Shown one piece after another: positions 1 through 38,220 of a stretch of DNA of 38,220 nucleotides. The notes below the pieces were generated by a model. That model did no database searches and was not told the DNA's origin. It saw only the letters and a list, made by a program, of their open reading frames with translations. How positions within the stretch are numbered: position 1 is the first letter of the stretch; each line of letters opens with the position of its first letter. The stretch is from a virus: positions 1 through 38,220 of IMG/VR virus record IMGVR_UViG_3300048837_002355, one strand, 5' to 3'. The position numbers and the translations under genes were made by a program.

Positions 1-435
1 TCAGGCCGGTGCCAGCAGGTGGTCCTGGAACTGTTCGCGCAACTTGTGCTTGAGCATCTTGCCGGTGGCGCCCAGCGGAATGGCGTCCACGAACACCACG
101 TCATCGGGCGTCCACCATTTGGCGATCTTGCCGTCAAAGAACATCAGCAACTCGGCTTTGCTCACCTCGGCGCCGGGCTTCGTGGTCACCACCAGCAGCG
201 GGCGCTCGTCCCACTTGGGGTGCCGGGCCGCGATGCACGCCGCCATGGCCACCGCCGGATGGGCCATGGCGATGTTCTCGATGTCGATCGAGCCAATCCA
301 CTCGCCGCCGCTTTTGATCACGTCCTTGGCGCGGTCGGTGATGTTCATGAAGCCATCGGTGTCGATGGTGGCCACGTCACCGGTGGGAAACCAGCCATCC
401 ACCAGCGGGCTGTGCTCGCTGAAGCGCGGCGAGAT
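1..435 (-). pseudogene. 3' fragment of fatty-acyl-CoA ligase, cut by the prophage
   Basis: The last ~145 residues of an AMP-forming long-chain acyl-CoA synthetase, which activates fatty acids to acyl-AMP and then acyl-CoA. Visible landmarks are [16 protein letters not shown] (the TGD core motif), [16 protein letters not shown] (hinge), and [15 protein letters not shown] with the C-terminal catalytic lysine. The stop codon is at positions 1-3. The N-terminal ~400 residues, including the P-loop-like motif of the adenylate-forming family, are absent. Protein similarity to the family fades near the Pro-Arg-Phe codons at 421-429, where AT-richer phage-end sequence begins. The open frame runs into that DNA up to position 477 but this is not a natural start. 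I infer that the prophage inserted in the gene, so the 5' part should lie beyond the other phage end. Confidence 0.85.
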
Positions 436-520
436 ATTTGGGCTTGATTCTGCGAGATAAACGCACTGGGATTTCATTTCTCATTGCGCAACAGAATTGC
501 GCTGTGGAGAAGACAAAAAC

Positions 521-542
521 AAAGCGGGCTTGGACTCGCTTT
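521..542 (-). terminator. Terminator at end of tail operon, possibly bidirectional
   Basis: Eight-base-pair stem with one G-T pair (521-528 with 535-542) and a 6-nt loop. On the minus strand it is followed by TTTGTTTTTG, a good U-tract, and on the plus strand by TTTTTTG. It lies about 190 bases after the last tail gene and should stop late transcription before it enters the host gene. Confidence 0.7.
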
Positions 543-690
543 TTTGTTGCCCTCACGTCTTGTGCAAGCGCTGGGCATTTTTGGACGGGGGGTTGTGGGC
601 GCTTGGGTTGGGCTTCCAAGCTCGGTGGGCTTTTGGATCTGTTCGGCTACGCCCTCGCGGTGCCTGTCCAAACGTGCTGGCTGGGCTGGT

Positions 691-714
691 AAATGGTGCG
701 GTGGCGCACCATTT
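691..714. other. Perfect 10-bp stem-loop after the last tail gene
   Basis: AAATGGTGCG (691-700) pairs perfectly with CGCACCATTT (705-714) around a GTGG loop. It starts 15 bases past the stop codon of the last tail gene on the minus strand. No T-run follows, so it is more likely a 3'-end-stabilising or pause hairpin, or a protein-binding palindrome, than a classic terminator. Confidence 0.6.
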
Positions 715-728
715 GAACCTGATCCCTG

Positions 729-950
729 CTACGCCTCGCCTTCGACGTAAGTCAACGTGGGGGCGATGCCCTCGATTGCGTCGTCTCGCACGAAGACGCG
801 CTGGCCCACGGTGGCCTGCCCTCTCGCTTGGATGACGCCACCGCCTGGCAGCTCCACCGTGGCCATGGTGGCGCTGGCGCTGGTGACGGTGCCCACTTGC
901 AGCGGGCGCTCGGGGATCAGGTCGAGGAACTGGCGGTACAGGTTTGTCAT
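729..950 (-). CDS. Small tail-tip protein, last gene of the tail block
   Basis: A 73-residue protein, last gene of the minus-strand late block, 9 bp after the tail-hub gene. It has no signal peptide or membrane segment. The middle (residues 19-60) reads as a small beta-barrel: VGTVTSASATMATVEL, a glycine turn, then VGQRVFVRDDAIEG. That pattern resembles OB-like domains of phage baseplate and tail-tip proteins. Its place immediately after the hub suggests a virion tail-tip or assembly factor. The function is inferred from position only. ATG at 950 is the only sensible start. Confidence 0.75.
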   Translation of the reverse strand: MTNLYRQFLDLIPERPLQVGTVTSASATMATVELPGGGVIQARGQATVGQRVFVRDDAIEGIAPTLTYVEGEA

Positions 951-959
951 TGAGCTGCT

Positions 960-2828
960 CTATGCGTGGGTTTCGAGCTTGATGGTCTGGCGCAGCTTGG
1001 GGCGGCTCCAGACGATCGAGGTGCTGCGCACGATGCCCAGCTTTGGGCTGGGGCTGAGGTAGCGCACGAACTGGCCGGGGACGATCACACCGGTTTCGGG
1101 CAGCACCTGCATGTTGAGGGTGATGTGTTCTTGGCGCCCGGTGTCTGAGAGCGCTGCGATACCGCGCTGGCGGTGCGCTGGGGCATCGGTGATCAGGGGG
1201 TGGGTTGCCTGGGGCGCAATGATGTTGCCTGCGGTGCCGGTCCGGGTAAACGGGCCGAACACGCCGGCGCCCACGCCGCCGACGAACACCCGGTTGTAGG
1301 CTGGGCGGTCGACGTATTGGGTGCCCTCGACCTCGGCGGCGTCTTCGGGAATCTCGAAATCGGGGGTGATGCTGCCCCAGGCCCAGGGCGGCGCGGGGTA
1401 GCGCGGCAAGATGCGCAGCACCGAAGCGGTGGCGTGGGGCTGCACATAACCGCCCACGGATGACGCGATGTCGTTGATTGCGTCGATGTAGCTGCCTTGC
1501 AGCGCCCAGGCGCCTGCGGGCACCTGCCAGTCGTCCAGGCCCCAGTCCACCGCCCAGCCGATGCCCACGCCGTTGATCGTGAGTGCATCTGCGGCCAGCT
1601 GTTGTGCTGTGCGTGCGTTGTCGGGGTTGCCAAAGGACAGCTGGGGCGCCCAGGGAGCGGCCAAAATGGCCGCCTTGCCCTGCCCCGAGACGCTCCAACG
1701 GGTCGGGCTGAAGCGGCGATCGCGGGCAATACTGACCAGCCGCAGGCGAAACGGGGTGCCGTTGACATTGGCCACCACTTCGGCGGGGTCGCCCTGACCG
1801 TCGCGCCCCAAGTGCGCGGCCGCGTCTTCGTGCAGCGATGCCTGCCAGCTCCAGGTCCACGACTGGTGATCGAGCGACATGCTGAAGCTGTGAGCGTGCA
1901 GCTCGGCGCCGGTGTCAACCCGGTGCAGTGTGATGCTGTTGAGCACGATGTAGACCTTTCTGATGGGAACGGTGCTGCCGGCATCGCCCGGCAACAGGCT
2001 TTGGCAGGGATCAACACCAAAAACAATGGCGACATCGCCGGGGCCGCCGGCGTAGGCCAGTGCGCAGAATCGCAGCGAGACAACCGGGCCGGGCGTGGGC
2101 TGGGCGGAGGTGGCTGCGCGCACATAGGCGGGGCCGCTGCGGCTGGTTTGCAGGGCCTGGGCAATGCCCCAGGGCGCAGACAACACCCGGTCTGCGCGGG
2201 CGGCTGGCTGCCACGGCGCACCAACCATGTGGGTCTGCGAAGCGCCTTGCTGCCATGACAGTGGGGCGCGGTGACGGGTGTACTCGGCTTGGCTCCACAC
2301 ACAGGCGGTGCGGGAACCAAGGGCTTGCGTGACGCCCCAGGCCAGGGCGCGCAGCATGCGGGCCACGGTCGCCTGCGCCCACAGCGCGGCGATCTGCTGG
2401 CTCCCGGTTTGCGCCTGACCCCATGTTGTTTCTGCGATGCGCCCCGCCCGCTCGCTGTCGGTCCACGCCATTCGGGTGAGCGCGCGCAGCGGCGCGGCGG
2501 TGACCCAGCGCTGCGGCGAGACCAACCCGGCGGCGGTGGGCTGGCGCCACGGCGCGGCGGTTTTTGCGGTGAGCGGCTTGGACTCTGCGAACGCCAGCGC
2601 GGTTTGCTGGGAAACGCCGCGATGGACCCCGGCGTCTACGTTGGCAACCACCAAACCGCGAAACGCGAAGCGCCCGTTGACGGTGATTGGCTGGTCGCCA
2701 ATTGGCCCCGGCGTGATCGCGCCAAACGCCAGATCAACAACAACCGCCGTGCCGCTCAGCGGTAGGCTGGCCGCGTCAAACTCCAGGTGAACCGCAACAG
2801 CAGGGCCGGGCGTGGGCGGCCAGGTCAC
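960..2828 (-). CDS. Tail hub / tail-tip protein with 14-residue Trp repeat
   Basis: A 622-residue virion protein, probably the central tail-tip (hub) component of a B3/D3112-type tail. Residues 1-70 form a beta-rich start. Residues 81-220 are ten exact 14-residue units, each ending in Trp (W94, 108, 122, 136, 150, 164, 178, 192, 206, 220), with Phe80 in phase before them. Residues from ~245 on resemble a gpD/hub-like fold, with the late segment GRQEHITLNMQVLPETG followed by VPGQFVRYL. The ATG overlaps the stop of the preceding gene (ATGA), showing translational coupling. The family assignment comes from order and general resemblance, so the exact structural role is inferred. See findings for the repeat. 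Confidence 0.75.
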   Translation of the reverse strand: MTWPPTPGPAVAVHLEFDAASLPLSGTAVVVDLAFGAITPGPIGDQPITVNGRFAFRGLVVANVDAGVHRGVSQQTALAFAESKPLTAKTAAPWRQPTAAGLVSPQRWVTAAPLRALTRMAWTDSERAGRIAETTWGQAQTGSQQIAALWAQATVARMLRALAWGVTQALGSRTACVWSQAEYTRHRAPLSWQQGASQTHMVGAPWQPAARADRVLSAPWGIAQALQTSRSGPAYVRAATSAQPTPGPVVSLRFCALAYAGGPGDVAIVFGVDPCQSLLPGDAGSTVPIRKVYIVLNSITLHRVDTGAELHAHSFSMSLDHQSWTWSWQASLHEDAAAHLGRDGQGDPAEVVANVNGTPFRLRLVSIARDRRFSPTRWSVSGQGKAAILAAPWAPQLSFGNPDNARTAQQLAADALTINGVGIGWAVDWGLDDWQVPAGAWALQGSYIDAINDIASSVGGYVQPHATASVLRILPRYPAPPWAWGSITPDFEIPEDAAEVEGTQYVDRPAYNRVFVGGVGAGVFGPFTRTGTAGNIIAPQATHPLITDAPAHRQRGIAALSDTGRQEHITLNMQVLPETGVIVPGQFVRYLSPSPKLGIVRSTSIVWSRPKLRQTIKLETHA

Positions 2829-3226
2829 GCGGCCTCGGCGGTGAATGCGCCGCTCAGAATCTGAATGGCGACACCCGGCGCCAGCACCGAGCCCGAGCCG
2901 ATCACGAGTTCTTGCCCCGTGTTGGGTGCCGCGCCCATGCGCGCGTCGCAGTCAAAAAGCCACTCGCCCGATCCGCTGAAAACTCGCGCCCAGGTGGGGG
3001 CGCCGGGTAGCAGCGCCACGGCAACCGGGCCGGGCGCAAGCACCAAAGTGCCCGCCACCACCGTACCGGGCACATCGGCGAACAGCACCTGCCCAACCGC
3101 GCTGCCAGCCGCTGCACCGGGCGCGGGGCGCACGCCCGCGTACAGCACAGCCTTGGCCCCGGTGCCCAGTGCTTGCACGAGCGCGCCCATGAAGAGCGCC
3201 GACAGACCCGCAGACGCTGCGATCAC
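2825..3226 (-). CDS. Tail-region protein, GTG start
   Basis: A 133-residue protein between the small beta-domain gene and the hub gene. The N-terminal 40 residues look helical/hydrophobic (SAGLSALFMGALVQALG). The rest is Gly/Ala/Val-rich beta with GEWLFDCDARMG and GQELVIGSGSVLAPG. I chose GTG at 3226 because it starts one base after the previous stop (3228-3230). ATG at 3190 would give 121 residues. The stop overlaps the next ATG. I do not recognise a family. Position suggests a tail-tip or fibre-attachment component. Confidence 0.6.
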   Translation of the reverse strand: MIAASAGLSALFMGALVQALGTGAKAVLYAGVRPAPGAAAGSAVGQVLFADVPGTVVAGTLVLAPGPVAVALLPGAPTWARVFSGSGEWLFDCDARMGAAPNTGQELVIGSGSVLAPGVAIQILSGAFTAEAA

Positions 3227-3227
3227 G

Positions 3228-3509
3228 TTACGGATCCACGGTGACCACGCGGTCAACGGCCACCGCTCGGTAAGCGGCGGTGTCGTCGATGCCCAACACC
3301 ACCCAGGCGCCGGCGGCGATCTTCTCGAAGTTGTAGGAGCCGTCGGCCGCTGATTGAACGGCACGCACAGCCTTCAGGTCTCCCTGCGGCATGAGAATGA
3401 CCGGGCGCGACGCGGGCACAGCCACCACCGACACCGTGCCGCTGATGCTGCACGGGCCGCTGTACATGTCCCACGCGGCCAGGGCTCGGCGGGTGAATGC
3501 CACCGTCAT
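3228..3509 (-). CDS. Small beta-sandwich tail protein (carboxypeptidase-regulatory-like)
   Basis: A 93-residue protein. Residues ~22-80 (ISGTVSVVAVPASRPVILM, then SAADGSYNFEKIAAGAWVVL) follow the pattern of a carboxypeptidase-regulatory/transthyretin-like beta-sandwich: G-x-V start, S-x-DGSY turn, and a final strand ending in a hydrophobic run. Such domains occur in phage tail fibres and tips as adhesion or folding modules. It starts with ATGA overlap on the preceding 349-residue protein. Function is inferred. Confidence 0.65.
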   Translation of the reverse strand: MTVAFTRRALAAWDMYSGPCSISGTVSVVAVPASRPVILMPQGDLKAVRAVQSAADGSYNFEKIAAGAWVVLGIDDTAAYRAVAVDRVVTVDP

Positions 3510-4555
3510 GTCCAGGCCTCGTCCAGTGCCACGGCTGCGATCCCTGGGCCAAGATACTGATGCAGATGCTGTACACGCCCCGATATGCCCGTCACGCTGC
3601 TGACCAGCACCCCCACTTGTCCTGAAGCTGCCGGGGGCAGCGCCACAAAGGCGCCGGGCAGCAGGCCGCGCACCACATCCACACCCGTCACCGGCACGCC
3701 ATACAGAAAGCGTTGGCCTGCGCTGATCGGGCTTGGGCTTGCAAGGCCGCCGGGGAAACTGAGCGACGTCACGTGGGCAAGCACCGCACCAGCGACGCCC
3801 GTGTGCGAGCGTGCCATGTAGCTTGCGGCGCCGCCGAAGTAGTCAGAAATAAGGGTGCTGAACGTATCAGCCGCCTTCACAGGTTCCGACACGTCGCCGA
3901 ACATACCGACCCCGACGCTGCCCGACCCCGGAACGTACGATTGGAAGTAGAAGAATTTCGGCCCTGCCAATGCCCACCAACGCAGGCTTGAATCTGTGGC
4001 GTTGGTTGTAACGAATGAAGGTCCGGCACCCGGCGCTTGCGCGGAGGTTGGGAACAGCCCGGTGCCAGACGACAGGCCTGTCATGGCCTCGTAGCCTCGC
4101 GCGGCGGGAGCTGCCCCTGCGGCCTGCACGATGCGCAGAAACTGCATGTTGCCGCCGCCCATGCGAAACACCCGCGTGGTGCTGTTGGCGCCGAAAGGCT
4201 CGGTCCAGCCAGCGCCGGCCACTTTGGTGCTGATGGTGCCCCCCACCGCGCCATTGGGCAGGCCGGGAATGGCGCAGGTGAGCTGATTGCCAGCGGGGAC
4301 CGTAGCCACCCGAAAAATCCCGTTGGCCTGGGGCACGCTCGCGCCGCTGATCTGGATATGCACCAGGGCCTCGTAGCCGTGTGCGCTGCCGTAATTGAGC
4401 GTGAGCACGCCGCCCGAGGCCGCCGCGCTGGTGGGGGCTAGGCTGTTGAACCCGTTGACCAGGCAGGCGGCGAGCGCGTTGGCAACCTCGCGGGCTGCGC
4501 CGCTGAATTGCGGGGCGCCCGCCATCTCGGAATGGGTGTAGTAAGGAATGGTCAT
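3506..4555 (-). CDS. Tail-region virion protein, 349 aa
   Basis: A protein of 349 residues, glycine/alanine-rich and beta-rich throughout, with no signal peptide. The first 40 residues are helical (FSGAAREVANALAACLVNG). The centre alternates short strands with small-residue loops, typical of phage tip/fibre proteins, including a segment with RVFRMGGGNMQFLRIVQ and WWALAGPKFFYFQSYV. It is coupled by ATGA overlaps to the 1178-residue protein before it and the small beta-sandwich protein after it. No family is recognised. Order suggests a tail-tip or receptor-contact component. Confidence 0.7.
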   Translation of the reverse strand: MTIPYYTHSEMAGAPQFSGAAREVANALAACLVNGFNSLAPTSAAASGGVLTLNYGSAHGYEALVHIQISGASVPQANGIFRVATVPAGNQLTCAIPGLPNGAVGGTISTKVAGAGWTEPFGANSTTRVFRMGGGNMQFLRIVQAAGAAPAARGYEAMTGLSSGTGLFPTSAQAPGAGPSFVTTNATDSSLRWWALAGPKFFYFQSYVPGSGSVGVGMFGDVSEPVKAADTFSTLISDYFGGAASYMARSHTGVAGAVLAHVTSLSFPGGLASPSPISAGQRFLYGVPVTGVDVVRGLLPGAFVALPPAASGQVGVLVSSVTGISGRVQHLHQYLGPGIAAVALDEAWT

Positions 4556-7500
4556 GCGTCAATGCTCCCTCGGGCTTCGATGGTGAGGCGGTCGGTTCCT
4601 GGTGGTGCCGGGTCGCTTTGCTCCACGGTGCGCGCGACCCAAAACGGGAAGACGGCGCCCACGGTGTTGAAGCGGTACACGTTGCCCGCCGACCAGCCGC
4701 TGCCCCAGCCCGCCGGGGCAATGGTGAACAGCGGGGCGCCGGTGAAGGGGTTGACCGGCGCGAGCGTGGTGGCGGTGTTGCCGGTGGCGATTTGGCCGCG
4801 CGTCTCGCCCACCAGCCGGAACTCGCTGGCGCTGGTGAAGATGATGGCCCAGCGCTGGCTGATGGCGCCCTCGTTGGTCACCGCGATTGGGTAGCTGGCC
4901 TGGTCGTACTGCGCCAGCGTCGGGTCGCCGATGGGGGCGTCTGACCACTGCGCAGTCCAGGTGGTCTGGCTGAAGCCGGGGCGCGTACCGGCTTGCAGCG
5001 TGCCCCCAAGCAGCACCGAACTCACCAGCGTTTCGCCGGCCGGGTAGTTGTGCGCCAGTTGGCGGCCCAGGGTCAGGCTGCCGTCAATCGTGGCCTCCAG
5101 GCACAGGGCCTCGGTCTCGATCCGGCTGCGCACGGTCACCGGCTGGCTGTACCCGCTCACATTGGTGAAACTCACCGTTCCGGCGTTCAGGTCTTTGGCG
5201 AAGCCGCTGGTGATCTCGGCCCCGTTTGCGCCAAACACTTTCAGCCACGCAAGCAGGCTGCGCCCGGTGTTGACGGTTTGCCCGTTGGCAACCGTTGCGG
5301 CGGCGGTTTGAGCGGTGTGGTGCACCACCACCACCCGGCCCGACTTGTAAATGACCACCCGGCCGTCCTGCGGCAACTGCACCGAAGGCACGCCCAGCAC
5401 GTCTTCAGACAGTGGTAGGTAGGTGTAGCTCACCGCTGTGTAGCGAAGCGTTGAGGTGGCAATGGGCGCAGGCCGCCAGATATTCCCGCCGACCACAGCG
5501 GCAGGGTCAAACCAGTCTTCGCCCTCGTTGCCGGCTGCGGCCACCGTGGTGCCAAAGTTGAGCAGCACAACGCCGGTGTTGTAGTTCACATACCCCTCCA
5601 GGCCAGCGGCGCTGATGGTGCCGTCTGCGGCTGCGGTGACCGTCTGCACGCCCCCGGTTGGGCGCGAGTAGCGAATGGAGAAGCTGCCAGGCTTGAGCGG
5701 CGCGGCGGCGGCGCGAAACAGGAACTGGCTCGCCGTCACTTCCCCGATGGTGCTCAGGCAAGCGCTGCGCTCGAATGCGTTGACACCCGCGTCCCAAAGA
5801 CTCAGCGTCACGCGCCCGCCGATCAGGTTCACCGTGCCCGCGTTTTGCAGGCTCTCCCCATTCGGCCTGCGCAGCACACCCGTGCCGCTGCACGCGTACA
5901 CGGTGCCGCCCTGCTTCAAGTGCAGCGCGCCGGGCAGCAGGTTGACGAAAGCGTCTGGCACCGCCGTCAGCGCGGGCGCGAATGCGGTGGTGGTGGACGC
6001 CGCCGATCCGCTCACGCTGCTGTTGTAGCGCAAGGTGACCAGCCCGCTGGTGTCGTTCGGGTAGAGGCTGGGGGCGTCGACGTAGTCAATGCCTTGGAAC
6101 ACCAAACGGAAGCGGTTGTTACCGATTGCCTGTCGGGTGTAGCGTGGGCGGGGTATTTTCAACACCACATCGGGCTGGAACACGACCGCGCCTGTGGCGT
6201 AGTTCACCGTGCCGATGGTCACCCCGAATCGCTTGACGTTTCCCAAGCCGTCGTCGTAGGCCTTCTGGATGGGGTCAACCATCACCGAGAAACCCATCTC
6301 GGCCATTTGCTGCGCCGTGTAAACCCCAAGAACAGCCTCGTCGGTGAACGTGATCCATTCGACTTCCAGCGAACCTGGCACGATCGCGCCCAGGCTGGCG
6401 GTCACCGGAATGTTGCCGGTGCCGTCGCGGCTGGGGTACGGGAGCACGTCTTCTTGCTTGGGGCCGCTGGTCCAGGTCACGCTGAGCAGCGTGCCAACAG
6501 CGGGCAGGTTGTTCGGGCGAATCGTGACGGTGCGCGCGGTGTAGTTGACCAGGCCGGTGGCGTCCCCGGTCAGGGTGCCGGTGGTTGTGTCGCTGCTGGT
6601 GTTGCCGGGCCATGTGACGGTGACGGTGTTGGGCTGCACCGAGCCGGTGCCAGGCAGCGTGATCACGTGTTCGGCCTGCAGCGTGGCCACCGGCCAGCTG
6701 GTCTCCTGCGTGGCGCCGCTCCACTGAAAAATCACGGCGCTGTCAACGTCGGGCAGCGCTCCGAGGGTGACGCTGGCGAAGCCGTCGAGGTAGTTGATCG
6801 ACCCAGCGCCCAGGCCCTCGCTGTTGCCCTGCAAACCGCCGTTGCGGTTGTCAAACAGCGTGTACCACCGGCCCTGCGCGCGGTAGCTCAGGCTGGCGGA
6901 GCCGCGCAGCGGCGGCGGGTCCAGAAACACCGTGTAGTTCTGCGCACGGCTGCCGATCGTGATCGGGATGCCCACACTCTGCGGTGCGCGCGCCGCGCGG
7001 CCAGCGGCCTGGTAGCTGACCGACACGGTACCGCTCGCACTGCTGTTGGTGGTGCAAATGCCGCTGGCGTAGTCCACCGTGCCAAAGTCTGCGCCCGAGA
7101 GTTTCAAAACGCCGCTCTGGTCGGTCACCGTGCCGCCGGGCGTGCCGATCGACAGCGTGCCGGGCAGCGGTGAGCTGGGAAGCGCCAATGAGCTGCTGGG
7201 ATCCCAGTTCACGTTTTGGCTGTAGCTCACCACCCGCCCGCTGCCCACCAGGGCGTCGGTGGGCGGCGTGGGGTCGCGGTTGGTCAGCGCGGTTTCCACC
7301 TGCGAGCTGGGCAGCAGTTGCGCAAAAGCGCTCTCCACCTTCACCGTCATGCCACCCAGCGCGGCGGGCGCTTGCAGCGCCTTGGCACCGTAGTACTGAG
7401 CCGCATCGGCCACGATCACTTCGCGAATGCGCGTCTTGCCGGTGTAGTCGATGCTGGCATCCAGCCGCTGCGCCTCGAAGCCCGTGAAATTCAGAGCCAG

Positions 7501-8088
7501 CGGCTCGCTGATGCTGAGCGTCACCTGCAGGCGCTGAAACTCACCCGACGCATCTTCAAAGGTGCGCACCAGCGTGGCCACGGCAGTCACGCGGCAGTAC
7601 TGCCTTTTTTCGCTGATCTGATCTTCGTCGGCCACCAGGTAGAGCACGTCGCCCACCACCGGGGCAGGCACCGTAAGGCGCTGCAACATGATCACCGTGG
7701 ACATGCCCGCCAGGTGGTTGCCGTACAGCAGACCGCCATAGGTGCCACCCGGGGCGAGGTAAGACGCGAGCTTGAACACCGCGTCGGAGCGCAGATCGTC
7801 TGGGCTGGTTGGGCTGAACAGCACGCCGTGCGTGGCAGGGTCTTGCGGAATTTCGCTGACCATCACCCGCGCGCCCAGGTACTTTTCTGTGTCGGGCGTC
7901 TGCACGGCCAGGCCCGCCTTGCGCAGGCTCACGCGCCCTGTGACCCGGTCGAGGTCTGCCACGTCGTCGAACAGGTTGTTTTCGGCGGCGTCCTGGATGG
8001 TGTTCGCGGTCAGCCGCCCACCGCCGTCGCTGTTGTCGGTCAGGCGCTCGCTGGCGAGCAGTTTGATGTCGTCGGGTTCAATGGGCAT
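4552..8088 (-). CDS. Large tail protein with repeated G-x-V-N-Y beta units (1178 aa)
   Basis: The largest gene of the window, an 1178-residue probable tail-tip/side protein. The N-terminal ~230 residues form a separate region rich in charged residues, starting MPIEPDDIKLLASERLTD. After it, a strand motif recurs at least five times: GTVDYASG, GSINYLDG, GLVNYTAR, GTVNYATG, GYVNYNTG, each followed by a hydrophobic strand. This suggests tandem Ig-like or beta-prism modules. ATG at 8088 is the first start after a purine-rich GGGAAGCGACCCC stretch. The overlapping frame farther upstream is a shadow. The role is inferred from position between the fibre and hub genes. Confidence 0.75.
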   Translation of the reverse strand: MPIEPDDIKLLASERLTDNSDGGGRLTANTIQDAAENNLFDDVADLDRVTGRVSLRKAGLAVQTPDTEKYLGARVMVSEIPQDPATHGVLFSPTSPDDLRSDAVFKLASYLAPGGTYGGLLYGNHLAGMSTVIMLQRLTVPAPVVGDVLYLVADEDQISEKRQYCRVTAVATLVRTFEDASGEFQRLQVTLSISEPLALNFTGFEAQRLDASIDYTGKTRIREVIVADAAQYYGAKALQAPAALGGMTVKVESAFAQLLPSSQVETALTNRDPTPPTDALVGSGRVVSYSQNVNWDPSSSLALPSSPLPGTLSIGTPGGTVTDQSGVLKLSGADFGTVDYASGICTTNSSASGTVSVSYQAAGRAARAPQSVGIPITIGSRAQNYTVFLDPPPLRGSASLSYRAQGRWYTLFDNRNGGLQGNSEGLGAGSINYLDGFASVTLGALPDVDSAVIFQWSGATQETSWPVATLQAEHVITLPGTGSVQPNTVTVTWPGNTSSDTTTGTLTGDATGLVNYTARTVTIRPNNLPAVGTLLSVTWTSGPKQEDVLPYPSRDGTGNIPVTASLGAIVPGSLEVEWITFTDEAVLGVYTAQQMAEMGFSVMVDPIQKAYDDGLGNVKRFGVTIGTVNYATGAVVFQPDVVLKIPRPRYTRQAIGNNRFRLVFQGIDYVDAPSLYPNDTSGLVTLRYNSSVSGSAASTTTAFAPALTAVPDAFVNLLPGALHLKQGGTVYACSGTGVLRRPNGESLQNAGTVNLIGGRVTLSLWDAGVNAFERSACLSTIGEVTASQFLFRAAAAPLKPGSFSIRYSRPTGGVQTVTAAADGTISAAGLEGYVNYNTGVVLLNFGTTVAAAGNEGEDWFDPAAVVGGNIWRPAPIATSTLRYTAVSYTYLPLSEDVLGVPSVQLPQDGRVVIYKSGRVVVVHHTAQTAAATVANGQTVNTGRSLLAWLKVFGANGAEITSGFAKDLNAGTVSFTNVSGYSQPVTVRSRIETEALCLEATIDGSLTLGRQLAHNYPAGETLVSSVLLGGTLQAGTRPGFSQTTWTAQWSDAPIGDPTLAQYDQASYPIAVTNEGAISQRWAIIFTSASEFRLVGETRGQIATGNTATTLAPVNPFTGAPLFTIAPAGWGSGWSAGNVYRFNTVGAVFPFWVARTVEQSDPAPPGTDRLTIEARGSIDA

Positions 8089-8111
8089 GGGGTCGCTTCC
8101 CTTGGGGGTTG

Positions 8112-8270
8112 TCAGCAGATGAGCAGGATTCGGCGGCGCAGCGCGGGCGGCGGCGGTGCGGGGTTGGCGCCGCTGAAGAACGCGGCCTGCAGCAGCAGGC
8201 CCAACACCGGCTCTGACCACTGGGCCGAGCCGCCGCGCGGCAGGCGCAGGGCGAATCGTTGGGGGTTCAT
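8112..8270 (-). CDS. Small protein between two tail genes (52 aa)
   Basis: A short minus-strand frame filling the 196-bp space between two large tail genes. It has a hydrophobic segment (GLLLQAAFFSG) and ends in a Pro-rich and basic tail. Third codon positions are almost all G or C, as in its neighbours. ATG at 8270 follows the upstream stop by 14 bp. No family is recognised. It could be a real small virion protein, as the tight packing argues for a gene here. Confidence 0.5.
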   Translation of the reverse strand: MNPQRFALRLPRGGSAQWSEPVLGLLLQAAFFSGANPAPPPPALRRRILLIC

Positions 8271-8284
8271 GGGGCCGCGCCTGC

Positions 8285-9121
8285 TCAGCCGTGGATGATC
8301 TTGCCGCCGCCGCGCAGCGTGCCGCTGCTGGTGGTGCTGGGCAGGATCACCGCGAAGAGGCAGGAGCCGTTGGGCACCTCGGACAGGCCGAGCTGAGCCC
8401 AGTCGCAGGGCGCGGCCGCGTTGGCCAGCGCCATGAGCACGGTGGTGCGCGGTCGCGTGAAGGTGAAGCCGAAATTGCCCGCGGTGCCGGTGGAGGCCGA
8501 AAGCGTCACCGAGTTGATGCGCTTGATGTTCTTGCCCTGCTGCGCCGTGGTGCGCAGCGCGTCAACGCTCAGCAGATTGCCCGCGCGCAATGTGCCGCCC
8601 ACGGCGAGGTTGCCCAGGTTGCCGCTGCTGTTGTCATCGAAGGTGACGTTGATCACCGCGTTGGATGCCGTGGCCCCGCCGTCTGCGTACACCTCCAACC
8701 AGGTTTGCACGTCACCGTAATTGGCGTCCCCAATGCGCGAGGCGGCAACGCCCAGCGCCTCGATGTCGATCGGCAGGTTGGTGGTTTGCGCGCTCGTGAG
8801 GTTGAACGCCAGACCGGCGCAATGGGCCAGCCGGTCGTGGATCTCCAGCGTCTGCGCGTTGTTGCTCGATGCCACGGCCAGCCAACCGATGTAGCTGGTG
8901 GCCGGCGCCACCTGTTGGGCGAACTGAATGCCGCCCAGCAGCGTGTGGTCGCAAACAGCGGGCGCCGCAGGGATGGCGCCCTGCGCGGGCTGCCCGGCGG
9001 CCCGCCACATGGACACAAAGCGGCCCACCACCTGGCTGGCCAGGCTGGCTTTGTCAAACACGATTCGGCTGGCGCCATTGGCCAGGGCGTTGACAACGCC
9101 GTCGACGGTGCTGATGGTCAT
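8285..9121 (-). CDS. Tail-region virion protein, 278 aa
   Basis: A 278-residue protein, with ATG at 9121 just after the stop of the collagen-like fibre gene. Residues 1-60 are helical (GVVNALANGASRIVFDKASL). The rest looks like a beta-sandwich, with VINVTFDDNSSGNLG, RINSVTLSASTGTAGNFGF and a last part with SGTLRGGGKIIHG. It contains no enzyme motif. The order fibre, this protein, large repeat protein, hub suggests a tail-tip or decoration subunit. The family is not named with certainty. Confidence 0.7.
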   Translation of the reverse strand: MTISTVDGVVNALANGASRIVFDKASLASQVVGRFVSMWRAAGQPAQGAIPAAPAVCDHTLLGGIQFAQQVAPATSYIGWLAVASSNNAQTLEIHDRLAHCAGLAFNLTSAQTTNLPIDIEALGVAASRIGDANYGDVQTWLEVYADGGATASNAVINVTFDDNSSGNLGNLAVGGTLRAGNLLSVDALRTTAQQGKNIKRINSVTLSASTGTAGNFGFTFTRPRTTVLMALANAAAPCDWAQLGLSEVPNGSCLFAVILPSTTSSGTLRGGGKIIHG

Positions 9122-9126
9122 GGTCT

Positions 9127-10161
9127 TCAGAACTCCAGGGTGAGGGACAGCGCGGGCACGGTGCCCGCTTTGGCTGTGGTGGTGAGCCAGACCCACGAAC
9201 CAGCCGGAATGGCGGCTGTGGTGAAGCTGGTGACTTCATCGCCAGAGGTGGCGCTGGTGACCAGCGAACCGCCAGCCACGGCCTCGGTACCCAGCGCCGA
9301 CAGATCGGCGGCGAAGCGCACGCTGTAGGCCAGGCTCGGGCTGGCGCTGGCGCCGGGCAGCGCGGCCACGAGCTTGCTCAGCGTGCGCGCCTCGCTGGTG
9401 AAAAAAAGCGCCACCCGCTCGCTGGCGGTGGGCTCGGGCAGAAACAGCGAACGCGCCGGCGTGGGGCCCGGCGGGCCTGAGAGGCCTCGCGGACCCTGCG
9501 CGCCGTCCGCACCTGGCAGACCTTGCGGGCCTTGCGCGCCGTCGGCGCCCGGCAGACCTGGCAGACCCTGCGGGCCTTGCGGACCCTGCGCGCCATCGGC
9601 GCCCGGCAGACCTTGCGGACCCTGCGCGCCATCGGCGCCCGGCAGACCTTGCGGACCTTGCGGGCCTTGCGGACCCTGCGCGCCATCGGCGCCCGGCAGA
9701 CCTTGCGGACCTTGCGCGCCATCGGCGCCCGGCAGACCTGGCAAACCCTGCGGGCCTTGCGGACCTTGCGCGCCGTCCGCGCCTGGCAGACCTTGCGGAC
9801 CTTGCGCGCCATCGGCGCCCGGCAAACCCTGCGGACCTTGCGGACCTTGCGGACCCTGCGCGCCATCGGCGCCTGGCAGACCTTGCGGACCTTGCGCGCC
9901 GTCGGCGCCCGGCAGACCTGGCAGACCCTGCGGGCCTTGCGGACCCGGCACGGCGGGCACGGGGGGCACGAACAGCTTGCCGTCTTGCCCCAGCCCCAGC
10001 GCGTTGGCCGGGTCGCCCGAGATCTGCGCCATGCCCGAGCTGCCCGGCGCGCCGGTGAGGCCCTGCGTGGTGCGCAGCGTGGCAATCGGTTGCGCGCTTT
10101 GGCCCACCGCCTCGGTCGCCAGCGCCCAGGGCTGGCCGCGCTGCATGATGCGTATCTTCAT
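9127..10161 (-). CDS. Collagen-like tail fibre protein
   Basis: A 344-residue protein with a globular N-terminus (~residues 1-67), 54 continuous Gly-X-Y triplets, and a C-terminal beta domain of ~110 residues. The triplets are drawn mostly from GPQ, GLP, GAD and GAQ, arranged in 30-residue blocks in an A-B-A-B-A order. Collagen triple helices are known trimeric stalks of phage fibres. The C-terminal domain, ending in [12 protein letters not shown] and a beta strand, probably gives trimer registration or receptor contact. ATG at 10161 overlaps the previous stop (ATGA). The repeats should be prone to length change by recombination in 90-bp steps. Confidence 0.85.
9469..9954 (-). repeat. Collagen Gly-X-Y coding repeat, 90-bp units
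   Basis: Tandem 9-bp triplet repeats inside the fibre gene, organised as 90-bp blocks (30 residues) of two alternating types, five blocks in all plus a degenerate end. Near-identity between blocks suggests recent duplication by unequal exchange. The repeat has no spacers and is not a CRISPR array. Confidence 0.85.
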
Positions 10162-10499
10162 GGCCGCGCCTGGATCAACAGGCCAATGGTCTCGCTGGCC
10201 AGCACCAGCGCGCGTGCGCCGGTGGCCGCGCCTTCGCGGGTGCATTGCACGTCGCACAGCCACATGCCGGTGGCCCAGTCGCTGCAGGTGCCTGCGCCCG
10301 GCGCCCACAGCTCAAAGCGGCCCTGCGCGCGGTCGATCCACACCAGCGTCATGGCCCGGGTGTCGCCAGACGCTTTGTGTTCGGCGGTGCAGGCCACATC
10401 GACCCCCAGGCCCGAGGCGGGCGCGCCAGCGTCGTCGAGCAACTCGCAGCCAAACCACAGGCTGGTGCCCTGCTTGTAGGTGTGTGTGATGGGTTGCAT
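10158..10499 (-). CDS. First gene of tail-fibre block, small virion protein
   Basis: A 113-residue protein that starts the fibre/tip block. Its strands and turns ([39 protein letters not shown]) suggest an immunoglobulin-like beta-sandwich, as in phage neck, fibre-hinge or BppU-like N-terminal domains. ATG at 10499 is preferred because it lies exactly 33 nt after the late motif at 10530-10549, the same spacing as at the two other late blocks. It has no Shine-Dalgarno sequence. It probably joins the fibre to the tail. Function is inferred. Confidence 0.7.
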
Positions 10500-10529
10500 G
10501 CACGGCACTTTGCCGCGCGCGCGCGAGCC

Positions 10530-10549
10530 GGGCTAAGTGGCGCGTGTCA
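10530..10549 (-). promoter_or_regulatory. Late-regulon motif 2 (fibre/tip block)
   Basis: On the minus strand this reads TGACACGCGCCACTTAGCCC. It matches the motifs at 29901-29920 and 18516-18535 at 14 invariant positions of 20. Like them it stands 33 nt before the first ATG of a gene block (from the G of TTAG). The first nine bases form part of a dyad around GCGC, suitable for a dimeric activator such as Mor. The downstream leader is 27/33 identical to that of the endolysin gene on the other strand. Confidence 0.75.
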
Positions 10550-10588
10550 CTGTCTGCGCTGTGCGCTGGTGCGGCGCAGTGCCCTGGC

Positions 10589-10987
10589 TCAGACCGTCAG
10601 GAAGCGGAAGGTCGGCAGGTACATCAGGGCGGGGGTGATCTCGCCGTCGAGCAGCTTCCACACTGGGCGTGCAGCAAAACCCTTTTGCGCGTGGTCAAAC
10701 ACCACCTGGTGGGCGGTGCCGCGCAGGGTGAGGGTGAGCGTGATGCCGGGCAGGCTGGCCCAGGCCTGCAACGTGTCGCACAGCGCGCGGCTGATCCAGG
10801 CCGCGGTGTCGGTGCCCACCAGCGTGATCGGCCGGCCCGCTTGCTTGAGCGCCACATCGATCAGCAGCGCGCCGGTGGTGCTGTAGGCGCTGGCCTGCTC
10901 CACCGGGCTCCACTCGTATTCGTCCACCCAGTCCAGGCGGTCGCTGATGTGGGCTGTTGTGCCGTTGTGGGTGAGGGTGATGGTCAT
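10589..10987 (-). CDS. Tail protein following the tape measure (distal tail-like)
   Basis: A 132-residue protein starting with ATGA overlap on the tape-measure gene and ending the central late block. The sequence is beta-rich with a charged first third (DWVDEYEWSPVEQ). The middle reads ITLVGTDTAAWISRAL and the end FAARPVWKLLDGEITP, YLPTFRFLTV. Proteins at this position in siphoviruses cap the tape measure or form the distal tail ring. No catalytic motif is visible. The role is inferred from synteny. Confidence 0.7.
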   Translation of the reverse strand: MTITLTHNGTTAHISDRLDWVDEYEWSPVEQASAYSTTGALLIDVALKQAGRPITLVGTDTAAWISRALCDTLQAWASLPGITLTLTLRGTAHQVVFDHAQKGFAARPVWKLLDGEITPALMYLPTFRFLTV

Positions 10988-13701
10988 GACGATGCGCCTC
11001 TGGCTTGGGTGAGTTGTCGCAGCAGCGCCTCGGCATCGCGCTGGCTGCCCGCGTCGGCAAAGCTCAAGCGCGTGGTGCCGGCGCCGGGCAGGGTGATGTT
11101 GCTGACGAATGTGGCGCCCGGGGTGTTTGTGCCCGACGGGCTGCGCTGCTGCACAGCTGGGGTTTGCGCTGCGGGGGCCGGGCGTTCGGCTTCGCGGATG
11201 AAATCATCAAACCTGGTCGCCACATTGGCCCATTCGCGGTCGGATGCAAGCCCTTGCAGGCTGTTCAAGCCGGGAGAAATGGTATTCATGACAGCCTGGT
11301 TGGCTCGTATCGTTGCCAGTGCCGTTTTGAGAAGCGGGACATCTGCATCGCTCAGCGTGTTGTTGTTGAGCTTGTCCCGCAAGCTGAACTGCAACGAGTT
11401 GTCCACTGCGGCACCAGCTTTCCCCATCGCGGTGGGGCCATTGTTCAGCGGGCTCGCGAACTTGTCATTGCCCAGCGGGCTGGCGTACTTGGCGTTGATC
11501 TCGGCGAGCTTTTTGACGTTCGCAGCCGCTTGCTCGGCGCTCAGGCCCAGGCCTTGGTAGCTTTTGGAGGCGTCTTCAGCGGCATTGCCCGCGCCACGGG
11601 TGGCGTCGCGCGCCTCGTTCATTTTTCGAACGATTGTGTTGCCTGCTTTGTCCACCGTGACTTCAAAGCCCTGCGCAGCGGCCTGCGATTTCACGAACGC
11701 GATCGCACCGGCATCGCCCGAGGCAATGGCAGCGTCGGCCATTTTCTTGAACGCCTGCTGCAAGCCGTCGGCGGTGGCTTGCCCGCTGGCCTTGATGGTC
11801 TCGAAATCCTTGCGGCTGTTCTCGGCTGCGGCCTGCAAACTGGCCTGTGTCTTGATGCCCATGCGGGTGAAGGCCGCTTCAACTTCTTCAGTGGTCTGCT
11901 TGGCATCGGTGCCCACCTGAAGGGTGGCCCGGCTCAGCTCCTCCATTTTTTCGGCTGCCAGCTGCCAGTTGCCCATGTTCACGGCGGCTTCGTATTCGGC
12001 GCGCAGCTGCGCCACCGCCAACTTGGCGCTTTCATCGGCGGCGGTTTTGGCTTCGGTGGCTCGGCGGGCCTCGGCGTTTTTCTCGGCCACGGCCTGCAGC
12101 TCTTTGGCCACGGTGCCAATGGCCTGGGCGGCGGCGGTGGCAGCGGGCTGGCTGGCTTGCATCTCACCCGTGAGCCCGGCGAAGCCATCGCGCGCCATCT
12201 GCGCGCCGTCGCTCAGGCCGATGAACGACTGGCGGGCTTTGTCGGCCAGTGCCTCGCTGCTGGCCCAGGTGGCCTCGGCGCTGAGGCGCATGTCATCGGC
12301 GGCGGCTTTGAAGTTGGCCGAGACGCCGCCAAACGTGATCTTGGCCAGCCCATCAAGGATCAGGGCCAGGCCGCTCTGGATGTTGCTCGCTACGCCGGCG
12401 AAGGCCTCGCCCACGGTGAACACCGCCGCCAGCACCGTGTTCACGCCCGCGCTCATGGCGCCCCACACCAGGCGCACCAGGTCGCCCGCCGTCTCTGCCT
12501 TGCTGCGGATGCTGTCAAAGGCCGCGCCCACCTGGTCGGCCGCGTTGCCCAGGCGCTGGGCGATGGCCGCGAAGTCCACCTCGGCGAGGAACTTGCGCGC
12601 CCATTCCAGGCCCGCCTGGAAGCCCTTGGCAATCGCATCGCCAAACCTGCCCACCGTGCCGTCGCTGACCGCATTGCGCAGCGAGCCGGCCAGCTCGTTC
12701 ACCGCATCTTTCAGGATGGGCAGCACCGGTGTGCCCAGCGCAATCTTGAGCGCGTCCCAGCTGCTGCTGAGCGTTTTGGTGGCGCCCGTCAGGTTGTCGC
12801 CCACCTGCTTGGCAAACTGATCGGCGCTGCCCGCGCTCTCCACCAGTTTCTGGCGCAGCGCCTCCAGCGCGGGCACGCCCCGGTTCAACAGCGATTGCAG
12901 CGCAGGCGCGGCTTCGGTGCCCACGGCGCGAATCGCGTCCTTGCCTTTGTCGCCCGCGCCGGCCAGCTGCACCAGCGCGGTCTCGAAGTTGCCGGTGGTG
13001 ATGCCAGCGGCCGCCAGCTCCTTTCGGAAGCTGCTGGCGGGGTCGCCGAACTGGGCCAGGATGGCGTTGAGCGCGGTGCCGGCGCGGCTGGCGTCGATGC
13101 CGCCGTCGGCAAATTTGCCGATGATGGCCAGCGTGCTTTCCAGGCTGATGCCCATGGCGCTGGCCGTGGGCGCGGCGTAGCTGAGCGCCTGGCCCAGGCC
13201 GGTCACGCTGGTGTCGCTGGCGTTGGCGGCCATGGCCAGCAGGTCGGCCACGCGGCCCGCGTCGGTGGCTGCCAGCCCAAAGCCGGCCAGCGAGCGGGTC
13301 ATGATGCTGCTGGCCTCAGCCAGATCGATCGAGCCCGCTTGCGCCAAGTTCAACGTGGCGGGCAGCGCCGCAATCGAATCTTTGGCCGACATGCCCGAGC
13401 GCGCCAAATTGCCCAGCGCCTGGGCCGCTTCGGTGGCGGTGAACTTGGTGCTGGCGCCGGCCTCTTCTGCCGCCTTGCGCAGCAGCTGCATCTCGTCTTT
13501 GGTCGCGCCGCTGACGGCCTGCACATCAGAGAGCTGGGCTTCGAGCTCGGCGGCGCTGGTGACCGCGCCCTTGAACAGGGAGATGCCAAACACCCCGGCA
13601 ATGGCCGCGCCCGCCAGCAGCACCTTGCTTTGCATGCCGCTCAGCGCGCCGCTGAACTCGTCGCGCGCGCGGATCAGAATCTCAATCGGGCGAATCGCCA
13701 T
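10984..13701 (-). CDS. Tail tape measure protein
   Basis: A 905-residue protein that sets tail length and is packed in the tail tube until DNA ejection. Residues ~50-350 match the TP901-type tape-measure core: the coiled region after LSDVQAVSGATKDEMQLL, then TEAAQALGNLARSGMSAKDSI, FGLAATDAGRVADLLAMAAN and GISLESTLAIIGKFADGG. A hydrophobic segment near residue 30 (LLAGAAIAGVFGISL) and one near 430 may insert in the membrane. Long Ala-rich coiled coils follow. With the usual ~0.15 nm per residue the tail would be ~135 nm, which fits a siphovirus. ATG at 13701. Confidence 0.92.
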   Translation of the reverse strand: MAIRPIEILIRARDEFSGALSGMQSKVLLAGAAIAGVFGISLFKGAVTSAAELEAQLSDVQAVSGATKDEMQLLRKAAEEAGASTKFTATEAAQALGNLARSGMSAKDSIAALPATLNLAQAGSIDLAEASSIMTRSLAGFGLAATDAGRVADLLAMAANASDTSVTGLGQALSYAAPTASAMGISLESTLAIIGKFADGGIDASRAGTALNAILAQFGDPASSFRKELAAAGITTGNFETALVQLAGAGDKGKDAIRAVGTEAAPALQSLLNRGVPALEALRQKLVESAGSADQFAKQVGDNLTGATKTLSSSWDALKIALGTPVLPILKDAVNELAGSLRNAVSDGTVGRFGDAIAKGFQAGLEWARKFLAEVDFAAIAQRLGNAADQVGAAFDSIRSKAETAGDLVRLVWGAMSAGVNTVLAAVFTVGEAFAGVASNIQSGLALILDGLAKITFGGVSANFKAAADDMRLSAEATWASSEALADKARQSFIGLSDGAQMARDGFAGLTGEMQASQPAATAAAQAIGTVAKELQAVAEKNAEARRATEAKTAADESAKLAVAQLRAEYEAAVNMGNWQLAAEKMEELSRATLQVGTDAKQTTEEVEAAFTRMGIKTQASLQAAAENSRKDFETIKASGQATADGLQQAFKKMADAAIASGDAGAIAFVKSQAAAQGFEVTVDKAGNTIVRKMNEARDATRGAGNAAEDASKSYQGLGLSAEQAAANVKKLAEINAKYASPLGNDKFASPLNNGPTAMGKAGAAVDNSLQFSLRDKLNNNTLSDADVPLLKTALATIRANQAVMNTISPGLNSLQGLASDREWANVATRFDDFIREAERPAPAAQTPAVQQRSPSGTNTPGATFVSNITLPGAGTTRLSFADAGSQRDAEALLRQLTQARGASS

Positions 13702-13721
13702 GGGGGCCTACCTGGTGGTGC

Positions 13722-13765
13722 AAAAGAAAAAGCGCGCCGCCCAGCGTGGGCCAGGTGGCGCGCTT
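13722..13765 (-). terminator. Terminator between tail-tube and tape-measure genes
   Basis: On the minus strand, a 9-bp perfect stem (13757-13765 with 13730-13738) is closed over an inner GC-rich stem and followed by T-rich TTTTCTTTTG. It lies ~45-90 nt after the tail-tube stop and ~20 nt before the tape-measure ATG. It should act as a partial terminator, giving many tube subunits and few tape measures. Confidence 0.75.
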
Positions 13766-13809
13766 GGGGTGCGCGAGGAGTGGGCCGGGGCCAGGCCCCG
13801 CTGGCCGCG

Positions 13810-14574
13810 TCAGCGCTCGATGGTGCGCATGAAGCCGCTCACGCCCAGGCCGGTCTTGGTGGGGTCCTTGAGCAGCTCGCCCTCGATGTCCAGCGTGGTG
13901 AAGCCCTTGTTGATCAGGCTCAGCTGCTTGGTCACGCCCTGGCTCACGCGCCACAGATCGACCACGCTGGGCCGTCCGCTCTCCACCTCGTTCAAGCCCG
14001 CAAAGCGGATGTAGAGCTCCGGGGTGGCAGCGGTCAGCGCCTCCACCACCACCTGGTCGGCGTGGCTGTAGCTCAGCCACAGCTGGTCGGCGGCGGTGAT
14101 GCCGGGGGCCGTCTCGGGCAGCCAAACGCCCTCGGGGCGCAGCTCGTAATTGCCCGCTGCTGCAACCACGGTGGCGGCGCCCGCCAACGGGCCTTTCTTG
14201 ACCACCAGGCTGCTCACGCCGGTGTGCGGCAGGGGCAGCAGAGCGCCCAGCGTGGCGGTGTAGGGGGCGTCCACCACCGTGCCGGCGTCCTGCGCGCTCA
14301 CCGTGCCGCGCAGGGCGCGGGCGAGGTTGACGATGTTCAGGTCGGCCAGCTTGGCTTTGAACATCACGCCGGTCACCCGGCGCAGCTCGCTGTGCGTGCC
14401 GCCGCCCAGCGCGGTCATGTCGTCTTGCTTCTCCACGCTCTCGCTTTGCTCGGTGCTGGCTTCGAGGACGTTGCCCATGGGCAGCAGCACTTGGCTGCCG
14501 TACACGGCGGCGTAGAACTGGCCCACGCGGGCAACGGGGCGGTAGGTCTTTTTGATGATGTCGATCGCGGCCAT
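13810..14574 (-). CDS. Major tail tube protein
   Basis: A 254-residue protein in the slot of the siphovirus tail-tube subunit, immediately before the tape measure. It begins AAIDIIKKTYRPVARVGQFY and has the polymorphic beta-barrel layout: RRVTGVMFKAKLADL, GVSSLVVKKGPL, a long strand pair ending QLSLINKGFTTLDIEGEL. The charged C-terminus reads DPTKTGLGVSGFMRT. No sheath gene accompanies it, which argues against a contractile tail. ATG at 14574. The assignment is by position and fold pattern. The terminator after it fits a high-copy product. Confidence 0.8.
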   Translation of the reverse strand: MAAIDIIKKTYRPVARVGQFYAAVYGSQVLLPMGNVLEASTEQSESVEKQDDMTALGGGTHSELRRVTGVMFKAKLADLNIVNLARALRGTVSAQDAGTVVDAPYTATLGALLPLPHTGVSSLVVKKGPLAGAATVVAAAGNYELRPEGVWLPETAPGITAADQLWLSYSHADQVVVEALTAATPELYIRFAGLNEVESGRPSVVDLWRVSQGVTKQLSLINKGFTTLDIEGELLKDPTKTGLGVSGFMRTIER

Positions 14575-14593
14575 GGGTGTGGGTCCTGGTGGG

Positions 14594-15070
14594 TCAGTGG
14601 GTGGGGGATTTGCGGAAATGGGTCACGGCGTGAATCGCCGTGGGCAGGTAGGTGTAGGGCGCGGCGTAGCTGGGGGCTGGGGGCGTGATGAGCGTGAGCG
14701 CCTCCGCCGCGCCAGGCACCACCGCGCCGGCCAGCGCCTGCACCACGGTGGCGGCCAACTGGCCCGCGCTTTGGCGCCCAGCAGCGCCGGTCTTGACCTG
14801 GGCGGCGTGCTTGACGACCACCACCGCGTACCAGGTGTGTTGCAGGCGCCAGGCCAGCCCAATGTCTTGCTCAATGCGGTAGCCGCCGTAGATCACATGC
14901 ACCGCTGGCGTGAGCTGGCGGGCTTCTGCCACCGCGCCCAGATCGGCCGCGGTGAGCACGTGGACCGCCGGGCTCATACCCGCAAAAGCGTCTTTCAGCA
15001 GCGCGACCAGGCGCGGCTCCAGCGCCATGAAGTCGTGGGCCTGCTCGGGGGTCATGCCGGTGGTGCTCAT
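14594..15070 (-). CDS. Tail terminator / gp37-like protein (DUF1834-like)
   Basis: A 158-residue protein starting at ATG 15070, which shares one base with the preceding TAA. The pattern of an N-terminal helix pair, then TPAVHVIYGGYRI, a hydrophobic strand WYAVVVVKHA, then a helix QLAATVVQALAG fits tail-terminator/minor-tail proteins of the Mu gp37 type (DUF1834). These cap the tail tube and join it to the head. Order after the DUF1320 protein and before the tube protein supports this. Confidence 0.8.
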   Translation of the reverse strand: MSTTGMTPEQAHDFMALEPRLVALLKDAFAGMSPAVHVLTAADLGAVAEARQLTPAVHVIYGGYRIEQDIGLAWRLQHTWYAVVVVKHAAQVKTGAAGRQSAGQLAATVVQALAGAVVPGAAEALTLITPPAPSYAAPYTYLPTAIHAVTHFRKSPTH

Positions 15071-15564
15071 TACCGGTAGCCCGCCAGGTCGCTGTCAACC
15101 ATGCGGCGCGGGCTGAAGCCGTGGAACACCTCGGCGTCACCCGGCTCGCTGCCCTGCACCAGCGCGCCAGGCAAGCCGCCCCAGGGGCAGCTGAGCGTGG
15201 CCTTGCCTTCGCCAATGGCCTCCAGCTCTTTTGTGGCGGCTTTGTGGCGCAGGTAGACCTCGCTCTCGGGCGCGAAGTCGCGCCACAGGTAGTAGCGCGC
15301 CACGTCGGCGGTGATGCGCGCGAGCTGGGGCGGCGCCACCAGGGTGATCGCTTGCGGGTCGGCCTGCGTGGGCGTGGGCTTGACGCAGCCCGAGAGCGGC
15401 AATCGGTACACGCGGCCCACAAAACTGTCCACATAGGCCTGCGCGTCGTCAATGGCGCGCTGCACCCGCGCCGTTTGCACCGCTTGCAGATCGGGGTCGG
15501 TGAGCTGCAGCAGCTCGGCCTCGCCAAAGCGATCCATCAGGTCTTGCGGGCTGGCGTAGTTCAT
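15070..15564 (-). CDS. Head-tail connector, Mu gp36-like (DUF1320)
   Basis: A 164-residue protein with clear DUF1320 features: MNYASPQDLMDRFGEAELLQ at the N-terminus, RAIDDAQAYVDSFVGRVYRL, then PPQLARITADVARYYLW and a helical stretch with YLRHKAATKELEAIGEGKA. DUF1320 proteins are head-completion adaptors that join the portal to the tail in Mu-like phages. The extended C-terminal tail (GDAEVFHGFSPRRMVD) is typical. ATG at 15564. Confidence 0.9.
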   Translation of the reverse strand: MNYASPQDLMDRFGEAELLQLTDPDLQAVQTARVQRAIDDAQAYVDSFVGRVYRLPLSGCVKPTPTQADPQAITLVAPPQLARITADVARYYLWRDFAPESEVYLRHKAATKELEAIGEGKATLSCPWGGLPGALVQGSEPGDAEVFHGFSPRRMVDSDLAGYR

Positions 15565-15598
15565 GGTGCCGGGCTTGGGGCGTGGTGGGCTCAGCCGC

Positions 15599-15973
15599 TT
15601 ACGGGTGCGTGTGCTGCAGCAGCTGCACTTCGATCAGCTGGCCAGCGGCGGTGGACGCGCCCAGCGCGCGGCCGCAGTGGTCGGTGAGCGTGCCTGCAAT
15701 GGCGCGGCCCGTGGCGTCAGCTTTCACCAGCGTGCCAAAGCCAATGGCTGCACCGGCTTCCACCAGGGCGCTGTAGCCGGTGACGAGGTTGAGCGCGTCG
15801 CCAGCTGCGGCGTTGCTTTCGCTCACGCCTTGCACGGCTTTCGCGCCGCCTGCGTTGGTGGGATAGCCGCCGTCGTACGCGACAAAGCGCGCGTCGGCCA
15901 GGGCCACTTGGGCCACGGTGGTCACACCATGGGTTTTGTCGTACTGGCGACCGGTGTTGTTTTGTGAGGGCAT
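15599..15973 (-). CDS. Capsid decoration protein (DUF2190-like)
   Basis: A 124-residue small beta-rich protein. The sequence VAYDGGYPTNAGGAKAVQGV, GDALNLVTGYSALVEAGAAI and TLVKADATGRAIAG follows the DUF2190 / capsid-stabilising pattern of trimeric decoration proteins that sit on the shell. It is placed two genes after the major capsid gene. ATG at 15973. No membrane segment or signal is seen. Confidence 0.8.
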   Translation of the reverse strand: MPSQNNTGRQYDKTHGVTTVAQVALADARFVAYDGGYPTNAGGAKAVQGVSESNAAAGDALNLVTGYSALVEAGAAIGFGTLVKADATGRAIAGTLTDHCGRALGASTAAGQLIEVQLLQHTHP

Positions 15974-16009
15974 GGGGTGCTGGTCCTGTTGAGAGTGTTG
16001 CTGGGCTGC

Positions 16010-16303
16010 TTACTTGGTCTTGGCCGGCTTGTCGGGCGCGGTCATGGCGGCAGGTGTGGTGCTGGCGCGTTCGGCCTTGACGCGCTCACGAGCCGCTTCA
16101 ATCTCAGCCGCGGCTGCACGGGCCTCTTTCGCTTGGGCCTTCGCCTCAGCGTCGGTGGCGGCGGTGTCTTGCGCCGCACCGCTGGCCAGCAGCTCGCTGG
16201 CATCGTGCGGGCTCAGCTCGGGCAGCTCTTCGCCGGGCTGGATGACAGTGCGCACACCGTCCAGCATCACGGCGGTGGCCACCATGGCAATGAGTTTTGG
16301 CAT
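16010..16303 (-). CDS. Small head protein with coiled-coil tail
   Basis: A 97-residue protein between the major capsid and decoration genes. Residues 1-45 are compact (AMVATAVMLDGVRTVIQPG, then LSPHDASELLASGAA). Residues ~47-85 are Ala/Glu/Lys/Arg-rich and predicted coiled coil. It occupies the place of the Mu gp35-type head protein. The function is unknown. ATG at 16303. It is separated from the capsid stop by a structured GC-rich element. Confidence 0.7.
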   Translation of the reverse strand: MPKLIAMVATAVMLDGVRTVIQPGEELPELSPHDASELLASGAAQDTAATDAEAKAQAKEARAAAAEIEAARERVKAERASTTPAAMTAPDKPAKTK

Positions 16304-16350
16304 TGGGAAAATCCTTATAGAAAGTGGTTTGCAGCCAGGGCGCCGTGCAA

Positions 16351-16410
16351 CCGGCTTTGCCGGGGCGCCAGCGCCGCCCCCTGGGGGGTGACGCGAAGCG
16401 GCGCGCGGGG
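16351..16410. repeat. REP-like GC-rich palindromic element
   Basis: Between the capsid stop and the next gene. It contains CCGGC-TTT-GCCGG (16351-16363), and a 7-bp stem GCGCCGC/GCGGCGC (16371-16377 with 16398-16404) that encloses CCCCCTGGGGG (16377-16387). Elements of the form GCCCCCTGGGGGG followed by ACGCGAAGCG are, as I recall, common intergenic repeats in Comamonadaceae chromosomes. It may stabilise the capsid mRNA. Confidence 0.6.
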
Positions 16411-16411
16411 G

Positions 16412-17374
16412 TTACTTGGGGTTCGTGAACAAGAAGCCGGCCGTGTTGTAGGCAACGTTGGGGCGGCGCTCATACGTCGCGCCATACACCCAGCTCTTGC
16501 TGCCGTTCTCGTAGTAAGGCGTCTCGGCAAACGGGTTGCCTTCGATCACGTTGGTGAAGCCAAAGGCAGGCTCAGCCAGGCTGATGTCTGCGCTGCCCCC
16601 GGCGCCGATGGTGGGCACATAAGCCAGCACGGCGTTGTTGCCCCACACGTCGCGGCCCGTGTCGGTCTCGTCGACCCACACCGCGTCGCCCACCACGATC
16701 TCCTGCACCTTCAGAATGGTCTTGAGCTGGTCCAGCGTGGCAGCGCCCATCTGGGTGGAGGGCAAGTAGGAGCGCACCTCGGCGTTCATGACCAGCGCGC
16801 TCTCGGCGTCGGCGGAGAGCGTGAGCTTGTTGGGGCGCTTGCCGATCTTTTTGCGGATCACGTCGCTGGCCGCGCGGATGTCGGTCACGGGCGTGCCGGT
16901 GGGCGCGCTCCACTTCGTGGCCCCGGCCAACGCCAGCACATGGCCCGCGGCGTAGGTGCCGGCGGTGGTGGCCATGCCCGCCACTTCCAGCTCGTAGTCC
17001 AGGCCCAGGATGTCGCTGGAGGTGCGCATGGCGATACGACTCACGTCCAGGTAGTTGCCCACGTTGAGCTTGCGGCTCTCGTCGGCCTCGCGCAGCAGCT
17101 CGCGCGGCATGGGCACTTCCACCGAGTACTGGTCCACCGAGTAGGTCACGCCTTCGAACTTGATGTTCACGCGCTTGGTGGCGCTGCCCGGCGCGCGGCG
17201 CAGGTTGTAGCGGCGCAGCCGCTCGTCGCCCAGCTTGGCCAGGTTCACGCTGGAGAGCGTTTGCGGCAGGCGGGGGAACAGCTGCTCGGCAACCATGCTG
17301 CCTTGGCCCATGCCCAGCAGCAGGTTGGTGAGGATGGGGTTTTGCTTGAGGCGAATGTCGGCGGGGGTCATCAT
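16412..17374 (-). CDS. Major capsid protein
   Basis: A 320-residue protein with an HK97-type or E-type major-capsid layout: N-terminal TPADIRLKQNPILTNLLLG, a beta-rich E-loop zone with FEGVTYSVDQYSVEVPMPRE, an alpha-helical spine, and P-domain strands (SAESALVMNAEVRSYLP-like region, then KTILKVQEIVVGDAVWVDE). The C-terminus has ENGSKSWVYGATYERRPNV. It follows the protease/scaffold gene with a 37-bp gap, as in Mu order I-T. It differs from Mu gpT in sequence and seems closer to the capsid of B3/D3112-like phages. ATG at 17374 (a second Met follows it). Confidence 0.88.
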   Translation of the reverse strand: MMTPADIRLKQNPILTNLLLGMGQGSMVAEQLFPRLPQTLSSVNLAKLGDERLRRYNLRRAPGSATKRVNIKFEGVTYSVDQYSVEVPMPRELLREADESRKLNVGNYLDVSRIAMRTSSDILGLDYELEVAGMATTAGTYAAGHVLALAGATKWSAPTGTPVTDIRAASDVIRKKIGKRPNKLTLSADAESALVMNAEVRSYLPSTQMGAATLDQLKTILKVQEIVVGDAVWVDETDTGRDVWGNNAVLAYVPTIGAGGSADISLAEPAFGFTNVIEGNPFAETPYYENGSKSWVYGATYERRPNVAYNTAGFLFTNPK

Positions 17375-17411
17375 TTGGATGCGTCCTTGCGTGTGTGCGG
17401 GGTGGTGGCGT

Positions 17412-17921
17412 TCAGCTGGTGAACGAGCTGGTGACGGCGGTCAGCGCTTCGGCGTAGTCCACCTTGTGGGCGCGCATGAAGGAGCGCGCGGCGGTGTCAA
17501 TCTCGGCGTCGCTTTTTCCGCGGGCGCTGCCGGGTTGAATCTGGCCGCTGCCCTTGCCGGGGGCGAACTCGCCAAAACTCACGGCGGGCGGCGCGCTGGC
17601 CAGCAGGTCTTGCAACCACTGCGCCGGGCTCACCTTGCGGGTGGCGTCACCCTCGGCGAACTCCACCGGCTGCGCGTCGGCCAGCGCTTGCAGCGTGGCC
17701 ACGGCCATGGCCTCGTCTTTGGGCAACAACTTGCCCGCTTGAACTTGCGCCTGGGCGAAGCTCACGAAACCGGCCTTGCGGTCGGCCCGGGCCTGCTCGG
17801 CGAAGCTGGCGGCCTGCGCCTCGGCTGCGGTGGCTTTCTGGGTGGCAGCAGCGGTGGCGGCTTGCGCGTCAGCCAAGTCTTTTTGGGCCTGGGCCAGCTG
17901 CGCTTTCAATTCTTCGTCCAT
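17412..17921 (-). CDS. Internal scaffold protein (Mu gpZ-like) in the protease frame
   Basis: An in-frame internal ATG at 17921 is preceded by CCGGAGCAAGACCCC (GGAG, 9-nt spacing), a much better ribosome site than that of the full gene. It would give 169 residues starting MDEELKAQLAQAQKDLADAQ, a coiled-coil scaffold without the protease. Mu makes scaffold Z by the same internal start in gene I. The product is inferred, but the site is visible. Confidence 0.65.
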   Translation of the reverse strand: MDEELKAQLAQAQKDLADAQAATAAATQKATAAEAQAASFAEQARADRKAGFVSFAQAQVQAGKLLPKDEAMAVATLQALADAQPVEFAEGDATRKVSPAQWLQDLLASAPPAVSFGEFAPGKGSGQIQPGSARGKSDAEIDTAARSFMRAHKVDYAEALTAVTSSFTS

Positions 17922-18485
17922 GGGGTCTTGCTCCGGTGGGGGTGGGGTTGCGGTTGCGGTTGCGGTTGCGGTTGCGGGGGGAACGGGGGTTGCTGGGGTG
18001 GTGGACACGGCTTCGCTGAACGACACCGCGCCTTCGCTGGTGTCGCCTTCAGAGAACTGGATGTCTTTCAGGCCCGCGATGGCCGGGGGCTGCGCGCCGA
18101 GAAACGCCACATGGCGCAGGTACCAGCGCCCGGGCGTGGGGTTGTTGGGGGCCTGGGGTGGGTAGAAGGAAGCGCTGCGCTTCTTGAAGCGGCCCGCGCT
18201 CACCATCTCGGCAAACTGCGGCTCGACCTGGTGGGCCTCAATGGCCAGCGCACCGGCGGCGTTGCGCGTGAGCGACTTCACCCAGCCGTAGGCCGGCAGG
18301 TTGTCTCTGGGGTGCCCCACGGTCAGCGGCGCCTCGCGCAGCGCCGGGCTGTAGCTGGCCGCCATGCCCGCCACATCGGCTTCGGTGAACGAATGCACGG
18401 TGCCCGAGTCGTCGGTGTGGCGACCGGGGCGAAAGATTTCAATGCCGCCGGGCAGCGTTGAATTGGCAGGGGTGGGCGATGGCAT
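17412..18485 (-). CDS. Prohead protease with C-terminal scaffold (Mu gpI-like)
   Basis: A 357-residue protein. Residues ~10-140 resemble the Mu gpI protease domain: GGIEIFRPGRHTDDSG, FTEADVAGMAASYSP, APLTVGHPRDNLPAYGWV (the likely catalytic His region), KKRSASFYPPQ (likely catalytic Ser) and LRHVAFLGAQPPAIAGL. A low-complexity linker with alternating Ala-Thr follows, then a coiled-coil scaffold from ~residue 189. The protease processes head proteins and the C-terminal part scaffolds the shell. ATG 18485 lies 33 nt after the late motif at 18516-18535. GTG at 18494 is an alternative. There is no Shine-Dalgarno site. Confidence 0.88.
   Translation of the reverse strand: MPSPTPANSTLPGGIEIFRPGRHTDDSGTVHSFTEADVAGMAASYSPALREAPLTVGHPRDNLPAYGWVKSLTRNAAGALAIEAHQVEPQFAEMVSAGRFKKRSASFYPPQAPNNPTPGRWYLRHVAFLGAQPPAIAGLKDIQFSEGDTSEGAVSFSEAVSTTPATPVPPATATATATATPPPPEQDPMDEELKAQLAQAQKDLADAQAATAAATQKATAAEAQAASFAEQARADRKAGFVSFAQAQVQAGKLLPKDEAMAVATLQALADAQPVEFAEGDATRKVSPAQWLQDLLASAPPAVSFGEFAPGKGSGQIQPGSARGKSDAEIDTAARSFMRAHKVDYAEALTAVTSSFTS
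17941..17976 (-). repeat. GGTTGC hexanucleotide repeat in the protease-scaffold linker
   Basis: Five perfect copies of GGTTGC in tandem with flanking G tracts (17946-17975) encode an Ala-Thr-Ala-Thr linker between protease and scaffold domains. The 6-bp unit keeps the frame, so copy changes alter linker length only. Confidence 0.8.
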
Positions 18486-18515
18486 GGACCGCACTGTCGG
18501 CCCGCACCGGGTGGC

Positions 18516-18535
18516 GGCCTAAATGGCGGGCGTCA
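18516..18535 (-). promoter_or_regulatory. Late-regulon motif 3 (head/tail block)
   Basis: On the minus strand it reads TGACGCCCGCCATTTAGGCC. It lies between the early terminator (18555-18585) and the protease gene, 33 nt before ATG 18485. It matches the other two copies at all 14 invariant positions. The short sequence just before ATG (AGTGCGGTCC) is also like the other leaders (AGTGCCGTGC). Confidence 0.75.
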
Positions 18536-18554
18536 CTGCTTTGAACCAACAAAA

Positions 18555-18585
18555 AGGCCCCGCACGCGCGAGGGCGTCGGGGCCT
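18555..18585 (-). terminator. Terminator of the early operon
   Basis: An 8-bp perfect stem AGGCCCCG/CGGGGCCT on the minus strand with a 15-nt loop, followed by TTTTTG. It lies 35 bases after the Mor stop codon, so it separates early transcription from the late block that starts 70 bases further on. Confidence 0.9.
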
Positions 18586-18619
18586 GGTGAAGAGGGTGGG
18601 CCGTGGGGTGCGGCGCCGC

Positions 18620-19051
18620 TCAGCTGGGTTGCAGGTCCAGCCGCCCCTGGCGCTGCGCGATCTGCTGCTTGCGCCATTCCGCTTCGATCTTGCGCACCCG
18701 GTTCTCGGTCAACCCCGTGGCGCGCGCCGCTTCCTGGTAGCTGCAACGCGCACCCAGCAGCTCAATTGCCTTGCGTGCGCGAGCGCCGGCCGCTGCCACC
18801 GCGCCCACCGGAATGTAAGGCTGCGTGCCGCCCATGTCCTGCGCGATGCCCAGCGCCAGCGCCATCGCCAGGTGGGCCAGGTGGTTGGGGTCGGCGCGGT
18901 GGCTGGTGGGCGTGGCCATCAAAGTGACAAAGTGGCTGGTGGCCAGCTCGCACCAGGTGGGCGGCCAGTCGGCGGGCAGCAGCTCGGTGAGCGGCGCGAG
19001 CTGCTGCTGCGTGGTCTCTTCTAGGTCGGGGCGGTCGAACATTTCAAACAT
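18620..19051 (-). CDS. mor: Mor-family transcription activator
   Basis: A 143-residue protein of the Mor/C family, which activates middle or late phage promoters by binding a dyad DNA site as a dimer. Residues 60-82 carry the dimerisation strand motif GIAQDMGGTQPYIPVG. Residues ~100-130 form the helix-turn-helix (CSYQEAARATGLTENRVRKI). A Shine-Dalgarno AAGGA precedes ATG 19051. It is the last gene of the early operon and lies just upstream of the late motif at 18516-18535. No separate C gene is found, so I infer it acts directly on the three late motifs. Confidence 0.9.
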   Translation of the reverse strand: MFEMFDRPDLEETTQQQLAPLTELLPADWPPTWCELATSHFVTLMATPTSHRADPNHLAHLAMALALGIAQDMGGTQPYIPVGAVAAAGARARKAIELLGARCSYQEAARATGLTENRVRKIEAEWRKQQIAQRQGRLDLQPS

Positions 19052-19102
19052 GGCGGGTCCTTGTGGCGGTGCGGTTGTGCGGGCTGGGGTGCTGGGTGGG
19101 GC

Positions 19103-19540
19103 TCAGGAAGCGCGGCGATCTTGCCAGCCTTTGAGCGCCTCGATCAGGGTGACCAGTTGCGCGTCGTTGCACCACAGCAGCGCGCTCACGCCCACCGTGC
19201 GCTGCACCCAGGCGTTGAGCGCTGCCGCGCTGTTGTCGCGCAGCTTGCCATCGCGGTGCAGCTGGTTCCACATCGCCCACACCTTGCGCTCTTTTGGGCT
19301 GGCCTGTGCTTTCTTGGCAGCAAAGGCTTTTGCGTTGAGCGGTCGGGCGCGGCTGGGCTTGGCCACACCCATGCGCTCGGCCAGGCGCTGCAGGTGCTCG
19401 CGCACCGCGCTTTGCTCGCGCTCGGGCAAGCCCTTGCTGCTGGCCTGCCCGGTGAGCTGCACCAGCAAAGCGCGGTAGTCGTCGTCGCTCAGCTTCAGCT
19501 GGGCTTTGAGCACGTGGATGGCGGCGATGTGGCGGGGCAT
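19103..19540 (-). CDS. gemA: GemA-like regulatory protein (Mu gp16 family, DUF1018)
   Basis: A 145-residue protein starting MPRHIAAIHVLKAQLKLSDD, the characteristic DUF1018 opening, with YRALLVQLTGQASSKGL. The second half has WAMWNQLHRDGKLRDNS, LNAWVQRTVGVSALLWCND and LVTLIEALKGWQDR. GemA-like proteins are encoded just before Mor in Mu and influence host gene expression and DNA supercoiling. It lies four bases after the stop of the Cys-rich protein before it. Regulation is by the early promoter. Confidence 0.88.
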   Translation of the reverse strand: MPRHIAAIHVLKAQLKLSDDDYRALLVQLTGQASSKGLPEREQSAVREHLQRLAERMGVAKPSRARPLNAKAFAAKKAQASPKERKVWAMWNQLHRDGKLRDNSAAALNAWVQRTVGVSALLWCNDAQLVTLIEALKGWQDRRAS

Positions 19541-19544
19541 GGCT

Positions 19545-19898
19545 TCAGCTCAGTTTGGGGCCGCTGGCGGCGTTTTTGGTGGTTGTGGCACCAATGCCCT
19601 GCCCCGGCGTTTTGGGACACTTTGGGACAGGGTTTAGACCCTGCGGGGCCTGTTGCTGCCCGATTGGAGTGTGGTGGGTGGGGGTGGCGATGGGGGTGGG
19701 CTGGCGAAACCCCGGGGGTTGCTTGATTTCCCAGACCTTGCAAACCGAATAAGCCGATGTCAGGAAGCCGCCCTTGCGGCACTGCCAGGTGTCGGTTTGC
19801 AGCTTGGCCACATGCTGGCAAATGCCGCAGCGCTTGCGCTGGGCCGCGCTGACAAAGCCTTGCATGCCCTTGGCGGCGTTGATCGGGCTGGTGCTCAT
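19545..19898 (-). CDS. Early protein with putative zinc-binding Cys motif
   Basis: A 117-residue protein with ATGA overlap on the preceding gene. Residues 1-60 carry four spaced cysteines: CGICQH, then WQCRKGG, and SAYSVCKVWE. These are suited to a small zinc ribbon. The C-terminal half is Pro/Thr-rich and probably disordered (PTPIATPTHHTP). Its job is unknown. The place among GemA and Gam-like genes suggests a replication or host-takeover accessory factor. Confidence 0.7.
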   Translation of the reverse strand: MSTSPINAAKGMQGFVSAAQRKRCGICQHVAKLQTDTWQCRKGGFLTSAYSVCKVWEIKQPPGFRQPTPIATPTHHTPIGQQQAPQGLNPVPKCPKTPGQGIGATTTKNAASGPKLS

Positions 19899-20467
19899 GC
19901 CGCCTCCTTGGGCTGCGCCGGCTGGCAAAACACGCGCAGCTGGTCGCCCTTTTTGCGCGAGATGTAGGTGACCGGGCCGCCTTGCTTGCGCAGCTGGGTG
20001 ATCGCGGTTTGCAGGGTGAAGCGCTGCTCGCGGGAGACGGCGAAGCTCTGGCCCACTTTCATGGTCTTGAGTTTGGCGGTCCAGCGTTCCACCAGGGTGG
20101 GGCCGTTGCCGCCACCGCCCACGCTCGGGTGCACGTCGTCATCGAACTCGATCGCCTCGATGTCGATCACCGGGGCGCGCCCTTGCGCGGCGCGAGACGC
20201 CGAGGCACCCACAAACGGCTGCACCGAGACCGACACCCGCTCGATCTGCTCGCCCGCGCCGTAGACCGAACCGTCCAGGCTCAGCAGGCCAGCGGCCACC
20301 GCGAGCTTGAGCTGGTGGCGCACGTTGCCGGTCTCGCAGTCCCATTTGATGGCGATGTCTTTGCTCGAGAGCTGCTCATCGGGCAGGCGCCGGAAGTACT
20401 GGCACACGTTGGCCGCCAGCGTGTTGGCGTGGGGCAGGTAGGGCTTGGCTTTGCTCATTTTGCTCAT
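19895..20467 (-). CDS. Early protein with winged-helix-like N-terminus
   Basis: A 190-residue protein coupled by ATGA overlap to both neighbours. Residues 10-75 resemble a winged helix: NTLAANVCQYFRRLPDEQL, SSKDIAIKWDCETGNVRHQL, AVAAGLLSLDGSVYGAG. The centre is acidic/glycine-rich, and residues 125-185 look like a second domain (VGQSFAVSREQRFTLQTAI, then GPVTYISRKKGDQLRVF). It probably binds DNA. No family name is given. Confidence 0.75.
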   Translation of the reverse strand: MSKMSKAKPYLPHANTLAANVCQYFRRLPDEQLSSKDIAIKWDCETGNVRHQLKLAVAAGLLSLDGSVYGAGEQIERVSVSVQPFVGASASRAAQGRAPVIDIEAIEFDDDVHPSVGGGGNGPTLVERWTAKLKTMKVGQSFAVSREQRFTLQTAITQLRKQGGPVTYISRKKGDQLRVFCQPAQPKEAA

Positions 20468-21015
20468 GCCGCCTCTCCTTCGGTTTCGGTGGCGCCCTTG
20501 AGGAGCGTGTCCACCAGCTTGTCCACCGCGCTGTCGGCGGGCTTGATCAGCACCGCGTCGCTGGCGTCCACCACGTGGCAGCCCAGCTTTTTCAGCTCGG
20601 CCACGGTGAGCAGGGCCAGGGCGTCTTTCACCGGCGCTTCGGTGGTCTTGATCAGCGTGTCGGCGGCCTCGGGCAGGTGCTTGCGAATGAGCTTGATCAC
20701 CTGCGCGGGGTCGTCAAACGCAATGCCGCCTTTGCCCTTGGCGTAGCCCAGCTTGATGCCGTGGTAGATCACGGTGCGGGGTTTGACAAACAGGCCCGGG
20801 TTGGCCTGGATGATGCGCAGCAGCTGGTCGTGCTTGTCGGCGGCGCGCGCAATGGCGCGCTTGAGGCCGGGCATGCTGTCGCGCTTCAAGGCGGCGATGC
20901 CGTCGTTCAGGTCGGTCACGATTTCGGACACCTTGCCGCGCGCATCGGCGTAGGCACGGGCAGCGGGCTCGATGTCGGTGAGCTGGGCGGGGGGGGTGTT
21001 TGGGTTCATGGTCAT
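20464..21015 (-). CDS. Gam-like host-nuclease inhibitor
   Basis: A 183-residue protein that fits the Mu Gam superfamily layout. A long helical pair (YADARGKVSEIVTDLNDGI, then ALKRDSMPGLKRAIARAADK) is followed by a beta hairpin (KPRTVIYHGIKLGYAKGKGG) and a region matching the Gam C-terminus (DPAQVIKLIRKHLPEAADTLI, TEAPVKDALALL, ADAVLIKP-like end). Gam binds DNA ends and blocks RecBCD. The match is by topology and position, not by high identity. Two Met codons (21015, 21009) are possible starts. Confidence 0.65.
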   Translation of the reverse strand: MTMNPNTPPAQLTDIEPAARAYADARGKVSEIVTDLNDGIAALKRDSMPGLKRAIARAADKHDQLLRIIQANPGLFVKPRTVIYHGIKLGYAKGKGGIAFDDPAQVIKLIRKHLPEAADTLIKTTEAPVKDALALLTVAELKKLGCHVVDASDAVLIKPADSAVDKLVDTLLKGATETEGEAA

Positions 21016-21076
21016 GGTCTGAGGTGGTGAGGTAACAGAAACAGAGGTGGGGTGGGGGAAGGCTTGGGGCTGGGCT

Positions 21077-21670
21077 TCACGGCGCGTGCCCTCGTCTGAG
21101 GTTGGCGAGCAGCTCGCGGGCTTGGGCGGGCACCGGCACCGCGCGCTGGCTTTGCGCGTCGAGCGCGGCCAGCACGGGGTTGGCCTGCACCGGCTGCGCG
21201 GCGTTCACGGTGGCCGCGCGCGGCCCGTGGCGCTTGGTGTCTTCAGCCTCGCGCTCGGCCTGGGCTTCGAGCTTGTCGGCCATGCCGGCGAGCACCGCAT
21301 ACAGATAGCCGTGGCCGCTCATGGGCAGGTCCAGCCGGCCAGCGGCGCGCGCCGCCAGCATCTGCTCGATGCCCTTGCCCCAGTGCTCCAGCGGCGCCGG
21401 CCAGTCGCGGCCCCGGTGGGTGATGGCCTCGCGCTGCAGGTCGGGCAGCAGCTGCTGGATCAGGCGCACTTTCTTGCGCAGCGTGAGGCGCTGCTTCTCG
21501 GGCGTGAACAGCCCGATGTAGCGCACCACCAGGTGCGCCATGGGCACGCTGAGCGCCACCAGGCGGCTGAAGGCCTGTTCATCGTCCAGATGCCCCAGCA
21601 GGTGCTCCAGGCTCAGCTCGCTGCTGCACACCGGGCAGGCGATGGTGTCAGGGGCTTTTTGGCCGCTCAT
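21077..21670 (-). CDS. Early protein with CPxC zinc-finger start
   Basis: A 197-residue protein with ATGA overlap on the previous gene. Residues 10-20 carry IACPVCSSELSLEHLLGHLD, probably a small zinc site with His. The middle (RLVALSVPMAHLVVRYIGLF, TPEKQRLTLRKKVRLIQQLL) resembles a conserved early protein of BcepMu/B3-like phages of unknown role. It continues with WPAPLEHWGKGIEQMLAAR and DLPMSGHGYLYAVLAGMADK. The C-terminal 50 residues are Ala/Arg-rich. It may be a replication accessory protein. Confidence 0.75.
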   Translation of the reverse strand: MSGQKAPDTIACPVCSSELSLEHLLGHLDDEQAFSRLVALSVPMAHLVVRYIGLFTPEKQRLTLRKKVRLIQQLLPDLQREAITHRGRDWPAPLEHWGKGIEQMLAARAAGRLDLPMSGHGYLYAVLAGMADKLEAQAEREAEDTKRHGPRAATVNAAQPVQANPVLAALDAQSQRAVPVPAQARELLANLRRGHAP

Positions 21671-21966
21671 TGAATGGCTCCCGCCACCAGGCCTGCTGCC
21701 AGCCCGGCCAGCAGGCCGCATCCCAGCCACCAGGCGGCCGCCCAAGCCAGGCGCTTGAACAGCTGTCTGCGGCTCGGCTCGCCGCCATCAATCACGCCTG
21801 GCGCAAACGCGAAACGCGGCCCGCTGGCCACGGGCGCGGTCATGCGGGCGGTGTCGTGGCGCGTGAAGCAGCCACCGCAGGCGGGGTAGCACTCCTGGCA
21901 CACGCCCAGCGCGTCGCAGCTGTGCTGCTGGCGGGGCTTGCCGCCCTGGTCATTGCAATGGTTCAT
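21667..21966 (-). CDS. Small early membrane protein, Cys-rich N-terminus
   Basis: A 99-residue protein. Residues 1-40 hold six Cys and several His (NHCNDQGGKPRQQHSCDALG, then CQECYPACGGCFTRH), fit for metal binding. Residues ~73-97 form one membrane segment (LAWAAAWWLGCGLLAGLAAG). The stop overlaps the next ATG. A small phage inner-membrane protein of unknown role; topology would put the Cys-rich part in the cytoplasm by the positive-inside rule. The upstream frame extension is a shadow. Confidence 0.7.
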   Translation of the reverse strand: MNHCNDQGGKPRQQHSCDALGVCQECYPACGGCFTRHDTARMTAPVASGPRFAFAPGVIDGGEPSRRQLFKRLAWAAAWWLGCGLLAGLAAGLVAGAIQ

Positions 21967-22121
21967 GAGACTCTCCCGGAAATGCAGATCACGCTGACCG
22001 ATGTCGCCTGCGGCCAGTCGGCCAGGGCCTGACACGTGGCCTCCAGGCTGCTGGCGAAGATGCCCACGAAGGCCACGCGCGGGCGCCCTGGAGAAAACAC
22101 CTTGATGCGAAAGATGCTCAT
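21963..22121 (-). CDS. Small early protein, 52 aa
   Basis: A 52-residue protein between ATPase B (stop 22125-22127) and the Cys-rich membrane protein, whose start it overlaps by ATGA. It reads MSIFRIKVFSPGRPRVAFVG, then SSLEATCQALADWPQATSVS, a compact beta-alpha-beta pattern common to small proteins beside Mu-like B genes. Tight packing and codon use support it. Function unknown. Confidence 0.7.
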   Translation of the reverse strand: MSIFRIKVFSPGRPRVAFVGIFASSLEATCQALADWPQATSVSVICISGRVS

Positions 22122-22124
22122 GGC

Positions 22125-23282
22125 TCAGCACCCCGCAATCACTTGGGCGTCTACCTTGGGGTAGCCCACCAGGGCGGCGGCGTTCATCGCGCGGCTCACC
22201 AGGTTGTTGATCACCAGCGGGTAACAGATGCTGCGCGCGTCGCTGGGCTTGCCGCCCCGCGGCAGGTGGATCAGGCGGGCACGGATGGCGTCGGCCGCGT
22301 CCACGTCGAACACCTGCTCGTACTTCAGGTCGAAGCGGGCGAACTTGTGGCGCAGGTAGCCCTCCAGATCGGTGTCCAGCGGCCCCAGCTCCACCAGCTC
22401 GCAGCGCTGCGCCACTTCGCGCAGCTCGGCGCCACCGTTGGAGAGGCGGGTGCGCAGCTCGGGCTGGCCGATCAGCGCCACACCCACCAGGCGCTTGAGG
22501 CCGTCCTTCACTTCGAGCCAGCGCTTGAGATGCTTCAAGGTGGCGGTGGGCATGGTGTGCGCCTCTTCGATCAGGATCAGGTGGCGCCGCCCGGCGCTGG
22601 CGCTGGCTTTGAGCAAGCGGTGGACCTGGGCAAAGCGCGCGTCGGGGCTGCTCTTCAGGCTGGCCTGGGGGTCCAGCGTGCGCACCACCGCCTCGGCAAT
22701 CTGCCCGCTCTTGAGCGGCTTGCCCTTGGCATCGCTCTCCTCCATCGCCAGCACATAGGGGCGGATCACCACCACCTCGCGCCCCTCGGTGCGAATGCGT
22801 TCCTCCAGGTCTTCGGCCAGCGTGCTCTTGCCCGCGCCGCTCTCGCCCACGATGGCCATGAAGCCGTGGTGCTGGGCGCAGTCGAGCAGGCTGGCGCGCA
22901 CATAGCGCACGCCAGCGGTCTGGAACACGTCGTCGCTGGACTGCACGTCGTCCACGAACGGGTTGCGCGGCAAGTTGAAGTGGCGGCGGGCCTCGGGGGT
23001 CAGGGCGGCGTTTTGCAATAACATGGTTTCTTCCTGTTCAAGGGTTTCTTCTACGGTTGCCACTGGGGCGGGAACGGCCTCGGCGTGCGTCAACACGCCG
23101 GGGCCAACTTCGTTTTGCAGGTCGCTCAGGAACTGCTCGTATTTCTGGCGGGCAAGCTGCCCACCGCGTGTGGGCCACAGGCCCGTGGCCAGGGCGCGGC
23201 TCAGCGCGCTGCTGCTCATGCCGATGGCTTTGGCCGCGCGGCGCTGGCTTGAACCCAGCTGCGCCAGGCGTTCGGCGCTCAT
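22125..23282 (-). CDS. B: Transposition ATPase, target-DNA activator (MuB-like)
   Basis: A 385-residue AAA+ ATPase that binds target DNA and delivers it to transposase A. Residues 1-60 form a helix-turn-helix (SSQRRAAKAIGMSSSALSRA). The Walker A is GESGAGKST (146-154, Lys152). The Walker B LILIEE is at 235-240. The sensor-1 region follows (GVALIGQPELRTRL). The ATG (23282) overlaps the stop of the A gene as ATGA, so translation is coupled. A much longer open frame extends upstream but is a shadow of the A gene. The domain layout matches the TnpB/B type of BcepMu and B3. Confidence 0.92.
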   Translation of the reverse strand: MSAERLAQLGSSQRRAAKAIGMSSSALSRALATGLWPTRGGQLARQKYEQFLSDLQNEVGPGVLTHAEAVPAPVATVEETLEQEETMLLQNAALTPEARRHFNLPRNPFVDDVQSSDDVFQTAGVRYVRASLLDCAQHHGFMAIVGESGAGKSTLAEDLEERIRTEGREVVVIRPYVLAMEESDAKGKPLKSGQIAEAVVRTLDPQASLKSSPDARFAQVHRLLKASASAGRRHLILIEEAHTMPTATLKHLKRWLEVKDGLKRLVGVALIGQPELRTRLSNGGAELREVAQRCELVELGPLDTDLEGYLRHKFARFDLKYEQVFDVDAADAIRARLIHLPRGGKPSDARSICYPLVINNLVSRAMNAAALVGYPKVDAQVIAGC

Positions 23283-25051
23283 GCGCCCCCCACCACGCGC
23301 AGCCCAGCGCGCACCGTGAGCCGGGCCTGCAACGCGGGCAGCTCGGTCTCGGGCACACCCTCGGGGTGCAGGCTTTTGAGCGTGGCCACCAGCTCGGCCG
23401 ACATGGCCACACCCAGCTGCGCCAGGGCGCGCGCGGCTTCGAAGTGGGTGAGCTGGCGCACCGGGGCCGGGGTGCTCACGCTGGTGGCTTGCAGGGCCAT
23501 TGCTTCGCCGCGCTTGTCGAGATAGGTGCGCTCGGGCGCCAGGTCGATCACCTTGCCCGGGTCGATACGCCCACCAAACGGCACGGCCTTGCCCTTGCGC
23601 GCAGCAGCTGCTTGCTCGTCGGTCTCGGCGCCCCAGATCAGGCGCTCGATTTCCTTGCGGTTGGTATCGAGCACCGTGTCGGCGGGGCGGCCCCAGTCTT
23701 CGCCAATGGTGTTGCCGTCTTCGCGGAAGCCCGCATCGTTGCGCGCCACCAGCGGCGCGGTGTGCAGCAGCTCGGAGCCATCGGCGGCGGTCTCCACCAC
23801 CATGGCCGCGTCCACCTGGTAGGGGTTGATGGCCAGGTTCAGCTTCTCGCCCACCATCACGCCCGGCACCTGGCTCACGTCGTACTCGCCGCCCTTGAAG
23901 CTCACGGTGAGCGTGGTGCTCACCTTGCGGCTCTCGGGCGTGTGGTTCAGCAGCTCCTGGCACAGGGCCAGCGGTGGGGCAATGCGCAGCTGCTCCGCGC
24001 CAATGGTGAGCCAGTGGTCGAACCGGGTCTTGCCGTGGCGGCTGTGCACCTTGGTGGCGTTGAACCAGCGCGCCCAGCGCTGGACCTGCGCGTTGAGCTC
24101 GGCCAGGTCTTGCACCGGGCGCAGCCGCAGGCCGCTCTCGAAGCTGGTCTCGATCAGGTCGCGGGCTTTCTCCACCTGCCCGGTGGCGCGCGCATTGCCC
24201 GGTGCGTGGGCGATCAACTTCACCTGCAGGCGCCGCGCCAGGTTGCCAAACAGGCCGCTGGTGTTGGCGCTGCCCATGTCCATCATCAAGATGAAGGGCA
24301 CGCCGTGCATCGGGTCGCCTTCGCGCTTCTGTATGGCGGCCATGAAGCTGTTGGCCAGGTTGATGCCGCTCTCGGCGCCCATCACGTAGTTCACGAACAG
24401 GGCGCCCGAGTTGTGGTCGGTCACCTCGTAGCTCCACACCCGGTCGGCCTCGATGCGCTTCAAGTTGGCGGGCTTGTTTTTGTAGAACTGGTCGTGGGCC
24501 ATCACCTGCAGGCCGCTTTCTTTGGCGCTGCGGGCGTTGAGGTAATAGAGCACGCACAGGCTGGCGTCGATCTGCCACACGTGGTTGGGGTGCAGGCTTT
24601 TGAGCTCCACGCTGGGCGTGGGCCGGTTGAGCTGGTCGGGGTGCAGGTTGTAGCTGCGCAGCGCGCGGGCAATGGCGCTGTCAGACAGGGGGCGAACCTC
24701 GCCGCTGGCGGCGTCCAGCGACTCGGCGCGTATCTCGCCATTGGCCCGCAAGATGTCCACGGCCTGGCCAATGGACATCAGGCGCTTGCCGGTTTTGCGG
24801 TGGCTGCTCATGAGCAGCGCGCTGATGAGTGCGGCCTCTTCGCGACAGAGCGACATATCGCCCGCGTCGCTTCGGGTTTTGCGTTGGGTTTTCACGGTGA
24901 CTTTTCCGAGGTGGCGGTGCAGCGTGGGCAGGCTCACCCCCAGCTCCGCGCAGGCCGCCTGGTACAGGCCGGCGCGCTGGCCGTGGGGCGCCAGGGCCAC
25001 GCTTTGGCGCAGCTGCACCAGGCGCGTCACGGTGACCGGGTTGAGTGCCAT
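23279..25051 (-). CDS. A: DDE transposase A (BcepMu/B3-type)
   Basis: A 590-residue transposase that cuts and joins phage ends for integration and replicative transposition. It has an N-terminal helix-turn-helix zone (AELGVSLPTLHRHLG) and an rve integrase core. The catalytic acids are Asp162 (VWQIDAS), Asp258 (LMMDMGSANTS) and Glu294 (GQVEKARDLIE), with exactly 35 residues between the last two (DD35E). A beta-barrel C-terminal region (KGGEYDVSQVPGVMVG) and a helical tail that could contact B follow. ATG 25051 is 18 bp after the DUF3102 gene stop. B follows by ATGA overlap. Confidence 0.95.
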   Translation of the reverse strand: MALNPVTVTRLVQLRQSVALAPHGQRAGLYQAACAELGVSLPTLHRHLGKVTVKTQRKTRSDAGDMSLCREEAALISALLMSSHRKTGKRLMSIGQAVDILRANGEIRAESLDAASGEVRPLSDSAIARALRSYNLHPDQLNRPTPSVELKSLHPNHVWQIDASLCVLYYLNARSAKESGLQVMAHDQFYKNKPANLKRIEADRVWSYEVTDHNSGALFVNYVMGAESGINLANSFMAAIQKREGDPMHGVPFILMMDMGSANTSGLFGNLARRLQVKLIAHAPGNARATGQVEKARDLIETSFESGLRLRPVQDLAELNAQVQRWARWFNATKVHSRHGKTRFDHWLTIGAEQLRIAPPLALCQELLNHTPESRKVSTTLTVSFKGGEYDVSQVPGVMVGEKLNLAINPYQVDAAMVVETAADGSELLHTAPLVARNDAGFREDGNTIGEDWGRPADTVLDTNRKEIERLIWGAETDEQAAAARKGKAVPFGGRIDPGKVIDLAPERTYLDKRGEAMALQATSVSTPAPVRQLTHFEAARALAQLGVAMSAELVATLKSLHPEGVPETELPALQARLTVRAGLRVVGGA

Positions 25052-25069
25052 GGTGTGCAGCCGGTGGGT

Positions 25070-25969
25070 TCAGTTGGCCCACTGGGCCATTTCGGCGGCC
25101 AGTGCCGCGTCGGCGGCGTTGCTCACGTCGGGCAGGTTGAACTCTTCGCGCAGCGCGTTGAGCTCGGCCTGCAGCTGGCCCACCAGGCCGGCCATCACCA
25201 CATCGTTGGTGCCCCGGCCAGCGTGGGCATGGATGGCCACCAGCGAGGCGCGCACACCGCCGCGAATGGCGCCCAGCGCGTCGGTGGTGATGCTGCTGGC
25301 CTTCTTCATGAGTTCGTCAAACTGCTGGTCGGGCGGCATCACCTGCACCAGTTGCAGCTTGTCGTTTTCTTTGTTCTTGCGCTCCAGGACTTTTTCGACT
25401 GCCTGCTTTTCGGCGCGGGCTTCGCGCAGCTTGGCGCGCAGTTCCCGCACCGACATGCTGGCCACATCGTCCAAGCTCAGATCGCCGGTCTGGCCGTTCA
25501 GCTCCAGTTCTTCGATTTGCTCGTCGTCCAAGACCATCATTTCGAACAGCTTGGATTGCCCAGCTGCTGCGCCCAAAACGTGCGACGTCGCACGTTTTGA
25601 AAAGCGGGTCGATGCATCCATGAAGCGGCGCGCCACGCTGCCTTCAATGCCCAGCACATCCAAGCGGGCCATGAATTCCCCGTGCTGGCAAGCAGCTTTG
25701 AGCACGCGCAGGCCCATGCCCACTTGCAAGCACGCTTCCACGCTGCGGCGCATGTTGGCGGCAATGTCGCGCTGAATCAGATCGGCATCGGTGCAGTCGG
25801 CGGGCAGCTGGTAGCCCATGCTGGCGGCCACAGCGCGCACGGCGCTGTCGTGTTGGGCCTGCATCAGCGCCACTTCGTTCAGTGATTGAAAGTCACCTTG
25901 CACGGCCACCATGTCTATGACGGTTTCATTGGTGGCAGCGGCGGGGGTGGGTTTTCTTCCTGCGTTCAT
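25070..25969 (-). CDS. DUF3102-like early protein
   Basis: A 299-residue protein upstream of A. Residues ~65-120 match the DUF3102 pattern: IQRDIAANMRRSVEACLQVG, LKAACQHGEFMARLDVLGI and VARRFMDASTRFSK. A charged coiled coil follows (residues 175-210, RELRAKLREARAEKQAVEKV). The C-terminal part is helical. DUF3102 proteins occur near replication and partition genes of mobile elements and may bind DNA. In transposable phages the homologue precedes A. Function is unknown. ATG 25969 is the first Met. Confidence 0.8.
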   Translation of the reverse strand: MNAGRKPTPAAATNETVIDMVAVQGDFQSLNEVALMQAQHDSAVRAVAASMGYQLPADCTDADLIQRDIAANMRRSVEACLQVGMGLRVLKAACQHGEFMARLDVLGIEGSVARRFMDASTRFSKRATSHVLGAAAGQSKLFEMMVLDDEQIEELELNGQTGDLSLDDVASMSVRELRAKLREARAEKQAVEKVLERKNKENDKLQLVQVMPPDQQFDELMKKASSITTDALGAIRGGVRASLVAIHAHAGRGTNDVVMAGLVGQLQAELNALREEFNLPDVSNAADAALAAEMAQWAN

Positions 25970-26015
25970 GTTGTGTTACTCGGTTTTGGGGTTGGGAAAA
26001 AGAAAGGCTCGTGAT

Positions 26016-26354
26016 TCAGTGAGGCACGCCGTAGCGCTTTGCCGCGTCTTCCAGCCGCTGGCGCTGGGCGCTCAGGTTGGCCAGAACCGACAGGGCGATG
26101 CGCACAAAGGGCACGCCCAGGCGCCATCGGTTGGTGCCAGCCACGCGCTCCACAAAGCCGGTTTCGGCCTCCAGGGCGGGCAGGTTGTTCGACACCCACG
26201 AGGGCGACACGCCCAGCGCCTTGGCAATCTCGCCCGGGGCCAGGCCCAGCACCTCGTGCCCGGTCAGCAGGCGAAACAGATCGCAGGTCTTGCGCAGGTT
26301 CTCGGCCAGCGGCTTGGTGGTTTTGGTGTGTGCGTTCAGGTCGGTCATGGTCAT
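26016..26354 (-). CDS. Winged-helix early regulator (IclR-like N-terminus)
   Basis: A 112-residue protein. Residues 20-85 form a winged helix: RKTCDLFRLLTGHEVLGLAP, PGEIAKALGVSPSWVSNNLP (recognition helix), ALEAETGFVERVAGTNRWRL (wing). It lacks the effector-binding domain of full IclR proteins. It probably controls early transcription or assists A. The stop of the previous gene is 4 bp upstream. Two Met codons (26354, 26348) are possible starts. Confidence 0.8.
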   Translation of the reverse strand: MTMTDLNAHTKTTKPLAENLRKTCDLFRLLTGHEVLGLAPGEIAKALGVSPSWVSNNLPALEAETGFVERVAGTNRWRLGVPFVRIALSVLANLSAQRQRLEDAAKRYGVPH

Positions 26355-26357
26355 GGT

Positions 26358-26831
26358 TCAAAACTCCAGTTCGGGGTTGGTGTACGCGGCAACGTTTTGC
26401 TGGTGGTAAGCCACCTGCTCCAGGTGGGTGCGCAGGGCCTCCAGGGTGCTGGCTGGGCAGGCCTTGGGGCCGCCGGCGTAGAAGTCGGTCAGCAGCTGCA
26501 GGGCCTGGGCAAAGCCGCTGTTGAGTTCCACCATGTCGGCGGGCTGGGCCTGGCGCCCGGTGGGCACGGGTACCAGCAACTTGCCCGCCGTGGCAGCCAG
26601 GTAGCGGGTGACCAGGTCGATGCCGCAGGCGTGCTCGTAGGCATGCAGGTTCACCAGCGGCATGCGGCCGTTGGCGATCCACTTGTAGAGCGCCCAGTGG
26701 TCTTCCAGGCCCATGCGCTCGGCAATGCGCTCCACGCTCAGGTTGTGGCGCTGCTGCGCGAAGTCTTTGCAGCCTTGCAGCGCGTCGCGCAGGGTGGCGG
26801 GCTGGTAGCCCTTCCAATTTCGGCGCGTCAT
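26358..26831 (-). CDS. Phage regulatory protein with HTH-like core
   Basis: A 157-residue protein starting MTRRNWKGYQPATLRDALQG. Residues 25-75 form a helix-turn-helix type core (NLSVERIAERMGLEDHWALY, KWIANGRMPLVNLHAYEHAC). Then GIDLVTRYLAATAGKLLVPV resembles conserved early regulators of B3/BcepMu-like phages and CII/YmfL-type proteins. The tail is helical. ATG 26831 begins after a stretch without codon bias; the 28-residue upstream extension seems non-coding. It probably influences the lysis-lysogeny decision. Confidence 0.8.
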   Translation of the reverse strand: MTRRNWKGYQPATLRDALQGCKDFAQQRHNLSVERIAERMGLEDHWALYKWIANGRMPLVNLHAYEHACGIDLVTRYLAATAGKLLVPVPTGRQAQPADMVELNSGFAQALQLLTDFYAGGPKACPASTLEALRTHLEQVAYHQQNVAAYTNPELEF

Positions 26832-26951
26832 TGGAAGTGCCTCGCTGGGGTGGCGGCTGGGGCTTCCAAACAAATGCCGGGTTTGCAGGTGGCGCAACGG
26901 GCTTGCGTGGGGCAAAGTTCAGACCTCGCAACACTCAACCGGAGCAACACC

Positions 26952-27218
26952 ATGAACACCGCAGAATTCAACGAACTGGCTGGCCGCTTGGAGGGCATGA
27001 GCCGGGCCTTGGTGGCACTGGCCTGGATGGTGGAGAAAGAGACGTGCATGGACGGCCTCACGCTCACGAACCAATGGCGGGCTGACCAGCGGCCCATGCA
27101 GACACCACAGGAGGCAGCGGCTCAGCGCACGCTGACCCAGCTGGCGCAGGCGCTGGATGCGCAGCGCGCTCATCACCAGCAGGCGCTGGCGCAGTGGCGC
27201 GCCAGCCATGGCCAATGA
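26952..27218 (+). CDS. Small coiled-coil protein on the opposite strand inside the early operon
   Basis: An 88-residue protein on the plus strand within the minus-strand early operon. A GGAG site lies 6 bases before ATG 26952. Helical throughout: AEFNELAGRLEGMSRALVAL, then MQTPQEAAAQRTLTQLAQAL and AQRAHHQQALAQWRASHGQ. Codon bias is as in neighbours. Its 3' 155 bases overlap the 3' end of the minus-strand gene at 27064-27486. It may be expressed in the lysogen and antisense to the early mRNA. No family is recognised. Confidence 0.6.
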   Translation: MNTAEFNELAGRLEGMSRALVALAWMVEKETCMDGLTLTNQWRADQRPMQTPQEAAAQRTLTQLAQALDAQRAHHQQALAQWRASHGQ

Positions 27219-27486
27219 TGTTGTCCTCCATCGCCCAACCGGCAAAGATGCCGGGCTTGCCTTCGGCTTGCGTGTCGCTGGATTCCTGTTGCAGTTGCTC
27301 CGCGCACTGCGCACGGATCAAAGCGAGCTGCTGAAAGTGGGCCAGCAGGTCGGCGAACTGCTCGGCTTCGCGGCCCGGGGGCACATGCAGCTGGCCGCTG
27401 CTGGTGACCAGCATGAAGCCGCCGTCGCGCATGGCCGGCAAGACTTGGTTGAGCGCGTAGGTGGCGCGGTCGATTGGGGTGTTCAT
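27064..27486 (-). CDS. Early protein, 140 aa
   Basis: A 140-residue protein with ATGA overlap on the gp16-like gene. Residues 1-75 look compact and coding: MNTPIDRATYALNQVLPAMR, DGGFMLVTSSGQLHVPPG, QFADLLAHFQQLALIRAQCA. After KPGIFAGWAMEDNIIGHGW the last 45 residues are Ala/Pro-rich, in the part that overlaps the plus-strand gene 26952-27218. The real gene may end in a tail of little function. Function unknown. Confidence 0.6.
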   Translation of the reverse strand: MNTPIDRATYALNQVLPAMRDGGFMLVTSSGQLHVPPGREAEQFADLLAHFQQLALIRAQCAEQLQQESSDTQAEGKPGIFAGWAMEDNIIGHGWRATAPAPAGDERAAHPAPAPAGSACAEPLPPVVSAWAAGQPAIGS

Positions 27487-27731
27487 GCCTGCGCTCCCTG
27501 GGCTGCCTGCTCGCGCTGCACACGGGCGGGCTTGGTGGTGGGGATGCCGCGCTTCAAGCCCAGGGCAATGGCGATGTTGTGGCTCTGGCCGCGCAGGCAC
27601 TTCTTTTTACCGGCCAGGATTTCGCGCACCAGCGGGTGGCTGAACCCGTGGTCTGCGGCCCACTGGGTGATGGTGATGCCCTGGTAGGTCAGCCAGGCCC
27701 GGGCCTCTTCGGGGGTTCTCAATTTGTTCAT
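27483..27731 (-). CDS. BcepMu gp16-family DNA-binding protein
   Basis: An 82-residue protein that fits the BcepMu gp16 family: TPEEARAWLTYQGITITQWA, DHGFSHPLVREILAGKKKC and RGQSHNIAIALGLKRG, a helix-turn-helix around residues 20-60. Such proteins act like Cro/Ner and tune the early promoter. ATG 27731 begins the conserved part; farther upstream Met codons would extend it by 21 residues without family support. The stop overlaps the next ATG. Confidence 0.85.
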   Translation of the reverse strand: MNKLRTPEEARAWLTYQGITITQWAADHGFSHPLVREILAGKKKCLRGQSHNIAIALGLKRGIPTTKPARVQREQAAQGAQA

Positions 27732-27774
27732 AATGGTTTGACTTGGTGTTGCAGATTCAGGGGAAGGGAATGTC

Positions 27775-28080
27775 ATGACCGATGCGCAAGTCATTGAGGC
27801 ACTGCAGGAGCGCTTGCAGGTGTTGGAGGCTCTGGTGGACGCGGCGATCTATGGGCCGCATTTGCATCAGCCGCTTCACCTGCGGGCGATTGCACAGGCG
27901 CTGTACTCAAGGCTTGAAGGTGATCTGCAAGCCGGGGCGTGCCCGCCAGGTGTGCGCTCGCAACTATTTGCTCGCGCAGATGCGCTGGCAGAGATTGATA
28001 GTCAGCCGGGTGCTCTAAGGCCAGCAATACGGTCTGTTGTGCAGTCGCCCTTGCGAGACGATCCGAATCTGTTGCCATGA
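27775..28080 (+). CDS. Possible 101-aa protein antisense to first early gene
   Basis: Plus-strand frame starting at ATG 27775 with a good GGGGAAGGGAA site. The first 60 residues are protein-like (EALQERLQVLEALVDAAIYG). The later half has poor codon choice (CTA, AGG, ATA). It lies almost wholly opposite 27791-28288, whose N-terminal half is better supported. Only one may be real in this part, so I keep it at low confidence. Confidence 0.3.
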   Translation: MTDAQVIEALQERLQVLEALVDAAIYGPHLHQPLHLRAIAQALYSRLEGDLQAGACPPGVRSQLFARADALAEIDSQPGALRPAIRSVVQSPLRDDPNLLP

Positions 28081-28288
28081 ACTTGCGGAACTGCAGTTCG
28101 GTGGGGAAGATGGCGCGCGGCAGCGCCATGCCCCAGATGTGCAGCAGGGTGGGCGCGGGGCTCAGGCGGGGCGTTTTGTCAGCCGGAATGTAGAGCTGAC
28201 GGCCACCGAAGTCGGCGCACAGCTTGGCAACGGCATCGGCGCCGATCAGTACGGTGATCGCTTGCAGAAGTTCGTTTTGGGTGGTCAT
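27791..28288 (-). CDS. First early gene: Mor-like dimerisation motif without HTH
   Basis: A 165-residue protein and the first gene behind the early promoter, about 59 nt after the predicted transcript start. AAGGA stands 9 nt before ATG 28288. Residues 20-37 (AKLCADFGGRQLYIPAD) match the D-x-G-G-x-Q-x-Y-I-P dimerisation strand of the Mor protein at 18620-19051. No helix-turn-helix follows. Instead there is a helical part (FPTELQFRKFMATDSD) and a Pro-rich tail. It might form mixed dimers with Mor. That is inference. The 3' half overlaps a plus-strand frame. Confidence 0.6.
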   Translation of the reverse strand: MTTQNELLQAITVLIGADAVAKLCADFGGRQLYIPADKTPRLSPAPTLLHIWGMALPRAIFPTELQFRKFMATDSDRLARATAQQTVLLALEHPADYQSLPAHLREQIVASAHLAGTPRLADHLQALSTAPVQSPAGEAADANAAHRSPRPPEPPTPASAPAVPQ

Positions 28289-28353
28289 GGCTGGGGGTCC
28301 TTGGGTGCGGTTGGCTGGGTTTTGGTAGGTTGGCTTAGTCCGTCGGTGATGCG

Positions 28354-28383
28354 ATTATGGTGCACGTTTGAGCACCTCGTCAA
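28354..28383 (-). promoter_or_regulatory. Early leftward promoter with operator in the spacer
   Basis: On the minus strand: -35 TTGACG (28383-28378), 18-nt spacer, -10 CATAAT (28359-28354), both five of six to the sigma-70 consensus. The spacer plus edge holds an inverted repeat GGTGC-N8-GCACC (28359-28376), the probable operator of the repressor encoded divergently from 28400. Repressor binding would block RNA polymerase directly. A weak rightward promoter for the repressor may overlap the same DNA. Confidence 0.75.
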
Positions 28384-28399
28384 TAGATTTGGTGTCCGT

Positions 28400-28765
28400 A
28401 TGAGCATTTTTTTTCGATTGCGCGAAGAACGCGAACGACTCGGCTTCACCCAAGAAGCCTTTGCGGTCTTGGGTGGCGTACAAAAACGCGCACAAATCAA
28501 CTACGAGAAGGGGGAGCGCCACCCTGACAGCGCCTATCTCGCGGCCATTGCAGCCGCAGGCGCAGACGTTCTCTACATCCTCACCGGCCAGCGCATGGGC
28601 GGCGCCAGTGCGCCCGAGCCAGCGCGCGCGGTGTCAGCCGGCGACCGGGTGTTGCTGGACAACTTTCACGCCGCACCGGCGGGTGTGCAGGCGGGCGTCA
28701 AGACCACGCTAGGCGCGTTCTCGGATGCGGCTGACCAAGCAAGAGGCCGCAAGCGCGCGGCCTGA
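28400..28765 (+). CDS. Lysogeny repressor (XRE/BcepMu gp17-like)
   Basis: A 121-residue repressor with an N-terminal helix-turn-helix: LREERERLGFTQEAFAVLGG, then VQKRAQINYEKGERHPDSAY, YLAAIAAAGADVLYILTGQR. The C-terminal half is helical and probably dimerises. It has no LexA-like Ser-Lys self-cleavage module, so induction may not follow the RecA route. It is transcribed away from the early operon, with the operator/promoter region 17-46 bases before its ATG. The first Met (28400) begins a family-like start. Confidence 0.9.
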   Translation: MSIFFRLREERERLGFTQEAFAVLGGVQKRAQINYEKGERHPDSAYLAAIAAAGADVLYILTGQRMGGASAPEPARAVSAGDRVLLDNFHAAPAGVQAGVKTTLGAFSDAADQARGRKRAA

Positions 28766-28788
28766 ACATCAACATGAAAGGCGTTGAA

Positions 28789-29373
28789 ATGCTGCTCAGA
28801 ACCCTGGCCCTCGCGACCGTAGCCCTGGCGGTGTCACCCGCCTGGGCGGTGAACAAATGCACCGGGCCAGATGGCCAGATCACGTTCCAAGACGCGCCGT
28901 GCGCAGGCAAGGGCGAGGCGCTCACGGTGCGCCCGGCCAGTGGCCACGCCAATGAATCGTCAGCAGCGTCTGCCGCGCGCACGCGGGCCGACATAGCGGC
29001 CATTGAGTGGCGCAGCCAAACGGCAGGCGCCATCGCCCGGGGCGAGCCGCTGGTGGGCATGACGCGCGCCGAGCTTGACCAAGCCATGGGCACGCCCACG
29101 CTGGTGAACGCCAACAACTACGCAGGCGTGCAACAAGACCAGGTGATCTACGAGCGGCCCGGCGTCACTTGGTTGGTCTACACCAAAGCGGGCAAGGTCA
29201 CCGATATACAAAAACGCCCGTCGATCAACGCGAGCAGCGGGCCGTCTGTGCTGTGTCCAACGCCCTTTGAGATTCGCAACATGCAGGTAAGCGCCAGCAG
29301 CAACACGCTGGGTGACCGCGAGCGCGCCGAGCGGCAAAAGCAGATTACCGAGGCGATGCGCTGTGGGCGCTAG
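28789..29373 (+). CDS. Secreted DUF4124 plus BamE-like cargo protein
   Basis: A 194-residue exported protein next to the repressor and in the same direction. The signal peptide is LLRTLALATVALAVSPAWA. The DUF4124 part follows (VNKCTGPDGQITFQDAPCAG), then a BamE/SmpA-like part (GEPLVGMTRAELDQAMGTP and YERPGVTWLVYTKAGKV). Two further Cys near the end could form a disulphide. AAAGG precedes ATG 28789 by 7 nt; ATG 28774 is possible but lacks a ribosome site. It is probably made by the lysogen (a moron) and may act in the periplasm or envelope. Confidence 0.8.
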   Translation: MLLRTLALATVALAVSPAWAVNKCTGPDGQITFQDAPCAGKGEALTVRPASGHANESSAASAARTRADIAAIEWRSQTAGAIARGEPLVGMTRAELDQAMGTPTLVNANNYAGVQQDQVIYERPGVTWLVYTKAGKVTDIQKRPSINASSGPSVLCPTPFEIRNMQVSASSNTLGDRERAERQKQITEAMRCGR

Positions 29374-29397
29374 CGCAGCGCAGGCGATGGCAACCCC

Positions 29398-29715
29398 ATG
29401 AACCCCGACCAAGACCCTATCGCTTACCTGGCCGAGCAGCAGGCCCTGCAAGCCGACGTGCTCGCATCGCAGACAGCGCAGCAGTCGGTTTGGGCTTGTG
29501 CGGTGCTCTCACTGGTACGAACACACCCTGACCCATCAGCTTTCGCCGCCGAGTTCCGAGGCTGCTGGCGAAAAGCCGGAGATCAGCAATCGAACGGCGA
29601 AGTGCTCGAAGCTGCTCAAAGTGGCTACGCAGAAGCTCTGGCCCATCTGGAGCAGGCTTGTCGCGTGCCTCTGGGTGTGCGCCCGCCTGGGGTGGCTCGT
29701 CGGCCACAGGCGTAG
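29398..29715 (+). CDS. Possible 105-aa protein after the cargo gene
   Basis: Plus-strand frame after the cargo gene. The first 60 residues look real and helical: DPIAYLAEQQALQADVLASQ, TAQQSVWACAVLSLVRTHPD. The later part becomes Arg/Pro-rich. ATG 29398 lacks a clear ribosome site. It overlaps the minus-strand frame 29417-29836. No family is recognised. Confidence 0.45.
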   Translation: MNPDQDPIAYLAEQQALQADVLASQTAQQSVWACAVLSLVRTHPDPSAFAAEFRGCWRKAGDQQSNGEVLEAAQSGYAEALAHLEQACRVPLGVRPPGVARRPQA

Positions 29716-29836
29716 CGTCGTCTGGCGCTGGCTCAGCATCTGGCGCACCCGCCTGCGCCGCGTGGCTGAACAACTCGCGCAGCTCCACACGGCCGGTGGC
29801 TCGGTCTGCGCGGCCAATGGCGTTTTGGTCGGTCAC
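29417..29836 (-). CDS. Possible 139-aa protein, GTG start, antisense to 29398-29715
   Basis: Minus-strand frame with a strong GAGGTG site 5 nt before GTG 29836. Residues 1-60 are protein-like (RADRATGRVELRELFSHAAQ, then acidic and Pro-rich). The rest, opposite the plus-strand frame, is Arg/Ala-rich with weak codon bias. One of the two frames is probably spurious in the shared part. If real, it would be the only minus-strand gene right of the repressor. Confidence 0.35.
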   Translation of the reverse strand: MTDQNAIGRADRATGRVELRELFSHAAQAGAPDAEPAPDDATPVADEPPQAGAHPEARDKPAPDGPELLRSHFEQLRALRRSIADLRLFASSLGTRRRKLMGQGVFVPVRAPHKPKPTAALSAMRARRLAGPAARPGKR

Positions 29837-29900
29837 AGCTCACCTCTTTTGTTGGGTTGCAAAGCAGGCAGCGTAGCCACGCCAGCGCCAGCGCATCAAT

Positions 29901-29920
29901 TGACGCGCGTCATTTAGCCG
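29901..29920 (+). promoter_or_regulatory. Late-regulon motif 1 (lysis/packaging block)
   Basis: Reads TGACGCGCGTCATTTAGCCG, with a perfect palindrome GACGCGCGTC at 29902-29911. Its G of TTTAG is 33 nt before ATG 29951, as in the two copies on the minus strand. No good -35/-10 pair is seen, as expected for an activator-dependent promoter. Confidence 0.75.
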
Positions 29921-29950
29921 ACCTCGCGCGCGCGCGGCACGATGCCGTGC

Positions 29951-30433
29951 ATGACATCCCACATCACCCATCTGGAGCACCGGCTCAGCCCGCATTTCAC
30001 GCTGGCCGAGCTCACGGTGAGCAACAGCGCGGCGCGCGCTGGGCTGCGCAATTTGCCGGTGGGCGACGCGCTGGACAACCTGGCCCGTCTGGCCGCCACG
30101 CTGGAGCAGGTGCGCGCGCTGCTGTTCAATGCGCCCATCCTGGTCAGCTCGGGCTACCGCAGCCCTGCCGTCAATTCGCTGATCGGCGGCGCCCTCACCA
30201 GCGCCCACATGCGCGGCCTGGCGGCCGATTTCATCGCCCCCAAGTACGGCCGGCCCAAGGCCATCGCCGAGGCCATCCGCGATTCGTCCATTGCCTTCGA
30301 CCAGCTCATCTTCGAAGGCGCCTGGGTGCACCTGGGCCTGGCCGAAGCCGCTGCCCAGCCGCGCCGCCAGGTGCTCACCGCGCAGTTTCGCGGCGCTGGA
30401 CAAAAGACCCGCTATCTGGCAGGCATCGTATGA
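29951..30433 (+). CDS. Endolysin, peptidase M15 family
   Basis: A 160-residue M15-type peptidase that should cut peptide bonds in murein for host lysis. The zinc ligands are visible: His86 and Asp93 in SAHMRGLAADF and His127 in WVHLG, preceded by LVSSGYRSPAVNSLIGG. There is no signal peptide, so it needs the holin encoded next (ATGA overlap). ATG 29951 is preferred over 29942 because it has the 33-nt spacing to the late motif found at the other late blocks. Confidence 0.92.
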   Translation: MTSHITHLEHRLSPHFTLAELTVSNSAARAGLRNLPVGDALDNLARLAATLEQVRALLFNAPILVSSGYRSPAVNSLIGGALTSAHMRGLAADFIAPKYGRPKAIAEAIRDSSIAFDQLIFEGAWVHLGLAEAAAQPRRQVLTAQFRGAGQKTRYLAGIV

Positions 30434-30843
30434 AGCGCCTGCCCAGTTTGATTCCCGATTGGCGGCTGGCGTGGCGGTTTGCCAGCGTGCAGGCCGCGGT
30501 GTTGTTGGCGCTGCTGAGCGGCCTGCAGGCCGAGGTGTTGCCGCTGGTGGTGCCGCTGTTTGCGCCGGACGTCTGGCCCTGGGTCTCGGGTGGTTTGGCG
30601 CTTGCGGTGGTGGTGTTGCGCCTGGTGGCGCAGCCCGCGCTGCAGCCCGATCGGCAGGCCTTGGCCGCGCCGCTGTTTGAAAACCACGAAGACCTTCAAG
30701 GCCAGGCGCAGCCCGAGCCTGATGCCCACAGCCGCCCGGCCGACTTGCCGCCTCGAACGGGCGCAGCCCTGCTGTTGGGCCTTGGCGTTTTCATTGTGGC
30801 GATGGCCTGCACGGCCTGGGTGTTGACGGGGTGGGCGCGTTGA
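30430..30843 (+). CDS. Holin-like membrane protein
   Basis: A 137-residue protein with membrane segments near residues 17-37 (FASVQAAVLLALLSGLQAEV), 48-67 (WPWVSGGLALAVVVLRLVAQ) and 110-133 (ALLLGLGVFIVAMACTAWVL). The start KRLPSLIPDWRLAWRF is typical of holins in Burkholderiales phages. Position between endolysin and Rz, with ATGA overlap, supports a holin role. Confidence 0.8.
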   Translation: MKRLPSLIPDWRLAWRFASVQAAVLLALLSGLQAEVLPLVVPLFAPDVWPWVSGGLALAVVVLRLVAQPALQPDRQALAAPLFENHEDLQGQAQPEPDAHSRPADLPPRTGAALLLGLGVFIVAMACTAWVLTGWAR

Positions 30844-30848
30844 GCCCG

Positions 30849-31397
30849 ATGGCTTTGCTTGGGCGCTTTGTGCCCGGCCAGCTCGGCGTGCTGGTGGTGG
30901 CGATGGCCGTGGCCTTTGCGGTGGGCGGCTGGGCTGGCTGGCGCCAGGGCCGCGCACCGCTGCAAACCGAGATCGCCGACCTCAAGGCCGGCCACGCTGC
31001 CCAGGCCCTGCTGGCCCAGCTGGCCAGCGCGCGCCGCTTGCGAGAAGCCCAGGCGCAGAGCGATGCCCTGGCCGCGCAGCTGGGCGACCAGCTCGCCGCC
31101 AACGACCAACTCACCCAGGAGAAAACCCATGCTCTCAAGACCGCCACGGCTGGCCGCGCTTGCCTGTCTGATCGCGCTCTACGGCTGCTCGACGGTGCCC
31201 CCGGCATCACCGTTGCCAGCCCTTCTCGATTGCCCCCGCCCCAGCCCGGAGCTGCTGCGCCCGGTGCCCCCGTTGCCACCGATACCGACCTCGCTGGCTG
31301 GATCGTTCAAGCCGGGAATCGGTTTGAAGTTTGCCGCCAGCGGCTGGACGCGTTGATCGCCTTTCACACCCCGAGTGCCCCGAGCGCCGCCCCATGA
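30849..31397 (+). CDS. Rz: Inner-membrane spanin (Rz-like)
   Basis: A 182-residue protein with one N-terminal membrane anchor (LGVLVVAMAVAFAVGGWAGW) and a coiled-coil periplasmic part (LREAQAQSDALAAQLGDQLA). Rz-type spanins pair with Rz1 to fuse inner and outer membranes at lysis. The Rz1 gene is fully nested in its 3' half in another frame. ATG 30849 lies 6 bases after the holin stop. Confidence 0.85.
   Translation: MALLGRFVPGQLGVLVVAMAVAFAVGGWAGWRQGRAPLQTEIADLKAGHAAQALLAQLASARRLREAQAQSDALAAQLGDQLAANDQLTQEKTHALKTATAGRACLSDRALRLLDGAPGITVASPSRLPPPQPGAAAPGAPVATDTDLAGWIVQAGNRFEVCRQRLDALIAFHTPSAPSAAP
31129..31356 (+). CDS. Rz1: Outer-membrane spanin lipoprotein (Rz1-like), nested in Rz
   Basis: A 75-residue lipoprotein encoded in a different frame, entirely inside Rz. 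Signal: PRLAALACLIALYGC with lipobox LYGC (residues 17-20, Cys20). The mature part is Pro-rich (PPASPLPALLDCPRPSPELL), as usual for Rz1. AGGAG lies 7 nt before ATG 31129. Length and Pro content fit the family. Confidence 0.9.
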   Translation: MLSRPPRLAALACLIALYGCSTVPPASPLPALLDCPRPSPELLRPVPPLPPIPTSLAGSFKPGIGLKFAASGWTR

Positions 31398-31801
31398 ACA
31401 TGAGCACTTTCAGCCTTGAGCTTTGGCAGGTCATCCTGTTGGTGATCAGCATCACCGGAACCATGTGGGGGCTGGCGCGCAGCATGCTGGCCGTGCAGCT
31501 CAGCCACATCGACGGGCGCCTGGTGCAGCAAGACGCGACGCGCGAAAGCAACCACAAGTCGATGGTTTCGCGCCTGGAGGGCGTTGAGCAGATCAACCGC
31601 GAGGAGAGCGCGCAGTGGCAGCGCGTGGAGCGCGAGTTGATGGGCCTGAAGGCGGAGTTGCCGCTGAGCTATGTGCGCCGCGAAGACTACATCCGCGGCC
31701 AAAGTGTGCTGGAGGCCAAGCTCGACGGCCTGGCCACCAAGATCGAAAACGCGCAGCTGCGCAGCAGTTTCCAGCAGTCCCACCCCGGAGTCCCCCGATG
31801 A
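31394..31801 (+). CDS. DUF2730-like membrane and coiled-coil protein
   Basis: A 135-residue protein starting with ATGA overlap on Rz. It has an N-terminal membrane segment (LELWQVILLVISITGTMWGL) followed by a long charged helical region (INREESAQWQRVERELMGLK). This layout fits DUF2730 / Mu gp25-like proteins found between lysis and packaging genes. Role unknown. Confidence 0.8.
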   Translation: MNMSTFSLELWQVILLVISITGTMWGLARSMLAVQLSHIDGRLVQQDATRESNHKSMVSRLEGVEQINREESAQWQRVERELMGLKAELPLSYVRREDYIRGQSVLEAKLDGLATKIENAQLRSSFQQSHPGVPR

Positions 31802-32118
31802 GCCTCGAATCTTTGCCCGACCTGGCCCGTTTGCGCCGCGAGGCGCTGCGCTGGCTGATCTTGCTCACGCTCAACAACGCGCGCCCGCTGGGCTGCCCGG
31901 AAGGCCCGATTCTGAGCGTGGCGCAAACGCAGTACCCGGACGCCTCGCCCATGGAGCTGCGGGTGAACCTGGGCTATCTGGCCGACCGCGACCTGGTGCT
32001 GCTGACCAAAAGCCCGCACGGCCCCTGGCACGCGCAGCTCACGCGCCACGGGGTGGACGTGGCCGAGTACACGATCGACGTAGAGCCGGGCATTGGACGC
32101 CCGGCTCGTTACTGGTAG
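31798..32118 (+). CDS. Mu gp26-like winged-helix protein
   Basis: A 106-residue protein with ATGA overlap. Pattern LARLRREALRWLILLTLNNA, EGPILSVAQTQYPDASPMEL, VNLGYLADRDLVLLTKSPHG, WHAQLTRHGVDVAEYTIDVE is a winged helix similar to ArsR-like phage proteins before the small terminase (Mu gp26 position). It may bind DNA in packaging or be structural. Confidence 0.8.
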   Translation: MSLESLPDLARLRREALRWLILLTLNNARPLGCPEGPILSVAQTQYPDASPMELRVNLGYLADRDLVLLTKSPHGPWHAQLTRHGVDVAEYTIDVEPGIGRPARYW

Positions 32119-32126
32119 GCCCGCGA

Positions 32127-32699
32127 ATGGCCCGCAAAAGTTCGGTGGCACGGCTGCCACCCGAGATCAAAGCGCACATCGAAGCGATGCTCGCCAGCGG
32201 CGCGCAAACGCTCGATGAGCTGATTGCCGACCTGCGCGAGCGCTTTCCCGTCCAGGCCCGAGCGGGCGAGCTGCCCAGCCGCAGCGCCGTTGGCCGCTAT
32301 GGCCAAAAGCTGGAGCGCCGCCTGAGCGCCATTCGCGCCAGCACCGAAGCGGCCAAGCTGATCCAGGCGCAGGCCGGCGACGACAAGGACGCGCGCAGCG
32401 AGGCGCTGACAGCGCTGATTCAAACCGAGCTGTTCGAGGCCATCCTGAGCCTGCAAGAAGCCGACGACCCCGATCTGGACCCGGGCGAGCGGGTGAGCAT
32501 GCTCAGCAGCGCGGCCAAGAACATCGCCACCTTGACCAGATCCAGCGTGAACTTGAAGCAGTTCCAGGCGAAGGTGGAAAAAGACGCCAGGGAGAGCCTG
32601 CTGGCCGAGCAGCGCGCGAAGCTGGAAGCCATGCCGAACAAGGGCGGCGTGACTGCGGATACCAAGGCGGCGATTCGCGAAGCGCTGGGGATTGTTTGA
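32127..32699 (+). CDS. Small terminase subunit (Mu gp27-like, DUF3486)
   Basis: A 190-residue protein that recognises the phage end for headful packaging. DUF3486 hallmarks: SSVARLPPEIKAHIEAMLAS, TLDELIADLRERFPVQARAG, PSRSAVGRYGQKLERRLSAI. The coiled helical C-terminus has SLLAEQRAKLEAMPNKGG. ATG 32127. Confidence 0.92.
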   Translation: MARKSSVARLPPEIKAHIEAMLASGAQTLDELIADLRERFPVQARAGELPSRSAVGRYGQKLERRLSAIRASTEAAKLIQAQAGDDKDARSEALTALIQTELFEAILSLQEADDPDLDPGERVSMLSSAAKNIATLTRSSVNLKQFQAKVEKDARESLLAEQRAKLEAMPNKGGVTADTKAAIREALGIV

Positions 32700-32716
32700 C
32701 CCACTGAAAGACCACG

Positions 32717-33103
32717 ATGAATCAAGTTCAACAGACCGAGCAAGCCATCGTCAACGCTGGTGCCAACATGGCCCCGCGCGTGACGCCTGGCGACATTGAG
32801 GCATGCATCGTGCGCGAGCACTTTTTCAACGCAGCTGAGGCCGTGCTGTTTGCCCCGAACTCAAGCAATGTGGTTAGGGCCGACTACGTGCCAAGCGCTG
32901 AACCGCTGGCGCTGCTCACCTTCTGCGTGCTGACCTTGAAAAACGGCTTCACCGTCACCGGCGAGTCCGCCTGCGCCAGCCCGGCCAACTTCAACGCTGA
33001 GATCGGCCGCCGCATCGCCCGCGAGAACGCCGTGGCCAAGATTTGGCCGCTCATGGGCTACGAGCTGCGCAGCAAGCTGGCCACTGGCGGCACGGCATGG
33101 TGA
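32717..33103 (+). CDS. Phage gp49/66-family protein
   Basis: A 128-residue protein matching the phage gp49/gp66 family: RVTPGDIEACIVREHFFNAA, LALLTFCVLTLKNGFTVTGE, SACASPANFNAEIGRRIARE, NAVAKIWPLMGYELRSKLA. These small proteins occur in many unrelated phages and have no firm function. Its position between small and large terminase genes is unusual and may be a cargo insertion. Confidence 0.88.
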   Translation: MNQVQQTEQAIVNAGANMAPRVTPGDIEACIVREHFFNAAEAVLFAPNSSNVVRADYVPSAEPLALLTFCVLTLKNGFTVTGESACASPANFNAEIGRRIARENAVAKIWPLMGYELRSKLATGGTAW

Positions 33104-33213
33104 TCAAAGGCCGCGCCAAGTCCAAAAAGCGAGCTGCTGCGCTGCGCCGGCACATGGCTGAGTGCCCATTCACCAACCGATTGGGTCGCGCGCTTTGGCG
33201 CTCGCTGTTCTGA
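33097..33213 (+). CDS. Small basic ORF duplicating the terminase start
   Basis: A 38-residue basic frame starting MVIKGRAKSKKRAAALRRHM. Its first residues repeat the terminase start MILKGRAKC, and TCAAAGGCCGCGCCAAGT occurs in both (33105-33122 and 33221-33238). It overlaps the gp49 end by 7 bases. It may be a real small protein or a leftover of a duplication that made room for gp49/66. Confidence 0.5.
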   Translation: MVIKGRAKSKKRAAALRRHMAECPFTNRLGRALWRSLF

Positions 33214-33215
33214 CC

Positions 33216-34631
33216 ATGATCCTCAAAGGCCGCGCCAAGTGCATCCCCCGCGACCGAGATGCGGTGTTCCTGCCGTTTCAGTCGGCGTGGATCAAGGACG
33301 AGTCGCGCATCAAGCTGATGGAGAAAAGCCGCCAGATCGGCATCAGCTGGAGCACGGCCTACGGGGCCAATGAGCGGGCAGCGGCGCAGGGCGCGCGGTT
33401 CGACGAATGGGTGAGCAGCCGAGACGACATTCAGGCCCGGCTGTTCATTGAGGACTGCAAGCTGTGGGCCGGCGTGATGGGCCTGGCGGCGAAGGACTTG
33501 GGGCAGGTGGTGCTGGACGCGGACAAGCAGCAAAGCGCCTACGTGCTGCAGTTCGCCAGCGGCCGGCGCATTCACAGCATGAGCAGCAACCCGGACGCGC
33601 AAGCGGGCAAGCGGGGCAGCCGCGTGCTCGACGAGTTCGCGCTGCACAAAGACCAGCGCAAGCTGTGGGCGGTGGCTTACCCCGGCATCACCTGGGGCGG
33701 CAACATGGAAATTGTGAGCACCCACCGGGGCAGCAACAGCTTCTTCAACGGGCTGGTGCGCGAGGCCCGGTTTGGGCGCAACCCCAAGAAAATCAGCCTG
33801 CACCGCGTCACCCTGCAAGACGCGCTCGACCAGGGCTTTCTGTTCAAGCTGCAGCAGGCTTTGCCGGCTGACGCGGAGCAGCAGGCGATGGACGAGGCTC
33901 AATACTTCGACTTCATCAAATCGGGCACTGCGGACGCCGAGAGCTTCGACCAGGAATACCAGTGCATCGCCGCCGACGACGATGCGAAGTTCCTGGAATA
34001 CGGGCTGATCACGGCCTGCGAATACCCGGGCGGTACCGACTGGCAGCGCGGTCTGCAGGGGCCGTTTCAGGGCCGTCTGTTCGCGGGTGTGGACATCGGA
34101 CGCAAGAAGGACTTGACGGTGCTGTGGGTGTTCGAGCAGCTGGGCGATGTGCTGTACACGCGGCATGTGGAGTGCATGGAAAAAATGCGCAAAAGCGACC
34201 AGGAAAAGATGCTGTACCCGTGGTTCGAGATCTGCGACCGGGTGTGCATTGACAACACGGGCCTGGGCATTGGCTGGACGGACGACGCGCAGGACAAGTT
34301 CGGCGAAGCCCGGGTGGAGGGCGTGACGTTCACCGGACAGGTGAAGGAGGCGCTGGCCTACGGCATGAAGGGCGACATGGAGGACCGCAAGGCGCGTATC
34401 CCCGAAGACCCACACATCCGCGCCGACTTTCGCAAGCTGCAAAAAGTGACCACCGCGGCGGGAAACATTCGCTTTGTGGCCGAGGCCGACAGCAATGGCC
34501 ACGCCGACCGCTTCTGGGCGATGGCGCTGGCGCGCATGGCGGCCAGCAACCCGGCCGCACCGATTGAATTCATGAGCGGCGGGCCGCGCGAGAGCAGCAA
34601 CCGATTGGGAGATTTTGTGAATGGCTACTGA
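33216..34631 (+). CDS. Large terminase subunit (Mu gp28-like)
   Basis: A 471-residue packaging motor. Walker-A-like KSRQIGISWS (37-46); Walker B with LDEFALHK (Asp139, Glu140). The RNase-H-like nuclease domain opens GVDIGRKKDLTVLWV (Asp293) and continues CIDNTGLGIGWTDD and ADSNGHADRFWAMALA. Length suits Mu gp28-type terminases. ATG 33216 is chosen because the KGRAK start lies in the conserved frame. The portal gene overlaps the last 11 bases. Confidence 0.93.
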   Translation: MILKGRAKCIPRDRDAVFLPFQSAWIKDESRIKLMEKSRQIGISWSTAYGANERAAAQGARFDEWVSSRDDIQARLFIEDCKLWAGVMGLAAKDLGQVVLDADKQQSAYVLQFASGRRIHSMSSNPDAQAGKRGSRVLDEFALHKDQRKLWAVAYPGITWGGNMEIVSTHRGSNSFFNGLVREARFGRNPKKISLHRVTLQDALDQGFLFKLQQALPADAEQQAMDEAQYFDFIKSGTADAESFDQEYQCIAADDDAKFLEYGLITACEYPGGTDWQRGLQGPFQGRLFAGVDIGRKKDLTVLWVFEQLGDVLYTRHVECMEKMRKSDQEKMLYPWFEICDRVCIDNTGLGIGWTDDAQDKFGEARVEGVTFTGQVKEALAYGMKGDMEDRKARIPEDPHIRADFRKLQKVTTAAGNIRFVAEADSNGHADRFWAMALARMAASNPAAPIEFMSGGPRESSNRLGDFVNGY

Positions 34632-36234
34632 AATGCGCACCCTGCGCAAAACCAATCGACTGGCCGACACACCTGCCACCGCATTGGCCAATTTGCCCGC
34701 GCCCGAGATGGGCGCGGAATTCGCCAACCGGCTGCGCGACCCGTTCGAGCAGACCTACATGGGCGTGCTGCGCACCAACGACCCGCTGCTGATTGAGCGC
34801 GGCGCCGGTGGCGTGGAGCTCTACCGCGATTTGAAGCGCGATGGCAAGGTGTTCAGCGGGCTGCAAAAGCGCCAGCTCGCGCTCATTGGCAAACCGTTTC
34901 AGGTGGAGCCCATTGGCAAAGCATCGGCCAAAGGCAGCGCCGATGCGCTCACGCTCACCGAAATTCTCAAGGGCTTTTCGTTCGACCAGCTGTGTTCCGA
35001 TCTGCTGGAAGCGCTGCTGGCCGGGCACACGGTGGCCGAGATTGTGTGGACGCTGCGCGATGGCCTGGTGGTGCCTGCGCGAGCGCCCAAGCGGGCGCAG
35101 CGCCGGTTTGTGTTTGTGCAGGAAGACGCGAACAACCCGCCCCAGTTGCAGCTGCTCACGCGCGAGAACATGCTGACCGGTGTACCGGTGCCCGAGCGCA
35201 AATTCATCGTGCACCGCGTGAACCCGGAAGACGACAACCCCTACGGCACCGGTCTGGGCCTGCAGCTGTGGTGGCCGGTGTATTTCAAGCGCAAAGGTGT
35301 TGTGGCTTGGAACAAATTGAACGACCGTTTTGGTAGCCCAACGCCCCACGGCAAATACCCGCGCAACGCCAGCCCGAAGGAAAAAAACACGCTGGTGGAC
35401 GCGCTGCGCGCGATGAGCAACGACGGTTATCTGGCCACGCCCGAAGGCATGGAAATCGCGCTGCTGGAAAGCAAGCTGAGCGGCAATGTGACCACCCAGG
35501 AGCAGCTGGTGCGTTACATGGACGAGTGGATCGCCGAGGTGCTGACCGGGCAGGAACCCGCGGGCAAAGGCGGCGGCGCGCTGGCCGCGTCTGCGATCGA
35601 GCGCCAGAACGTGCGCCAAGATTTGACGCAGGCCGACAGCGATCTGCTGAGCGAAACCTTGAATGCCACGCTGATTCAGTGGATCTGCGAATTCAACGGT
35701 TTCGAGCCGTGCCAGGTGTACCGCCAGGTGAAGGAAGAGGAAGACCTCAAGGCCACCGCCGAGACCGACAAACTCATTCACGAAATGGGCTATGAGCTGG
35801 ACGCGGACACGCTGCGCGCGAAGTACGGCGAGGGCTGGACCAAGCGGGCGGTGGTGGTCAATTCGGCCAGTGTGGCCGGTTTGGCTGGGGCTGCTGCGCC
35901 AGCTGCTGCATCACCCGCCGAGTCATCCGCCGAGTCACCCGCCAGCTTCGCCGAGGCACCCAATCCGCGCGCCGCCAGCGGCGACGCGATGGACGATCTG
36001 GTGGCCCAGGAGCTGGCCGACTGGCAGCCCCTGGTGGAGCCGCTCACCCAGCCGCTGCAGCGCTTTCTGGAAGCCGCCGCCGCGCAAGGCCTGAGCGCAG
36101 CCGAGGTGATGGAACGCCTGCCGGCGATGCTGGCCGAAATGGACTCCAGCGCACTCACCGACTCGCTCACCCGCACCGCGTTTGCCGCGGCTGCTGGCGG
36201 TGAGGCGGGCTGGAACGAGGCAGGCCAGGCATGA
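34621..36234 (+). CDS. Portal protein (Mu gp29-like, DUF935)
   Basis: A 537-residue portal through which DNA enters and leaves the capsid. DUF935 landmarks: FANRLRDPFEQTYMGVLRTN, VELYRDLKRDGKVFSGLQKR, LCSDLLEALLAGHTVAEIVW, ENMLTGVPVPERKFIVHRVN, NPYGTGLGLQLWWPVYFKRK. The Ala/Ser-rich stretch ~420-450 (SPAESSAESPASFAEAP) is a linker. It overlaps the terminase and MuF genes. Confidence 0.93.
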   Translation: MATEMRTLRKTNRLADTPATALANLPAPEMGAEFANRLRDPFEQTYMGVLRTNDPLLIERGAGGVELYRDLKRDGKVFSGLQKRQLALIGKPFQVEPIGKASAKGSADALTLTEILKGFSFDQLCSDLLEALLAGHTVAEIVWTLRDGLVVPARAPKRAQRRFVFVQEDANNPPQLQLLTRENMLTGVPVPERKFIVHRVNPEDDNPYGTGLGLQLWWPVYFKRKGVVAWNKLNDRFGSPTPHGKYPRNASPKEKNTLVDALRAMSNDGYLATPEGMEIALLESKLSGNVTTQEQLVRYMDEWIAEVLTGQEPAGKGGGALAASAIERQNVRQDLTQADSDLLSETLNATLIQWICEFNGFEPCQVYRQVKEEEDLKATAETDKLIHEMGYELDADTLRAKYGEGWTKRAVVVNSASVAGLAGAAAPAAASPAESSAESPASFAEAPNPRAASGDAMDDLVAQELADWQPLVEPLTQPLQRFLEAAAAQGLSAAEVMERLPAMLAEMDSSALTDSLTRTAFAAAAGGEAGWNEAGQA

Positions 36235-37604
36235 GCGCAGCCAGCGAGTTTGCCCAGCTCGCGCGGGTCAAGCCGGCCGAGGCGATTGCCTTCATGGAAG
36301 GCCGCAAGCTGTCAACCGAGACCGGCTACTACAGCGATCTGTGGCGCGCCGAGCACGAGCGGGCGTTCACGATCAGCCGCCTGACCCGCGCCGATCTGCT
36401 GGAGCGGGTGCAGGAAAGCCTGAGCCAGTCGGTGGCGGGCGACCTGAGGCGGCGCGACTGGCTGCGCGAGACCCGAGCGCTGCTCCAAAAAGAAGGCATG
36501 TGGGGCACGCTGGAGGTGGCCGACCCGCTGACCGGTGAGATCAAGAAGACCACCTTCAACGAGGCGCGCCTGCGCCTGATCCACGACACCAACGTGCGCC
36601 AGGCGCTGGCCGCCGGGCAGTGGCAGCGCATGCTGCGCAACCAGGCGCGGTATCCCTACGCGCGCTATGTGAGCATGGATGACAGCCGCGTGCGCGCCGA
36701 CCACCGCGCCTGGCACAACACCGTGCTGCCCATCACCCACCCGTGGTGGTCCACCCACCGACCGCCCAACGGCTACCACTGCCGCTGCCGCGTGGTGGCG
36801 CTCACGCAGGCCCAGTTCGATCGCGGCTACAGCGAGTCACGCCCCGGGGCCGAGACGGAGGAGGCCGCGCCCCTGGTGCGCGAGCCGTTCAAAACCCAGC
36901 CGCCACCCGAGAAGCTGGTGGACTGGCGCAACCCGCGCACCGGCGAGGTCCAGAAAATCCCCAAGGGCATCGACCCGGGGTTCGACTACAACCCCGGAAC
37001 CTCAGGGGCCAGCAAAGCATTCGAAGAGATGGTCCAGAAGAAGCTGGCCAAGCTCTCGCCTGCGGTGCGCGCAGCGGCGCTGGGGGCCGGTATCCGGCCG
37101 CCGACGATTGCCAAGGAAGTGCCGGGGCAGAACGATTGGAAGAGCCTGGGCCTGGCAGACCTGCGGACCATGCAGCCGCGAGGCAGCACGCCCGAGCTGC
37201 TGCCTCGTGCTACCGACGCCGACGGCGCCTTGGACGCGCTGCGCGAGGCGCTGGCGGTCCCGGCTGGCGGTCTGAGGTTGGTGCAAACGCCGGTGGGGAA
37301 CGTCGCGATCCTGGATCAGCTGCTGGCGCACGTGGTGGACAAGCGCATTGATGGCCGAGAGCGCTTCGGCCGCTTCATCATCCCCACGCTGAGCAACCCT
37401 GATGAGGTCTGGAGCACCGTCTACGACGACGACACCACACGTCGGCGCTTCATCAAGCTGTTCTCAGGCGCCAAGTACGACATCCTGGTCATCGTGCGCG
37501 AGCTGGCCGATGGCAGCGTGCTGTGGAATGTGATGAACCGGGAGCGTGGGGGCATGAACGCCCTGCGCGTTGGCACGCCGGTGTATCGGCGTGACGGGGA
37601 GTGA
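36231..37604 (+). CDS. MuF minor head protein with C-terminal PBECR-like nuclease domain
   Basis: A 457-residue protein. Residues 1-225 form the MuF part, with FNEARLRLIHDTNVRQALAA, TVLPITHPWWSTHRPPNG and the conserved YHCRCRV (His183, Cys184, Cys186). A linker follows (RNPRTGEVQKIPKGIDPGF). Residues ~345-457 look like a phage-Barnase-EndoU-ColicinE5/D-RelE (PBECR) nuclease: LAHVVDKRIDGRERF (His367), PDEVW (390-394), then RRRFIKLFSGAKYDILVIV, WNVMNRERGG. MuF-toxin fusions are known as virion-carried effectors. The PBECR subtype is uncertain. Confidence 0.85.
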   Translation: MSAASEFAQLARVKPAEAIAFMEGRKLSTETGYYSDLWRAEHERAFTISRLTRADLLERVQESLSQSVAGDLRRRDWLRETRALLQKEGMWGTLEVADPLTGEIKKTTFNEARLRLIHDTNVRQALAAGQWQRMLRNQARYPYARYVSMDDSRVRADHRAWHNTVLPITHPWWSTHRPPNGYHCRCRVVALTQAQFDRGYSESRPGAETEEAAPLVREPFKTQPPPEKLVDWRNPRTGEVQKIPKGIDPGFDYNPGTSGASKAFEEMVQKKLAKLSPAVRAAALGAGIRPPTIAKEVPGQNDWKSLGLADLRTMQPRGSTPELLPRATDADGALDALREALAVPAGGLRLVQTPVGNVAILDQLLAHVVDKRIDGRERFGRFIIPTLSNPDEVWSTVYDDDTTRRRFIKLFSGAKYDILVIVRELADGSVLWNVMNRERGGMNALRVGTPVYRRDGE

Positions 37605-37609
37605 GGGGT

Positions 37610-37712
37610 AGAACGTGGGGGCTCAAGCTCCCGAATCACCTGGCCGGACGGCGGGGTCAGCTTTCAGGCGGCTATCGGCTCCGGTGCCAGCCGCTTTCGC
37701 GCCCCACGTTCT
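37610..37712 (+). other. 103-nt structured element between MuF and gpG
   Basis: Bounded by an 11-bp perfect inverted repeat, AGAACGTGGGG (37610-37620) and CCCCACGTTCT (37702-37712). Inside, possible hairpins are 37640-37645 with 37655-37660 and 37668-37673 with 37689-37694. A further one (37618-37632) would compete with the closing stem. It occupies the only real gap in this tightly overlapping block. Might be an RNA element or a small inverted-repeat insertion. Confidence 0.55.
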
Positions 37713-37737
37713 GAGCCAATTTTAGGAGCTATCGGCC

Positions 37738-38220
37738 ATGCTGACCATCACCCTCGACGATGCTGCGTTCCGCACTTACCTCAGAGATTTGCAAGACCGC
37801 ATGGTCGACCTCACAGGCGTCATGGAAGAGATCGGCGGCACGCTGGAGCGAAACACCCGAAACCGCTTCGAAACCCGCACCGACCCCAACGGCCGGCCCT
37901 GGAAAGTCTGGGCGGACTCCACCCGAGAAAGCTACCCGTTCGCTGGCTCCCCAGCCGCTGCAGGCATCGACGGCCCAGGCAACGGCAAGCTGCTCGACCG
38001 CTACGGCACCATGCTCGATGGCCTGAACTACCAGGCCAACAGCGACAGCGTGCGCATCGGCTTCGCCCAGCCGTATTCAACCTACCACGAGTACGGCACC
38101 AACCGAATGCCCCGCCGTGGCATGCTCACGGCCGACCCCAACGCCGCGACCCTGGGCGCCACCGACGAGGCGGCCGTCATTGATGTTCTGAACGCCTTTA
38201 TCCAAAATCTGTCGAGGTGA
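37738..38220 (+). CDS. Virion morphogenesis protein (Mu gpG-like)
   Basis: A 160-residue protein of the phage virion morphogenesis family (Mu gpG). Features: AFRTYLRDLQDRMVDLTGVM, ERNTRNRFETRTDPNGRPW, LLDRYGTMLDGLNYQ, VRIGFAQPYSTYHEYGTNRM and PRRGMLTADPN. It acts in head-tail joining or tail assembly. TAGGAG precedes ATG 37738. The stop codon is the last three bases of the window, so downstream genes and the second phage end are not visible. Confidence 0.92.
   Translation: MLTITLDDAAFRTYLRDLQDRMVDLTGVMEEIGGTLERNTRNRFETRTDPNGRPWKVWADSTRESYPFAGSPAAAGIDGPGNGKLLDRYGTMLDGLNYQANSDSVRIGFAQPYSTYHEYGTNRMPRRGMLTADPNAATLGATDEAAVIDVLNAFIQNLSR

Follow-up and report, generated by a model that had tools for sequence, protein, structure and literature searches.

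Genes and features at the locus

The window, by which is meant the whole 38,220-nucleotide stretch of viral DNA analyzed here (IMG/VR record IMGVR_UViG_3300048837_002355), encodes on its minus strand a tail hub protein whose N-terminal region carries a periodic array of tryptophans (Table 1). The gene apparently starts with GTG (window positions 2826-2828), as it does in several relatives. Its product is a member of the PHROGs family phrog_6079 (E 1.2e-126), with residues 59-621 aligned to positions 46-603 of a profile of 605; the family description says only 'tail protein' and makes no mention of a repeat. No Pfam family was matched by the 622-residue protein. In those relatives whose annotated records were read, the gene after the hub gene is likewise small, and about as long as the one in the window. 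Gene position alone prompts the guess that the 73-residue product of this gene is a small tip protein of the OB-fold type.

Two further features of the window can be mentioned. The interval from the tape measure gene to the hub module contains a gene (9127-10308, minus) for a 393-residue protein with long collagen-like repeats (PF01391, E 1.8e-28). The first open reading frame (1-477, minus) resembles by eye the C-terminus of an enzyme of the acyl-CoA synthetase type, and for this reason the record probably contains some bacterial flanking sequence and is a prophage.

Table 1. Features of the tail hub gene and the gene that follows it, in window coordinates.
Feature	Position	Strand	Remark
Tail hub protein with N-terminal Trp array, 622 aa	960..2828	minus	phrog_6079, 'tail protein'
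N-terminal hairpin-like motif (xLxF ... xLxFG), residues 8-37	2718..2807	minus	resembles post-array motif
Trp array, 12 aromatic registers (F80, W94-W220, Y235), period 14, last interval 15	2124..2591	minus	
Ten exact 14-residue units, residues 81-220	2169..2588	minus	Trp positions
Hairpin-like motif, second copy, residues 245-273	2010..2096	minus	local alignment; low-confidence AlphaFold strands
gp27/Mu gp44-like hub domain, residues 292-622	963..1955	minus	AlphaFold, Foldseek, VIA
Gene for 73-aa protein after hub gene, phrog_5076 (unknown)	729..950	minus	PHROGs

The hub domain and its N-terminal extension

An AlphaFold model of the hub protein was built with 52 aligned sequences. Confidence is high from about residue 294 onward, the pLDDT exceeds 90 in nearly every block from residue 301, and Foldseek matches this hub domain to 3d37, 9ki1 and 1wru with a probability of 1.00. 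Comparison of residues 292-622 with hub structures in VIA gives Z scores of 19.9-22.6 over 288-296 residues; individual values are 21.0 to 9ki1_G, 19.9 to 1wru and 17.6 to 1k28, and the matched proteins include Mu gp44 (Z 21.0), a Mu-like tail protein of Neisseria (Z 21.2) and T4 gp27 (Z 17.6). Residues 292-622 have the tail hub fold of Mu gp44 (gpP) and T4 gp27, which they share over about 290 residues, and the identification of the protein as a tail hub in the earlier note is thereby borne out. The known hub domains align with the window protein from its residue 292-297, at about their own residues 1-4, so that residues 1-291, with the tryptophan array, form an extension that is absent from those hubs.

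The aromatic register

The tryptophans of this extension are found at residues 94, 108, 122, 136, 150, 164, 178, 192, 206 and 220, ten in a row at a spacing of exactly 14. Phe80 stands in phase before the array and Tyr235 follows W220 at +15, giving the 12 registers from F80 to Y235. When the protein was shuffled 5000 times and every period from 3 to 39 was considered, the longest run of tryptophans was five, reached in only five of the shuffles. Within the unit, Gln is enriched at position 2 and Ala at position 3 (each in five of the ten units), and Ala, Gln and Arg are abundant in the array as a whole. The units share on average 40% identity in DNA and 19% in protein, which rules out a recent tandem duplication of DNA as the source of the array. 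The earlier note had read all of this from the sequence: ten tryptophans at exact 14-residue spacing in residues 81-220, Phe80 in phase with them, Ala and Gln frequent at fixed places, and DNA repeats that have diverged. Each of these descriptions holds.

Conservation across relatives

When viral contigs were scanned with a profile, relatives were found encoded at 344 places, and 80 of these were kept. Among 62 non-redundant proteins, aromatic pairs at a lag of 14 number 235 against 74 expected, and those at a lag of 28 number 234 against 70. A unit profile run over the relatives located 510 units; their consensus is R-[WFYH]-Q-[DE]-[AG]-x-x-L, and successive units are spaced by 14 (280 times), 15 (60 times), 28 (43 times) or 29 (24 times) residues.

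In the clade of the window protein, the aromatic register can be occupied by any of W, F, Y and H. Most members have about 11 registers; the window protein has 12, and its linker after the array is, by eye, about one unit shorter than in the rest of the clade. All 52 aligned members measure 166-175 residues between R70 and P244. A copy number that varies as in fiber shafts is ruled out by this near-constant length and by the count of about 11. Of the check proposed in the earlier note, whether homologues keep period 14 but vary in copy number, the first part therefore holds and the second does not, the number being nearly fixed.

The second clade is represented by alignment A4, which contains 35 hub sequences of the Stenotrophomonas phage S1 type. 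These have eleven tryptophan columns 14-15 residues apart, plus a twelfth tryptophan 8 residues on, and all twelve columns are free of gaps in the 35 sequences. Pairwise identity is 1.00 at nine of the columns, 0.94 at two and 0.73 at one, as against 0.21 at the remaining positions of the array and 0.75 in the hub. Omega in close pairs is 0.17-0.51 for the array and 0.03-0.08 for the hub. Judged from these alignments, the array is a fast-drifting stretch that has retained its tryptophan ladder and the spacing of that ladder. Selection on the spacing, which the earlier note had argued from the window alone, is borne out by the relatives, in which near-invariant and gap-free tryptophan registers persist while other positions drift, and by the lag-14 pairs and the unit spacings.

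The same data bear on another account of the array, namely that it is a disordered linker in which the aromatic register is a relic of an old duplication with no structural role. The rapid drift of the sequence would suit such a linker, as would the low pLDDT of the AlphaFold model over most of residues 1-293. The near-invariance of the tryptophans and the gap-free registers in 35 sequences argue against it, as does the nearly constant length of the array in the window clade although its other positions are near saturation, and we regard it as very improbable.

On either side of the array stands one copy of a short hairpin-like motif of the xLxF/LNLG kind. The similarity between the two copies, expressed as a local-alignment z, averages 6.7 in the S1 clade (n=35) and 2.7 in the window clade, and is 3.1 in the window protein. 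In the second copy AlphaFold places strands at residues 251-255 and 267-271, with low confidence.

Strand or helix

In the S1 clade, with positions counted from the aromatic residue of the unit, aliphatic or aromatic residues are found at -2 in 75% of cases, at +6 in 45% and at -4 in 36%, positions -1 and +1 are polar, and Pro or Gly occurs at +4 (38%), -1 (33%) and +1 (32%). Position -2 is the most hydrophobic position other than the tryptophan itself in both the S1 and the Shewanella clades. The hydrophobic moment over positions -5 to +1, taken at 180 versus 100 degrees, is 0.82 versus 0.26 in the S1 clade, 0.68 versus 0.45 in the window clade and 0.65 versus 0.29 in the window protein alone; when the aromatic column is set to the mean, the window array loses its strand preference (0.48 versus 0.52). 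Overall, hydrophobic residues alternate as in a beta strand, at -4, -2 and 0, and are accompanied by a Pro/Gly turn, a residue pattern that favors strands over a helix.

The earlier note had instead proposed a four-turn helix that builds a solenoid or a coiled-coil-like bundle. A helical bundle or coiled coil would carry a tryptophan in every second heptad, and it draws on the fact that 14 is two heptads, on the abundance of Ala, Gln and Arg, and on the AlphaFold model of the window protein, in which residues 112-186 form a continuous helix with a pLDDT mostly of 70-79, including over residues 121-170. This modeled helix, however, covers the part of the window array that is rich in Ala and runs longest without proline, and in 48 of the 52 aligned sequences (the window protein, itself without proline there, being counted among the 52) proline occurs within the same columns. 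The median array in these sequences contains 5.5 Pro and 9 Gly, and the freedom from helix breakers that a coiled coil needs is not found in the 48. Hydrophobic a/d heptads were sought in the arrays of the three clades and did not emerge: heptad templates rank from 95 to 286 of 286, in no clade better than roughly one third down the list. Furthermore, position -2, with its high hydrophobicity in the S1 and Shewanella clades, would lie on the face of a helix opposite to the tryptophan. The helical proposal is thus not supported and is distinctly unlikely; for the window protein by itself a helix is a possibility, given the pLDDT of its model.

For the S1 clade, AlphaFold predicts seven-residue strands at 100-106, 115-121, 129-135, 143-149 and 157-163, spaced by 14-15, with a pLDDT of about 35 on the strands and about 30-37 over the array. 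The predictions are accordingly split between the two clades and weak on the array, and neither model settles the fold. A Foldseek search with the S1-clade model gave only hub matches among the matches listed.

The predicted strands also bear on a monomeric beta-solenoid, with 14 residues in each coil and a ladder of tryptophans stacked inside. Their equal phase in successive S1 units would be expected of such a solenoid, as would the strict unit length, with 15 only occasional, and residue preferences that keep the same phase from unit to unit. Intrachain solenoids are usually among the easier targets for AlphaFold, and the very low confidence on the array counts against this fold, which we consider unlikely.

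Comparison with known repeats

The array resembles the triple beta-spiral of the adenovirus fiber shaft and reovirus sigma1 in having a short tandem unit in what is presumed to be a trimer. The consensus of the spiral places hydrophobic residues at c, e, g, k and m, with Pro or Gly at j (PMC3150272). With the aromatic residue set at g, a placement chosen post hoc, the other four hydrophobic positions, compared with all choices of four positions, rank 3 of 715 in the S1 clade and 5 of 715 in the window clade; with the same post hoc choice, the rank is 95 of 715 in two Shewanella phages and 155 of 715 in the window protein alone. Pro or Gly at j (+3) reaches 0.44 in the Shewanella relatives (rank 2 of 14); elsewhere it is 0.17-0.18, with peaks at other positions. 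The spiral has a unit of 15 residues, which in the array is a minority spacing beside 14. Unlike the spiral, the array has a nearly invariant aromatic residue in each unit and lacks a consistent Pro or Gly at j, and its copy number is near-constant whereas that of adenovirus shafts varies. The relation is one of resemblance and not of membership.

Tape measure proteins provide a second comparison, as they too are phage tail proteins with tandem units and Trp or Phe at fixed spacing. Their W/F markers recur with a period of 11 and in variable copy number (Belcaid et al. 2011, PMC3271669), whereas the array has a period of 14 and is found in a hub gene. The tape measure protein of the window itself (10984-13701) has six tryptophans, none of them periodic. 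These markers are the precedent for a rather unlikely reading in which the array is a docking string: each aromatic residue would plug a pocket of a repeated partner, such as a tail ring, a fiber subunit or an assembly chaperone, and only the chain length would matter in between. The W/F anchors are reportedly bound by small auxiliary proteins (PMC3271669), and a docking string would explain why aromatic residue and spacing are strictly kept while the remainder drifts to 21% identity, and why AlphaFold has low confidence in the monomer. Yet the often aliphatic positions -4, -2 and +6, with polar -1 and +1, suggest that each unit has a packed structure of its own, and the similar arrays in other kinds of phage protein, described below, would each need such a partner.

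Searches for a described counterpart gave little. The sequence of the window protein matched no solved structure, the A2 profile matched a single solved structure, a GABA receptor, which was taken as chance, and Pfam over 52 relatives yielded two single weak matches, likewise taken as chance. In the literature searched for a 14-residue tryptophan repeat, no description was found. The Trp-14 repeat thus appears to be undescribed in the libraries and papers covered.

A proposed fold for the array

Of the structures that could underlie the register, we favor, with somewhat less than even confidence, a beta stalk of fixed length with a tryptophan core, probably trimeric and fused to the gp27/gp44 hub. 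According to this proposal, a hub of the gp27/gp44 family and of siphophage type bears an N-terminal extension of about 290 residues, the core of which is the 14-residue repeat. Each unit would contribute one aromatic residue and a short beta strand from about -5 to 0, with the side chains at -4, -2 and 0 pointing inward; the strand would lead into a turn rich in Pro and Gly from +1 to +5, followed by a second short strand with an inward aliphatic residue at +6. Hubs of this family are trimeric in the known structures, and three arrays would therefore probably wrap around each other. They would form a fixed-length stalk or collar that is similar to a triple beta-spiral and has a core of stacked aromatic side chains. 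The 14-residue register and its conservation are established here, as are the almost constant length, the duplicated flanking motif and the hub fold; the beta structure is suggested by the residue pattern, and the intertwining and stalk function by analogy.

If correct, this would provide a working description for the N-terminal half of the proteins in a phage tail family that is widespread and labeled only 'tail protein'. It would also mean that a long structure can be specified by a single aromatic residue together with a fixed chain length, the residues between being nearly free. As a minimal rule for designing a fibrous fold, this would make a clean test case for the prediction of structure from sequence, as prediction is split here.

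Arrays in other phage proteins

Viral contigs were also scanned for six Trp codons 42 bases apart, and the open frames were then read. Among the matches listed, Trp-14 arrays without a recognized hub occur at six loci (L296, L320, L274, L253, L287 and L251), and in L287 the array sits after a phosphoesterase domain. The phrog_6079 profile matches three of these free-array proteins (L296, E 1e-13; L320, 6e-10; L287, 8e-8), and single-sequence hhalign of hub profiles against free-array proteins gave no significant match. It is possible, if doubtful, that the Trp-14 repeat represents an undescribed fibrous fold, a beta stalk of stacked tryptophans tolerating almost any sequence in between, and that it serves as a module of several kinds of phage virion protein, one that precedes tail hubs and follows lectin-like or phosphoesterase domains. 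Were this so, the register would provide a simple sequence signature by which such parts could be recognized in further phage proteins.

The protein at L251 (2432-5941) has 1170 residues and begins with many LxLxW units of period 14; the region after them matches no PHROG. In L253, L274 and L287, a gene for a phrog_13135 protein of about 170-180 residues and unknown function is found within about two genes of the free array, and its product is a possible partner of the array. Repeats of 14 residues of the 'SANWNSVYTTV' type, found in large tail-fiber-like proteins (L276, L269 and L312), were set apart as a different kind, as heptads fit them by eye. The tail-fiber-like proteins at L276, L269, L312 and L267 carry this different 14-residue repeat, NSANWNSVYTTV, which by eye fits a heptad coiled coil.
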